From: Candidatus Thalassarchaeum sp.
GTDB lineage: Archaea; Thermoplasmatota; Poseidoniia; Poseidoniales; Thalassarchaeaceae
Length of the DNA: 45,918 nt
Reading direction: 5' to 3'
Assembly: GCA_022449945.1 (NCBI GenBank)
Contig: JAKURM010000008.1
Location: 1 to 45,918, forward strand
The translations under genes were made by a program, and so were the position numbers. Position 1 is the stretch's first letter, and the number at the start of each line of letters is the position of its first letter. A model generated the notes under the pieces. The model saw only the letters and a list, made by a program, of their open reading frames with translations, was not told the origin of the DNA and made no database searches. Positions 1 to 45,918 of the stretch are shown here, piece by piece.

Positions 1-398
1 CAGGCCTTCTCGGTGACCAGCCTGACAGGCATCCGATGATTCGGATCGGCCCCGCAGAACGCATCCTTGACGAACAGGTTCTCGCGAGAATTGAGGTGCC
101 CTCTGACCATTCCAAGCAGGTTCTCGAAGACTTTAGATTTGGTCGACTTGTTTACTTGCCCCCACCAGACATCTTCCGCTAAGCCGGGTTCGTCCACAAT
201 GAACCGGTCATTTGGAGAACGCCCGGTTCGCTCTCCTGTAGTGGCAAGAAGAACTCCCTGAGAAGTCAGTCTAGCCTCACCAAGTTCAACGGCGGTAGAA
301 TGCAAATCCTGCCAACCCAAGTTCCAGTGAACTTTCCCAGAGGGGTCCAGTCCATGGTCAGATAGGGGCACGGCAGTCTCTTGCGAGGAGTCCTGCAT
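1..398 (-). CDS. pckA: Phosphoenolpyruvate carboxykinase (ATP), N-terminal part, runs off the left edge
   Basis: ATP-dependent PEP carboxykinase converts oxaloacetate to PEP and CO2, the entry to gluconeogenesis. Reading the minus strand from an ATG at 398 gives about 132 residues with family signatures: TTGERTGRSPNDRFIVDEP (the TGRSP-[KN]-D block), then WWGQVNKS and later FVKDAFCGADPNHRMPVRLVTEKA. These match the N-terminal domain of bacterial-type ATP PEPCK in order and spacing. The nucleotide-binding C-terminal half lies outside the window. The same frame stays open upstream of 398 without another good start, so the ATG at 398 is chosen by homology. The gene is divergent from the large membrane protein at 535; the 136 bp between them should hold both promoters (an AT-richer patch lies near 500-517). 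Confidence 0.9.
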   Translation of the reverse strand, partial: MQDSSQETAVPLSDHGLDPSGKVHWNLGWQDLHSTAVELGEARLTSQGVLLATTGERTGRSPNDRFIVDEPGLAEDVWWGQVNKSTKSKVFENLLGMVRGHLNSRENLFVKDAFCGADPNHRMPVRLVTEKA

Positions 399-534
399 CC
401 CATGTCCCCCAGCAACCGGGGGGAACACTAGGCCTTCAAGCGTTCCGGCTTGGAGAATTCCACAAACTGGGCCATTCGCAGAATCGAAGTCCCTGCAGGG
501 GATGTGATTATGCAATGCAAGCCTCGTTGGCAGG

Positions 535-3500
535 ATGATGACAGATGAGGAGCCGGATGACAAGATTATCCGCGAGCGTCAATTCAGGCGCTCCACCGGG
601 ATAGACATCATCGACCTCAATCACAATTCTTCTGAGGAGGAGGGGGAGGTTTCTCCACCAGAAGACGAGGCCCTCGGAGACGTATTCGACCCATTCATCG
701 ACAAGGGTGGTTCCGCTCCTGGTGCCGTACGGTCCGATGGAACTGTTCAATCGGAACCAGAGAGGGACATTGTGACTAACTTGGCAATTGACGGGGAAAG
801 CAGAGTAAACTGGATCCTGATGGCATCGATGGTAGTGGTCTACAGCGCAATAAGCATCCAAATTGGGAGGACTTTCGATCCTGCCTTAGGGACGTTGGCA
901 CTCCTGTTACTGGCATCAATCGGATTCGTACTGGGGGAGTATTGGGTCCCGAAGGAAGGAATGACCCTTCTAGGGGTCACATGGGTGATAATCTCGATGA
1001 AGGTCCTGTATGGCCTTGCGATAGAGCTGAGACAGTGGGGGATAATCGACAGCGACCTGTTACTGGGCATCTCCCTTCTGGTGCTCGTGGGCCTAAACAT
1101 CTACGTCTCGTACAGGCACGATCAGGACGCGATAGCTGCCCAGTCGACCCTGGTCCTACTCGCGATTGGATCGACTGCGGGAACCGAGTTCGGAGAGACT
1201 GGGGTAGCTGCAATGATCCTTCTGGCAACTATTCTAGTTCACGGGCTGGCTCTTAACAGGAATTCTGGAAACCTAGCATCACTTGGAATTGCTTCCTCTA
1301 ACCTCTGGATTGGGATGCATGCCCTGACCTCAGGATTCGAGATCGGCCAACTTCGTGTACTTTCTCTCGATTCGCCATTGCTTCTTTTCATGCTCCTGAT
1401 GACTGTGACAGCGCTCAACGCAGTAATGGCGGCGAGGTTTGCTCGTGAGGAGAACTGGTTCTCTAAGGGATTCGAAACCGTCGGACTTGGGAAACCCGGA
1501 CTTTGGGGAGTCTCGACTTCCCTAGGCATGGTGGGCGCTATCCTGGCGGTTGCTTCGAACCGGGATGACGTCGGTTACGCCTTAGGAATGATCACCTTCC
1601 TAGGAGGGGCATTCGGTGGTTCATACCTGGTCGTCAGAGGAGTAGGGACACGAAGGGTTGCATTACCCCTGGTATCTTCCGGTTTGTTACTTAGCCTGCT
1701 ACTACTAGGTGGTGACGGGGTTCGCGATTCGCTAGGCATCTCTTCCTACCAAGTGTTCACCGTTCTGGGTGCCTTGGTTACAGGAGCGGTAGTCCTCAGA
1801 GACCAAAGTAGCGTTTCCGACCGTGTGCTGTGGGTTGGCTCGGTAGCGATTCTCGGGATTCTAGTGATCCTTGTACCCGCAGAGTTCTCCGATTCGGGTG
1901 GCGACGGTGGGGCCCTACTTCTGGGCCTATTGGGAGTATTGCATATTGGTACAGCCATTCTAGCACTGATGAGAAACTCTCCCTCCCTAGCTGGGGTTAC
2001 TGTTCTACTTCCTTGGTCCTGGATGCTAATAGAGGAAGTAGTGCAGGAGTCATACAGGACCATAATGCTAGCCAATGACATTTCAGATCCTGGGGGGATG
2101 GTCGAGCTTTCCCCCTTACCACTGGCAATTTACCTGAGCCTCTCATGCATTCTGCTGTATGTTGTGAATAGCAGAATGGGGGGCAAGGGAGTGAACCTAG
2201 CTTCGAGTTTCCTAGGAATTACAGAGATTTCTTCCTCGATCAGAGATTCTGGAATTCTGCAGTTGTGGAGCATTGGCCTTTGGCTGCCTGCGCTAACAGT
2301 ACTATTCATGGCACAGTTCGGAGGCTTCGACTCGGTTACGATAGTTGCCGTAATTTCTCTTCTGGCTGGAACGCATGCGTATGCCAGCGTCAGAGGGCTG
2401 AGGGATGGGGGTGGACGTGGCATAATGTGCGCCATCGCCTTCATAGCCCTGGTAGTGCAATGGAGACATGGCCTAGAACAAGAAATGTTGATCATCCTAT
2501 GCATAACGGTCGCTTACCTAGTTCAATTTGGAGAAGAGGAGTTCAGCCTAGGAATGGGACTAGTATCTCTTCCGGTTCTGGTCGCCATCACTGACAGACG
2601 GGGCCCGATAACGATTGAGGAACCGAGTTGGCTGTCGGGTGATGTGTTATCATTCCCCAGTGTGGAAGTGGTGGCAGTTGCATGCTCGATGTTGTTGCTG
2701 GCAATTTACCTGCCAAAGGCGGACAAATTAGAGAAGATGCTCCCCGCTGCGGCCTCCTCTCTCGGACTAATCGTGGTGACCATCGTACTGGCACTCAATT
2801 CAGACGAGACGGGGCTCGTCGCGGCATCAGTTTCTATGTTTGCAGTTACCTCAATCTGGCTAATTGCTAGGGGGGAGCTGCGATCTGAGTTGAAGACGAT
2901 GGCAAAGCGCGACAGGGTGCTGGAAGAAGCTGGTTTGGATTCTTCTGGAACGCCTATCTTGAATGGTGAAGGCGTTGATTCCTACAACCCAAAAATTGCT
3001 GAGTTGATGGAACTAAGGAAGAAGAAGAGCCATTTGTCTGAGACTGCTGATCTGGATGAGCTTCTAACCACTGACATTAGCCATAGGCCAGTCGTTGGAA
3101 TGTTCGTTCTCGCAATTGTATTGGCCTCTACGACGATAATGGGTGCACTATTTGGTTCTAGCCAAGAGATCTGGCCACTGTTTCTACTTGCATCGGGTGG
3201 TTTCTCGGCATTGATTGTCCTATTGATTAGGAACAGGACCCGAGGTCTGGAGCTTCACCTGCCTCACATTCTGGGAATTGAGATGCCAATAGCGTTCTCC
3301 ATTGTGGGCCTCTCGCTCGCTCTGGTAACTGCACATGTGATCTCACCTGGGAGTAGCAACCAGATACTGCTAGACTTGGCGGTTCACACAATTCTCATAT
3401 TGCTTCTAGTGGTGATTTCCCTGGTCCACCAGAAAAATCTGCTAGACAGGATTTCCATTGCCATTGACTGGTTTGTATTGTCACTCTTATCTGTCAGAGT

Positions 3501-4278
3501 TCTCGGTGCTATGCTTGGAGGTGGGCTTCCCGCACCGCTTAGCGTGAACCCATTAAAGGGAGAGTTGGTTGATTGGAAGGTGCCTTGGATGCTTCTCGAG
3601 ATGCTGTTGGTACTATGCGTCTTCTTCGGATTCTGGTTGGATGAGAAGAGGTTGCAAACCGGCCGAGGCCAGCAAACGAATGGTTCGATGATCGGTGCTC
3701 GAACGTTTGCGGTAGTCATGCTTTCATTTGGCGTTGCAGGGATACTAGCTTCTGCCAGTGGCTGCTATAGGAGTTGGAAGTCTTCCGAACCATCTGGCCT
3801 AGGAATTTCCCTACCCGCTGGAATGATTGCTTTGGTTTCAATCGCCTCATGGAACGAGATACTATGGGACGTGATGTTCGAGTTCGTTCTGGCATTCGGA
3901 CTGTTGCTAATTGTTGCCTGTGTGCTGACTGTCCCCCTAAAGATGGAAAAGTGGACAGTGACGATCGCTGCCGATGGGCACCTATTCGTCATTTCAGGGG
4001 CCCTGGGGATGGGTCTGCTCGTGCAAATCGAGATGCCGATGCTGTTGGTAACCATGTCAACAGCGGTTTGGGTAGTGGGAATACTGCAACTCAGGAAGGC
4101 AATGAGAATTTGGGGTCTTGCCGAGTTGGTCGCAGCTGTACTTTGTTCACTGATATTCGTTTCAAGCGAGATCACTCAACCTGAGAACCTGCTAGTAGGG
4201 CTAATTGTCTTAGCACTTGAGTTGGGAATAGTGGCTTGGCTGGGTTCGGCTAGGCAGGAAGAACTCGTTAGAGACTAG
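535..4278 (+). CDS. Giant multi-spanning membrane protein of unknown function
   Basis: The 1247-residue protein opens with an acidic, hydrophilic segment of about 85 residues (many D/E), probably cytoplasmic. A very long run of hydrophobic helices follows, roughly two to three dozen by eye. They are interrupted once, around residues 790-860, by a charged loop containing KTMAKRDRVLEEAG and MELRKKKSH. Transmembrane stretches then resume to the C-terminus. I see no P-loop, transporter signature, peptidase motif or glycosyltransferase motif and do not recognise the family. The start is one of two adjacent ATGs (535 or 538). It is followed after 17 bp by a membrane-anchored FKBP-like protein on the same strand, so the two are probably co-transcribed. 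Its size and lack of motifs suggest a lineage-specific envelope protein; this is inference. Confidence 0.85.
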   Translation: MMTDEEPDDKIIRERQFRRSTGIDIIDLNHNSSEEEGEVSPPEDEALGDVFDPFIDKGGSAPGAVRSDGTVQSEPERDIVTNLAIDGESRVNWILMASMVVVYSAISIQIGRTFDPALGTLALLLLASIGFVLGEYWVPKEGMTLLGVTWVIISMKVLYGLAIELRQWGIIDSDLLLGISLLVLVGLNIYVSYRHDQDAIAAQSTLVLLAIGSTAGTEFGETGVAAMILLATILVHGLALNRNSGNLASLGIASSNLWIGMHALTSGFEIGQLRVLSLDSPLLLFMLLMTVTALNAVMAARFAREENWFSKGFETVGLGKPGLWGVSTSLGMVGAILAVASNRDDVGYALGMITFLGGAFGGSYLVVRGVGTRRVALPLVSSGLLLSLLLLGGDGVRDSLGISSYQVFTVLGALVTGAVVLRDQSSVSDRVLWVGSVAILGILVILVPAEFSDSGGDGGALLLGLLGVLHIGTAILALMRNSPSLAGVTVLLPWSWMLIEEVVQESYRTIMLANDISDPGGMVELSPLPLAIYLSLSCILLYVVNSRMGGKGVNLASSFLGITEISSSIRDSGILQLWSIGLWLPALTVLFMAQFGGFDSVTIVAVISLLAGTHAYASVRGLRDGGGRGIMCAIAFIALVVQWRHGLEQEMLIILCITVAYLVQFGEEEFSLGMGLVSLPVLVAITDRRGPITIEEPSWLSGDVLSFPSVEVVAVACSMLLLAIYLPKADKLEKMLPAAASSLGLIVVTIVLALNSDETGLVAASVSMFAVTSIWLIARGELRSELKTMAKRDRVLEEAGLDSSGTPILNGEGVDSYNPKIAELMELRKKKSHLSETADLDELLTTDISHRPVVGMFVLAIVLASTTIMGALFGSSQEIWPLFLLASGGFSALIVLLIRNRTRGLELHLPHILGIEMPIAFSIVGLSLALVTAHVISPGSSNQILLDLAVHTILILLLVVISLVHQKNLLDRISIAIDWFVLSLLSVRVLGAMLGGGLPAPLSVNPLKGELVDWKVPWMLLEMLLVLCVFFGFWLDEKRLQTGRGQQTNGSMIGARTFAVVMLSFGVAGILASASGCYRSWKSSEPSGLGISLPAGMIALVSIASWNEILWDVMFEFVLAFGLLLIVACVLTVPLKMEKWTVTIAADGHLFVISGALGMGLLVQIEMPMLLVTMSTAVWVVGILQLRKAMRIWGLAELVAAVLCSLIFVSSEITQPENLLVGLIVLALELGIVAWLGSARQEELVRD

Positions 4279-4295
4279 GGGGCGATGCTCCTGAA

Positions 4296-5300
4296 GTGCC
4301 AACGTTGATGATGGGCGGTTGGTACAACGGACTCGTGACAAGGTCCTGGATATCGGATACTCCCGACGAGGTAGAGCACCCTCCAATACCCCTCGGCCTA
4401 AACAGAATGGCCGTTCCTAGAGCTGCACTAGTGCTATCGATAGGGACTGTTGTGGTGTTAATATTCTCAGCTATATGGGTAGGAATCTCGGCAATCAGTT
4501 TTCTCGATGACCTTGAAGCGAGTTTCGGAACTACTGACGTCGAAATGCTTGAGTCCGAAGGTAGATGGATTTGGGAGATCTCCCTTCTTTTCGATACCTG
4601 CTCCTCTAGGGAAGACAATTGGGAGTGGCCCGAGTCTCTTGCCGAACAGGATGGTAACTTTCTCTATCCAGGCGAGTTGAGATGCGACTGGGAACATCAG
4701 GGAGACGGGGATGCGGCTAGCGTTGCCGTGTTCAATCGAGGAAACGAGACGCTCAGTCTGGTTTTGGAAATCAGCGGAGGAGGTGTGGTTTTCGCTTCTG
4801 GTGGCGAAGAGAACCTAATCATCAACGATCTAGGGCCCAATGAAAGCATAATTCTGGAGATCGACCTTATCGAGAGCATTACTGAACGCGAAATTAGCAT
4901 CACTGCCACCCATGTCTCGGTCCTCCAAGCACAGGTCCGATTAGATCTGAATATTTTCGAAGGCACTGAACAGAAAGACGTGCATGTCGATTACAACGAT
5001 AGGATCGAGGTGGATTACATAGTCTGGAATGCCGATACCGACGAGCAACTGGACGAAGGGACGTTGTGGGTTACTGCAGGAAACGACCCCGCCTACATCG
5101 ATGGATTCGAATGGTCCGCAATCGGACTAGACATTGACTCCGATAGAGGAGGCCTCTACCCAGGAGTCGATACCGGGACCTCCCACACTACTCTCCTGCC
5201 CCCCCCTATTGCCTATGGGAACTCAGATGATCACGAATTGAAGGACAGTTGGCTCAGATTCCAACTCAAGGTCAACAGAGCCCCCCTGTCAAGCGGTTAG
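4296..5300 (+). CDS. Membrane-anchored protein with C-terminal FKBP-like domain
   Basis: The protein has one strong transmembrane helix near residues 40-66 (rich in A/L/V/I/G). A soluble, acidic, beta-rich region of about 265 residues follows, predicted to lie outside the cell. Its last 110 residues resemble an FKBP-type peptidyl-prolyl isomerase domain: DRIEVDYIVWNADTDEQLDEG fits the usual V-x-V-x-Y...G opening, and LLPPPIAYGNSDDHELKD fits the family's IPP-x-x-AYG near the end. Several FKBP active-site aromatics are not obvious, so activity is uncertain. The middle part (VAVFNRGNETLSLVLEISGGG) looks like an immunoglobulin- or CARDB-like beta domain. The listed start is a GTG; ATGs at 4308 and 4311 are equally plausible. 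It lies 17 bp after the giant membrane protein and may work with it. Confidence 0.75.
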   Translation: MPTLMMGGWYNGLVTRSWISDTPDEVEHPPIPLGLNRMAVPRAALVLSIGTVVVLIFSAIWVGISAISFLDDLEASFGTTDVEMLESEGRWIWEISLLFDTCSSREDNWEWPESLAEQDGNFLYPGELRCDWEHQGDGDAASVAVFNRGNETLSLVLEISGGGVVFASGGEENLIINDLGPNESIILEIDLIESITEREISITATHVSVLQAQVRLDLNIFEGTEQKDVHVDYNDRIEVDYIVWNADTDEQLDEGTLWVTAGNDPAYIDGFEWSAIGLDIDSDRGGLYPGVDTGTSHTTLLPPPIAYGNSDDHELKDSWLRFQLKVNRAPLSSG

Positions 5301-5321
5301 TCACGAAAGTAACTTGACTGA

Positions 5322-6641
5322 GTGCCAACAGGGAGAGGCGTGACAGAAGCAGGGCACTTGGCACTCACTCCCTCTAAGAAGATGCTATCCAGTGCAAAAA
5401 AGAAGGCTAAGCCGGAGTCATCTAGGAAGGGCGAGCCTGAGTTCATCATGACGGATGAAATGAGGCGCCTCTCGACTCCTTGGTCGGTGGCTTCGATAAG
5501 AGCGAGTCAGATTGACCCAATGTCTTTGCCTGCGGGAGTGGTGCTAGATGCTGCTGCAGGCTCTGGAGTACAACTAATCGCTTTCTCAAAGAGTCTCAAG
5601 AGGCCCGCATTGGGAATTGAGTTGGACGAGGCCGTCGCTAGGATGTGCGCTGCCAACATGGAGTTGAACTCCGAGGGAGCGGTGCAGAGGGGCCTTGACA
5701 GGGTGCTAGTTGGCGATGGCAAGGAAGCAGATGCTGCAATCTCCTCATACTGGGCCAGTCTTAGGGAGGCGGGTACCAGGGCACACCCGCCGATTGGGAT
5801 GCTGCATCTAGATCCAGCCAGGCCACAGGATGCTCAGAATCACAGTATCGATGAAATGCAACCGGACATCAAATCTGTTCTGAAGGCATGGAGCTCGCAT
5901 CTGCAAACTGGACCTAGGGGGCCTGCAATTCTACTGGACCTGTCTCCGAGGCTTGACTCTGTCCAGAGAGCAATGGTTGACGGGATTATCGAGACCACGT
6001 TCCCGGGAACAAACAGAACGTGGGAGTGGCTAAGCCGTGGAGGGGGCAGGGTAGACAGGCTATCGGTGTGGATAGGGTCTCTTTCCTCAAAGAACAGCAG
6101 ACGATGCCTGAGGGTCGGTAGAAAGAAGGTAATTGCGAGCATAGAGGGGGAAAGCTCGGCGGCCGAATCAATAACCTTCCAAAGCGCCATGGACGTACCT
6201 CGAGGGGCGTGGCTTTCCATAGTCGATCCTGCCCTTTTCGAAAGCGGCCTTCAAGGCTCATGGCTGAATAGCGCCGTGAAGTCAGGAACCGGTTCATCAT
6301 GGGTCAGGACAGAGGGTAGGAGGCCTCTGCTGATTCACTCTGATGCTCTTTCCGATGATGAAAATGTCCAGGGATTTGTTGTCGCCACTGGGGAGATCGT
6401 CCAACAGAGGCTGAGGCCTCCGGAGCTTCACACCATAGATCAGGTGGCCTCTTCAATTTCCAAGAAAGGGATTGGGAAGGTTACCCTTAGATGCAGGTTG
6501 GATCCTGAAATCCATCCCACACTACAGCGGCGTTTGGACAGGGAATTGAAGGAGGTTGACGGGTCGAGGAGTTTCATGGTTGACATGGGAGTCTCTCGTC
6601 CATCCGGCACCCAGACAATCTACTTGGTGTGCAAGGAGTAG
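5322..6641 (+). CDS. Class I SAM-dependent methyltransferase with THUMP-like C-terminus
   Basis: This is a predicted S-adenosylmethionine-dependent methyltransferase of 439 residues. The Rossmann motif I is VVLDAAAGSGVQLIAF (around residue 73), followed by the acidic end of strand 2 in ALGIELDEAVARMCAANMELN. A catalytic-type motif HLDPARP sits near residue 163. The DPAR tetrapeptide and the C-terminal segment (KGIGKVTLRCRLDPEIHP onward) resemble the group of methyltransferases annotated with a THUMP-like domain, which suggests an RNA substrate; the target is unknown. The listed start is GTG; an ATG at 5382 is a later alternative. The first 50 residues are lysine/serine-rich and poorly conserved in appearance. 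The gene precedes the ribosomal protein cluster with only 104 bp between, so a translation-related role would fit. Confidence 0.75.
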   Translation: MPTGRGVTEAGHLALTPSKKMLSSAKKKAKPESSRKGEPEFIMTDEMRRLSTPWSVASIRASQIDPMSLPAGVVLDAAAGSGVQLIAFSKSLKRPALGIELDEAVARMCAANMELNSEGAVQRGLDRVLVGDGKEADAAISSYWASLREAGTRAHPPIGMLHLDPARPQDAQNHSIDEMQPDIKSVLKAWSSHLQTGPRGPAILLDLSPRLDSVQRAMVDGIIETTFPGTNRTWEWLSRGGGRVDRLSVWIGSLSSKNSRRCLRVGRKKVIASIEGESSAAESITFQSAMDVPRGAWLSIVDPALFESGLQGSWLNSAVKSGTGSSWVRTEGRRPLLIHSDALSDDENVQGFVVATGEIVQQRLRPPELHTIDQVASSISKKGIGKVTLRCRLDPEIHPTLQRRLDRELKEVDGSRSFMVDMGVSRPSGTQTIYLVCKE

Positions 6642-6646
6642 GTTTT

Positions 6647-6728
6647 GGCGCCCCTACGGGGCGTCCAATCGGTTCAAATAGGGAGGGTAGGTCGCCGAGA
6701 TGCCCAATGGGCCACCGGGAAACCGGTG
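6647..6728 (+). promoter_or_regulatory. Hairpin-rich leader upstream of rpsM
   Basis: Three compact inverted repeats lie between the methyltransferase stop and rpsM. The first is CGCCCC/GGGGCG at 6649-6663, loop TAC, extendable by two pairs. The second is GCCC/GGGC at 6702-6712. The third is a perfect 6-bp stem CACCGG/CCGGTG at 6713-6728 closed by a GAAA tetraloop. The third stem ends 17 nt before the rpsM ATG. Such leaders can be r-protein autoregulatory sites, but I recognise no specific class. The first hairpin could equally be a 3' end structure of the upstream transcript. Confidence 0.4.
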
Positions 6729-6745
6729 AACACGGGGGAACCGTA

Positions 6746-7213
6746 ATGCCAAAAGTGGACGAAGCAGAACTGGGTGACGACTTCTCGTACATCCTGAGGA
6801 TCGCTGACACTGACATAGACGGGCTCAAGCCCATTACCTACGGCTTGGCCTCCGTAAAGGGAATTGGAATCAGGACATCGATGATGGTATGCCAGATTTC
6901 TGGAATCGACGGAAACAGGCTGGGCGGGCACTTGTCCCTTGAAGAACAGGACAAACTAAGGAATGTTATCGACGAGTATGCAACAAGTGTTCCTTGGTGG
7001 ATGGTAAACAGGCAAAGGGACTTGGAAACTAACGAAGACGCTCACATCATCTCAAACGAAGTTACCATGACTAGAGACGATGACGTCTCCCGTCTGGCCG
7101 AGATCAAGACCTACAGAGGAATAAGGCACAGAAGTGGTCACAAGGTTAGAGGACAGAGGCTCCGGTCAAATGGAAGGAAGGGCTCTGCACTCGGAGTCGA
7201 GAGGAAGAAGTGA
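6746..7213 (+). CDS. rpsM: 30S ribosomal protein uS13 (S13)
   Basis: Small-subunit head protein uS13, which contacts the 16S rRNA head and the P-site tRNA. The 155-residue product opens MPKVDEAELGDDFSYILRIADTD and shows the family's YGLASVKGIGIRTS helix-hairpin-helix, then YRGIRHRSGHKVRGQRLRSNGR near the basic C-terminus. This matches archaeal S13, which is longer than the bacterial protein. The frame is open 39 codons further upstream, but homology begins at the ATG at 6746, preceded by a purine-rich GGGGGAA stretch, and the upstream codons overlap the hairpin leader. It is the first gene of the rpsM-rpsD-rpsK-rpo3 cluster, a gene order conserved in archaea; rpsD follows after 10 bp. Confidence 0.96.
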   Translation: MPKVDEAELGDDFSYILRIADTDIDGLKPITYGLASVKGIGIRTSMMVCQISGIDGNRLGGHLSLEEQDKLRNVIDEYATSVPWWMVNRQRDLETNEDAHIISNEVTMTRDDDVSRLAEIKTYRGIRHRSGHKVRGQRLRSNGRKGSALGVERKK

Positions 7214-7223
7214 GGCTGATTGA

Positions 7224-7889
7224 ATGGGTGAGCCGAAATTCTCCAGACCAAGGACTCAGACCCCCACTCACCCATGGAAGCAGGCAAGGATAGACGAAGA
7301 GCATGCTCTCAAGGAGAAGTATGGACTCAAGAAAGTTGGCGGAATGAGGGAAATTTGGAGAGAGAAATCCGCTCTAAGGAGACACCGGAACCAGGCAATG
7401 AAGCTCATTGGTAGAGTGGACACTACGGAAGGACACTATGCCAAGGAAAAGGAGCAACTTATTGGATCTCTGCACAAGAAAGGTCTTCTTCAGGACGGGG
7501 CCGATGTCGGTGACGTGCTAGAAATCAATGTTGAGCACATGCTTTCCAGGCGTTTGCAATCTGCGGTCTACTCCAGGGGCGTCGCCCCTTCGAGGAGGCC
7601 AGCCATGAACCTGATTGTGCATGGTCACATTTGCGCCGGCGACCAGCGACTGACTGTTCGCGGTTACCATGTACTGAAGGAGGAAGAGGAGCAATTGAGA
7701 TACAGTGAAAGCTCCCCATTCGCAGACCCAGGGCACTCCTTTAGGAAGGAGTTGGAACTACGAAGGGTCTCCGATGATGGAGGAGAGCATGTAGAAGGCG
7801 AGGTTGCCGAGTCCGAGGAAGCAGTAGAGCAAGTCGAGGATACTGGAGATGGCAAATCCGAGGAAAAATCTCCCAAGGGGGATAAGTGA
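7224..7889 (+). CDS. rpsD: 30S ribosomal protein uS4 (S4)
   Basis: uS4 is a primary 16S rRNA-binding protein that nucleates assembly of the small-subunit body. The 221-residue product starts MGEPKFSRPRTQTPTHPWKQ. It carries the archaeal N-terminal pattern (KEKYGLKKVGGMREIWREKSALRRHR) and the S4 RNA-binding domain (MLSRRLQSAVYSRGVAPSRR and HGHICAGDQRLTVRGYHV). The last 40 or so residues form an acidic tail rich in E, D, V and S (VEGEVAESEEAVEQVEDTG) ending in a lysine patch; this tail extends beyond the folded domain. The start is an ATG 10 bp after rpsM. The stop overlaps the start of rpsK, so the two are translationally coupled. Confidence 0.96.
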   Translation: MGEPKFSRPRTQTPTHPWKQARIDEEHALKEKYGLKKVGGMREIWREKSALRRHRNQAMKLIGRVDTTEGHYAKEKEQLIGSLHKKGLLQDGADVGDVLEINVEHMLSRRLQSAVYSRGVAPSRRPAMNLIVHGHICAGDQRLTVRGYHVLKEEEEQLRYSESSPFADPGHSFRKELELRRVSDDGGEHVEGEVAESEEAVEQVEDTGDGKSEEKSPKGDK

Positions 7890-8269
7890 TGGGACACAAG
7901 GCAATTCTTCACATTTTCAGCACGTTCAATAACGTACTGATCACAGCGACAGATCTGACAGGTGCAGAGACCATCTGCAAGGTTTCAGGAGGGATGGTAA
8001 CCAAAGGAGGGAGCGATTCTGGGGGTCAGTTCGCAGCCACTAGGGCTGCAGAGAAGATAGCAGAGATGCTTTCGGAAAAGGAATTTGACCAAGTGATTGT
8101 GAAGTACAGGGGTGCCGGTGGAAACAGATCCAACAGTGCACCTGGAGCGACTGCTGCTATCCGAGCCCTGACTAGGGCGGGAGTTAGGATTACAAGAATT
8201 GAGGATGTGACTCCCATTCCTACTGATGGGACGAAGAGCAAAGGCGGAAGGAGAGGCCGTCGAGTATAA
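7889..8269 (+). CDS. rpsK: 30S ribosomal protein uS11 (S11)
   Basis: uS11 sits on the small-subunit platform next to the mRNA exit region. The 126-residue protein starts MGHKAILHIFSTFNNVLITATDLTG, which matches archaeal S11. It continues with the diagnostic glycine-rich KYRGAGGNRSNSAPGATAAIRAL and the C-terminal IRIEDVTPIPTDG-type block (here RITRIEDVTPIPTDGTKSKGG), ending in basic RRGRRV. A GTG three bases earlier (7886) could also start translation. The ATG at 7889 overlaps the rpsD stop by one base (TGATG), which suggests coupled translation. rpo3 follows after 15 bp. Confidence 0.96.
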   Translation: MGHKAILHIFSTFNNVLITATDLTGAETICKVSGGMVTKGGSDSGGQFAATRAAEKIAEMLSEKEFDQVIVKYRGAGGNRSNSAPGATAAIRALTRAGVRITRIEDVTPIPTDGTKSKGGRRGRRV

Positions 8270-8284
8270 GGAAAAGGTGAAAAA

Positions 8285-9172
8285 ATGGTTAAGATGAAGG
8301 TGCTGAAGGAATCCGAAGAAAGGCTGCAAATACTGCTGACTGGAACCGACAGGAGCCTTGCCAACGCCCTTAGAAGGTCACTGATTTCTGATACTCCCAA
8401 GATGGCAATAGACAGCGTAAGGTTCCAACTTGGCACCAAGGAGCAAGACGAACAAATCTGGGAGACAACGGGGCCACTTCCTGATGAGATGGTCGCTCAG
8501 CGCCTTGCCATGATTCCTATTCCAACTAAGCACGAAAAGTTCCACTTCCAGCAAGAGTGCCCCAACTGCAAGGACCTTATCGAGGCAGACAGGGGTTGCC
8601 TGGAATGCCAGATGATTTACACATGTGTGGTCTTCGGAACGGAAGAGGGCAAGTGGGTAACTGCAGGGGACATGAAATACCTTGGAGAAGAGGCTCTGGA
8701 GATTCCCGAGGATTACAAGTCAATTCCGATTACGAAGTTGCTGAAGGGGCAAATGATTGAGTTCTATGCCACTGCAATAATGGGAAGAGGAAGGGAGCAT
8801 ACCAAGTGGTCTCCAGTGTGTGGTGTTTCATTCAGTCCTCGAAGAGTCGGCGTAATAAACAACAAGACGAAGGCAAAGGTTCTCTGGGGAATGGACCTTG
8901 GCATCTCAGCAAAGGACTTCGGAAAGGACAATCGTCTTGATGATGTGGGCATGGTTGCTATCCTAGAAAGAGAGTTGCACCATGTCGGGGAAGGAACCGA
9001 GGCATCTCGGGAATTCAAAGAGGCCATTTCGCTGGAAGAAGTGGCAGGCGAGTTCATCCTTGACTTCGAAACAGATGGCTCGATGACACCGAGAGTGGCG
9101 CTTGAGATGGCCTGCAAAGAGCTTGCAGAGAGATTCGGGGCACTTGAGGAGGATCTTGGGGCTGCGCTCTGA
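8285..9172 (+). CDS. rpoD: DNA-directed RNA polymerase subunit D (Rpo3)
   Basis: The archaeal homologue of Rpb3 and of bacterial alpha; with Rpo11 it forms the assembly platform of RNA polymerase. The 295-residue protein has the alpha-like motif LTGTDRSLANALRRSLISDTPKMAIDSV (residues 19-45) and the second conserved block QRLAMIPIPT. A cysteine-rich insert follows at residues 92-114: C92, C95, C105, C108 and C114. It resembles the Rpb3 zinc loop or an Fe-S domain seen in some archaeal subunits. The ATG is preceded by AAGGAAAAGGTGAAAAA, a convincing Shine-Dalgarno-like sequence with good spacing. It is the last gene of the r-protein/polymerase cluster; the pantoate kinase gene lies 40 bp downstream on the same strand. 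Confidence 0.95.
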   Translation: MVKMKVLKESEERLQILLTGTDRSLANALRRSLISDTPKMAIDSVRFQLGTKEQDEQIWETTGPLPDEMVAQRLAMIPIPTKHEKFHFQQECPNCKDLIEADRGCLECQMIYTCVVFGTEEGKWVTAGDMKYLGEEALEIPEDYKSIPITKLLKGQMIEFYATAIMGRGREHTKWSPVCGVSFSPRRVGVINNKTKAKVLWGMDLGISAKDFGKDNRLDDVGMVAILERELHHVGEGTEASREFKEAISLEEVAGEFILDFETDGSMTPRVALEMACKELAERFGALEEDLGAAL

Positions 9173-9212
9173 GATTCCAACAATTCATTACCTAATTGCG
9201 GGATGATTCGCT

Positions 9213-10190
9213 ATGGCCACTCGACTGGGCAGGGGTCATTGTGGAGCGCATCTGACCTTACTATTCACAGTGGAAGACGAGGCAGAGGAGCCAGAGTACC
9301 AAGGAAGCATGGGGGCAGGGATTTGCCTGGATCACGGTGTTGAGGCCATTGCCAAGGGAGAAGAAGGAGGGTCGTCGCTGACTGTTTCCTTTCTTGATGG
9401 AGATTACCCATCCTCAATGTACGAAGAGGTCCTAGATGTTCTTTGCTCTGAGATGCCGGAAGCGTCTGAGTTGGTCTGGGAACTAACCATCAGGATGGGT
9501 TTGCCCGCCTCTCAGGGATTCGGAATGTCGGCTTCGGGAGCAGTTGCTGCTGCAATGGCATTCCAGAGAGCAATGGGAATTCCCAACGAAGAGTGCCTGA
9601 GGAGGTCATTCCTAGTTGCACATATTGTGGAGAGGAGGAGATCTAGCGGACTTGGCGACACTACGGCACTGGCGGCCGGGGGAGTGGAGAGAAGGACCTC
9701 GGCTGGGTCCCCATACAGTGGTGAGCTATTGAGTAACGGTCCGGGAAAGGCAGAAGGATGGTCCGAAGGCAATTCCGTTCTTCTGTGCTGGAGAAAGGAT
9801 ACTGGTGCACATACCTCTACGTACATAGACGATAAAGGCTGGAAGTCCAAGATTAGTGCCGCTGGAAGAAGCGCAATGAGAGTTCTGGGGTCTGGAAAAT
9901 GGGACAGGACCAGGTGGAAGGACTTGATCGACGAGGCAAAGACGTTCTCTGTTGAAAGCGGACTAATTGAAGACGTATCCAGGGGAGAGTTGGTGTCTCT
10001 GGTAGAGGATGCGATTTCGGAATGCGGGCTAGAGGAAAGGGTCTCGGCATTACTGTGTATGCTGGGAGAGAGCGTGGTAGTTCTTGAGAACGACTTGGGT
10101 GGACGTACCGAGAATCTGGAGATTCTATCCGAAAAACTAGGCACTCTTGGGATAAAAACGGAAATTAGCCAAGTCGGGAGATTGGTCTAA
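9213..10190 (+). CDS. Pantoate kinase-like GHMP kinase (archaeal CoA synthesis)
   Basis: A GHMP-family kinase of 325 residues, most like archaeal pantoate kinase, which phosphorylates pantoate to 4-phosphopantoate in the archaeal coenzyme A route (then condensed with beta-alanine). Visible features are the GHMP glycine/serine-rich ATP loop (PASQGFGMSASGAVAAAMAFQRA, around residue 103), a preceding MGAGICLDHGVEA segment, and RRSSGLGDTTALAAGGVERR, which corresponds to the GLGD...GG block of pantoate kinases. The start is the ATG at 9213. The gene is 40 bp after rpo3 and may share its transcript. Its last four bases overlap the end of the convergent nuclease gene. Mevalonate-type kinases are the main alternative assignment, but the GLGD block favours pantoate kinase. 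Confidence 0.8.
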   Translation: MATRLGRGHCGAHLTLLFTVEDEAEEPEYQGSMGAGICLDHGVEAIAKGEEGGSSLTVSFLDGDYPSSMYEEVLDVLCSEMPEASELVWELTIRMGLPASQGFGMSASGAVAAAMAFQRAMGIPNEECLRRSFLVAHIVERRRSSGLGDTTALAAGGVERRTSAGSPYSGELLSNGPGKAEGWSEGNSVLLCWRKDTGAHTSTYIDDKGWKSKISAAGRSAMRVLGSGKWDRTRWKDLIDEAKTFSVESGLIEDVSRGELVSLVEDAISECGLEERVSALLCMLGESVVVLENDLGGRTENLEILSEKLGTLGIKTEISQVGRLV

Positions 10191-11275
10191 TCATCTGCCT
10201 TCCTTGAGTTCTCGTGGAAGTCCTCGAGGGGTTGCAGGTCAAGCGGACTGGAGTCGAGCTTCACCGCACCCCTGAGTCTCAGGCCGTCACAGAATCCATG
10301 CCGGTACACTATGGCACCCTGTCCATACTCTGCGACATAACGGTCAACTTGCTTCTGGGTCTTCTTTCTCGGGAACTTCAGATCGGCCCCGAAGAAGTGC
10401 TTCGCATCAATCCACGCACAAGGTATTCCATTGATGCGGACATCATCTAGGAGGAGAAGGTCCGGGGTAATAATCGCCCTACCCTCACTTCTTTTCTGTT
10501 CGTTGAGTAAATCATCCTGCTTTCTGAACCGGATTCCAAGTGAGGAGAAGTGATCACATAGGATCTCTTCGAATACCTCTGCCGCATTCTGCGTCTCTGT
10601 CTGGTTTACGGAGCTGACTCTGTCTACCGACTCGGCTAGCTCAAACTGTTCCCTATCTCGTTTGTTTAGCTTAGAGGGGTTCTTGTTCAGGGTGTCCTTG
10701 ATCCTGGTCTTTGTCCAGCCCCTGCCGGTCAGAACTGCGCGAAAGGTGTTGACTGGCGGGGCGTCGAACCTCTTTGAAAGGGAAATTACGCTCTCCCCGG
10801 AATCGTACCTCCTACTGAGCTCATTTGACCTGCGCATTAGCTTGGAGTGCGAGTATACGCTCTTCTCCTGGTTTAAGGCCGCTCTGAGGGAAAGGGCCTG
10901 TTCCAGTGAAATCGGCATCCCCTCCAACTGCACTGCAATCTCCTGTACCCTCTCCTCAGGGAGGAACCCGAATTCACCGGGAACGCACGAAATCTTCCCT
11001 GCAGAGACTTGTACTGGCTTTGGAACGGCGTTGGTCTTCCAGCGAATTTCCACCTTCTTTGGTGGTGGGTCGATCACTTTGGGAATCCCCATGGGCCTTG
11101 GTTCGGCCTTGAACCTGGATAGCGCCCTCTCAATCTCTTGCGAACTAGGCTGCCTTCCGTTCTCCTTGGGAGCTTGGTTTTTGTTCCCAGGTTTCCGGCG
11201 GCGCCTCCGGCGCCCCCGGCGCCGCTTGGAGCTCCCGTCTTCACTCAATAGCACTGCCAGAGAAAGGGGCTCCAT
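10187..11275 (-). CDS. CDIN1/C15orf41-like PD-(D/E)xK nuclease (TPD family)
   Basis: The C-terminal 95 residues carry the TPD signature (TPDLLLLDDV at residue 270) followed by WIDAKHFFG, i.e. D272...D290-A-K292. These are the catalytic elements of a PD-(D/E)xK nuclease as found in the human CDIN1 (C15orf41) family. The tail QVDRYVAEYGQGAIVYRHGF also matches that family. A middle region (residues 135-215) contains helix-turn-helix-like segments (DSGESVISLSKRFDAPP). The N-terminus has a run of arginines (GRRRRRRK) encoded by a GC-rich tract at about 11200-11235. The ATG at 11275 is chosen because earlier starts overlap the upstream DCC gene. Nucleic-acid substrate unknown. It follows the DCC gene by 20 bp and converges on the pantoate kinase gene. 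Confidence 0.75.
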   Translation of the reverse strand: MEPLSLAVLLSEDGSSKRRRGRRRRRRKPGNKNQAPKENGRQPSSQEIERALSRFKAEPRPMGIPKVIDPPPKKVEIRWKTNAVPKPVQVSAGKISCVPGEFGFLPEERVQEIAVQLEGMPISLEQALSLRAALNQEKSVYSHSKLMRRSNELSRRYDSGESVISLSKRFDAPPVNTFRAVLTGRGWTKTRIKDTLNKNPSKLNKRDREQFELAESVDRVSSVNQTETQNAAEVFEEILCDHFSSLGIRFRKQDDLLNEQKRSEGRAIITPDLLLLDDVRINGIPCAWIDAKHFFGADLKFPRKKTQKQVDRYVAEYGQGAIVYRHGFCDGLRLRGAVKLDSSPLDLQPLEDFHENSRKADD

Positions 11276-11295
11276 GAACCCACCGTGTGGAGAAG

Positions 11296-11631
11296 CTAAT
11301 TCCGAAAGCGGGCAAACAGGTCGTAAGCTACATCCCTGATAGGCCAGGGAACCAGTGCAATCGCTGATGCAATCGGCCAGGGGAATCTCAGAAATCGAAA
11401 AATCCTCCACACAGCTGAGCTCTTAGCATGCCAATCTCCTACAGAAGAAATCAGAAATACCGAGTCGACCCCCCGAAATCTGACTGGCATCGATTCCAAG
11501 ATTCCCTGTCCTTCTTGACTGCTCTGTCCGATTAGGATGACATTGGAGGATGGGTCTCTTTTCTCAATAAACCTAGCCCACCGGCTGCATTTGTTGCAGT
11601 TATCATCGAAAAGGACCAGGGGAGTATTCAT
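11296..11631 (-). CDS. DCC-family (DUF393) thiol-disulfide oxidoreductase-like protein
   Basis: A small protein of 111 residues starting MNTPLVLFDDNCNKCSRWARF. The D-x-x-C-x-x-C motif directly after the first strand is the hallmark of the DCC/DUF393 family, thioredoxin-fold proteins predicted to handle thiols. Further family features are GVDSVFLIS (second strand), a KSSAVWRIFRFLRFPW helix and the closing P-x-x-IRDVAYDLFARFR segment typical of these proteins. The ATG at 11631, 8 bp after the leuS stop, fits the family start better than an ATG seven codons upstream that overlaps leuS. It sits in a minus-strand run leuS-DCC-nuclease. Partner and substrate are unknown. Confidence 0.85.
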   Translation of the reverse strand: MNTPLVLFDDNCNKCSRWARFIEKRDPSSNVILIGQSSQEGQGILESMPVRFRGVDSVFLISSVGDWHAKSSAVWRIFRFLRFPWPIASAIALVPWPIRDVAYDLFARFRN

Positions 11632-11638
11632 TTTACAC

Positions 11639-14494
11639 CTACAAGAATGCAATTCCGGGCTCGAGGGGGGATGAGATTCTCGCCTTTCCTCCTACGTCCT
11701 CTCCTTGGCCTACTCTGTAGACCTCAACCGTTTTGACACCAAGGGAGGCGGCTATGAACTCAGCATTTTCCTGAATTACTGCCGTCTCATCGAGACCGCC
11801 CGATATCAGAGACTTCTCGCCATCTGACCAAGAGTGGATCCGTCCTCGCTTCTTCTTGCTTCCAGTAGTTAGTGCCATCCAAGTCTGGAAAACCTCCCCT
11901 CGCTTCGACTCGTCCTGGAATATATCGAGAGACTGGACGTGAGACTGGCCTTCAGACTTGAAGTCGAAGCCCTCGAGATTTAGCCTGATTGCGTCTTTCG
12001 CCATGTCGTTCTTCCACTTTGCTGCAGTCTGGATGACTGCTTGGGTGATTTCTCCCTCCGAATGCCTTTCAGCGAGAGACTTGAGATTTCTTCCGCTGGT
12101 GATGAGATCCCTGATGTATGCCTCGCGGGCAATCGCTGAATCGCTCCCGGTAGCCTGTTGCACCGGTTCCAGGATATGGCTTGCAAGCAAGCCTTCGCCA
12201 TCCAATTTGAGCCAGAACTCCTCAGCTATGTGGGGTGTGGCAGGCGCCAGCATGGGGACCCAGCCCTCAAGGAAATTCCTTGCAGTTTTGGGGTCACAAC
12301 CACCTCTATGGAGGTACCAGCTCCAGTCCGATAGCATCTCGAAGTGACTAATCATCACTCCTTCTCGAAGGCTGACATCTGACATTGCCTCCGCCCAAGA
12401 TGTTTGGTTTCTACTCAATTTAGCCATAATCCACCCATCCATCTCCGAAGTGCTTCCATCGAGTGTCAGTGCGTGTTCGATGGCACCAATTATTGAGAAG
12501 AGTTGTCGGTTATTGGCCTCGAGAGCGCTGTCTGACCAATCCATTCCTGCTTCGGGGTTTGCCCCGAACAGTATGAACAATCGGACAGTGTCGGCCCCGA
12601 ACCTGGAGACCATCTCCTCCGGGCTAACGGTATTTCCCAGTGATTTACTCATCTTAGCGGAGCGTGTCGATAGAGAAGAGCCACAAGTGGGGCAGTCGGA
12701 CCCGAAATTGTCTATGTGATATTCGGAATTGCAATTTTCGCAATATGGAGCGGGTGCGTTGAGCATTCCCTGGCATACCAGCCTTCCGAAGGGCTCTCCG
12801 ACTGAGTTCATCCCCGCATCTCGGGTGAACTTGGTGAAGAATCGGGCGTAGAGGAGGTGCATCACCGCATGTTCGATACCTCCGATGTAGAGGTCTACCC
12901 CCCCGTCCATCCAGTAATCCACTGATGCCCTATCGAAAGGCTGTGAGTCGTTGCTGGCATCGCAAAAACGCATGAAATACCAAGAGGAGTCGTAGAAAGT
13001 GTCCATTGTGTCGGTTTCTCGTTTGGCTTTGCCTCCGCAAGCAGGGCATGAAACGTCGATGAACTGTCGATGAGAGGCAAGTGGATTTCCGCTCTGCTCC
13101 TCGCTGAATACCACGTCCAGTGGGAGTTCTACAGGGAGTTCGTCCTTCGGTACTGGAACTATTCCACATGATTCACAATTTATCATGGGAATTGGGGTCC
13201 CCCAGAATCGCTGCCTACTTAGGAGCCAGTCCTTGAGGCGGTACTCCACCTTTCCGTGTCCTGAGCCGGAAGACTCGAGTGCGTCTATTACAGCGTTCTT
13301 GGCATCCTCCCCCGATAGACCGTCGAACCCATCTTTCGAGGAGTTGGTCATCGGCCCGTATCCCTCAAATGCCTCGGTCAAAGGTGAGTTCGGGTCGTGT
13401 CCCGGACTCTTGGTCAAGACTCTTCGAATTTCCAAGTCGTATGCCTTAGCGAAGTCAAAGTCACGCTGATCGTGCCCGGGAACTGCCATTACTGCACCAG
13501 TCCCGTAAGAGGCTACGACGAAGTTGCCTGCGTAAATCGGGACCTCTTCTCCGTTCATCGGATTGATTGCGTTTCTACCAAGGAAGACCCCTTTCTTCTC
13601 CTTGAGCATGTTGATCCTCTCAAACTCGGACATCTTTGCACACTCGTCCCTTAGTTCCCTCCAACCGCCCTCCCACTCGGTGCCTTCACAAATCTCCTCG
13701 CAAAGAGGGTGCTCGGGTGAGAGGGTGACGAAGGTGACTCCGAAGATGGTGTCTGGACGGGTTGTGAATGCCCCTATCACTGAGTCTGAACCAACAACTG
13801 GGAAGTCGATATGAGCCCCATGGGATCGTCCAATCCAGTTTCTCTGCATGGCCTTGACGTTCTCCGGGAATGAGATGTTGTCAAGCTCGTCGAGAAGCTC
13901 GTCGGAGTACTCTGTCATTCTGAGGAACCACTGTGCCATATCCCTCTGGACCACTTCGAGGCCACATCTCCAACATCGGTTGTTCTTCACTTGCTCATTT
14001 GCTAGGACTGTGTCGCAATCGGTGCACCAGTTGACTGGTGCCATCCTCCTCTCAACCAGCCCGCGTTCGTTTAGAGTGAGGAACATCTCTTGGTTCCACC
14101 TGTAGTAATCGACGTCAGAGGTGGCCAAGAATCGCCGCCAGTCGTAAGAGTAGCCCATCCTCTCCTGGTCTGAGCGGATGCTGGAGATGTTGCTATGAGT
14201 GACTTCATGCGGATGTCCACCTTCTTTCTTAGCGGCATTTTCTGCAGGCATCCCGAATGAGTCGTAACCCATCGGGTATAGGACGTTCTTGCCCATCAGT
14301 CGTTGGAAGCGGGCCATGGCATCGCCGATTGAGTAGTTCCTGACATGCCCCATGTGCATGTGACCAGAGGGATACGGGAACATCTCCAAACAGTAGAATT
14401 TGGGCTTGGAGCTGTCGGACTCAACCTCGAAAACTCCCGAATCAGCCCAGACCTTCTGCCATCTGGTCTCCAGTTCCTGAGCATCGTATACCAT
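11639..14494 (-). CDS. leuS: Leucyl-tRNA synthetase, bacterial type
   Basis: Charges tRNA-Leu with leucine in the cytoplasm. The 951-residue protein starts MVYDAQELETRWQKVW and has the class I signature HMGH (residues 47-50, in PYPSGHMHMGHVRNYSIGD) and KMSKS (in SAKMSKSLGNTVSPEEM). It has zinc-type cysteine pairs (WCTDCDTV/CWRCG, CESCG, CPACGG, CENC/CPTCG) and a CP1 editing domain (FTTRPDTIFG, YGTGAVMAVPGHDQRDFDFA). The PYPSG-x-HMGHVRNY form and the domain layout are those of bacterial LeuRS, not of the archaeal/eukaryotic type. At 951 residues it is longer than the roughly 860 usual in bacteria, with a C-terminal region resembling an altered tRNA-binding tail. The frame is open 20 codons further upstream, but homology supports the ATG at 14494. 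The DCC gene follows after 8 bp. Confidence 0.96.
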   Translation of the reverse strand: MVYDAQELETRWQKVWADSGVFEVESDSSKPKFYCLEMFPYPSGHMHMGHVRNYSIGDAMARFQRLMGKNVLYPMGYDSFGMPAENAAKKEGGHPHEVTHSNISSIRSDQERMGYSYDWRRFLATSDVDYYRWNQEMFLTLNERGLVERRMAPVNWCTDCDTVLANEQVKNNRCWRCGLEVVQRDMAQWFLRMTEYSDELLDELDNISFPENVKAMQRNWIGRSHGAHIDFPVVGSDSVIGAFTTRPDTIFGVTFVTLSPEHPLCEEICEGTEWEGGWRELRDECAKMSEFERINMLKEKKGVFLGRNAINPMNGEEVPIYAGNFVVASYGTGAVMAVPGHDQRDFDFAKAYDLEIRRVLTKSPGHDPNSPLTEAFEGYGPMTNSSKDGFDGLSGEDAKNAVIDALESSGSGHGKVEYRLKDWLLSRQRFWGTPIPMINCESCGIVPVPKDELPVELPLDVVFSEEQSGNPLASHRQFIDVSCPACGGKAKRETDTMDTFYDSSWYFMRFCDASNDSQPFDRASVDYWMDGGVDLYIGGIEHAVMHLLYARFFTKFTRDAGMNSVGEPFGRLVCQGMLNAPAPYCENCNSEYHIDNFGSDCPTCGSSLSTRSAKMSKSLGNTVSPEEMVSRFGADTVRLFILFGANPEAGMDWSDSALEANNRQLFSIIGAIEHALTLDGSTSEMDGWIMAKLSRNQTSWAEAMSDVSLREGVMISHFEMLSDWSWYLHRGGCDPKTARNFLEGWVPMLAPATPHIAEEFWLKLDGEGLLASHILEPVQQATGSDSAIAREAYIRDLITSGRNLKSLAERHSEGEITQAVIQTAAKWKNDMAKDAIRLNLEGFDFKSEGQSHVQSLDIFQDESKRGEVFQTWMALTTGSKKKRGRIHSWSDGEKSLISGGLDETAVIQENAEFIAASLGVKTVEVYRVGQGEDVGGKARISSPLEPGIAFL

Positions 14495-14511
14495 TTCTAC
14501 ACTCCCAGTAA

Positions 14512-14545
14512 GCTTCGGAGGGAGCGTCAGGCTCCCTGCAGAAGC
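14512..14545 (-). promoter_or_regulatory. Two-tier hairpin just upstream of leuS
   Basis: On the leuS strand, GCTTC pairs with GAAGC (outer stem, 14541-14545 with 14512-14516). Inside, GGGAGC pairs with GCTCCC (14531-14536 with 14520-14525) around a 5-nt loop, separated by a small asymmetric internal loop. The structure ends 17 nt before the leuS ATG. A second inverted repeat GCCCGC/GCGGGC (14585-14590 and 14562-14567) lies further upstream. The position suggests a translational control element or attenuator, but no known class is recognised, and the segment could also be translated as an N-terminal extension. Confidence 0.35.
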
Positions 14546-14673
14546 AGTAGGCAAGGCGAAAGCCCGCCTGGCAGGGTCTGTGAAGCGGGCATTCGTGCCA
14601 CAAGCCGACGACGGGCTACCTCGATTTGAACCATCCCCCCTCTATGTGGTAACTTGGAATATTACCTTGCACT

Positions 14674-15414
14674 ATGACTTTGTTTGATGGCCTCCTCGAT
14701 GAGTGTATGTTATCCGATGGTGAGTTCCATGTTTCCATTTGGGAAGACGGAGTGGAGGTCTGGGTAACCCAAATGGGGAACCTGATGAATATGAACACAG
14801 CCTTCGTAGATAGGGCCAATGGAGTGGTTGTAATTATCGATCCATTCGATGCAGGAAAATGGATAAAGAAACTAGAAGAGGAGAGGTTGGAGCCAACACA
14901 TCTCCTCTATACCCATACCCATAGAGATCATGCTGCAGGCTTTCCAGGGATGATCAAGAGATTCCCAAATCTAGAGGTTTGGGGTCACGAAGAAGCGAAG
15001 GTGCCTAGCCTACTTGGCCATGTGGTCTTCAGGAAGGTGGATTTCACTGGCACTTGGGATTGCTTGCCGGATGAAAGTGTGGGATGGTCGGCCTGAGCAA
15101 TCAATCTAGAGATCACTCACTCACCGGGACACGCTCCGGGACACGTCACCATTCATGGCCATGGGGTCTATCATGCTGGAGATCTCCTATTCGTGAGGAG
15201 TGCGGGGAGGGTTGACTTGCCTGGAGGAGATCCGGAAGCAATGCAAAGGAGCCTCATCAGGGCGAAGGAGTTGCTAAGTGGTCTCGATCAGGATTGGAGG
15301 CTAATCCCAGGACATAGGTACGACTCCCATGGAGGAACAACCCCTGACTGGATTAGCGTTGGAGATGCCTTGAAGTTCAACTACTTCCTTGCAAATATCA
15401 CGATGATTGACTAG
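14674..15414 (+). pseudogene. Metallo-beta-lactamase-fold hydrolase interrupted by one in-frame TGA
   Basis: A glyoxalase II/MBL-fold hydrolase is readable in one frame across the whole interval, except for a TGA at 15094-15096 (codon 141). Before it lie the zinc-binding THTHRDH (H81, H83, D85, H86) and the N-terminal strand pair. After it lie THSPGHAPGH, YHAGDLLF and IPGHRYDSHGG, supplying the remaining His/Asp ligands. The sequence around the stop, VGWSA-stop-AINLEITHSPGH, matches the family if the stop was glycine: GGA to TGA is a single change. There is no frameshift and no other damage, so this is a very recent nonsense mutation, a strain variant or an assembly error. A GTG at 15193 could begin a fragment lacking the active site. 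The gene is divergent from leuS and abuts the convergent LETM1-like gene. Confidence 0.85.
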
Positions 15415-15900
15415 TTACCTTCTGATTAGGCGTCGGACCAGAGAGCTCTCTTTTTCTAGCGAATGGTCTGGTTCCTCCCTAGTCGTCTTCATTGCTTTGA
15501 TTGGAATCCAGTCATCTGGAATCATCTTCCACGGGGTTACTCTTGCCATTATGCCCAGGAGTACCTGGCTCCCCGGAATCATGAAGACCCTAAGTGGGGG
15601 GACTACTATGCTCAGTGCAGCGAGGTCATTTCGGGCGTCTATCTTCTTTTTCTTGCTAACCTTCCTCCCAATTAGGATGTTGGCAAGTGTGCCTGCGGTG
15701 TCCTTGAAGTGATCTGCTCCAATCTTCGATTTGTCCCATGACTTCTCTATGGCTTGCCCCCACTTTCCTGGCTCCTTCGCCACATCCTTGATGTCTTCTT
15801 GGGAGTTTTCTGGTAGGCGTCTGTATGCGGCAGCGGCTCCTGTAGCCACCCATGGGAACCACCGCACCATGAATCGGACCGAGTTGCCAACTCTGCCCAT
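15415..15900 (-). CDS. LETM1-like protein
   Basis: A 161-residue protein. Residues 80-135 (TLANILIGRKVSKKKKIDAR, then DLAALSIVVPPLRVFMIPG and SQVLLGIMARVTPWKMIPDD) follow the layout of the mitochondrial LETM1 core. That core has a basic linker, R-x-DL, a VP-x-x-x-F-x-IP hydrophobic segment and a P-x-x-(L/I)P end. LETM1 proteins are inner-membrane proteins linked to cation exchange and ribosome contact. Here the hydrophobic stretch is the only candidate membrane segment apart from a weak N-terminal one (FMVRWFPWVATGAAAAY). The assignment rests on pattern recognition by eye. It follows aceE by only 4 bp on the same strand and its end abuts the broken MBL gene. Confidence 0.55.
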   Translation of the reverse strand: MGRVGNSVRFMVRWFPWVATGAAAAYRRLPENSQEDIKDVAKEPGKWGQAIEKSWDKSKIGADHFKDTAGTLANILIGRKVSKKKKIDARNDLAALSIVVPPLRVFMIPGSQVLLGIMARVTPWKMIPDDWIPIKAMKTTREEPDHSLEKESSLVRRLIRR

Positions 15901-15904
15901 ATTA

Positions 15905-18562
15905 TCACGCCGTCTTGTCCGTTCTTTCGAACGATACTCCTCTTTCCTTGCCTACCTTCATTACGGTACCAGACTGCAATTCGCCCTCTTGTTCAAGGGC
16001 AGATAATGCTGCAACAACGATGCTGTTCGTGTCTATCTCGAAGAACGAACGTAGAGCTTCTCGCGAGTCTGATCTCCCGAAGCCATCGGTCCCAAGTACC
16101 ACAAATCGACCCCCGACCCAGCGCTGAATCATCTCTGGGACGGCTGCGATATAGTCGGAAGTGGCTACTGTTGGCATGCTGTCCCCAAAGCACTCAGAGA
16201 CATATGACTTAGTGGGTTTCTCTGGATTCAATCGTGTCTTCCTCTCTGATTCAAGACCCTTCCTCCTCAACTCCCCATAGGAGGTTACAGACCAGACCTC
16301 GGAGCATATTCCGTGTTCCTTTTCCAATATCGAGGCAGCCTCGAGGACGTACTTCAGAATAGGACCCGAGCCAAGCATCCGCACCTTCGGACCCTCGCCT
16401 CCCAGCTCTTGGAGAAGGTAGGCACCGCTTACTATACCCTCGTCAGACCCATCTGGCTTGGGTATCTGCTGTTGGTTCTCGTTGTAGAGCATCACGTAGT
16501 GGAACACATCGAGGTTCTGTGACCACATCTCGTCCATCCCATGCCTGATGATGGTGGATAGTTCGTATGCGTAAGCGGGATCCCAAGCCCGGCAGTGCGG
16601 GACTGCAGAGGCCATCAGAAGGCTATGGCCATCCTGGTGCTGCAGTCCCTCTCCATTGAGTGTAGTCCTCCCAGCAGTGGCGCCCATCAAGAAGCCCCTG
16701 GCCCTGGCATCAGCAGCGCTCCAAATTTGGTCTCCGACTCGCTGGAAACCGAACATTGAGTAGAACGTGTAGAAAGGCATTGTTGGAGTTCTGGCATGGG
16801 AGTATGATGTAGCGCTAGCAATCCATGATGCTATAGCTCCGGCCTCTGAGATTCCCTCTTGGAGTACCTGGCCTGATTCCGACTCCTTGTACCTCAACAA
16901 CATTGTGTGATCAACAGGAGTATACTTCTGTCCCTTAGAAGCAAATATCTCGAACTCGCTGAATAGGGGGTCCATACCGAACGTCCGACCCTCGTCAGGG
17001 ATGATAGGAACTACCTTGTCTCCGATTCCGGACTTCAAGAGATTCCGGAGTAGTCTCACGAATGCCATAGTAGTCGAGACCTCTTGGCCCTCGGGGGTTC
17101 CCTGGTCAAAGGCAGCATAGGTTTCTATCCCGGGAAGTTCAAAATCGATATGGATTGGGTCTCTAGAAGGAAGTTTTCCCCCTAGGTCCTGCCTTCTCTC
17201 GAGCAGGTAGGCCCTCTCTTCGGAGTCCTCATCTGGTGTGTAGAATGGATCATCCTGAAGCCTCGAGTCTTCGATTGGTAGGTTGAGGGCGTTCCTGTAG
17301 GCTACAATATCGTCGATTCCCATCTTCTTCTTCTGATGTGTCGAGTTCCTTCCCTCGAAGGAGTCTATTCCCCAGCCCTTCACGGTGTGAGCTAGGATTA
17401 CTGCAGGGCCTTCTGCACGTAGAGCTGCATTGTATGCAGCGAAGACCTTGATTGGGTCATGCCCGCCCCTGGTCAGGCCTTCAATATCCTCGTCTGATAG
17501 AGAGGCCCCTAGTTCCCCTAATGTTTCACTACCTGAGAACAATTCAGTTCTGAAATCAGATGTGGGCAGTGTACTGAGGCGCTGCCAGTCTCCGTCGGTA
17601 ATCTCTTCGAATCTGGAAAGGAGTTCTCCTCCCACGTCTCTTCGGAGGACCTCGTCCCAACCAGACCCCCAGATGACTTTGATTACAGTCCATCCCGCAC
17701 CTCTGTAGAGTCCCTCGAGCTCTTGGATGATCTTTGCGTTTCCTCGTACGGGCCCGTCCAGGCGCTGTAGGTTGCAGTTCACTACCACTACTAGGTTGTC
17801 TAGATTCTCTCGTCCGGCGACGGCAATCGACGCAATGGACTCGGGCTCATCCATCTCTCCGTCTCCCAAGAATACGAACACTCGACTTTCTGACGTATCG
17901 GCTAGACCCCTTTGGTGGAGGTACTTCCAGAATCTGGCCTGCATCACAGCTCCTAGGGGACCGAGTCCCATTGAAACGGTGGGGTACTCCCAGAAATCAC
18001 TCATCAGACGAGGATGCGGGTATGATGAAAGGCCATCTTCAAAAGCCTCCTGCCTGAAGTTTGAGACCTGTTCCCTAGAAATCCGGCCCTCTATGAAAGC
18101 CCTAGCATAAATCCCAGGACTTGCGTGTCCCTGAACATATACCGCGTCTCCGATTCCGTTGTTCTCCTTTCCTCTGAAGACATGATTGAAGCCGACTTCG
18201 TATAGTGTGGAGCTTGATGCGTAAGTGGAAATATGCCCTCCAATTCCGTCCATCCTTCGGTTAGCATCGGACACCATCAATGCCGCGTTCCATAGGATTG
18301 AATTCTGTATAGACCTCTCAATTCCGAGATTTCCCGGATATGGCGGCTGCTGTTCAAGTGATATGGAGTTCAAGTAAGGGGTTCTCGATGGTGGCCTGAT
18401 AGGGACATTCAGAGAACTGGCCTCCGCCATCAGCTCTTGGAGTAGCATCCTAGCCCTCTCCACGCCCTGTGAAGATACCACAGAACGCAGTGCCTCCAGC
18501 CACTCATCTGTCTCCTCCGGGTCGGCGTCCGGGAGTCTCTGGCGTGGTTCTGGAGGGGTCAT
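15905..18562 (-). CDS. aceE: Pyruvate dehydrogenase E1, homodimeric AceE type
   Basis: The thiamine-diphosphate enzyme that decarboxylates pyruvate in the pyruvate dehydrogenase complex. The 885-residue product has the AceE N-terminus (DADPEETDEWLEALRSVVSS, then GVERARMLLQELMAEA), the EQQPPYPGNLGIERSIQNSI block, QGHASPGIYARAFIEGR, SSYPHPRLMSDFWEYPTVSMGLGPLGA, and the ThDP motif GDGEMDEPES...VVVVNCNLQRLDGPVRGN. Length and order match E. coli AceE (887 residues). The frame is open 39 codons upstream, but homology starts at the ATG at 18562 and upstream codons overlap the acetyltransferase gene. AceE is typical of Proteobacteria and Actinobacteria and unusual in archaea, which mostly use pyruvate:ferredoxin oxidoreductase. 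No E2 or E3 gene is present in this window. Confidence 0.95.
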   Translation of the reverse strand: MTPPEPRQRLPDADPEETDEWLEALRSVVSSQGVERARMLLQELMAEASSLNVPIRPPSRTPYLNSISLEQQPPYPGNLGIERSIQNSILWNAALMVSDANRRMDGIGGHISTYASSSTLYEVGFNHVFRGKENNGIGDAVYVQGHASPGIYARAFIEGRISREQVSNFRQEAFEDGLSSYPHPRLMSDFWEYPTVSMGLGPLGAVMQARFWKYLHQRGLADTSESRVFVFLGDGEMDEPESIASIAVAGRENLDNLVVVVNCNLQRLDGPVRGNAKIIQELEGLYRGAGWTVIKVIWGSGWDEVLRRDVGGELLSRFEEITDGDWQRLSTLPTSDFRTELFSGSETLGELGASLSDEDIEGLTRGGHDPIKVFAAYNAALRAEGPAVILAHTVKGWGIDSFEGRNSTHQKKKMGIDDIVAYRNALNLPIEDSRLQDDPFYTPDEDSEERAYLLERRQDLGGKLPSRDPIHIDFELPGIETYAAFDQGTPEGQEVSTTMAFVRLLRNLLKSGIGDKVVPIIPDEGRTFGMDPLFSEFEIFASKGQKYTPVDHTMLLRYKESESGQVLQEGISEAGAIASWIASATSYSHARTPTMPFYTFYSMFGFQRVGDQIWSAADARARGFLMGATAGRTTLNGEGLQHQDGHSLLMASAVPHCRAWDPAYAYELSTIIRHGMDEMWSQNLDVFHYVMLYNENQQQIPKPDGSDEGIVSGAYLLQELGGEGPKVRMLGSGPILKYVLEAASILEKEHGICSEVWSVTSYGELRRKGLESERKTRLNPEKPTKSYVSECFGDSMPTVATSDYIAAVPEMIQRWVGGRFVVLGTDGFGRSDSREALRSFFEIDTNSIVVAALSALEQEGELQSGTVMKVGKERGVSFERTDKTA

Positions 18563-18636
18563 GAAGTCACAACTGCCGTTTGGGGCAGAATATCGAGTCG
18601 AGGCGTGTTTATTGAATGGGTCGTCAGGTGTGCCTG

Positions 18637-19221
18637 TCAAGTAGGCCCTAGCCCCGGACCGACCTGAATTACGTGACACTCGTGAAGGGTCCTTATTCCT
18701 GCTACTGTGATTGCCACATCGCCTGAAACACTTCGCTGACCACCCCAGTTACGAACTGCACGCAAAACGGTGTTCTTCCCTGGCAAATTGTTGGGATCAA
18801 CCTTCAGTTCTACAGTAACCCTGTCAACCTTTCCAAGCCAGTGAAGCACTGCATCGATGCTCTTCCGTGCGATTCCATGCTGTTGTTCCGAACTCCTGAC
18901 CCAATATCCCAAATTCCAGACAGCATCGTCTGATCTGGTTACTCTGTCGAATCCTACAAGACCCATGACGTATCCATCCCATGGCCTCACCATAGACCAA
19001 TGGTGTAGCATGCCGGCTCTCCCTTTGCGCTCGGTGTCTTCGATAAAGTCCCGAATCTGTGGATTGGCTTCCTTGTCGGGGTTTATCCATGGCATTGCCC
19101 TGATTACATCAGGCCAAGTCTCTTCGAAGGCCTCGATGATTTCTGAGACATGGGACATTGATGCGGGCCTGAGGACCAGCCCCTCGTCGATTTGGATTGA
19201 TGATGTTGCCCTCCTGGACAT
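18637..19221 (-). CDS. GNAT-family N-acetyltransferase
   Basis: A 194-residue protein with the RimJ/RimL-like GNAT pattern: an N-terminal GLVLRPASMSHVSEIIEAFEETWPDV segment (beta-1/alpha-1), a central GYVMGLVGFDRV strand, WNLGYWVRSSEQQHGIARKSIDAVLHWL (beta-4, the acetyl-CoA pyrophosphate loop and alpha-3) and VELKVDPNNLPGKNTVLRAVRNWGG. The Q/R-x-x-G-x-A/G acetyl-CoA loop is represented by QQHGIARKS. The substrate cannot be told; ribosomal protein N-termini and small molecules are both possible for this branch. The ATG at 19221 is chosen because the family homology begins about a dozen residues later; ATGs at 19248 or further upstream remain possible. It lies between the zinc-ribbon protein and aceE on the same strand. 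Confidence 0.75.
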   Translation of the reverse strand: MSRRATSSIQIDEGLVLRPASMSHVSEIIEAFEETWPDVIRAMPWINPDKEANPQIRDFIEDTERKGRAGMLHHWSMVRPWDGYVMGLVGFDRVTRSDDAVWNLGYWVRSSEQQHGIARKSIDAVLHWLGKVDRVTVELKVDPNNLPGKNTVLRAVRNWGGQRSVSGDVAITVAGIRTLHECHVIQVGPGLGPT

Positions 19222-19273
19222 GTTTCTCTGGGGTTGGCTGCGTCGCATCAGCCCTGCGGTAGTCACTCTTTGG

Positions 19274-20416
19274 TTAAGAACTAAGTTTTTCCCGGGCATT
19301 TGCAATATCTTGATCCCCTGGATGTGCTTCACTTGCTGATTCAATCATGCTAATTGCCTCCCTGTTCCTTCCTACTGACATTAGTAGTCTGCCCACGGAG
19401 TACACCAATGAGGTACGGTTCCCCAGATGTGGTCCGACCTCATCGAGAAGGACGGTTGCTTCCGCTGTGTTCTGTTCCTTGGCTGCTCGAATAGCGGCTT
19501 GAAGTTGCCTGTAGATGTCCGCAGCGGGCCACTCTTCCTGCTGGTGCCACGGCCAGAACGACCTGTCTTCTTCAGTTTCTGCATCGTTGACTTCTGGGGG
19601 CTTCGGTTCTGGTAGATCCATCGGAGCTGGAGGCAGGGGAGGGGGGGGTTCCTCGTCCTTGGAAACTGGTACCGAGGAGATTCTCGGGATTGGCAAGTCC
19701 ACGGGTGCCGGTGGGATAGAGGGTGATGCGTCTGGAGCAGGTGGTGTTTCTTCGGTCGGTTCCTCGAGGGTATTTTCCCCGAATGCAAATTCGGCCTCGA
19801 ACTCGTCCACCTTCCCATCTCCGTCGAAGTCGGCGGGGTCTGAAACTGGCAACCCGCCCGATGGCTTTGGCCAACCGTTTGAATCCGGAACTTCGCTTGC
19901 TGAAACGACCTCGACAATATCTGGAGTGTCCGCAGTGGGTTGGATGAGTTCCACTGTCTGCAAGTCCAGTGGCTCATCGGGCTCTGTTGCCTCTTTTTCA
20001 TCGGGAACGTCGAATTTCTGAACAAAGGCAGGGATGTCAGCAGCAGTGAGTTCGTATTCTTCTTCCTCTGTTTCGGGGCTAGTGGATATTGATTGGAAAG
20101 CTGGGGTGCTGCTCAGAACTATCTGTTCATCTTCCCCGTATTGTGCAACCTCGATTGTGACATCATCCATTGAGAATGCGGTGGGAATGTGCTCCTCTTC
20201 GCTCTCTTCTTCCTGGATTTCACTCATTAGTTGGTCAAGAAGGTCAGAAGATTCGCTGTCTTCGAGTCCGGGGTCTTGTTCGAAAGCAGCCTTGTCGAGC
20301 TGGTAGTAGCACCTAGTGCAGACCCTGGTTCCTTGCTGGTTCCTGTGCTGGCAAGATGGGCATGGAACCCCAAGATTCTGATTGCTGCGCCATGACTTGA
20401 ATTTATCGAAGACCAA
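19274..20416 (-). CDS. Zinc-ribbon protein with acidic linker, EF-hand loop and TPR-like end
   Basis: A 380-residue protein of unknown function with a mosaic layout. Residues 19-36 form a zinc ribbon (C19-x2-C22 and C33-x2-C36). Residues 45-190 are highly acidic and probably disordered. Residues 196-207 (DFDGDGKVDEFE) match the EF-hand calcium loop at every ligand position (D1, D3, D5, G6, V8, D9, E12). A proline-rich linker follows (PPPPLPPAPMDLPEPKPPE). The last 80 residues form a helical repeat (QLQAAIRAAKEQNTAEATVLLDE ... SMIESASEAHPGDQDIANA) resembling TPRs. No signal peptide or membrane segment is visible. This looks like a scaffold or adaptor. It is divergent from the helicase at 20544 across 127 bp. 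Confidence 0.7.
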   Translation of the reverse strand: MVFDKFKSWRSNQNLGVPCPSCQHRNQQGTRVCTRCYYQLDKAAFEQDPGLEDSESSDLLDQLMSEIQEEESEEEHIPTAFSMDDVTIEVAQYGEDEQIVLSSTPAFQSISTSPETEEEEYELTAADIPAFVQKFDVPDEKEATEPDEPLDLQTVELIQPTADTPDIVEVVSASEVPDSNGWPKPSGGLPVSDPADFDGDGKVDEFEAEFAFGENTLEEPTEETPPAPDASPSIPPAPVDLPIPRISSVPVSKDEEPPPPLPPAPMDLPEPKPPEVNDAETEEDRSFWPWHQQEEWPAADIYRQLQAAIRAAKEQNTAEATVLLDEVGPHLGNRTSLVYSVGRLLMSVGRNREAISMIESASEAHPGDQDIANAREKLSS

Positions 20417-20543
20417 GTCCCAACCCCCTCGGACGTTCTGCTCGGTGGAGCCACGCGTATAACTCTCACCCGAATTAGTTGGGGGTGCGTTTGTATGCTT
20501 TCAGTCAGGCAATCGTGATAGGTCCGCTTCTAGACGGGAGCGC

Positions 20544-22472
20544 GTGGTCGAAGCGGGAAAGTATGTACCTGCACGTTTCAAACGTAGTCAGGACCACCAT
20601 GAGGCGTTTCTAAGACTAATTCGCTGGGAACTGGATGACGAGTTGGCAATCACTGAGGAAAGGCTCAGAAAATGGCCCGAAGCCAGGCTTCGTGCCAATG
20701 GAATTGCATTATTTGGGCTGAATGCTAAGCCTGACGGTTGGTTGTTTGGGCAGAGGATTGTGAAGCTAAGAAATTCCACAGGAGGGACCTTCGGAAGTCA
20801 TCGTTTCAGACAGGGTGACATTGTGATGCTAAGCCGTTCAAGCCCGCTGACTGAAAAGCCAATTGAGGCAATTGTTAGCAAAGGCGGTAGGAACTCGATC
20901 AGGATAGTCATGCCTGAAATCCCCCAAGGACTCAGAAGAGGGACTTGGAGGATGGATAGAGGGGCGAATAGAGTCGCATTTGATAGGATGAGGGATGCCT
21001 TGAATTCAGTCTTCGAGGAAGATGGTGGAGCCCCCTTGAGGGACCTGTTGCTGGGAACTGTGCACGACCCGTCAGGGACTGCGTCCCTAATTCCCGAATT
21101 GGGTGGTGCAAAACTAGCAAGGGTGATCCTACCTAGTGATCTAAACGAGGCCCAGAGGAATGCGGCGGAGGCGGCTATTTGCAGTAGGCTGGCCCTTGTC
21201 CAAGGACCCCCCGGGACTGGGAAAACACATACTGCAGTCAGGATTCTCGAAGCCTGGGCAACACAAGATATAGGCACAATATTGGCTGTTGCAGACTCAA
21301 ACGTGGCTGTAGACAACTTGCTCGAGGGGCTATTAAGCAAGAATATCCGGGCAGTGAGGTTGGGTCAGCCAGTCAAGGTAAGGGAGGGATTGAGGAACGC
21401 CACCATGGATGCCATGATGGAAAGCCATCCTCTCAGGAGGGATCTGCTAGAAAATATTGAGCTCAACGAGAAACTGGCAAGAAGGATCAAGGGAATGAGG
21501 GGCGGTAAGGACAAGGGGCTTGCACACAGGGACTTGAGCAAGGGTTGGAAGGAAGTGCGGAGGATTGAGTCCCAGATGAGAGATGACATCCTTGATCGTG
21601 CCCAAGTACTATGTTGCACATGTATTGGTTCGGGGCACGAACTATTGGATGGTAGGAGGTTTGTCCGAGTTCTAATCGACGAGGCTACTCAGGCTACGGA
21701 GCCAGCAACACTTGTTCCCCTGGTCAGGGGGGCCCGGCAGGCGGTCCTGATTGGAGATCACAATCAGCTTCCTCCCACGGTTATTTCCAGAAGGGCAGAG
21801 GGAGGTGGCCTAGGCCGATCATTATTCGAAAGGCTGGTCGAAATGGGGTTGCAACCCTTCGTTCTTAATACTCAGTACAGGATGCATCCATCAATTTCTC
21901 TGTTTCCGAATTCACAATTCTACGGAGGGATTCTCGAGGATGGTGTCTCTGAGTCTGAAAGGATGGCCCCCTCTGGACTACTTTGGCCAGATTGGGATAG
22001 GCCTGTTGCATTCCTACCAGTAGGTGGAGCGGAGGTCCTTTCGCCCGATGGAGCTTCAAAAGAGAATCCTGAGGAGGTTGCCTGGGTTGTGAAAATCCTC
22101 ATTGATCTACTAAATCCAGGTGATTTGGCGATATCGGACATAGGTATTGTTACGCCCTACGCGGGACAAGTCAGAGCGATTAGAGACAGCATCCCAGAGA
22201 GTCTCCAAAGTGTTGAGGTGAGGACAGTTGATGGTTATCAAGGACGTGAAAAGGACGTCATAATATTCTCCTGTGTTCGTTCGAACAAAGACGGGAACGT
22301 GGGGTTCCTTTCAGATGCAAGGAGGTTGAATGTGGCCATAACTAGGGCCAGGAGAGGCCTGGTAGTAGTTGGGGACCCTGATACTCTGAGGTGTGACCCG
22401 AACTGGGGGGCCTGGCTAGAACATATTAGAAGTAGAAATCTAGAGGCTTGGCACCTGCTTGGAACCGCCTGA
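20544..22472 (+). CDS. UPF1/IGHMBP2-like superfamily 1 helicase
   Basis: A DNA/RNA helicase of the UPF1-like SF1B group, 642 residues. Visible motifs in order: a beta-barrel-like N-terminus (residues 45-125), Q-motif NEAQRNAAEAA (201), Walker A VQGPPGTGKTHTAV (221-228), motif Ia AVADSNVAVDNLLEGL, Walker B VLIDEATQATEPATL, motif III IGDHNQLPPTVIS, motif IV LNTQYRMHPSIS, motif V VRTVDGYQGREKDVIIFSCVRSN and motif VI VAITRARRGLVVVGD. This is the arrangement of IGHMBP2/SMUBP-2 and Dna2 helicase domains, without a nuclease domain. The start is a GTG at 20544. It heads a plus-strand run helicase-RDD-YrdC-map with gaps of 9 and 7 bp and one overlap, so co-transcription is likely. Confidence 0.9.
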   Translation: MVEAGKYVPARFKRSQDHHEAFLRLIRWELDDELAITEERLRKWPEARLRANGIALFGLNAKPDGWLFGQRIVKLRNSTGGTFGSHRFRQGDIVMLSRSSPLTEKPIEAIVSKGGRNSIRIVMPEIPQGLRRGTWRMDRGANRVAFDRMRDALNSVFEEDGGAPLRDLLLGTVHDPSGTASLIPELGGAKLARVILPSDLNEAQRNAAEAAICSRLALVQGPPGTGKTHTAVRILEAWATQDIGTILAVADSNVAVDNLLEGLLSKNIRAVRLGQPVKVREGLRNATMDAMMESHPLRRDLLENIELNEKLARRIKGMRGGKDKGLAHRDLSKGWKEVRRIESQMRDDILDRAQVLCCTCIGSGHELLDGRRFVRVLIDEATQATEPATLVPLVRGARQAVLIGDHNQLPPTVISRRAEGGGLGRSLFERLVEMGLQPFVLNTQYRMHPSISLFPNSQFYGGILEDGVSESERMAPSGLLWPDWDRPVAFLPVGGAEVLSPDGASKENPEEVAWVVKILIDLLNPGDLAISDIGIVTPYAGQVRAIRDSIPESLQSVEVRTVDGYQGREKDVIIFSCVRSNKDGNVGFLSDARRLNVAITRARRGLVVVGDPDTLRCDPNWGAWLEHIRSRNLEAWHLLGTA

Positions 22473-22481
22473 GGTCGTATT

Positions 22482-23051
22482 ATGTCCGATCACGAATCTC
22501 CAATTTCAATCCAGGGAGGCGGAACCCTGGCCAAGGCAATTGTGTCACAGGGTGAGCACTGGTCCGTTCCTGATGGAGCGATATTGGCCTCTTGGATGTT
22601 GAGAGTTGCAGCTTTCTTGGTGGATGTGGTAATAGTGAACTCAGTTCTGATGTTGATTTCTCGTAAGGAAATTGTGAATGCATGGAACCTATCCCTCTGG
22701 AATTCGGCTGACTTCCACTATGCTCTTGCATTCTCCGTGACCATTTTGGCTAGTCATTGGCTTTACTGGAGATTAACCGGATTGGCATACTCTAGATCAC
22801 TTGGACAGAAGATGTTTGGCATTGCTGTCGTCTGCGACGACGGTTCCGCTGTTACGAGCAAGATGTGGGATAGGCGTGCAGCGGGAAAGCTGCTCTACCT
22901 ACTTCCATTGGTAAACTTGTACTTCGCAGTTTACGAAATTGCACGTATTTCTCAGAGGCATACTCATCAGTCCAACTTGGATCTGAAAGTAGGGACCATA
23001 GTTGCTCAGGCGGAGTCTCTTCCCCCGGCCAGTAGGCGTCACATTAGGTAG
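22482..23051 (+). CDS. RDD-family membrane protein
   Basis: A 189-residue integral membrane protein. The RDD signature is seen as WMLRVAAFLVDVVIVNSVLM (R near the start of helix 1, D inside it), followed by a second helix (YALAFSVTILASHWLYWRLTG) and the family's R-SLGQKMFGIAVVCDDGSAVT turn. A third helix is GKLLYLLPLVNLYFAVYEI. About 40 hydrophilic residues precede helix 1. RDD proteins have been linked to ion transport in some bacteria, but most are uncharacterised; no substrate is inferred here. It starts 9 bp after the helicase stop and is followed 7 bp later by the YrdC-like gene. Confidence 0.8.
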   Translation: MSDHESPISIQGGGTLAKAIVSQGEHWSVPDGAILASWMLRVAAFLVDVVIVNSVLMLISRKEIVNAWNLSLWNSADFHYALAFSVTILASHWLYWRLTGLAYSRSLGQKMFGIAVVCDDGSAVTSKMWDRRAAGKLLYLLPLVNLYFAVYEIARISQRHTHQSNLDLKVGTIVAQAESLPPASRRHIR

Positions 23052-23058
23052 GAATTTG

Positions 23059-23661
23059 ATGGACGAAGTGGTTGAAAGCGCGAAATCTGGGAGTTGCGTG
23101 GTCTATCCTACCTCTACCCTTCCTGCTCTTGGGTGCATCCCAGAGAAATTTGCATTGGACGAGTTGTTTTCCATCAAAAGAAGATCTGCGAGTTCTCCTG
23201 TTAGCCTGGGAGTTGCAGATATCGATCAGGCAAAAGAATTCGTGGAGGTCCCCGACGACGTATTGCATATCCTCGAGTCTTTTCCCAGGGGTTCGCTGAG
23301 CATCATCCTTCGTGCTCACGAAAAGATGGACGCGCGCCTTGGAGGTGAAAACGTTGCAATCAGAGTTGTTTCGCATCCGAAGGCTAGGAAACTATTGAGG
23401 AGGACAGGAGCACTGACTGCAACTAGCGCAAATATCAGTGGAGAAGAGCCGTTGAACGACTGTGTCGAAGCAGCATCTGCAATTTCATCTCCTGAAAAGG
23501 AGATTGTTGCCCTAGAAGGTAACTGTGAAGGTGGTGCTCCCAGTACTTTGATAGCATGGCATACGGTCTGTGGTACACCTGAGTCGCTAAGCATCAGGGT
23601 TGTAAGAGAGGGAAAGATAAGTTCAGAGGACGTGTTATCATGGTGGAAGAGAGTGACCTGA
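23059..23661 (+). CDS. YrdC/Sua5-type threonylcarbamoyl-AMP synthase
   Basis: Predicted enzyme making threonylcarbamoyl-AMP from threonine, bicarbonate and ATP, the first step of the universal t6A modification at A37 of ANN-decoding tRNAs. The 200-residue product shows the YrdC fold landmarks: VVYPTSTLPALGCIP (normally YPTeTvYGLG), the KRRSASSPVSLGVAD lysine/arginine-rich ATP-binding segment, PRGSLSIILRA (normally PGP-T), IRVVSHPKARKLL and TATSANISGEEP. Some residues differ from the consensus (LPALGC for YGLGC; PRGS for PGPfT), so it may be a diverged paralogue. The ATG at 23059, preceded by a GGTAGGAA ribosome-binding stretch, is preferred over an upstream in-frame start inside the RDD gene. 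It overlaps map by 22 bp. Confidence 0.75.
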   Translation: MDEVVESAKSGSCVVYPTSTLPALGCIPEKFALDELFSIKRRSASSPVSLGVADIDQAKEFVEVPDDVLHILESFPRGSLSIILRAHEKMDARLGGENVAIRVVSHPKARKLLRRTGALTATSANISGEEPLNDCVEAASAISSPEKEIVALEGNCEGGAPSTLIAWHTVCGTPESLSIRVVREGKISSEDVLSWWKRVT

Positions 23662-24653
23662 AACAGTGGAGGGATGCCGGCCATGTTGCTAGGAGAACCT
23701 TAGAGGGCATCAAGGGAGAAATCATTGCTGGAAAGCAGTGGTCTGAGGTAATTGACTCGGCTGAGAGGTTCATCAGAAGACATGGTGGGAAAGCCGCCTT
23801 CCCTGTCACGATTTCAGTAAACGATATGGCCGCACATTTCACCTCACACACGGAAGAAATTCCCCCAGATGGATTCGAAGGTGAGATGGTCTTCCAGAAG
23901 GGCGACCTAGTAAAGTTAGATGTTGGAGTGCACATCAAAGGAGCCTTGGGGGACAATGCATTGACTGTTGAAGTGGGGAATGGGGGGCTACATACAGAAC
24001 AGATCAAAGCAGCCAAGGAAGCAAGAGATGCAGCCATTGAAAAATTGCACCCGGGGACTCCATGGCACGAAGTCGGGCAAGCTGCTCATCAGGCTTCTTC
24101 TGATGCTGGTTTCGAGCCTATCAGTAACCTATGTGGACACCAGATGGAGAGGTGGAGCTTGCACACTGGACTGTCGGTACCAATGTATGCATGTGGACCG
24201 AAAAACCCCTCGTTCAAGGGCGAGGTTGAGGTTGGTGGTGTGTACGCGATCGAGCCATTCAACACTACCGGATCATCCGGGATGATTGAGAATGTTCCAC
24301 CCGCTGGATCTTCAAACATTTTGAGAGTGACTGGTAACGTGAAGATTAGGAAGGCACTAACAAAGGGCAAGCTAAAGCCACTGGGTGCAACGATGGCCAG
24401 ATACATCGAGGAGCGTTACAACACATTGCCCTTCGCAGAAAGATGGGCATACCCACTACTAAGCAAGCCCTTCCCGGAGGAGAGCGAAGAGGCTCTAAGG
24501 AGAAAATGGAAGGCTCTCGTCAAAAAGCTGACCTCGATTAGATTTCTTGAGGTATACTCGGCCCTCAGAGATGTCGATGGCGGCCTAGTTGGACAATTCG
24601 AGCACACCGCTTACATCACCGATGGCGGACCAGAAGTCCTTACCGTGGAATAA
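23640..24653 (+). CDS. map: Methionine aminopeptidase, type II
   Basis: Removes the initiator methionine from nascent proteins; a two-metal pita-bread enzyme. In the 337-residue product all five metal ligands can be placed: D in VKLDVGVH, D in ALGDNALTVEV, H in LCGHQMERW, E in VYAIEPFNTTG and E in VGQFEHTAYIT. The insert of about 60 residues between the fourth and fifth ligand (RKALTKGKLKPLGAT ... RKWKALVKKLTSIRF) is the helical subdomain that defines type II, archaeal/eukaryotic enzymes. The N-terminus MVEESDLKQWRDAGHVARRTLEGIK is typical. The start overlaps the end of the YrdC-like gene by 22 bp, indicating translational coupling. It is the last gene of the helicase-RDD-YrdC-map run and faces the convergent transporter gene. 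Confidence 0.95.
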   Translation: MVEESDLKQWRDAGHVARRTLEGIKGEIIAGKQWSEVIDSAERFIRRHGGKAAFPVTISVNDMAAHFTSHTEEIPPDGFEGEMVFQKGDLVKLDVGVHIKGALGDNALTVEVGNGGLHTEQIKAAKEARDAAIEKLHPGTPWHEVGQAAHQASSDAGFEPISNLCGHQMERWSLHTGLSVPMYACGPKNPSFKGEVEVGGVYAIEPFNTTGSSGMIENVPPAGSSNILRVTGNVKIRKALTKGKLKPLGATMARYIEERYNTLPFAERWAYPLLSKPFPEESEEALRRKWKALVKKLTSIRFLEVYSALRDVDGGLVGQFEHTAYITDGGPEVLTVE

Positions 24654-24733
24654 AGGGGCATTTTTCCTCGAAATGGAATAGAATTACGAATATCTTCACA
24701 ACGATTAACTATTGCCGGCCCCCTGATGTTACC

Positions 24734-24797
24734 GTACAGGACGAAAGGTTCTCGCTGAGTGCATCCCATCCCCTCGCTATTATCTCTCGCCCTGTAC
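24734..24797. repeat. Inverted repeat in the convergent map/eamA gap
   Basis: GTACAGGACGA at 24734-24744 is complementary to TCGCCCTGTAC at 24787-24797, with 7 plus 3 pairs around one mismatch and a 42-nt interior. It could fold in transcripts of either strand. The outer stem is tRNA-like in length, but no T-loop or anticodon arm can be drawn. It could be a bidirectional 3'-end structure for the two converging genes or a small RNA. The rest of this 162-bp gap shows nothing I recognise. Confidence 0.4.
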
Positions 24798-24815
24798 ACC
24801 TTTATGGGTTAGCAG

Positions 24816-25715
24816 TCATGCATTTTCTTCGGCGACTGATGAAGATGGAGCTGCCCCATAAATTGTGACTGTAACTATTGCGGCTAGGACTAGGAATATC
24901 CCTACCGTTTGGTTTCTGGACGGGTTCTCATCTAGAAGTACTACACCCCAAATCAGTGTAAGAACCGGTTGAAGTAGTACTGCGAAAGATGTGTGTGCTG
25001 CCGGTAGTCTTGGTAGTGAATACGCGATTGCTGTCCAGCCCCCTACTTGACAAACTAATGCCAGTACTACCAACCAAGCGTGTCCGGGCCATGTTGGTTC
25101 GAGGACTATGGGGTCAATGGAAATACGCTCGAGATCCATCAGACCGAGGATTAGCAGTCCCAGAGCGGCTCCAGCCGTGGCGTCCAATTGGGCATTCGTT
25201 GCCGGTGCCAACTCCCTGTTTGAATATCGGAATAAAATTAGGAATGAGGAGTAGAAGAATGCGGCCCCAGCGCCAAAGATCACCCCCTTCACTGGAGCGA
25301 CTCCAAATGGCTCAGGATCGTCTATTCCAGCAATTAGAGCAAGGCCCAACAGAACCAGGGGGAGGGAAAACAGTATTGCGGGATTCGGACGCTCACCAAA
25401 TAACTTCCAAGAAGCCAGTGTCACAATAATGACCTGGGAGTTACCCAATAAGGTTGCAATCCCAATTCCGATGAAGATCATCGAACTGTGGTAGGCGAGC
25501 ATGTCTGGAGCAAGAATAAGCCCAGCAGCGAATGCCATCCACCTGGTCCTGGGACTCCTCATGTCCTTTCTTCTGGAATAGAATGCCAAGATTAGCAGAA
25601 TTGGTAGAGCATATAGCATTCTGAAGAATGCCCCTGTAGAGGGGTTTGTTTCAGATGCCACGAAGAAAACCGGTGAGAATGAAATCGCAACGGCACCAGA
25701 CAATGCGATTAGCAT
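24816..25715 (-). CDS. EamA/DMT-family transporter
   Basis: A drug/metabolite transporter superfamily protein of 299 residues with about ten hydrophobic helices in two EamA repeats. The first starts MLIALSGAVAISFSPVFFVA with the conserved NPSTGAFFRMLYALPIL step. The second begins about residue 150 (GVIFGAGAAFFYSSFLILFRYSNRE) and ends with the typical HTSFAVLLQPVLTLIWGVVLLDENPSRNQTVGIFLVLAAI. The E-x-x-x-x-x-Q-x-x-G motif near the end is the family's LGE-x-x-x-x-x-q-xxG in modified form (DENPSRNQTVG). Substrates of such proteins range from amino acids to nucleotide derivatives, and none can be inferred. It is the last gene of the rpe-bolA-grx-eamA run, 40 bp after the glutaredoxin gene. Confidence 0.85.
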   Translation of the reverse strand: MLIALSGAVAISFSPVFFVASETNPSTGAFFRMLYALPILLILAFYSRRKDMRSPRTRWMAFAAGLILAPDMLAYHSSMIFIGIGIATLLGNSQVIIVTLASWKLFGERPNPAILFSLPLVLLGLALIAGIDDPEPFGVAPVKGVIFGAGAAFFYSSFLILFRYSNRELAPATNAQLDATAGAALGLLILGLMDLERISIDPIVLEPTWPGHAWLVVLALVCQVGGWTAIAYSLPRLPAAHTSFAVLLQPVLTLIWGVVLLDENPSRNQTVGIFLVLAAIVTVTIYGAAPSSSVAEENA

Positions 25716-25755
25716 AGTCTGCCGGTCCGAATCGACCGAAATGAGAGAGTCCCCC

Positions 25756-26082
25756 TCAAGATTCCTCGGCTTCCAGCATCTGCTTCAATTCGCCGCTTTC
25801 GAACATTTCCAAGGCAATGTCGGAGCCTCCTATTAGTTCTCCATGAACAAAAATCTGTGGCATTGTGGGGAAGTCAGCCCATTCGCATACCGAGGGTATT
25901 GCTCTCGGGTCGGAAAGGACATTGACGCAGACGAAGGGCCGTTCAAGTTGCTGTAGAACCGTTGCAGCCCTATTGCTGAACCCACACAAAGGCTGCTGCG
26001 GGGTTCCTTTCATGAATAGGACTAGTGGGTTTTCGCTGACAAGCTCTTGTAGCTCGTCTGGGGTCCAGTTGAATTCTGACAT
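25756..26082 (-). CDS. Monothiol (CGFS) glutaredoxin
   Basis: A 108-residue Grx4-type glutaredoxin that binds and hands over [2Fe-2S] clusters rather than reducing disulfides. Its signature is FMKGTPQQPLCGFSNRAATVLQQL, i.e. the K-G-T-P-x-x-P-x-CGFS block unique to this class, followed by TMPQIFVHGELIGGSDI (cis-proline and the glutathione-binding GG-x-D). The ATG at 26082 is preferred because the family homology starts there; earlier codons overlap the BolA gene. It lies 4 bp downstream of the bolA-like gene on the same strand, so both are almost certainly made from one transcript. The pair mirrors the known Grx4-BolA complexes of bacteria and eukaryotes. Confidence 0.93.
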   Translation of the reverse strand: MSEFNWTPDELQELVSENPLVLFMKGTPQQPLCGFSNRAATVLQQLERPFVCVNVLSDPRAIPSVCEWADFPTMPQIFVHGELIGGSDIALEMFESGELKQMLEAEES

Positions 26083-26086
26083 TGTT

Positions 26087-26410
26087 TCACTCCTTGTCCG
26101 GTCTTCGTATATGGACTCCAAAGAACTCTGCTTCTTCACCATGTGGGTCGAATGCTGTAACTCCGCTTGATTCGGCTTGTTCCGGAGTCATGCACTTTAG
26201 ATCTAATGCGTGAACTGTGTTTGATTTAATGTACTGTTTGAAGTGACTGAGGATTGGTCTCTGTCTCTGGAGAGGTCGAACTCCTTCATAGCTGCTAGAA
26301 ATTACTCTGACATGGAAATGATCACCACTTCCATGAAGATCGGAGACCTCAACCACGGCATCTGGGACTATGATCAGGACCTGGTCCCTTATCCAGTCCT
26401 CATCGGGCAT
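26087..26410 (-). CDS. BolA-family protein
   Basis: A 107-residue BolA-like protein. The family core is VSDLHGSGDHFHVRVISSSYEGV with the H-x-H pair used for cluster binding with CGFS glutaredoxins, followed by RPLQRQRPILSHFKQYIKSNTVHALDLKCMTPEQ, close to the R-H-x-x-V-x-x-x-L...IHALsl-TP-E end of BolA proteins. BolA partners monothiol glutaredoxins in Fe-S cluster insertion and iron sensing in eukaryotes and bacteria. It starts 42 bp after rpe on the same strand and is followed 4 bp later by a CGFS glutaredoxin, which makes a functional pair very likely. Residues 85-107 (SSGVTAFDPHGEEAEFFGV) extend past the usual domain end. Confidence 0.9.
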   Translation of the reverse strand: MPDEDWIRDQVLIIVPDAVVEVSDLHGSGDHFHVRVISSSYEGVRPLQRQRPILSHFKQYIKSNTVHALDLKCMTPEQAESSGVTAFDPHGEEAEFFGVHIRRPDKE

Positions 26411-26452
26411 GGATTAATGCTCGGGTAGGGGTGTTTTGAATGCTGTTAGTTG

Positions 26453-27133
26453 CTATTCTCCCAGATATTTGTTGATTGAAGATAGGTTCTGCCTGATTGA
26501 TGCTCTGTCATTAATCAGTCCCGAGCCCACAACTGCTATGTCAACGCCCCAACTAGCCACCATGGCAGCGTTATGATCTTTGATTCCGCCATCAATCATA
26601 ATCTTGGTTTCCCGGCCTCCCTCAGAAATCTGCAAGTCTATTGCTGAACGAAATGCCTTCACCTTGCCCTCAACCTCAGGCATAAATGACTGGCCTCCCT
26701 TACCTGGGACAACTGACATGACAAGTACCAGGTCTAGATCTGGTAGGAGAGGAATCACACTATCTTCGGATGTGCTGGGGTTGAGAACGCACCCCACTTG
26801 GACACCTGCTTCTCTTAGTTTCGATATTAGGTCGGGAAAATCGTTTACAGCTTCAATGTGAGCGATTACCATGTCAACCCCGGCATCGACATACTGGTTC
26901 CATGTTTCCTCTGCATTTGTGATCATTAGATGACAGTCGATGAACACCTCTGGTCCCAGTCTATCGCGAACTGAGCGAATAAGTGCTGGTCCGAAAGTTA
27001 TGGTCCTGTTGACGACCCAATTGCCGTCCATCACATCCATGTGGATCCAATTTATTCCGGATTCTATAGCTTCCTCGAGAGTTTTCCCGAGCTTCGAGAA
27101 ATCGGCTGTAAGAATGCTGGGGGTGATCTCCAT
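26453..27133 (-). CDS. rpe: Ribulose-phosphate 3-epimerase
   Basis: Interconverts ribulose 5-phosphate and xylulose 5-phosphate in pentose phosphate metabolism. The 226-residue TIM barrel starts MEITPSILTADFSKLGKTLEEA. It has the metal ligands in WIHMDVMDGNWV (H and D), IDCHLMI (H) and IMIDGGIKDHNA (catalytic D), with the phosphate-binding VVGSGLI at the end. VMSVVPGKGGQSFMPEVEGKV matches the family's MSV-PGFGGQ-F-P loop, with K for F. The length fits the family only from the ATG at 27133; the frame continues upstream into the divergent thioredoxin gene and is not used. It probably leads the rpe-bolA-grx-eamA run and diverges from trxA across 118 bp. Confidence 0.95.
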   Translation of the reverse strand: MEITPSILTADFSKLGKTLEEAIESGINWIHMDVMDGNWVVNRTITFGPALIRSVRDRLGPEVFIDCHLMITNAEETWNQYVDAGVDMVIAHIEAVNDFPDLISKLREAGVQVGCVLNPSTSEDSVIPLLPDLDLVLVMSVVPGKGGQSFMPEVEGKVKAFRSAIDLQISEGGRETKIMIDGGIKDHNAAMVASWGVDIAVVGSGLINDRASIRQNLSSINKYLGE

Positions 27134-27251
27134 TTGTTTCCCCCTCAAGCAGCGGGAGGGTGTTTCGGTTCTCAATCCCTCGTATGCAATCCATCCTTCT
27201 GAATACGCATATTGATAGGATGGGAACGCATGGTTTGTGCAAGGTGAGATA

Positions 27252-27569
27252 ATGGGGAAGATTGTTGATGCAAGTGATTCGGACTTTGATGTGGTAACAA
27301 AGAGTGACGAGTGGGTTCTAGTCGATTTCTGGGCTCCTTGGTGTGGTCCTTGCAGGATGGTGGGACCGGTGCTTAGCCAAATTGCGGATGAGAGGGAGAT
27401 TACGGTAGCCAAAGTGAATACCGATGTAAATCCGCTGACTTCTGGAAGATTTGGAATCAGGGGAATTCCTGCCCTACTGTTATTCAGGAATGGCGAAATG
27501 ATCGATAGGATGACCGGTGCCATGCCGAAGCACGGAATGGATACATGGCTAAACCGTCACATGGCTTAA
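27252..27569 (+). CDS. trxA: Thioredoxin
   Basis: A general protein disulfide reductase of 105 residues, starting MGKIVDASDSDFDVV. The active site is FWAPWCGPCRMVGPVL, and GIRGIPALLLFRNGE supplies the cis-proline loop. Spacing and length are those of a canonical thioredoxin. The ATG at 27252 is chosen over an upstream one because it is preceded by an AGGTGAGAT ribosome-binding stretch and matches the family start. An AT-rich box near 27206-27215 (ACGCATATTG) is a possible TATA element. Its end is one base from the end of the convergent STAND ATPase gene. No thioredoxin reductase is present in this window. Confidence 0.95.
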   Translation: MGKIVDASDSDFDVVTKSDEWVLVDFWAPWCGPCRMVGPVLSQIADEREITVAKVNTDVNPLTSGRFGIRGIPALLLFRNGEMIDRMTGAMPKHGMDTWLNRHMA

Positions 27570-27570
27570 G

Positions 27571-29136
27571 CTAGGATTGCTCCAACTTTCTAGATCGTTC
27601 CTCATGTGGTGCCCCTACTTCTCTGAGTAGTCGGGATCTAAGTGCCTCGTGGAGCCACATTCCCTCCTTTAGCTCAAGCATTAGTCCCCTCTCGATTAGG
27701 GGTTTTGGCGGACTTCCCTCCACACCGGCAGCTCTAGCCAGCCTAGTCCAAGGAACTGGCCTATCTGAAACTGCCAGGATTGATAGTATCTCTCGATGAT
27801 CATCTGGTAGAACATCAAGTATCTCCTCATCCAGGAATCGTAGCCAGTCCTCATGCAAGGTTTGGCCATAAATCTCCAGTAATTCTACCGCTAATGGGTG
27901 GCCCCCGGTAGCCTCGTATATCTGCTCTGCAGGAGCGGATTCGGGTAAATCCATCATTCCGAGCCAAGCAGAAACCTCCTCAATGCTCAGACCCGTTAGT
28001 GACAATTCAGTTACCCTTTCCCTGGTGATGACGTCGCGGCGATCATAGAATGCGAGATTGGTCCTAGAAATTAGCAAGAGTCTGAGCTGGGTTGATTCGG
28101 CTATCTGCAGAAGAGCTCCAAAGAAATGATCTCCGGTACTTCCGATATTGTGAACGTCATCGAGGATAATTAGCGCTTCACCTACGGATGAGTCTATCGT
28201 GTTGTCAACGAGTCCCTCCTTGTCATTCATGTGGGCAGTCAGGCGGCGTCGATAAGCATCCAAATCTATTCTTGCGCCAGGTCTGAGAGGGAGGGAGGCA
28301 AGAATGTTGTAAGGATCTTCAGATTCATCTGTGATGCCGAACCTGTGTAGAATACTGGTAGCAATCCCAAGCGGAGAATCCCATGGTTGGCACGGGTAGT
28401 ACATTGCCATCGGCCTTTGTTCTGAGCCGTTATACTCAGAAAGCCAATGTGATGCTAGTGTGGTCTTTCCACAGCCGGCAATACCGGAAAGAACGAGCAT
28501 TGGTTTACCTGACCTGAACCAATCTGCAAGAAGAGCCTTCTCGTTTGTCCTTCCATGAACTATTCGGGTAATAGGTGGACTAGTGTGGTAGGTAGAATGG
28601 GCACCTGTCATCATTGACAGTGAACCGGGGTCGGGGATTGTGTCCTCATTCTTTACTAGGACTCCAAATCTAATATCTCCAAAGTTCAGAACTCCCTCGT
28701 GTTGGGCATGCATAAGGACTTGTAGAAGGCTAAGGCCGGTCTGAAGCTTCGAGGAAGCTTGGTCGGCTCTAACTTCTAGAAGTTCCCCGTCCCTTGAGCG
28801 AACGAGGACCGTGGTTGAGCGTAAATTGGAGATTCGGTCTCTTGCCAATTCTCTCCCTACGTCTGTCAGTTGCCAGGTTTTTTGCCTTCTCTTTTCACCT
28901 CGAACGGTCCTACTGTGTTGAGACACCGCATCAAGTGACATCAATTCACTCATCGCCCTAGAGACATTGGGAGGGTGCAAGGCACACGACTCGGCAATTC
29001 CGGAGCGGGTGATATCATTAGTAACAATATAGTGATCAGCCTGATGGTCCTGCTCCCAGAGATGTAGGATGATCCTGTCCGATACGGAAACGTTTGGCTT
29101 TGCATCGCCGCGTGCCATGTTTTGCCTCGACGACAA
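27571..29136 (-). CDS. Winged-helix STAND-type NTPase, predicted signalling regulator
   Basis: A 521-residue predicted regulator. Residues 15-100 form a winged helix-turn-helix (DRIILHLWEQD, then SGIAESCALHPPNVSRAMSELMSLDAV and GEKRRQKTWQLTDVGRELA), similar to MarR/ArsR-like domains. A linker of about 90 residues follows. A P-loop NTPase of the STAND/NB-ARC kind comes next, with Walker A SGIAGCGKTTLASHWL (218-226), Walker B EALIILDDVHNIG (about 320), sensor LRLLLISRTN and the helical GGHPLAVELLEIYG motif. A C-terminal helical winged region (PDDHREILSILAVSDRPVPWTRLARAAG) completes the core, but no obvious sensor repeats such as TPR or WD follow. This is the layout of MalT/AfsR-type regulators. 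ATGs at 29136 or 29118 are possible starts. It is convergent with trxA and 34 bp after the S15 hydrolase gene. Confidence 0.8.
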   Translation of the reverse strand: MSSRQNMARGDAKPNVSVSDRIILHLWEQDHQADHYIVTNDITRSGIAESCALHPPNVSRAMSELMSLDAVSQHSRTVRGEKRRQKTWQLTDVGRELARDRISNLRSTTVLVRSRDGELLEVRADQASSKLQTGLSLLQVLMHAQHEGVLNFGDIRFGVLVKNEDTIPDPGSLSMMTGAHSTYHTSPPITRIVHGRTNEKALLADWFRSGKPMLVLSGIAGCGKTTLASHWLSEYNGSEQRPMAMYYPCQPWDSPLGIATSILHRFGITDESEDPYNILASLPLRPGARIDLDAYRRRLTAHMNDKEGLVDNTIDSSVGEALIILDDVHNIGSTGDHFFGALLQIAESTQLRLLLISRTNLAFYDRRDVITRERVTELSLTGLSIEEVSAWLGMMDLPESAPAEQIYEATGGHPLAVELLEIYGQTLHEDWLRFLDEEILDVLPDDHREILSILAVSDRPVPWTRLARAAGVEGSPPKPLIERGLMLELKEGMWLHEALRSRLLREVGAPHEERSRKLEQS

Positions 29137-29170
29137 AGGTCTGCATCAAGCGTTCGGGACGTAGTATTAC

Positions 29171-31000
29171 CTAACCTTCATCGTGACAATGTGGATATCC
29201 TTGGTGCATAGGCGGCAAAAACAGATTGCTGCAGTCCCTATTGACCGAAGAAAGGCTGAGAACGCTCTCAGATCCAAGTCCAAGAGATACCGGCATAGTA
29301 GAAGAAGGGCTTGGAACATAGTCTTCTCCTGTCTGGGAAATTATCAGGTTTATTCCATCTCCCTCGGGCACTACAACATCCATTCCGAAGAATTCCATTT
29401 TTGCTATTACAGTGGTTCCGGGGACTAGCATCTCGCCCTCCTTGCCACCAGCATGAAATCTGAGGTCCATCACAGCATGACCCAGATGCTTGCCATCGCT
29501 GGATTGTACCATCTCCACGAACAGGTGACCGCTTGTTGATGCAAGAGAAATAGTGGCCTCCACGTGGAATGTAGGTGTGCCAACTATCCGGACTTCTCTT
29601 TCGAATTTGGGGCATTCGATTGTTAAGCTAGAGAATGCCGTGATGGTATCGCTGCCTCCAATAATTGAGCATTGGTCCATGTCCATCCTAATCCATTCTA
29701 AATCATTAGGGGGATACTGCACTTCGACCCTCCAGCCGCCAATGTTGTCCTGAACCTCTGCAACAAGCCTGGGCTGGGGGCCCTTGTCCATCAGATAGAA
29801 ATTGAACCATTCAAGCAGGTCATCGGCCCAGTCCCATCTTAGTGTATACGGGAAGGCCTCTCCACCTCTGCCAGATCCTAGGCCCTCATGATCAGAACTG
29901 CGATCTGGGTAGTGATGGCCCCACTGACCGTATAGACCCTTGACCTCAAACCCGGCATCAACCATGATGTTATGAACTGGGAATGCCATATGCGGGTCAA
30001 CGTTCCAGTCTTGCAATCCGTGAATGATATACACAGAACCTCCGTAATTCTGAATCGCTCTAGAAAGAAAATGCCTCTCTTCCCAATAGTCGCTTCCAGT
30101 CCATGCCAAGTTATCGCCAGTCAGATATGCCCCTACTCCAGCGTAATAGCCCTCAAAATATCCCTCACATGCATTCTGGACATCCTCTAAATCTCCATCA
30201 AGGCCGAAGCTGCCATAAACTCCATTGTGCATAATTGCCCCCCTTGCCTCCATGCTTCCATTCCTCCACATCAAATCATGGACCCCAATTAATCCTGACA
30301 TTGGGACAATCGTTCTCAGGAATTCTGAACCCATGGCAGCTGCCTCCCAGGGCGTGGATCCGTCGTATGACTTCCCGATGGCACCAACATTCCCATTTGA
30401 GAATGGTGCACTTCCAAGATATTCAACGGCCGCATGGATTCCCTCTTGCTCGTCCAAACCCATCAGATCCATGCAGTGATTTGATTCGCCTGTCCCAAAA
30501 ACGCTAACCTGAGCGACACCGAAACCGTGTGGGACGAAATTCTCGATCAAGAAGCGGCCAAGTCGGTTCGCCGGAGTTAAGGCATCGACATCTCCATCGT
30601 CGTAGTATGGCCCAATTTCAGCAATTATCGGTACGCGACAATTGTCTTCGACCTCTGGCAAATCAAAGTCACATCCTTCGATAACTGGCAGCCACAGTCC
30701 TAGATGGACCTCTGCGCCGCCCGATGCGCCAGCCCCCCCATCTACCAAGCCGATTGCTGGAACCTGAACATAGATAGAGCGAACCGAATCAATGGCAAAT
30801 GTGCCATTCCAGGAAACTCTGCTGAAAACATCATCGTCACGGTATTGCATTTCCGAGCGATCTTCAACAGGAGGCAACCAGTGTTCGTCTTCAGAAGAGT
30901 CGGGGTCAGCTATTGAACCGCCCAAACATCCCGATATCGATGGCATTAGCAAGAAAATGCAGATGAGGGCACACGAATTGCCAATGCGCATGATTTTCAC
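29171..31000 (-). CDS. Secreted lipoprotein, CocE/X-Pro dipeptidyl-peptidase (S15) family
   Basis: An extracellular alpha/beta hydrolase of 609 residues, tethered by lipid. The N-terminus is a signal peptide with lipobox SISGC (C25). The catalytic triad of the S15/CocE-NonD family can be placed as S211 in AIGKSYDGSTPWEAA (G-x-S-Y-x-G), D331 in IHGLQDWNVDP and H362/H363 in YGQWGHHYPDR. The last 170 residues form the C-terminal beta-jellyroll (VGTPTFHVEATIS, HLGHAVMDLRFHAG) found in this family. Such enzymes cleave X-Pro dipeptides or ester/acyl substrates; a peptide-scavenging role outside the cell would suit a marine heterotroph (inference). It is divergent from the ferritin-VIT1 gene and 34 bp upstream of the STAND regulator. 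Confidence 0.88.
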   Translation of the reverse strand: MKIMRIGNSCALICIFLLMPSISGCLGGSIADPDSSEDEHWLPPVEDRSEMQYRDDDVFSRVSWNGTFAIDSVRSIYVQVPAIGLVDGGAGASGGAEVHLGLWLPVIEGCDFDLPEVEDNCRVPIIAEIGPYYDDGDVDALTPANRLGRFLIENFVPHGFGVAQVSVFGTGESNHCMDLMGLDEQEGIHAAVEYLGSAPFSNGNVGAIGKSYDGSTPWEAAAMGSEFLRTIVPMSGLIGVHDLMWRNGSMEARGAIMHNGVYGSFGLDGDLEDVQNACEGYFEGYYAGVGAYLTGDNLAWTGSDYWEERHFLSRAIQNYGGSVYIIHGLQDWNVDPHMAFPVHNIMVDAGFEVKGLYGQWGHHYPDRSSDHEGLGSGRGGEAFPYTLRWDWADDLLEWFNFYLMDKGPQPRLVAEVQDNIGGWRVEVQYPPNDLEWIRMDMDQCSIIGGSDTITAFSSLTIECPKFEREVRIVGTPTFHVEATISLASTSGHLFVEMVQSSDGKHLGHAVMDLRFHAGGKEGEMLVPGTTVIAKMEFFGMDVVVPEGDGINLIISQTGEDYVPSPSSTMPVSLGLGSESVLSLSSVNRDCSNLFLPPMHQGYPHCHDEG

Positions 31001-31072
31001 GTGGAGGGGTCACTCATCATGGATTCGGTTTTCTGAGATGAGTTCAATAGTCCTAAGTTCTAAGACAATAGT

Positions 31073-31954
31073 ATGGGCGACTCTAGGATGGATAGGTTGC
31101 TTCGTTTGCAACGGATGGAGGCTACGGAGGCAGAAGTCTACAGGAGGTTGGCAAGGATCCAACCAGACCCAATGAACAAATCTATTCTAGAAGGAATTGC
31201 GTTGGAAGAGGAGAGGCACGAGTCGGAAATTGCAAAGATGACAGGACAAGTTATTGAAGCGGACATCTGGAAAGTGAGGAAGCAAGTAATGCTTGCCAGG
31301 CTTTTCGGTTTCACTTTCTCTATCAAGATGATGGAGGCCACGGAGAAGGATGCTTCTGCTGAATATCGGGAGCTCGGACTCCATGACATTGCGGACGAAG
31401 AGGATGCTCATGAGGAAAACATGATTGGGATGCTCGACGAAGAACGGTTGCGATACTCGGGTAGCGTAGTACTGGGGATGTCCGACGCATTGGTAGAGCT
31501 AACTGGCGCTCTAGCTGGACTTACCTTTGCACTTCGAGACCTGAGGCTGGTAGCATTGGCCGGTTTGGTAACAGGAATTGCCGCGGCGTTCAGCATGGGG
31601 GCCTCGGAGTTCCTTTCTTCTAGGGCCGAGAAGAAGGACGAGTCGGCAATAAAGGCTGCAATATTCACTTGGATTTCCTACCTAATTACTGTCTTGCTTC
31701 TTGTTTCTCCGTATCTATTAATCGGTAATGACACAGCAGACTTCCAAGGACTTGGTCCCCACATTCAGGCCCTGTTCGGTACCCTTTCCATTGGGCTAAT
31801 CATTGTGGCTTTGTTCAACTACTATGTCTCAGTAGTTGAAGGAGTCTCATTCAAGACCAGATTCTCTGAGATGGCAGCAATCCTGGGAGTTGTTACCCTG
31901 ATTTCTTACGGAATAGGAATAGCTCTTCGGGGTTTTCTAGGAGTGGAAGTCTGA
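31073..31954 (+). CDS. Ferritin-like/VIT1 fusion, predicted iron or manganese transporter
   Basis: A 293-residue membrane protein. Residues 1-125 form a rubrerythrin/ferritin-like four-helix domain with repeated E-x-x-H motifs (EATEAEVYRRLA, ALEEERHESEIAK, MMEATEKDASAEYRE, DEEDAHEENM). Residues 130-293 form a CCC1/VIT1 transporter: SGSVVLGMSDALVELTGALAGLTFAL is the family's helix 1, followed by AAFSMGASEFLSSRAEKK and three further hydrophobic helices. The same fusion is known as membrane-bound ferritin (MbfA), which exports iron in some bacteria. Here it would move Fe2+ or Mn2+ across the cytoplasmic membrane after sensing or binding by the ferritin part. The ATG at 31073 follows a 72-bp divergent promoter gap from the S15 lipoprotein gene. 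Confidence 0.88.
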   Translation: MGDSRMDRLLRLQRMEATEAEVYRRLARIQPDPMNKSILEGIALEEERHESEIAKMTGQVIEADIWKVRKQVMLARLFGFTFSIKMMEATEKDASAEYRELGLHDIADEEDAHEENMIGMLDEERLRYSGSVVLGMSDALVELTGALAGLTFALRDLRLVALAGLVTGIAAAFSMGASEFLSSRAEKKDESAIKAAIFTWISYLITVLLLVSPYLLIGNDTADFQGLGPHIQALFGTLSIGLIIVALFNYYVSVVEGVSFKTRFSEMAAILGVVTLISYGIGIALRGFLGVEV

Positions 31955-32005
31955 GATTGGGGGCGGTTCCGCAATCTATGTGTCCGACACCGGTCTCCGG
32001 GACAC

Positions 32006-33508
32006 ATGGATACATACGAGGAATTGCTCGCTAGACTGAAAGACATAGACTTAATTGGCCAGATTGGGGGGTTGATTAGCTGGGATCAAGAGGTGCTAAT
32101 GCCACCGAAGGCAGCCTCATTGAGAGCAGAACAACTTGCTTGGGTATCAAAGGCAGGTCACGAGAGGTTGACAGACCAGAAAATAGGAGAGTTGCTAACT
32201 CAACTTGAGTCTGATGACGGTCTCGATGAAGTTGGATTGGCAAATGTCAGGCTTGCTAGGGAATCCTATGACAGGGCCACGAAGCTCCCGACCGGATTCG
32301 TCGAAGAGATGGCCAAGCACAGATCTAGGGCTCAGATTTCATGGACAGAGGCCCGTTCAAAGGACGACTTCTCTATCTTCCGAGACGACTTGGCGAAGGC
32401 AATAGAGCTCGCAAGAAAGAAGGCCGACTATCTTGGATACGAAGACTTGCGATACGATGCCCTTCTGGACCTGTACGAGACGGGACTGACTGTGGCTAGA
32501 GTCGATCCGCTTTTCGCTGGGCTACGAGATAAAGTCGCACCATTGATCAGGGCGGTTATGGAAAGTGGAAGGCGTCCCGACACATCCTGGATTGATGACA
32601 ATTCTTGGCCCCAACCAGCACAAGAGCAGTTGAGTCAAGGCGTTGCTGAAGCGATTGGTTTTGACTTCAATGCAGGTAGGAGGGATGCATCGACACATCC
32701 CTTCTGTGGTGGGCCGAATCCAGATGACGTAAGATGGACAACCAGGTACAATGAGTCTGATCCATTCGGCTCACTCTATGGTTCGATGCACGAGACGGGC
32801 CACGGGACCTATGAACAAGGTCGAAGAAGAGACTTAGATTTCCAACCCGCTGGACAGGCAAATGGTCTTGGAGTTCACGAGAGCCAGAGCAGGCTCTGGG
32901 AGAACCAAGTTGGGAGATCTAGGGAGTTCTGCGAATGGGCACTCCCACTTTGGAAGAAGTGCTTTCCCGAAAATACGGAAGAAATAGGCGTAGAAGAGTT
33001 ATGGCAGGCTGTCAACCTAGTAGAGCCTAGTCTAATCAGGGTGGAGGCAGACGAGGCGACCTACAATTTGCATATCATGATTCGTTACGAGATTGAGAAA
33101 ATGTTGATCGGAGGAAGTCTTGAGGTTGATGATCTTCCTGATGCATGGGACGATATGTACGAGGAATTCTTGGGAATCAGGGCCCCTAATCGTGCACTTG
33201 GGGTCCTGCAAGATATTCACTGGTCCATGGGGGCATTTGGCTACTTCCCCACATATACTCTGGGTAACCTGTATGCAGCACAGCTCCTAGAGGCGGCTAG
33301 AGGAGAATTGCCTGAACATGACTTGCAGATTAGCAGAGGTGACTTCGTGCCATTGCTCAGCTGGATGAGAGAGCACGTGCACAGCAGAGGCAGTATTCTC
33401 AAGCCCGCTCAACTTATTGAGGAAGCAACGGGGGCTGCGCCATCTCCCGATGCTTTTGTCCGGTATCTTGGATCGAAGATAGAAAGGCTGTATGGCATTA
33501 AGGCGTAA
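32006..33508 (+). CDS. M32 family metallocarboxypeptidase (carboxypeptidase Taq)
   Basis: A 500-residue zinc carboxypeptidase that trims residues from peptide C-termini. It starts MDTYEELLARLKDIDLIGQIGGLISWDQEVLMPPKA, the usual M32 opening (helix then WDQ-x-x-MP). The zinc site is MHETGHGTYEQG (H262, E263, H266) and the third ligand lies in GVHESQSRLWEN (E292). Further family blocks are HPFCGGPNPDDVRWTTRY and the R-x-E-A-DE-x-TYNLHI motif (RVEADEATYNLHIMIRYEIE). Length matches the family (about 500). The enzyme is cytoplasmic, with no signal peptide. It begins 51 bp after the ferritin-VIT1 gene, in a leader containing a TCCGACACCGG/CCGGGACA inverted-repeat-like patch. Confidence 0.95.
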   Translation: MDTYEELLARLKDIDLIGQIGGLISWDQEVLMPPKAASLRAEQLAWVSKAGHERLTDQKIGELLTQLESDDGLDEVGLANVRLARESYDRATKLPTGFVEEMAKHRSRAQISWTEARSKDDFSIFRDDLAKAIELARKKADYLGYEDLRYDALLDLYETGLTVARVDPLFAGLRDKVAPLIRAVMESGRRPDTSWIDDNSWPQPAQEQLSQGVAEAIGFDFNAGRRDASTHPFCGGPNPDDVRWTTRYNESDPFGSLYGSMHETGHGTYEQGRRRDLDFQPAGQANGLGVHESQSRLWENQVGRSREFCEWALPLWKKCFPENTEEIGVEELWQAVNLVEPSLIRVEADEATYNLHIMIRYEIEKMLIGGSLEVDDLPDAWDDMYEEFLGIRAPNRALGVLQDIHWSMGAFGYFPTYTLGNLYAAQLLEAARGELPEHDLQISRGDFVPLLSWMREHVHSRGSILKPAQLIEEATGAAPSPDAFVRYLGSKIERLYGIKA

Positions 33509-33548
33509 CGTCGAGCAAAGTCGATAGCGGGGGCGTCTTTGGACGAAC

Positions 33549-34634
33549 ATGGCAACTGGTAGTTTGGAGTTCTATGCTTCGTTCGTTCGCAAAGTAGACG
33601 GGCCGTGCTCCATTATCTGCATTGAAGAAGATGTCATGGTTGCTGGTTCTCGGAACGGGGAACTGTCGACTTGGGAAATTAGCAGCGGATCGAAGAAATG
33701 GAGTCTTGAGTTCGATGGGCATTGCTCAAGTGCAGACATCAATGATGGGTTGGTCTTCCTTTCGGAGTCCGATAATCTACATTGCATAGAAATCGAGTAC
33801 GGGGAGTTACTTTGGAGCAGTGAGCTGGAGGGTTCCTGCGATTTGGTCAAATTCTCCAATGAAGGGATATGGGTAACCTCTTCCGTCTACAGCCTAGAGA
33901 TACAGGACTACTATGATAGTGCAGTATGGCTATTTGACTATCAAGGTGGTCTAATGGAAAAATGGTCAATTGAGGGGAGGGCTTGGTCATTGGATTCTGT
34001 ATCTCAGGCTGCCATAATCGGGCTCAGCAGACCAAAATGCGGCTATTGCACCGTTACTCGGGAGGAGGGCGTTAAGTACCATTCTCTAGACATCTCAAGT
34101 CCAGTAACTGTAGGAATGTCGAGTCATAAAGGGGCTCTTCTGGGCCACAGCGATGGTAGCATGAGTCATGTTACAATGGATGGATCTTATTCGACGAGCA
34201 TTGGGGAGGGATCAGTTTCCGCATTGAGCATGCATGAAGACTGGGTAATTGGGATGGATTCTGGAGAACTGGTATCCGGCGACAATATGGGTTCATGGAA
34301 AGTAGAATTAGGAGGAATTGTTGACTTGGTGAAATTGGGCCCTTCTCCCGATGGGGGGTCATGTGTGTGGGCTTCATCTTGGTCCGATTCATGCAAATTA
34401 TCTCTTCTCGAAACCCATAGTGGTCTGGAAAAAATGAAGATTCTTCATGGCGATAGAGTATCTGTGGGTTCTTCGGTGCCAGGAATAATTGCTCTCGGTG
34501 ATAATTGTGGTCGAGTTTTTCTCCTGGAAGACGAGGTTATTGGCCGAAGGAGAAATCAAGTTGATAGAAATTTGGACGATGATAAAAAGAGTGAACTGCT
34601 AAGAAGAAAGATTCGCGAGCTCAGGATGAAGTGA
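33549..34634 (+). CDS. Beta-propeller (WD/PQQ-like repeat) protein
   Basis: A 361-residue predicted cytoplasmic beta-propeller. Repeats of about 40 residues can be seen: IICIEEDVMVAGSRNGELSTWEISSGSKKW, INDGLVFLSESDNLHCIEIEYGELLW, GIWVTSS...AVWLFDYQGG, KGALLGHSDGSMSHVTMDGS, SMHEDWVIGMDSGELVSGDNMGSW and SVPGIIALGDNCGRVFLLEDE. Each has the GxV-x-x-G-x-x-G-x-L/V-x-x-W pattern of WD40/PQQ blades. The C-terminus is a charged helix (RNLDDDKKSELLRRKIRELRMK) that may bind a partner. There is no signal peptide and no membrane helix. The function is unknown; such propellers usually act as scaffolds. It starts 40 bp after the M32 gene and is followed by the purine-rich non-coding locus. Confidence 0.75.
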   Translation: MATGSLEFYASFVRKVDGPCSIICIEEDVMVAGSRNGELSTWEISSGSKKWSLEFDGHCSSADINDGLVFLSESDNLHCIEIEYGELLWSSELEGSCDLVKFSNEGIWVTSSVYSLEIQDYYDSAVWLFDYQGGLMEKWSIEGRAWSLDSVSQAAIIGLSRPKCGYCTVTREEGVKYHSLDISSPVTVGMSSHKGALLGHSDGSMSHVTMDGSYSTSIGEGSVSALSMHEDWVIGMDSGELVSGDNMGSWKVELGGIVDLVKLGPSPDGGSCVWASSWSDSCKLSLLETHSGLEKMKILHGDRVSVGSSVPGIIALGDNCGRVFLLEDEVIGRRRNQVDRNLDDDKKSELLRRKIRELRMK

Positions 34635-34694
34635 TTTGCAGTGGAAATTTACTATTTTGGACCCCTTTTTCCAGTGGACTGCGCCTTATTTCGG

Positions 34695-34707
34695 GAAAGG
34701 TTTATGA
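34695..34707 (+). promoter_or_regulatory. Predicted BRE/TATA box for the purine-rich RNA
   Basis: GAAAGG followed directly by TTTATGA reads as an archaeal BRE plus TATA box. It is the most AT-rich element before a GC/purine-rich stretch, and would place a start of transcription near 34730, just before the first stable hairpin. There is no open reading frame of quality downstream on this strand, so the box most likely drives a non-coding RNA. Confidence 0.45.
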
Positions 34708-34891
34708 GCCGGTCACGACCCTGTGTTCTTTGCCGCTCCGGGGGAGTGGTGTGAGGGCGCTTCGGCGCGACTCGCGGGCCACATAACCGAGCCCCAAAGC
34801 TGGGGCGGTAGAACCGAGATTCGAAAGGAGATCGGGGAAAGGCTGGAACGTCTGTGGACGGGAAGGCAGCGGCGACGAAATCGGAGGAACT

Positions 34892-34908
34892 GGACGCAAG
34901 GAAGGGGA
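34892..34908 (+). repeat. 17-nt direct repeat, copy 1
   Basis: GGACGCAAGGAAGGGGA occurs here and again at 35000-35016, exactly 108 bp apart. The flanks are also related (GAACTGGACG against GAACCGGACG), so the two copies look like repeated modules inside the candidate RNA. Confidence 0.75.
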
Positions 34909-34999
34909 GAGCGAGAAAGAAGCTGCAGAGATACACGCGCGTAGGGGGAAGAGAATGAACCTGGGTCGCGGAAAAGTGGGAAACGAAGTGGAGAGAACC

Positions 35000-35016
35000 G
35001 GACGCAAGGAAGGGGA
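35000..35016 (+). repeat. 17-nt direct repeat, copy 2
   Basis: Second exact copy of GGACGCAAGGAAGGGGA (first at 34892-34908), preceded by GAACC and followed by AGGAAACCGAGG. Only two copies are seen in the window. Confidence 0.75.
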
Positions 35017-35248
35017 AGGAAACCGAGGGAAACACTTGGGCAACAAGGGCGGGGAGACCCGTGGAGGAGCTCGTATCGAATCGTGGAAGGAGAATACCGA
35101 GAGGTAGGAACGGAAGCGGAGACGGCAAAAGAGAGAGAGATCGTTCAAGAGTCGGAAAATGACAAAGGGAGAGCACGAAGTCCCGGAGTCTTCTACCCGG
35201 GGAAACTCGGGCCTTCGGGCCCGAGGGACACCCGGACCCTGCGGAGTT

Positions 35249-35288
35249 AACAGGGGGGGATGCTCCCCCATGTGCAGAACCCCCTGTT
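35249..35288. terminator. Strong inverted repeat between the RNA locus and fumC
   Basis: AACAGGGGG (35249-35257) pairs perfectly with CCCCCTGTT (35280-35288). A competing hairpin GGGGGA/TCCCCC (35255-35269) lies inside. It sits between two convergent transcription units (the purine-rich RNA and the fumarase). A processing or 3'-end-protecting role is possible. Archaea terminate mainly at T-runs, and T-rich stretches follow on the plus strand (35310-35345). The terminator label is tentative. Confidence 0.35.
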
Positions 35289-35350
35289 GCTCCCACCTGT
35301 TTACTTCGGCCCTTATTTCCTTCAATGCCTTAGCAGAGCCTTTTCCTTGT

Positions 35351-36952
35351 TCAAGAACTGGGCCCTATCATGTTCTCAGGCCTGACCCATTCATCGAATT
35401 GCTCGTCAGTGAGCATCTCCATCTGAATCGCGCTCTGCCTAAGAGTCAGGCCTTTCTCATGGGCGTTCTTCGCTATCTTGGCTGCATTGTCATAACCTAT
35501 GTGTGGGTTTAGAGCTGTGACTAGCATTAGCGAATTCTCAAGGTGTTCAGATATATTTTCCTTATTGGCCTCCAAGCCCGAAACGCACTTCTCTGAGAAC
35601 GAGATGCAAGTATCAGAAATCAGTCTGATGCTGTGTAGGAAGTTGTGAATCATCAGCGGTTTGAACACATTCAGTTCGAAGTTCCCTTGGCTGCCACCAA
35701 TGGAAATCGCCGTATGGTTCCCAATTACCTGGCAGCAAACCATTGTCATTGCTTCAGACTGAGTTGGATTTACCTTGCCTGGCATGATGCTGGAACCTGG
35801 CTCGTTTGCAGGTAGAGCCAGTTCTCCAAAACCGCATCGGGGACCTGATCCTAGCCATCTGATGTCATTGGCTATCTTCATCAGTGAGACTGCGAGAGTG
35901 TTGAGTGCGCCAGATGCAGAAACGATTGCATCGTGAGCAGCCAATTGTGCAAACTTGTTCTCTGCACTTTCAAATGGAAGGTCGGTCTTTTCTGCGATTT
36001 TCTCTGCGACCAAATTTGCGAACTCAGGGTGCGTATTCAGGCCTGTTCCCACAGCAGTACCTCCCAGGGCCAGTTCGAATAGGTCCACCAGAGAGGACTG
36101 GATTCTAATCAAGTCTGCATCAAGCATTGAGACATATGCTCCGAATTCCTGATCCAGTGTTAGTGGAACTGCATCCATCAGATGTGTTCGCCCAATCTTG
36201 ACTATGCCAGAGAACTCTTCTGACTTTGCAGATAGTTGTGAACGTAATTTAGCGATTGCTGGAATTAGTCTGTGTTGAACTTCCTCTGCGGCAGCGATGT
36301 GCATTGCAGTAGGGAATGTATCGTTGCTGGATTGAGCCCTGTTCACATGGTCATTCGGGTGAATTGGCGTCTTGCTGCCCAGTTTTCCCCCCGCCATCTC
36401 AATTGCCCGATTGGCAATGACCTCGTTGGCATTCATATTCGTCTGTGTCCCAGAACCAGTCTGCCAAATCCTGAGGGGGAAATGTTCGTCCAGAGAACCC
36501 GAAATAACCTCATTGCAAGCCTCGGATATCAAATTCCCAATCTCCTCATCGAGTCCCCCGAGTTCCACGTTAGTCTCGGCTGCAGCTTGCTTCAGAACCC
36601 CAAAAGCACGGATTACCGACCTGGGCATCCTGTCTTCGCCAATGTCGAAGTTGACCAGGGACCTGGCCGTCTGTGCGCCAAAGTACCTATCGGCAGGGAC
36701 CTCTATCTCCCCCATGGTGTCCTTCTCAATCCTGAATTTTCCTTTCGATGTCTTCGGTTTCCTAGGTTCGCTCGGGACAGAGTCAGTCCGTGGAGGCTCG
36801 CTACCTGAAAGCGAGCTTTCAATCATCCTCGAGATGGTTGCAGACCTTCCGCTCTGTCTTCCCTTTCCAACTCTGGCGTCCAACCTCTTGGCCAGATTCT
36901 CTGGTATGCTGACTGTGATTATCCTTCGATCGCCCGCACGGTGCTTTGCCAT
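35351..36952 (-). CDS. fumC: Class II fumarase fused to an N-terminal ribbon-helix-helix domain
   Basis: Fumarate hydratase (fumarate to malate, TCA cycle), with an unusual N-terminus. Residues 73-533 are a complete class II fumarase: [83 protein letters not shown] and the signature [16 protein letters not shown]. Residues 9-48 ([21 protein letters not shown] ... [14 protein letters not shown]) match a CopG-type ribbon-helix-helix: a beta strand and two helices that bind DNA as a dimer. A proline/lysine linker (49-72) joins the two. No Met, GTG or TTG codon lies just before FRIEKD, so the fumarase cannot easily be made alone. A perfect palindrome sits directly upstream of the ATG, suggesting autoregulation (inference). 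Confidence 0.92.
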
Positions 36953-36960
36953 GAAATTTC

Positions 36961-36983
36961 TATTTATTAGTTATTAATAAATA
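36961..36983. promoter_or_regulatory. Perfect 9-5-9 palindrome at the fumC promoter, candidate operator
   Basis: TATTTATTA (36961-36969), spacer GTTAT, then TAATAAATA (36975-36983), an exact inverted repeat. It starts 9 bp upstream of the ATG of the RHH-fumarase and overlaps the only TATA-like sequence in the 46-bp gap after the cyclophilin gene. A dimeric RHH protein bound here would block transcription initiation. Such AT-rich symmetry could also arise by chance in an AT-rich promoter. Confidence 0.55.
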
Positions 36984-36998
36984 TTATTGATTCGAGTC

Positions 36999-37481
36999 TC
37001 ATGCCCTCTCTACCTTGATTATCTTCTGCGGAGACTGGGGCCTGTCCCCTGGTAATGTTGTTGTCGATTCAATAACCCTAACTACGTCCATTCCCTTTGC
37101 TACCTCCCCAAATACCGCATGGTTTCCATCAAGCCACGGAGTTGGGACCGTCGTCAGGAAAAACTGCGATCCTCCAGTATTCCTTCCTGCATTTGCCATG
37201 GAAAATATTCCTGGCTTATCATGCCTCTTTGCAAGTGCCGATTGTTCACAATCTATCCTCCATCCTGGACCTCCAGTACCTGCCCTGCCGTTGTTCGGAT
37301 CGCTCGAATGAGGGCAGCCCCCTTGGATCATGAAGTCCTTGATGACCCTATGGAAATGCAGTCCATCATAGAATCCATCATCCACTAATTTGAGGAAATT
37401 TCCGGTAGTATCCGGGCACTCGTCCGTATAGAGTTCAATGTCGATTTCTCCTGCGCTCGTTGTCATCCTAACATATGTCAT
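36999..37481 (-). CDS. Cyclophilin-type peptidyl-prolyl cis-trans isomerase
   Basis: A 160-residue single-domain cyclophilin that speeds proline isomerisation during protein folding. Family blocks: ECPDTTGNFLKLVDDGFYDGLHFHRVIKDFMIQGGCP (catalytic R in FHRVI and the F-M-x-QGG motif), GRAGTGGPGWRIDCE, PGIFSMANAGRNTGGSQFFLTTVPTPWLDGNHAVFGEV (Q of SQFF and the W in PWLDG) and the C-terminal IIKVE strand. There is no signal peptide, so it is cytoplasmic. ATGs at 37481 and 37466 are both possible. It lies 46 bp after the CsaA-like gene and 46 bp before fumC on the same strand. Confidence 0.94.
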   Translation of the reverse strand: MTYVRMTTSAGEIDIELYTDECPDTTGNFLKLVDDGFYDGLHFHRVIKDFMIQGGCPHSSDPNNGRAGTGGPGWRIDCEQSALAKRHDKPGIFSMANAGRNTGGSQFFLTTVPTPWLDGNHAVFGEVAKGMDVVRVIESTTTLPGDRPQSPQKIIKVERA

Positions 37482-37527
37482 GAGTCAAAGCCGGAGTTCC
37501 AAGTTCAATATGGTATGCTTGTATCAG

Positions 37528-37926
37528 TTACGCAACCGTAGAACCAGGTAAAATTCCCTCTGGAAGCTCGAGCAGTCTCACCGTTCCATCTGGATCGAGA
37601 GATCCCAGAACTAGGAACTGGGAGACAAAACCCGTAGGAAGCGTCTTCTCTCCCAAATTGATGGCTGCCACCACCGATCTTCCGATTAGCTGTGCCCTAG
37701 AATAGTTGGTAATCTGGGCTGAGCTCCATAGCTTTCCAACCACAGGGCCGAAGTCGGCCCTGATCTTGTATGACGGCTTTCTCATCTCTGGGAATTCCTG
37801 GACGTCGTCTATAACGCCCGCCCGCATGTCCACGGAGAAGAACTCCCCTATTCCGATGTACTCTTTCCTCTCGAGCTTGGATGGATGGTATTGCAGGTTA
37901 TCCGGGTCAATCTCGTGCTGCCCCAT
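37528..37926 (-). CDS. CsaA-like tRNA-binding domain protein
   Basis: A 132-residue protein consisting of one OB-fold tRNA-binding domain of the CsaA/MetRS C-terminal (EMAP/Arc1p) type. Diagnostic segments are FFSVDMRAGVIDDVQEFPEMRKPSYKIRADFGPVVG, KLWSSAQITNYSRAQLIGRSVVAAINLGEK and QFLVLGSLDPDGTVRLLELPEGILPGSTV. The opening FFSVDMRAG and the SSAQIT motif are typical of CsaA, a dimeric protein reported to bind tRNA-like structures and to have export-related chaperone activity in Bacillus. About 28 extra N-terminal residues precede the domain. It starts 4 bp after pyrE on the same strand and so is probably translationally coupled with it. Confidence 0.88.
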   Translation of the reverse strand: MGQHEIDPDNLQYHPSKLERKEYIGIGEFFSVDMRAGVIDDVQEFPEMRKPSYKIRADFGPVVGKLWSSAQITNYSRAQLIGRSVVAAINLGEKTLPTGFVSQFLVLGSLDPDGTVRLLELPEGILPGSTVA

Positions 37927-37930
37927 TCAT

Positions 37931-38512
37931 TCATCCCACAATGTCAGACTTTACAGTTAATGGAAGCAGTAGTATTCCAGCCTCTTGGAATGCCTCGGCT
38001 CCGCCTTCCTCACGATCTAGGATGGTGATACACGCAACTAACTCGCATCCTATTTCGATTAGTCTTCTGGCGGCCTTAAGGGCAGACCCACCTGTAGTGG
38101 TTACATCCTCAAGGAGGACGACTCTGTCGCCCCTTTGCAAGCTTGAGCCCTCAATACCTGGAGGGTTTCCTGTCTTCCTACCACCCCTTCCCTTGGGTTC
38201 CTTCCTAGCAATGAAGCCTCTGAGTAATGATCCCTTGCCGGCCTTGGCTATGGCAATTCCAGTTAGAGGAACGGCTCCTAGTTCCAATCCCCCAACAGCA
38301 TCCGCCCCCCCAATCCCTTCTATCGTGTCGTGAATCATGACCCCAAGAAGATGGGCACACTCTGGATCCATCATCACTGGCTTCATGTCAAAGAAGTGGT
38401 TGCTCTCCCTCCCACTCGCCAGAGTGAAGGTTTCCTCGGAGTACAGATATGCCAATTCCCTAATCCTCTCAACGAGCCTTTCTCTCGCATCATCCACTGA
38501 AGTCGCCGTCAT
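37931..38512 (-). CDS. pyrE: Orotate phosphoribosyltransferase
   Basis: Joins orotate to PRPP to make orotidine 5'-phosphate in pyrimidine synthesis. The 193-residue type I phosphoribosyltransferase has YSEETFTLASGRESNHFFDMKPVMMDP (the orotate-binding ASGR-S-x-FD motif), VGGLELGAVPLTGIAIAK, the FIARKEPKGRG flexible catalytic loop, and the PRPP motif VVLLEDVTTTGGSALKAA. The ATG at 38512 fits the family start. It diverges from the polymerase gene across 129 bp and is followed 4 bp later by the CsaA-like gene. Confidence 0.93.
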   Translation of the reverse strand: MTATSVDDARERLVERIRELAYLYSEETFTLASGRESNHFFDMKPVMMDPECAHLLGVMIHDTIEGIGGADAVGGLELGAVPLTGIAIAKAGKGSLLRGFIARKEPKGRGGRKTGNPPGIEGSSLQRGDRVVLLEDVTTTGGSALKAARRLIEIGCELVACITILDREEGGAEAFQEAGILLLPLTVKSDIVG

Positions 38513-38641
38513 CCTACCCGTTCTGGCCTAGACGGAGTCGGATGAAGGTTGCCTACGCTGAGGGTAATTAATGCCAAGAAGTCGGTCAATGTTCTTGGAC
38601 GGTCGAGTTCGAGTGAGTCATACCGAAGGGGAGCGTGTGAG

Positions 38642-41600
38642 ATGTCAGTAGACTTAGAGAACCTTGCTATGGACTCCAAGAGGCTAGAGCAAGAGCGGGA
38701 ATCCTATCAAAATAGGCTCGATGAGGAGATAGATTCTGTCTATAGGATAGCTGCCGAAGCCAAGAAGAAAGGATTAGACTTCTCTAATGAAATAGAAATC
38801 CCAAGGGCCTCGGACCTGGCAAGCAGAACACAGAAGCTAATGGAACGTTACCTCGATCCGGACTCAGAGAATAAGGACATTCTGCCGCTAGACATTGAAG
38901 CATTGCTTCGAGACCTGCTAGATTCTCATGATAGGGAGGCAGCAGCGATAATGATTTCCCGTTCCGTGACCAAGCAGATGTTCGCAAGGACTGGCGATAG
39001 GAGGAAATCTATCGATTCTGGACTAAGAGTGGGCCTAGCAGTACTAACGGAAGCAGTACTCGTGGCTCCATTGGATGGAATCGGTGACGTTCGAATCATG
39101 AATAACGCTGACGGGTCTGAGTTTCTCTCTATCGACTTCTGTGGCCCGATAAGGGCAGCGGGAGGTACCGCGCAGGCGATGGGTGTTCTCATCGGTGATA
39201 TTCTGAGAAGAGAGCTTGGAGTTGGGCGTTACAAACCGACAGTACCAGAGGTAGAGAGGGTAAAGGAAGAGTTTGGACTATATCGGATGAACCTACAGTA
39301 TAAGCCCCAGCCAGAAGAGACCGGTGTCATTGTCAACGCATGTCCAGTAATGATCAACGGTGAAGAGACCGAGAGGATGGAATGCGCTGGTTACAAAGAA
39401 GTCAGGAATGTAGTCAATGAAAATGGAACCTACAGGACTCGGGTTAGGGGAGGGGTGATGTTGGTAATTGGAGAGGGGCTATGCCTCAAGGCTCCAAAGA
39501 TTCAGACGCACACCGAGAGGTTGGATGTCCCCGGATGGGGATTCATCTCACAATTTGCTGAAAAGGGAAAGAGTACCAAGTCTGAAGACAAGTCCGACAA
39601 GAGTCGTGTGATAGCCAAAGAAGACCGTTACATGGGAGACGTGATCGCCGGAAGGCCGATATTTGGAGAGCCTAGAGAGCCGGGTGGGTTCCGCCTCAGA
39701 TATGGGAGGAGTAGAGCGACTGGTTTGGCAGCCGCTGGACTTAACCCAATTACGATGGAAGTGATGGGCGGATTCCTATCAGTTGGGACTCAGATGAAAA
39801 TCGAGGGGCCGGGAAAGGCATGCGCAGTGACACCATGTACGGAAATTGATGGTCCCACTGTTCTACTCAAGGACGGATCATTCGTTAAAATCGAGACTGC
39901 TGAGCAATGGGGGGGTTGCAGAGATGAACTGGACTGCATTTGGGACGCGGGAGAGATTCTGATTGGATTCGGAGAGTTCCTTGAGAACAACAAGAGCCTG
40001 GTCCCGTCATCATACTCAATTGACTGGTGGGCTGCAGACGTTGCAGAGTCTATTGACTCGCACGAGAAGGTAGAGTCTTTTTCGGAAATGGTGAGCATAC
40101 CCCGAAGTTCGCTTCCTCCGGGGATTCCTTTCAATGGGGCAATAGAAAGAGGAGGGGAAAGTACTCTGGAAAGGGCCTGGAGGCATAGGGATTGGATTTC
40201 CTTCCTCAAGTCACTAGAGCTGACCTGGGAACAGGTGCGCAATATCTCTGAATCCCTAGGTGCTGCAGTCCCACCACCCTGGAACTTGTGGTGGTCCGAC
40301 CTACCAGTCCAATTCGTAACGCCACTAATCGAGTCGATCCTGGAGAATGGCGTAGTGGAATCATCCGCACTGCGGATTCGAGATGTAGTTGGTGATTGGC
40401 CAAACGAAAGTGAGGGAGATTCGGGAATCGGGCCGCCCCTACTGGATGATTGTCCCGATTGGACCAGAGTAGGGGAGCATGGCCTAGTAAAGTCATCACT
40501 GATGACATTGGGGCTGGAGCACAGTCACGAAGATAGCGACATTGTGGTTCCCAAATTCTGGGAGGCCCTTTTCGAGGGCCTCGGAATTGAGGTTTCTCAT
40601 GATGGCCTTCGCTTGAGAGTTGATGCAGGCCAACATGTTTCCGAAATCGTGGAAAGAGTATCCGCTGCGAAGGAGATTGTAATTCAAGAGGGGCGAGAAT
40701 CGGGAGAATTGGACAGTGCTAAATCGAGCCTCGAAGACTACCTTGTTGAGCGTTCTCTAATGTTGGTAAGGAGGTTATCAGTACTGAGATGGGAGGACTC
40801 GGTCCCCTGTAGGGTGGGAGCCAGGATGGGGAGGCCAGAGAAGTCAGGAGCCAGGGAGATGAAGCCCCTGGTTCACTCTCTCTTCCCCATTAGAGATTAT
40901 GGGGGGCCACAGAGGCTCCTATCGGAGGCATCCTCGAAGGGTTCCATCAGAGTAGTATTGGGTCCGAGGAAATGTCAAAAATGCGGGAAGGAGTCCCCAC
41001 ATCTCTCCTGTCACAACAGACCTGATCCAAGTGTCCCAATAGAGTGTGGTGGAAAGACGACCAGCGCTGGTAGGAGAAGGGGCAATTCAAGGAGGAAAGG
41101 GGAGAGGACGGCGGTTAATCTCGCTCCAATACTGGAAGTGAAGAGGAGAGTTTTGGGGCTTGACAAGATTCCTGGAAAAATTAAAGCGGTAAAGGGACTG
41201 ATGTCTGAGGACCAGTCCCCTGAGCCCCTTGAGAAAGGGATTCTAAGAGCGAAGCACGGAGTCTCGGTTTTCAGAGATGGGACATCTAGGTTCGACATGA
41301 GCGATGTTCCGGTTTCTCACTTCAGGCCATCCGAGATAGGTACTAGTTGGAAGAGACTGGTTGAGTTGGGTTATTCCCACGATATAAGGGGTGACGCAGT
41401 GAAAAGTGATGAGCAGGTCCTCGAGCTATTTCCTCAAGACTTCATTCCATCGAGCTTGTCTGCCAAATACCTCCTAGCTACGTGCTCATTCGTTGATGAT
41501 CTGCTAGTTCGTTTCTACGATTTGGAGCCGTTCTATGGGGCCAAAGAGATTGGTGACATAGTTGGGCACGTAGCAATTGGCCTTGCACCTCACACCTCTG

Positions 41601-42493
41601 GTGGAGTTGCTTGCCGAATAATCGGATGGACGGATGCATCGGCAGGATACGCTCATCCGCTTTTCCACGCGGCTAAGAGGAGGAATTGCGATGGAGATGA
41701 AGACAGCATCATGATGCTGATGGATGGATTGCTCAACTTCTCCCAGTCAATCCTTCCCGCGAACCGGGGCGGCAGAATGGATGCGCCTCTGGTTCTAACC
41801 ACTCGCCTTAACCCTAGCGAGATCGACAAAGAGGCCCTGAACGTAGACTGCTCCTGGGGGTACACCAGGGATTTCTATGAAGTGACCCTCGGACAACCCC
41901 ACTCGAGAGAGACGAAGGGTATGGTTGACCTGGTAGAGGACCGTCTGGGAACAATTGGGGAGATCAGAGGCTACGGATGGACTCATGATTCCGGACCTCT
42001 TGACGCTGGGCCAAGGAACTCTTCATACAAGACGCTAATCACAATGAAAGACAAGCTGGATATGCAGTTGGAGCTAGGAGGCAGGCTAAGATCTGTAAGC
42101 GTCAGAGGAGTGGCGAAGCAAGTGATCGAGTCACACTTCCTTCCGGATATGAGGGGCAACCTGATGGCATTCACTAGGCAGAAGGTTAGATGTGTCAAGT
42201 GTGGAGAGTCCTACAGGAGAATGCCTCTGGCAGGAAAATGCATCAGAGAGGTCTCACAACGCTCCGGGGGGTTCTCAGGTGGTTCCAGCAATGGTTCGTC
42301 TTGTGGTGGAAACGTGGTACTCACCGTATCTGAGGGAGCAGTTAGGAAGTACATCAAAATCACAGAAGAAGTGATGGACGAGTATGGGGTCGATGATTAC
42401 ACCAAGCACAGGGTTGGTTGGATGTCTTCCAGTGTTGACTCGTTGTTCAACAACGACAGGGTCACGGTGATGACCCTGGAAGATTTCATCTGA
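38642..42493 (+). CDS. polC: DNA polymerase D large subunit DP2
   Basis: The catalytic subunit of the replicative, archaeal-only polymerase D, 1283 residues. The N-terminus MSVDLENLAMDSKRLEQERESYQNRLDEEIDSVYRIAAEA is typical. Conserved blocks are FLSIDFCGPIRAAGGTAQAMGV (two-barrel polymerase core), FRLRYGRSRATGLAAAGLNP, GHVAIGLAPHTSGGVACRIIGW and AHPLFHAAKRRNCDGDEDSIMMLMDG. The DGDED metal-binding acids are residues 1017-1021. Zinc-type clusters are CQKCGKESPHLSCH...CGGK and VRCVKCGESY...CGGN. No intein interrupts the active site, a common insertion point in other archaea. The frame extends 31 codons upstream but homology starts at the ATG at 38642. It abuts the convergent prepilin peptidase gene. 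The small subunit DP1 is not in this window. Confidence 0.96.
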   Translation: MSVDLENLAMDSKRLEQERESYQNRLDEEIDSVYRIAAEAKKKGLDFSNEIEIPRASDLASRTQKLMERYLDPDSENKDILPLDIEALLRDLLDSHDREAAAIMISRSVTKQMFARTGDRRKSIDSGLRVGLAVLTEAVLVAPLDGIGDVRIMNNADGSEFLSIDFCGPIRAAGGTAQAMGVLIGDILRRELGVGRYKPTVPEVERVKEEFGLYRMNLQYKPQPEETGVIVNACPVMINGEETERMECAGYKEVRNVVNENGTYRTRVRGGVMLVIGEGLCLKAPKIQTHTERLDVPGWGFISQFAEKGKSTKSEDKSDKSRVIAKEDRYMGDVIAGRPIFGEPREPGGFRLRYGRSRATGLAAAGLNPITMEVMGGFLSVGTQMKIEGPGKACAVTPCTEIDGPTVLLKDGSFVKIETAEQWGGCRDELDCIWDAGEILIGFGEFLENNKSLVPSSYSIDWWAADVAESIDSHEKVESFSEMVSIPRSSLPPGIPFNGAIERGGESTLERAWRHRDWISFLKSLELTWEQVRNISESLGAAVPPPWNLWWSDLPVQFVTPLIESILENGVVESSALRIRDVVGDWPNESEGDSGIGPPLLDDCPDWTRVGEHGLVKSSLMTLGLEHSHEDSDIVVPKFWEALFEGLGIEVSHDGLRLRVDAGQHVSEIVERVSAAKEIVIQEGRESGELDSAKSSLEDYLVERSLMLVRRLSVLRWEDSVPCRVGARMGRPEKSGAREMKPLVHSLFPIRDYGGPQRLLSEASSKGSIRVVLGPRKCQKCGKESPHLSCHNRPDPSVPIECGGKTTSAGRRRGNSRRKGERTAVNLAPILEVKRRVLGLDKIPGKIKAVKGLMSEDQSPEPLEKGILRAKHGVSVFRDGTSRFDMSDVPVSHFRPSEIGTSWKRLVELGYSHDIRGDAVKSDEQVLELFPQDFIPSSLSAKYLLATCSFVDDLLVRFYDLEPFYGAKEIGDIVGHVAIGLAPHTSGGVACRIIGWTDASAGYAHPLFHAAKRRNCDGDEDSIMMLMDGLLNFSQSILPANRGGRMDAPLVLTTRLNPSEIDKEALNVDCSWGYTRDFYEVTLGQPHSRETKGMVDLVEDRLGTIGEIRGYGWTHDSGPLDAGPRNSSYKTLITMKDKLDMQLELGGRLRSVSVRGVAKQVIESHFLPDMRGNLMAFTRQKVRCVKCGESYRRMPLAGKCIREVSQRSGGFSGGSSNGSSCGGNVVLTVSEGAVRKYIKITEEVMDEYGVDDYTKHRVGWMSSSVDSLFNNDRVTVMTLEDFI

Positions 42494-43474
42494 CTATAGT
42501 TCACTAGTTATGATTCCCACTGGATCGCCGAATAGGACCAATGGGATGATTGAGACAAATAGGTAGACCAAGAAGGGGTGCTTGTTTGCCACCCAGGCAC
42601 TATGGATGCCCATGGACTCTAGGTCTTCGAGAACTCGAGAAGCCTCGCCTTGTGAGTTGGGCCCACCCGAGGGGAGTATCCTGTTTACGACCTTCTTGCC
42701 ACCCTCTTGTTCGATGACGTCAGTGAGAAGCCATGACGAGCCTTTGCCAATCTCGGATATTGGCCTCTTGATCGAGTGCCATGCCATCTTCAGGTCAGAA
42801 AGCGAAGAGATGTTTCCACGTGTGGCATTCTGAATGAATAAAGTCGGGGGGGCTAGCAGAAAGGCAGTCCCTGCCCACAGGAACATAGCCATCGATGGAG
42901 GGATGCTGAGAATTGCCCCTTCTGAAGGGAAGATCGGCTCGGGCAGGAAGGCCCATGATGGAAATATCACTGTGACCAGAATCAACGCCTTTGCATCGGC
43001 TCCACCTTGGATTATCCTAAGCCTCCATGCCATTAGGAAGAAGAGCGTTGTCACTATTGCTCCAAGTAGAGACCACCATAGAGTGGTTTCTGGCGACTCG
43101 TTACCTAGAACCAGTGCAATGAAATCGGTATTCGAGTGGCTCGCTGCCCCCCCGATAAGTCCAACCAGTCCAACTCCGTATACGATGGACAGGGCATGCT
43201 GTTCCTTTGTCCATACGGATGCTTTTCTCAGATCAGGTGGATCGAACATGCAAAGCGACGACGTTGCCAATAGCGCCCCGGCCATGCAATAGTTCAGGAT
43301 AGTGGCATCAATGATTGCCAGTTCCAAGACCAGTATTGCAGCAGATGGAACCGCCCATTTCAACCAATGAGAGTCGCTGACCAGCAATGTGGAGTAGTCT
43401 GCCCTGGCAGCCCAGGCAAGGCAGCAGAACAATACCAAGAGCCGGGCCCAATCAAATGCCGCGGCCGGCTCCAT
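42494..43474 (-). CDS. Archaeal A24-family prepilin/prearchaellin peptidase
   Basis: A membrane aspartyl protease of 326 residues that trims the leader of archaellins or pilins. The two catalytic aspartates fall in AARADYSTLLVSD (after the first helix) and in IIQGGADAKALILVTVIF, the G-x-x-D-x-K motif of FlaK/PibD-type peptidases in its GGAD form. About eight hydrophobic helices are visible. The region between residues 225 and 300 (KRPISEIGKGSSWLLTDVIEQEGGKK) is a charged cytoplasmic loop before a final helix. The ATG at 43474 lies 43 bp after the ArlJ-like gene; the three genes arlI-arlJ-peptidase run in one direction, so the peptidase most likely serves that machine. Confidence 0.85.
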   Translation of the reverse strand: MEPAAAFDWARLLVLFCCLAWAARADYSTLLVSDSHWLKWAVPSAAILVLELAIIDATILNYCMAGALLATSSLCMFDPPDLRKASVWTKEQHALSIVYGVGLVGLIGGAASHSNTDFIALVLGNESPETTLWWSLLGAIVTTLFFLMAWRLRIIQGGADAKALILVTVIFPSWAFLPEPIFPSEGAILSIPPSMAMFLWAGTAFLLAPPTLFIQNATRGNISSLSDLKMAWHSIKRPISEIGKGSSWLLTDVIEQEGGKKVVNRILPSGGPNSQGEASRVLEDLESMGIHSAWVANKHPFLVYLFVSIIPLVLFGDPVGIITSEL

Positions 43475-43517
43475 GGTATCAGGTCTGCATCATCCGACAT
43501 CAAGGCTTCGCGAGGCG

Positions 43518-45320
43518 TTACCCTCCAGTCTGGAATAGCCCGACCGATTGAGTCAGAATCCATGCGCTGAACAAATTCGCAAGTCCTGCGACCCACATCA
43601 TCTGAATCATCTGACCAAGGACTAGGGTAGTCCCCCCTCCCCTGATTCTAGCAGTTATCAGGCCAAGAACAACAATGGTGATTACTATCAAGAGCGAACC
43701 CATGATCTGGAAAACTGCGATATTCTGGTCCACTCCGCCGGTCTCTGAAAGTACAGGCAATGCGACATCTACGCCTCCCGCAGCCGTTCCCACTTCTCCA
43801 GTGCTATCTACGAGTCCTTGAGCAACTTGAGCAATCGTCTCACCGAGTCCTGCGATAATTGAGGTAGTGATGTTGAGAGCGATTATCATGGCCACTAGGA
43901 GTCCGTATGATACGCTTCTCATGACATTCGCTGATATCTCCCTCCTCTGCCTCAACCCAAGCAGGTTTGTAGTGCTCTGCGAGACCAGATCCCCTACAAG
44001 TCCTGCTTCTCCTGTGGATGATGAGCCCTCGATGAACACACGAGTGAATCGAGATACTAGCATCGAGTTGTTGTCAGCAGCGAACCAGTTCCACGAGTAG
44101 TCGCTATCGATCCTCATTGACAGTCTCTTTTCGAGATTGGCGATTGAGTCGTCGAGTGCTCCGAAGTCGATTCCGGAAAGGGCCTTGACCATCGCGCTTG
44201 GCTCTTGGGCCCGGGCCTGTGCGGTCCCTCCGAATGCTCGGATGAACTCTGGGAAGGCGTCGTCCCTCCTCCTAACGCGAGTCTCCTCCTGAACTGTAAG
44301 CAGGGCAGGAGCCAGCAACGGTGAAGCGAGAGCAGCTATTACAAGTAGGCCGATGTAGTTCCAATTTCCGAAAAGCCAGTCTGTACCGAGAAATACGAAA
44401 AGCCCTATCAGTATTGTAAACTCGATTGTCCCTAGAACTCCGGCGAAAATCCATGCCCTGCGCATATCAATTGCTTGATCGGTGTTGAAGCCGTGCTTTG
44501 CGAAGAGGTCCTCATCGGGGATCACTAGGGTAAATAGGTACCATGCGCCGATTTGGAGAAGTGCGAATAGGGTCCCAGCCATCAGAACCCATCTTGCCCT
44601 GAGGATAATCAGGAACGGGTTCGAGGTTTCTTCACCAATCTGGAAAAGAATCAGATGAAGGCCTGCGACCACAAGGAGTAGAAGTCCGGTGGTAGTTAGG
44701 GACACGAATGTCTCCCTAAGGGTGTCCAGCTGCTCGAGCCTAGCATCATAGATAGTCGTGAAGGCCTGCTCGAAAGTCTCGTTCTCACTCTTGAAGAACT
44801 CCCCGATGGGTTGGCCTACCTCGACCGAAAAGGCCATCCTGTCTAGGAAGTCGCTCCATATAGCAGATGGGCTCTGCCTACCGACTATCCTAGCTGCCTC
44901 GGGAAGGTTCGTGTGCCATTTCGATACCAGGGTCTCAATTGCTTGTATTTCTTGGGCTAGTGCACCGTAGTCACCCATCTCCTTCAAGATGTCGAACATT
45001 CCCTTCTCTGCAGACTCACCCAGGGAGAGAATTCCCATTCTGGTCATGAACATGTGCATGTCCTGTTCGATCTGTATTGCCTCTGCAGAAACCTGGGCTA
45101 CCGGGTATGCAATCGTGGCTGAGAAAGACAGCAGGGGGAACAGTAGTATTAGGGAAACTGCCCCCAAACCGGAAACCACGTCGCTGACTGTGTACCAAAC
45201 TGCGATTCCGGCGATGACTCCTATCAGGGTGGCTGGGAGGGAGAAGAAAAGCAGGTACCTGGTAAATGGCATCCCTAACCTTAGGAGAGCTATTTCCCAG
45301 GTGCTTAACTTGTCCTCCAT
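43518..45320 (-). CDS. ArlJ/TadC-like type II secretion F-domain platform protein
   Basis: The polytopic membrane platform of an archaellum or type IV pilus, which couples the ATPase to filament assembly. It has 600 residues in two T2SSF-like halves. Soluble helical segments at about 90-200 (MHMFMTRMGILSLGESAEKGMFDILKEMGDYGALAQEI; WSDFLDRMAFSVEVGQPIGEF) and 345-450 (DDAFPEFIRAFGGTAQARAQEPSAMVKALS; EGSSSTGEAGLVGDLVSQST) are each followed by several transmembrane helices. ArlJ and the pilus protein of the same fold cannot be separated by eye. The ATG at 45320 is 12 bp after the ATPase gene, so the pair is co-translated. Confidence 0.88.
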   Translation of the reverse strand: MEDKLSTWEIALLRLGMPFTRYLLFFSLPATLIGVIAGIAVWYTVSDVVSGLGAVSLILLFPLLSFSATIAYPVAQVSAEAIQIEQDMHMFMTRMGILSLGESAEKGMFDILKEMGDYGALAQEIQAIETLVSKWHTNLPEAARIVGRQSPSAIWSDFLDRMAFSVEVGQPIGEFFKSENETFEQAFTTIYDARLEQLDTLRETFVSLTTTGLLLLVVAGLHLILFQIGEETSNPFLIILRARWVLMAGTLFALLQIGAWYLFTLVIPDEDLFAKHGFNTDQAIDMRRAWIFAGVLGTIEFTILIGLFVFLGTDWLFGNWNYIGLLVIAALASPLLAPALLTVQEETRVRRRDDAFPEFIRAFGGTAQARAQEPSAMVKALSGIDFGALDDSIANLEKRLSMRIDSDYSWNWFAADNNSMLVSRFTRVFIEGSSSTGEAGLVGDLVSQSTTNLLGLRQRREISANVMRSVSYGLLVAMIIALNITTSIIAGLGETIAQVAQGLVDSTGEVGTAAGGVDVALPVLSETGGVDQNIAVFQIMGSLLIVITIVVLGLITARIRGGGTTLVLGQMIQMMWVAGLANLFSAWILTQSVGLFQTGG

Positions 45321-45332
45321 GTAATCGCCAGC

Positions 45333-45918
45333 CTAGTGGTTAATTCCCGTCCAGGTCTCCAGCGATGAGGCGAACCTGTCCCAGCCCTCTTTGTAGTACA
45401 CGTCGAGGAGGTCATACACGTCATCGTAGTGAGTGAGGTCGCGGTCCGCCATCCTCTGGATGGCCTGGGTCCTGCGCTCGAGTTCGTCGTAAATGTCCCT
45501 CTTGCTCCTAAAGCCCATCCTCGGTGCTATCTTGTTCTCTAGCATGTCCGACTGGAACATCCCACGGAAGTAGACAACGTCCGCCACAGGATCCCACTCG
45601 AACATGTTCCTGGTGAGGATTCCGTCTGCCGTCTTGTCGAATCCTATGACCTCGCTGACTCCGGTAATCCTTCTGGCAATCCCCCCACCCGGGGCCTCAA
45701 CGACCTCTTGGAAGATAGCGAAGTTCAGGTTGTCGAAGAACCTGGCTGGGACATTGATTGGATCTCCAGTGAACCTCTGGATGAGCTTGACGATGTTCGA
45801 GGCGTGGAAGGTCCCGACCACAGGGTGTCCGGTCTGCATCGCTTGGAAGGCGATAGCCCCCTCTACGCCCCTTATCTCTCCGATGCTGATGTTCCTTGGC
45901 CGTGACCTTAGTGCGGCC
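45333..45918 (-). CDS. ArlI/TadA-type secretion ATPase, C-terminal part, runs off the right edge
   Basis: The C-terminal 194 residues of a type II/IV secretion ATPase that powers archaellum or pilus assembly. The readable part begins inside the conserved ALRSRPRNISIGEIRGVEGAIAFQAMQTGHPVVGTFHA, which corresponds to the Walker B and His-box region of ArlI/FlaI (GE-x-RG-x-E-A...FQAM-TGH-x-x-x-T-HA). A C-terminal helical domain specific to this branch follows (RMGFRSKRDIYDELERRTQAIQRMADRDLTHYDDVYDLLDVYY). The Walker A half lies outside the window. The stop is 12 bp before the ArlJ-like gene. Confidence 0.92.
   Translation of the reverse strand, partial: AALRSRPRNISIGEIRGVEGAIAFQAMQTGHPVVGTFHASNIVKLIQRFTGDPINVPARFFDNLNFAIFQEVVEAPGGGIARRITGVSEVIGFDKTADGILTRNMFEWDPVADVVYFRGMFQSDMLENKIAPRMGFRSKRDIYDELERRTQAIQRMADRDLTHYDDVYDLLDVYYKEGWDRFASSLETWTGINH

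Follow-up and report, generated by a model that had tools for sequence, protein, structure and literature searches.

Does a fumarase gene that encodes its own ribbon-helix-helix (RHH) domain also carry, in its promoter, the site through which that domain controls it? The gene that raises this question lies in a window of 45,918 nucleotides, the whole stretch of DNA analysed, which named relatives assign to Ca. Poseidoniales (Marine Group II), family Thalassarchaeaceae; the genome assembly that contains it spans 1.34 Mb. The RHH-fumarase gene (fumC, 533 aa) is read from the minus strand with its ATG at 36952, and a 46-bp gap (83% AT) separates it from a cyclophilin gene on the same strand, which ends at 36999. 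The stretch upstream of fumC is the most AT-rich among 125 sampled gene starts of the genome, and it holds an inverted repeat that a first-pass annotation had proposed as an autoregulatory operator.

A fumarase with a fused RHH domain

The two parts of the protein differ in how readily they are recognised. The core reaches 788.5 bits against the TIGR00979 equivalog model (cut-off 664.75 bits), identifying a class II fumarase, and solved fumarases are its top fold matches in Foldseek (FumC and human fumarase, TM ~0.93 on the target). For the N-terminus, RHH_1 (PF01402) scores 21.1 bits against a curated cut-off of 20.5 when that region is scanned in isolation, with matches in 34 of 35 relatives, and 16.9 bits, under the cut-off, in a scan of the whole protein. 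NikR proteins are the best solved-structure leads for the domain at a non-significant E of ~0.05, while models of low confidence give a strand and helices at residues 18-27 and 36-48/49; a fold search with the 58-aa RHH model was uninformative. All 80 database matches kept for the domain are themselves fused to fumarase. An RHH domain at the N-terminus of a metabolic enzyme is a PutA-like architecture, but the protein lies outside the PutA family proper, as its catalytic domains are those of fumarase alone, without proline dehydrogenase or P5C dehydrogenase. An apparent stand-alone RHH gene in one relative (G038) was rejected, being the same RHH-fumarase gene split at a contig end. Table 1 lists the features of the locus.

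Table 1. Coordinates of the fumC gene parts and upstream features within the window
Feature	Position	Strand	Basis
Perfect inverted repeat 9-5-9, TATTTATTA-GTTAT-TAATAAATA	36961..36983	-	Sequence search
Species' copy of the order-wide element, TTTATTAATAACTAATAAATA, 1 mismatch	36961..36981	-	Comparison with relatives
Box 1, TTATTAATA	36972..36980	-	Consensus columns 1-9
Box 2, TAATAAATA, 11 bp from box 1	36961..36969	-	Consensus columns 12-20
TATA-like core TTTATTAA, presumed TBP site and putative promoter	36974..36981	-	Kept in most RHH-bearing relatives
RHH domain of fumarase, residues 12-45	36818..36919	-	PF01402 above cut-off, N-terminus scanned alone
Variable linker, residues 49-72	36737..36808	-	Low conservation; low model confidence at residues 49-59
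Class II fumarase core, residues 73-530	35363..36736	-	TIGR00979; Foldseek

Downstream of fumC, the DNA is rich in purines and apparently non-coding over about 600 bp (34700-35300); no Rfam family match was found for it, and its folding is not better than that of shuffles. The block CTCCCCCATGTGC.GAACCCCCTGTTGCTCCCACCT, which closes this region, recurs downstream of fumC in relatives.

An order-wide element over the TATA-like box

The first-pass annotation had described exact inverted copies 5 bp apart with the near arm 9 bp from the ATG, and both statements hold, the repeat occupying 36961-36983 and its near arm starting at -9. Even when 3 mismatches are allowed, the window contains no second match to the repeat, and 100 shuffles of its full length gave no match. 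Its symmetry alone is modest evidence, because a perfect arm of at least 9 bp appears in 1.2-1.4% of shuffles of the gap's AT-rich composition (p ~0.013). Covariation across the dyad was not used as evidence, the best centre exceeding column independence by just 0.33 of 12 pairs.

Aligned with its relatives, the repeat proves to be the form that an element shared across the order, TTTATTAATAA-N-TWATTAATA, takes in this one species; the element usually spans -29 to -9 from the ATG and starts mostly at -29 to -32. Over the TATA box it forms, in effect, a pair of near-palindromic 9-bp boxes (TWATTAATA), set 11 bp or about one helical turn apart. Across 70 aligned segments, chosen at up to 4 mismatches so that conservation is somewhat inflated, two conserved blocks flank one freely varying column. 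What did not carry over from the first-pass annotation is the exact 9-5-9 form as the conserved site: other species show a 9-1-9 dyad (TATTAATAA-G-TTATTAATA), 11-1-11 dyads or imperfect versions, and the form they share is the pair of boxes. A coding reason for the conservation, in a frame running upstream of the ATG, was rejected, since a stop stands just before the ATG in two relatives (L009 and L011).

The element is also closely confined to fumC. At up to 2 mismatches it was found there in all 24 genus genomes in which the fumC start is present, and the same 24 genomes hold no further site. TTTATTAATAA occurs once in the window's own 1.34-Mb genome, and among the 125 sampled gene starts none but fumC comes close to the family consensus (1 mismatch, with the next best at 8). 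Over 60 genomes, again at up to 2 mismatches, the element lies at fumC in 30 and at 4 stray sites, while a reversed control pattern finds its matches mainly in AT-rich genomes. A search of 244 genomes at 3 mismatches was swamped by chance matches in AT-rich genomes.

Conservation of a TATA box alone could give part of this picture, and the cyclophilin promoter, which stands one gene further upstream in the same genomes, offers a comparison. From -31 to -20, pairwise identity is 0.87 for cyclophilin and 0.90 for fumC; from -19 to -10 it is 0.44 and 0.76, respectively, and fumC therefore has a second conserved block beyond the core promoter box. It is accordingly rather unlikely, in our assessment, that the element is core promoter only, a strong AT-rich TATA box kept for TBP whose symmetry follows from base composition. 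The left half is indeed an archaeal-type TATA box in the right place, kept in nearly all RHH-bearing genes even where the right half is lost, and the shuffle value of the dyad is only modest; against this stand the conservation of the -19 to -10 block, a word that is not shared by the promoters of the genome in general, and the other inverted repeats carried by groups with a different N-terminal domain. Across the genus the cyclophilin gene, too, has a conserved upstream word, ATACCATATTGAACTTG, which lies between about -34 and -17 (37498-37515 on the minus strand of the window) and is unrelated to the fumC element.

Loss and change of the domain among relatives

Domain and element can be followed together across the order. 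Within 4 mismatches of the consensus are 81 of 106 RHH-bearing fumarase upstreams; the other 25 are more than 4 bases off, and 21 of these keep only the TATA-like half, among them Poseidoniaceae in which the RHH strand is unchanged. The first-pass annotation had proposed to look for conservation of the symmetry among related genomes, and had counted a palindrome missing where the domain is kept as evidence against its reading. The majority of RHH-bearing genes bear the proposal out, but the minority does not, because these 21 upstreams retain the domain with just half of the element.

The Poseidoniaceae also include fumC genes that start directly at the fumarase core, without RHH. Of 23 rows labelled RHH-less in the comparison, three (L116, L139 and L152) are sequences interrupted by N runs or errors and were left out, leaving 20 on a FastTree tree of 115 fumarase proteins. 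All 20 are also without the element; on this tree a box of the TTTA(T/A)TA/TTAATAA type precedes 95/95 RHH-bearing genes and 0/20 of those without RHH. The tree requires 7 changes of the RHH label, no fewer than 4 of them on supported branches; the independent pairs all point the same way (4:0) but are too few for significance (p 0.125). The link between element and RHH is an association rather than proof, because one deletion at the 5′ end could remove domain and element together. As would be expected of a PutA-like system, a conserved site in the gene's own promoter is associated with the RHH domain, the upstreams with only the TATA half being exceptions. The RHH-less genomes yielded no close stand-alone copy of this RHH domain.

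Two further observations concern these relatives. RHH-less fumC genes of the Poseidoniaceae genus g11 (L040, L043, L046, L178 and L179) share another upstream word, GTGCGAACTGTGAAGAAGTTC, near the ATG. Two genomes have two fumC genes each: in G102 (contigs C9 and C13) one has an RHH match and one does not, and in G111 (C9 and C33) neither does. Gene replacement or mixed assemblies are possible sources of these pairs.

Where the domain is altered, the site is altered as well. In genus g13, whose RHH is divergent, three genomes carry TTAATAAC-N11-GTTATTAA with a variable interior, and two more have a weaker form; the half-site is the same, but its spacing differs. A sister lineage of the class (f3; 9 genomes, L203-L211) has a fumarase core that is 47-49% identical and a different N-terminal extension, RHH-like by eye (YTSIRVTKEVRNSLQ...SINSML), in which Pfam, NCBIfam, PDB and profile comparison recognised no RHH; profile comparison of the Poseidoniales and f3 types found no similarity between them. 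Upstream of f3 fumC, at about -64 to -33 from the ATG, are two copies, exact or degenerate, of TATGCA-NNN-TGCATA, which directly precede a TATA-like TTTTTAATA. Exact copies occur in 8/9 genomes, there only at fumC, and the repeat (TATGCAnnnTGCATA) is unrelated to the Poseidoniales element.

These patterns also bear on whether the element serves a different DNA-binding regulator, be it a stand-alone RHH or not, with the fused RHH acting in, for example, oligomer assembly. The window's genome does encode at least one other RHH protein, weakly similar, in a 127-aa frame (L214, G000:C58:12932-13060), and the tie between element and fused domain is drawn from sequence comparison. We nevertheless regard a separate regulator as quite improbable, given a site that accompanies the fused domain across the order, lies at no other gene and changes where the fused domain changes.

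Proposed self-repression and comparison with known systems

There is a coherent explanation for these observations in autoregulation. The enzyme probably turns its own gene down, because most RHH-bearing species keep the motif and those that lost the domain lack it; the element would then be the operator by which the RHH-fumarase represses fumC. The first-pass annotation, which had proposed such an operator for the fused RHH, was right in kind though not in the exact unit that is conserved, and the operator idea itself finds good support in comparison, from a site that is conserved with the RHH, unique in the genus genomes, absent without the domain and different where the RHH differs.

Fumarase C forms tetramers; with an RHH domain fused to each subunit, two RHH dimers would result, matching the two boxes. 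Carried by the fumarase tetramer, these dimers would bind both palindromic boxes, which lie next to each other at a distance of one helical turn and extend over the TATA box and the presumed start site. As the element takes in the TATA box and reaches nearly to the ATG, bound protein should shut out TBP/TFB and RNA polymerase, and fumarase would thereby hold down its own gene. Control by substrate, or by enzyme amount only, could set the feedback. RHH domains are known to act on DNA as dimers, often with several in a row, and archaeal RHH repressors are known to block their own promoters by occlusion, with self-repression the common mode of RHH action (PMC5569661).

This common mode also weighs against a true RHH site that serves activation, or tethering of the enzyme to DNA, instead of repression. 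The f3 repeats, just upstream of a TATA-like box, are in a position compatible with activation, but in Poseidoniales the TATA box itself lies under the element, an arrangement that suits occlusion, and we consider an activating or tethering role very improbable. Pure chance as the full explanation of the palindrome, for all that gap shuffles reproduce it occasionally, is ruled out by conservation.

The self-repression proposed for fumC may extend to the Poseidoniia as a whole. Fumarase would then be its own regulator throughout the class: two lineages would have fused two different RHH or RHH-like domains, each with an unrelated operator, the tetramer would set two RHH dimers on two subsites, and enzyme amount, perhaps with substrate occupancy, would feed back on the promoter. 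This wider scheme is tentative, and we would give it slightly less than an even chance.

We know of no experimentally characterised regulator in Marine Group II, a group of abundant and mostly uncultured marine plankton, and the literature searched contained no paper joining ‘fumarase’ and ‘ribbon-helix-helix’. If the proposal is true, it supplies a concrete, testable pair of regulator and site for these archaea, and the natural variants (lost domain, altered spacing, different domain and site) form a ready-made comparison series.

Three known systems come closest. With class II fumarase (FumC) the protein shares the full catalytic core, well above the TIGR00979 cut-off, and differs from it by about 70 extra N-terminal residues that form the RHH domain and linker. 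The archaeal viral regulators SvtR, AvtR and F55 likewise place RHH domains on archaeal promoters, at inverted or tandem repeats near TATA/BRE and in some cases at their own promoters, but they are small, stand-alone proteins with no enzyme fusion and with other site sequences (PMC5569661). A parallel in design is the trifunctional PutA of bacteria, in which an N-terminal RHH is likewise fused to a metabolic enzyme that acts as its own repressor and autogenously represses its regulon (PMC5293562). Unlike PutA, the enzyme here is a class II fumarase, in archaea; its site, which appears to be the only target, overlies an archaeal TATA box, and a membrane switch is not known for it. The RHH is what dimerises PutA, but the core of fumarase forms a tetramer by itself. 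If the proposal is true, the RHH-fumarase is an archaeal equivalent of PutA that belongs to the central TCA cycle and doubles as repressor of the gene encoding it.
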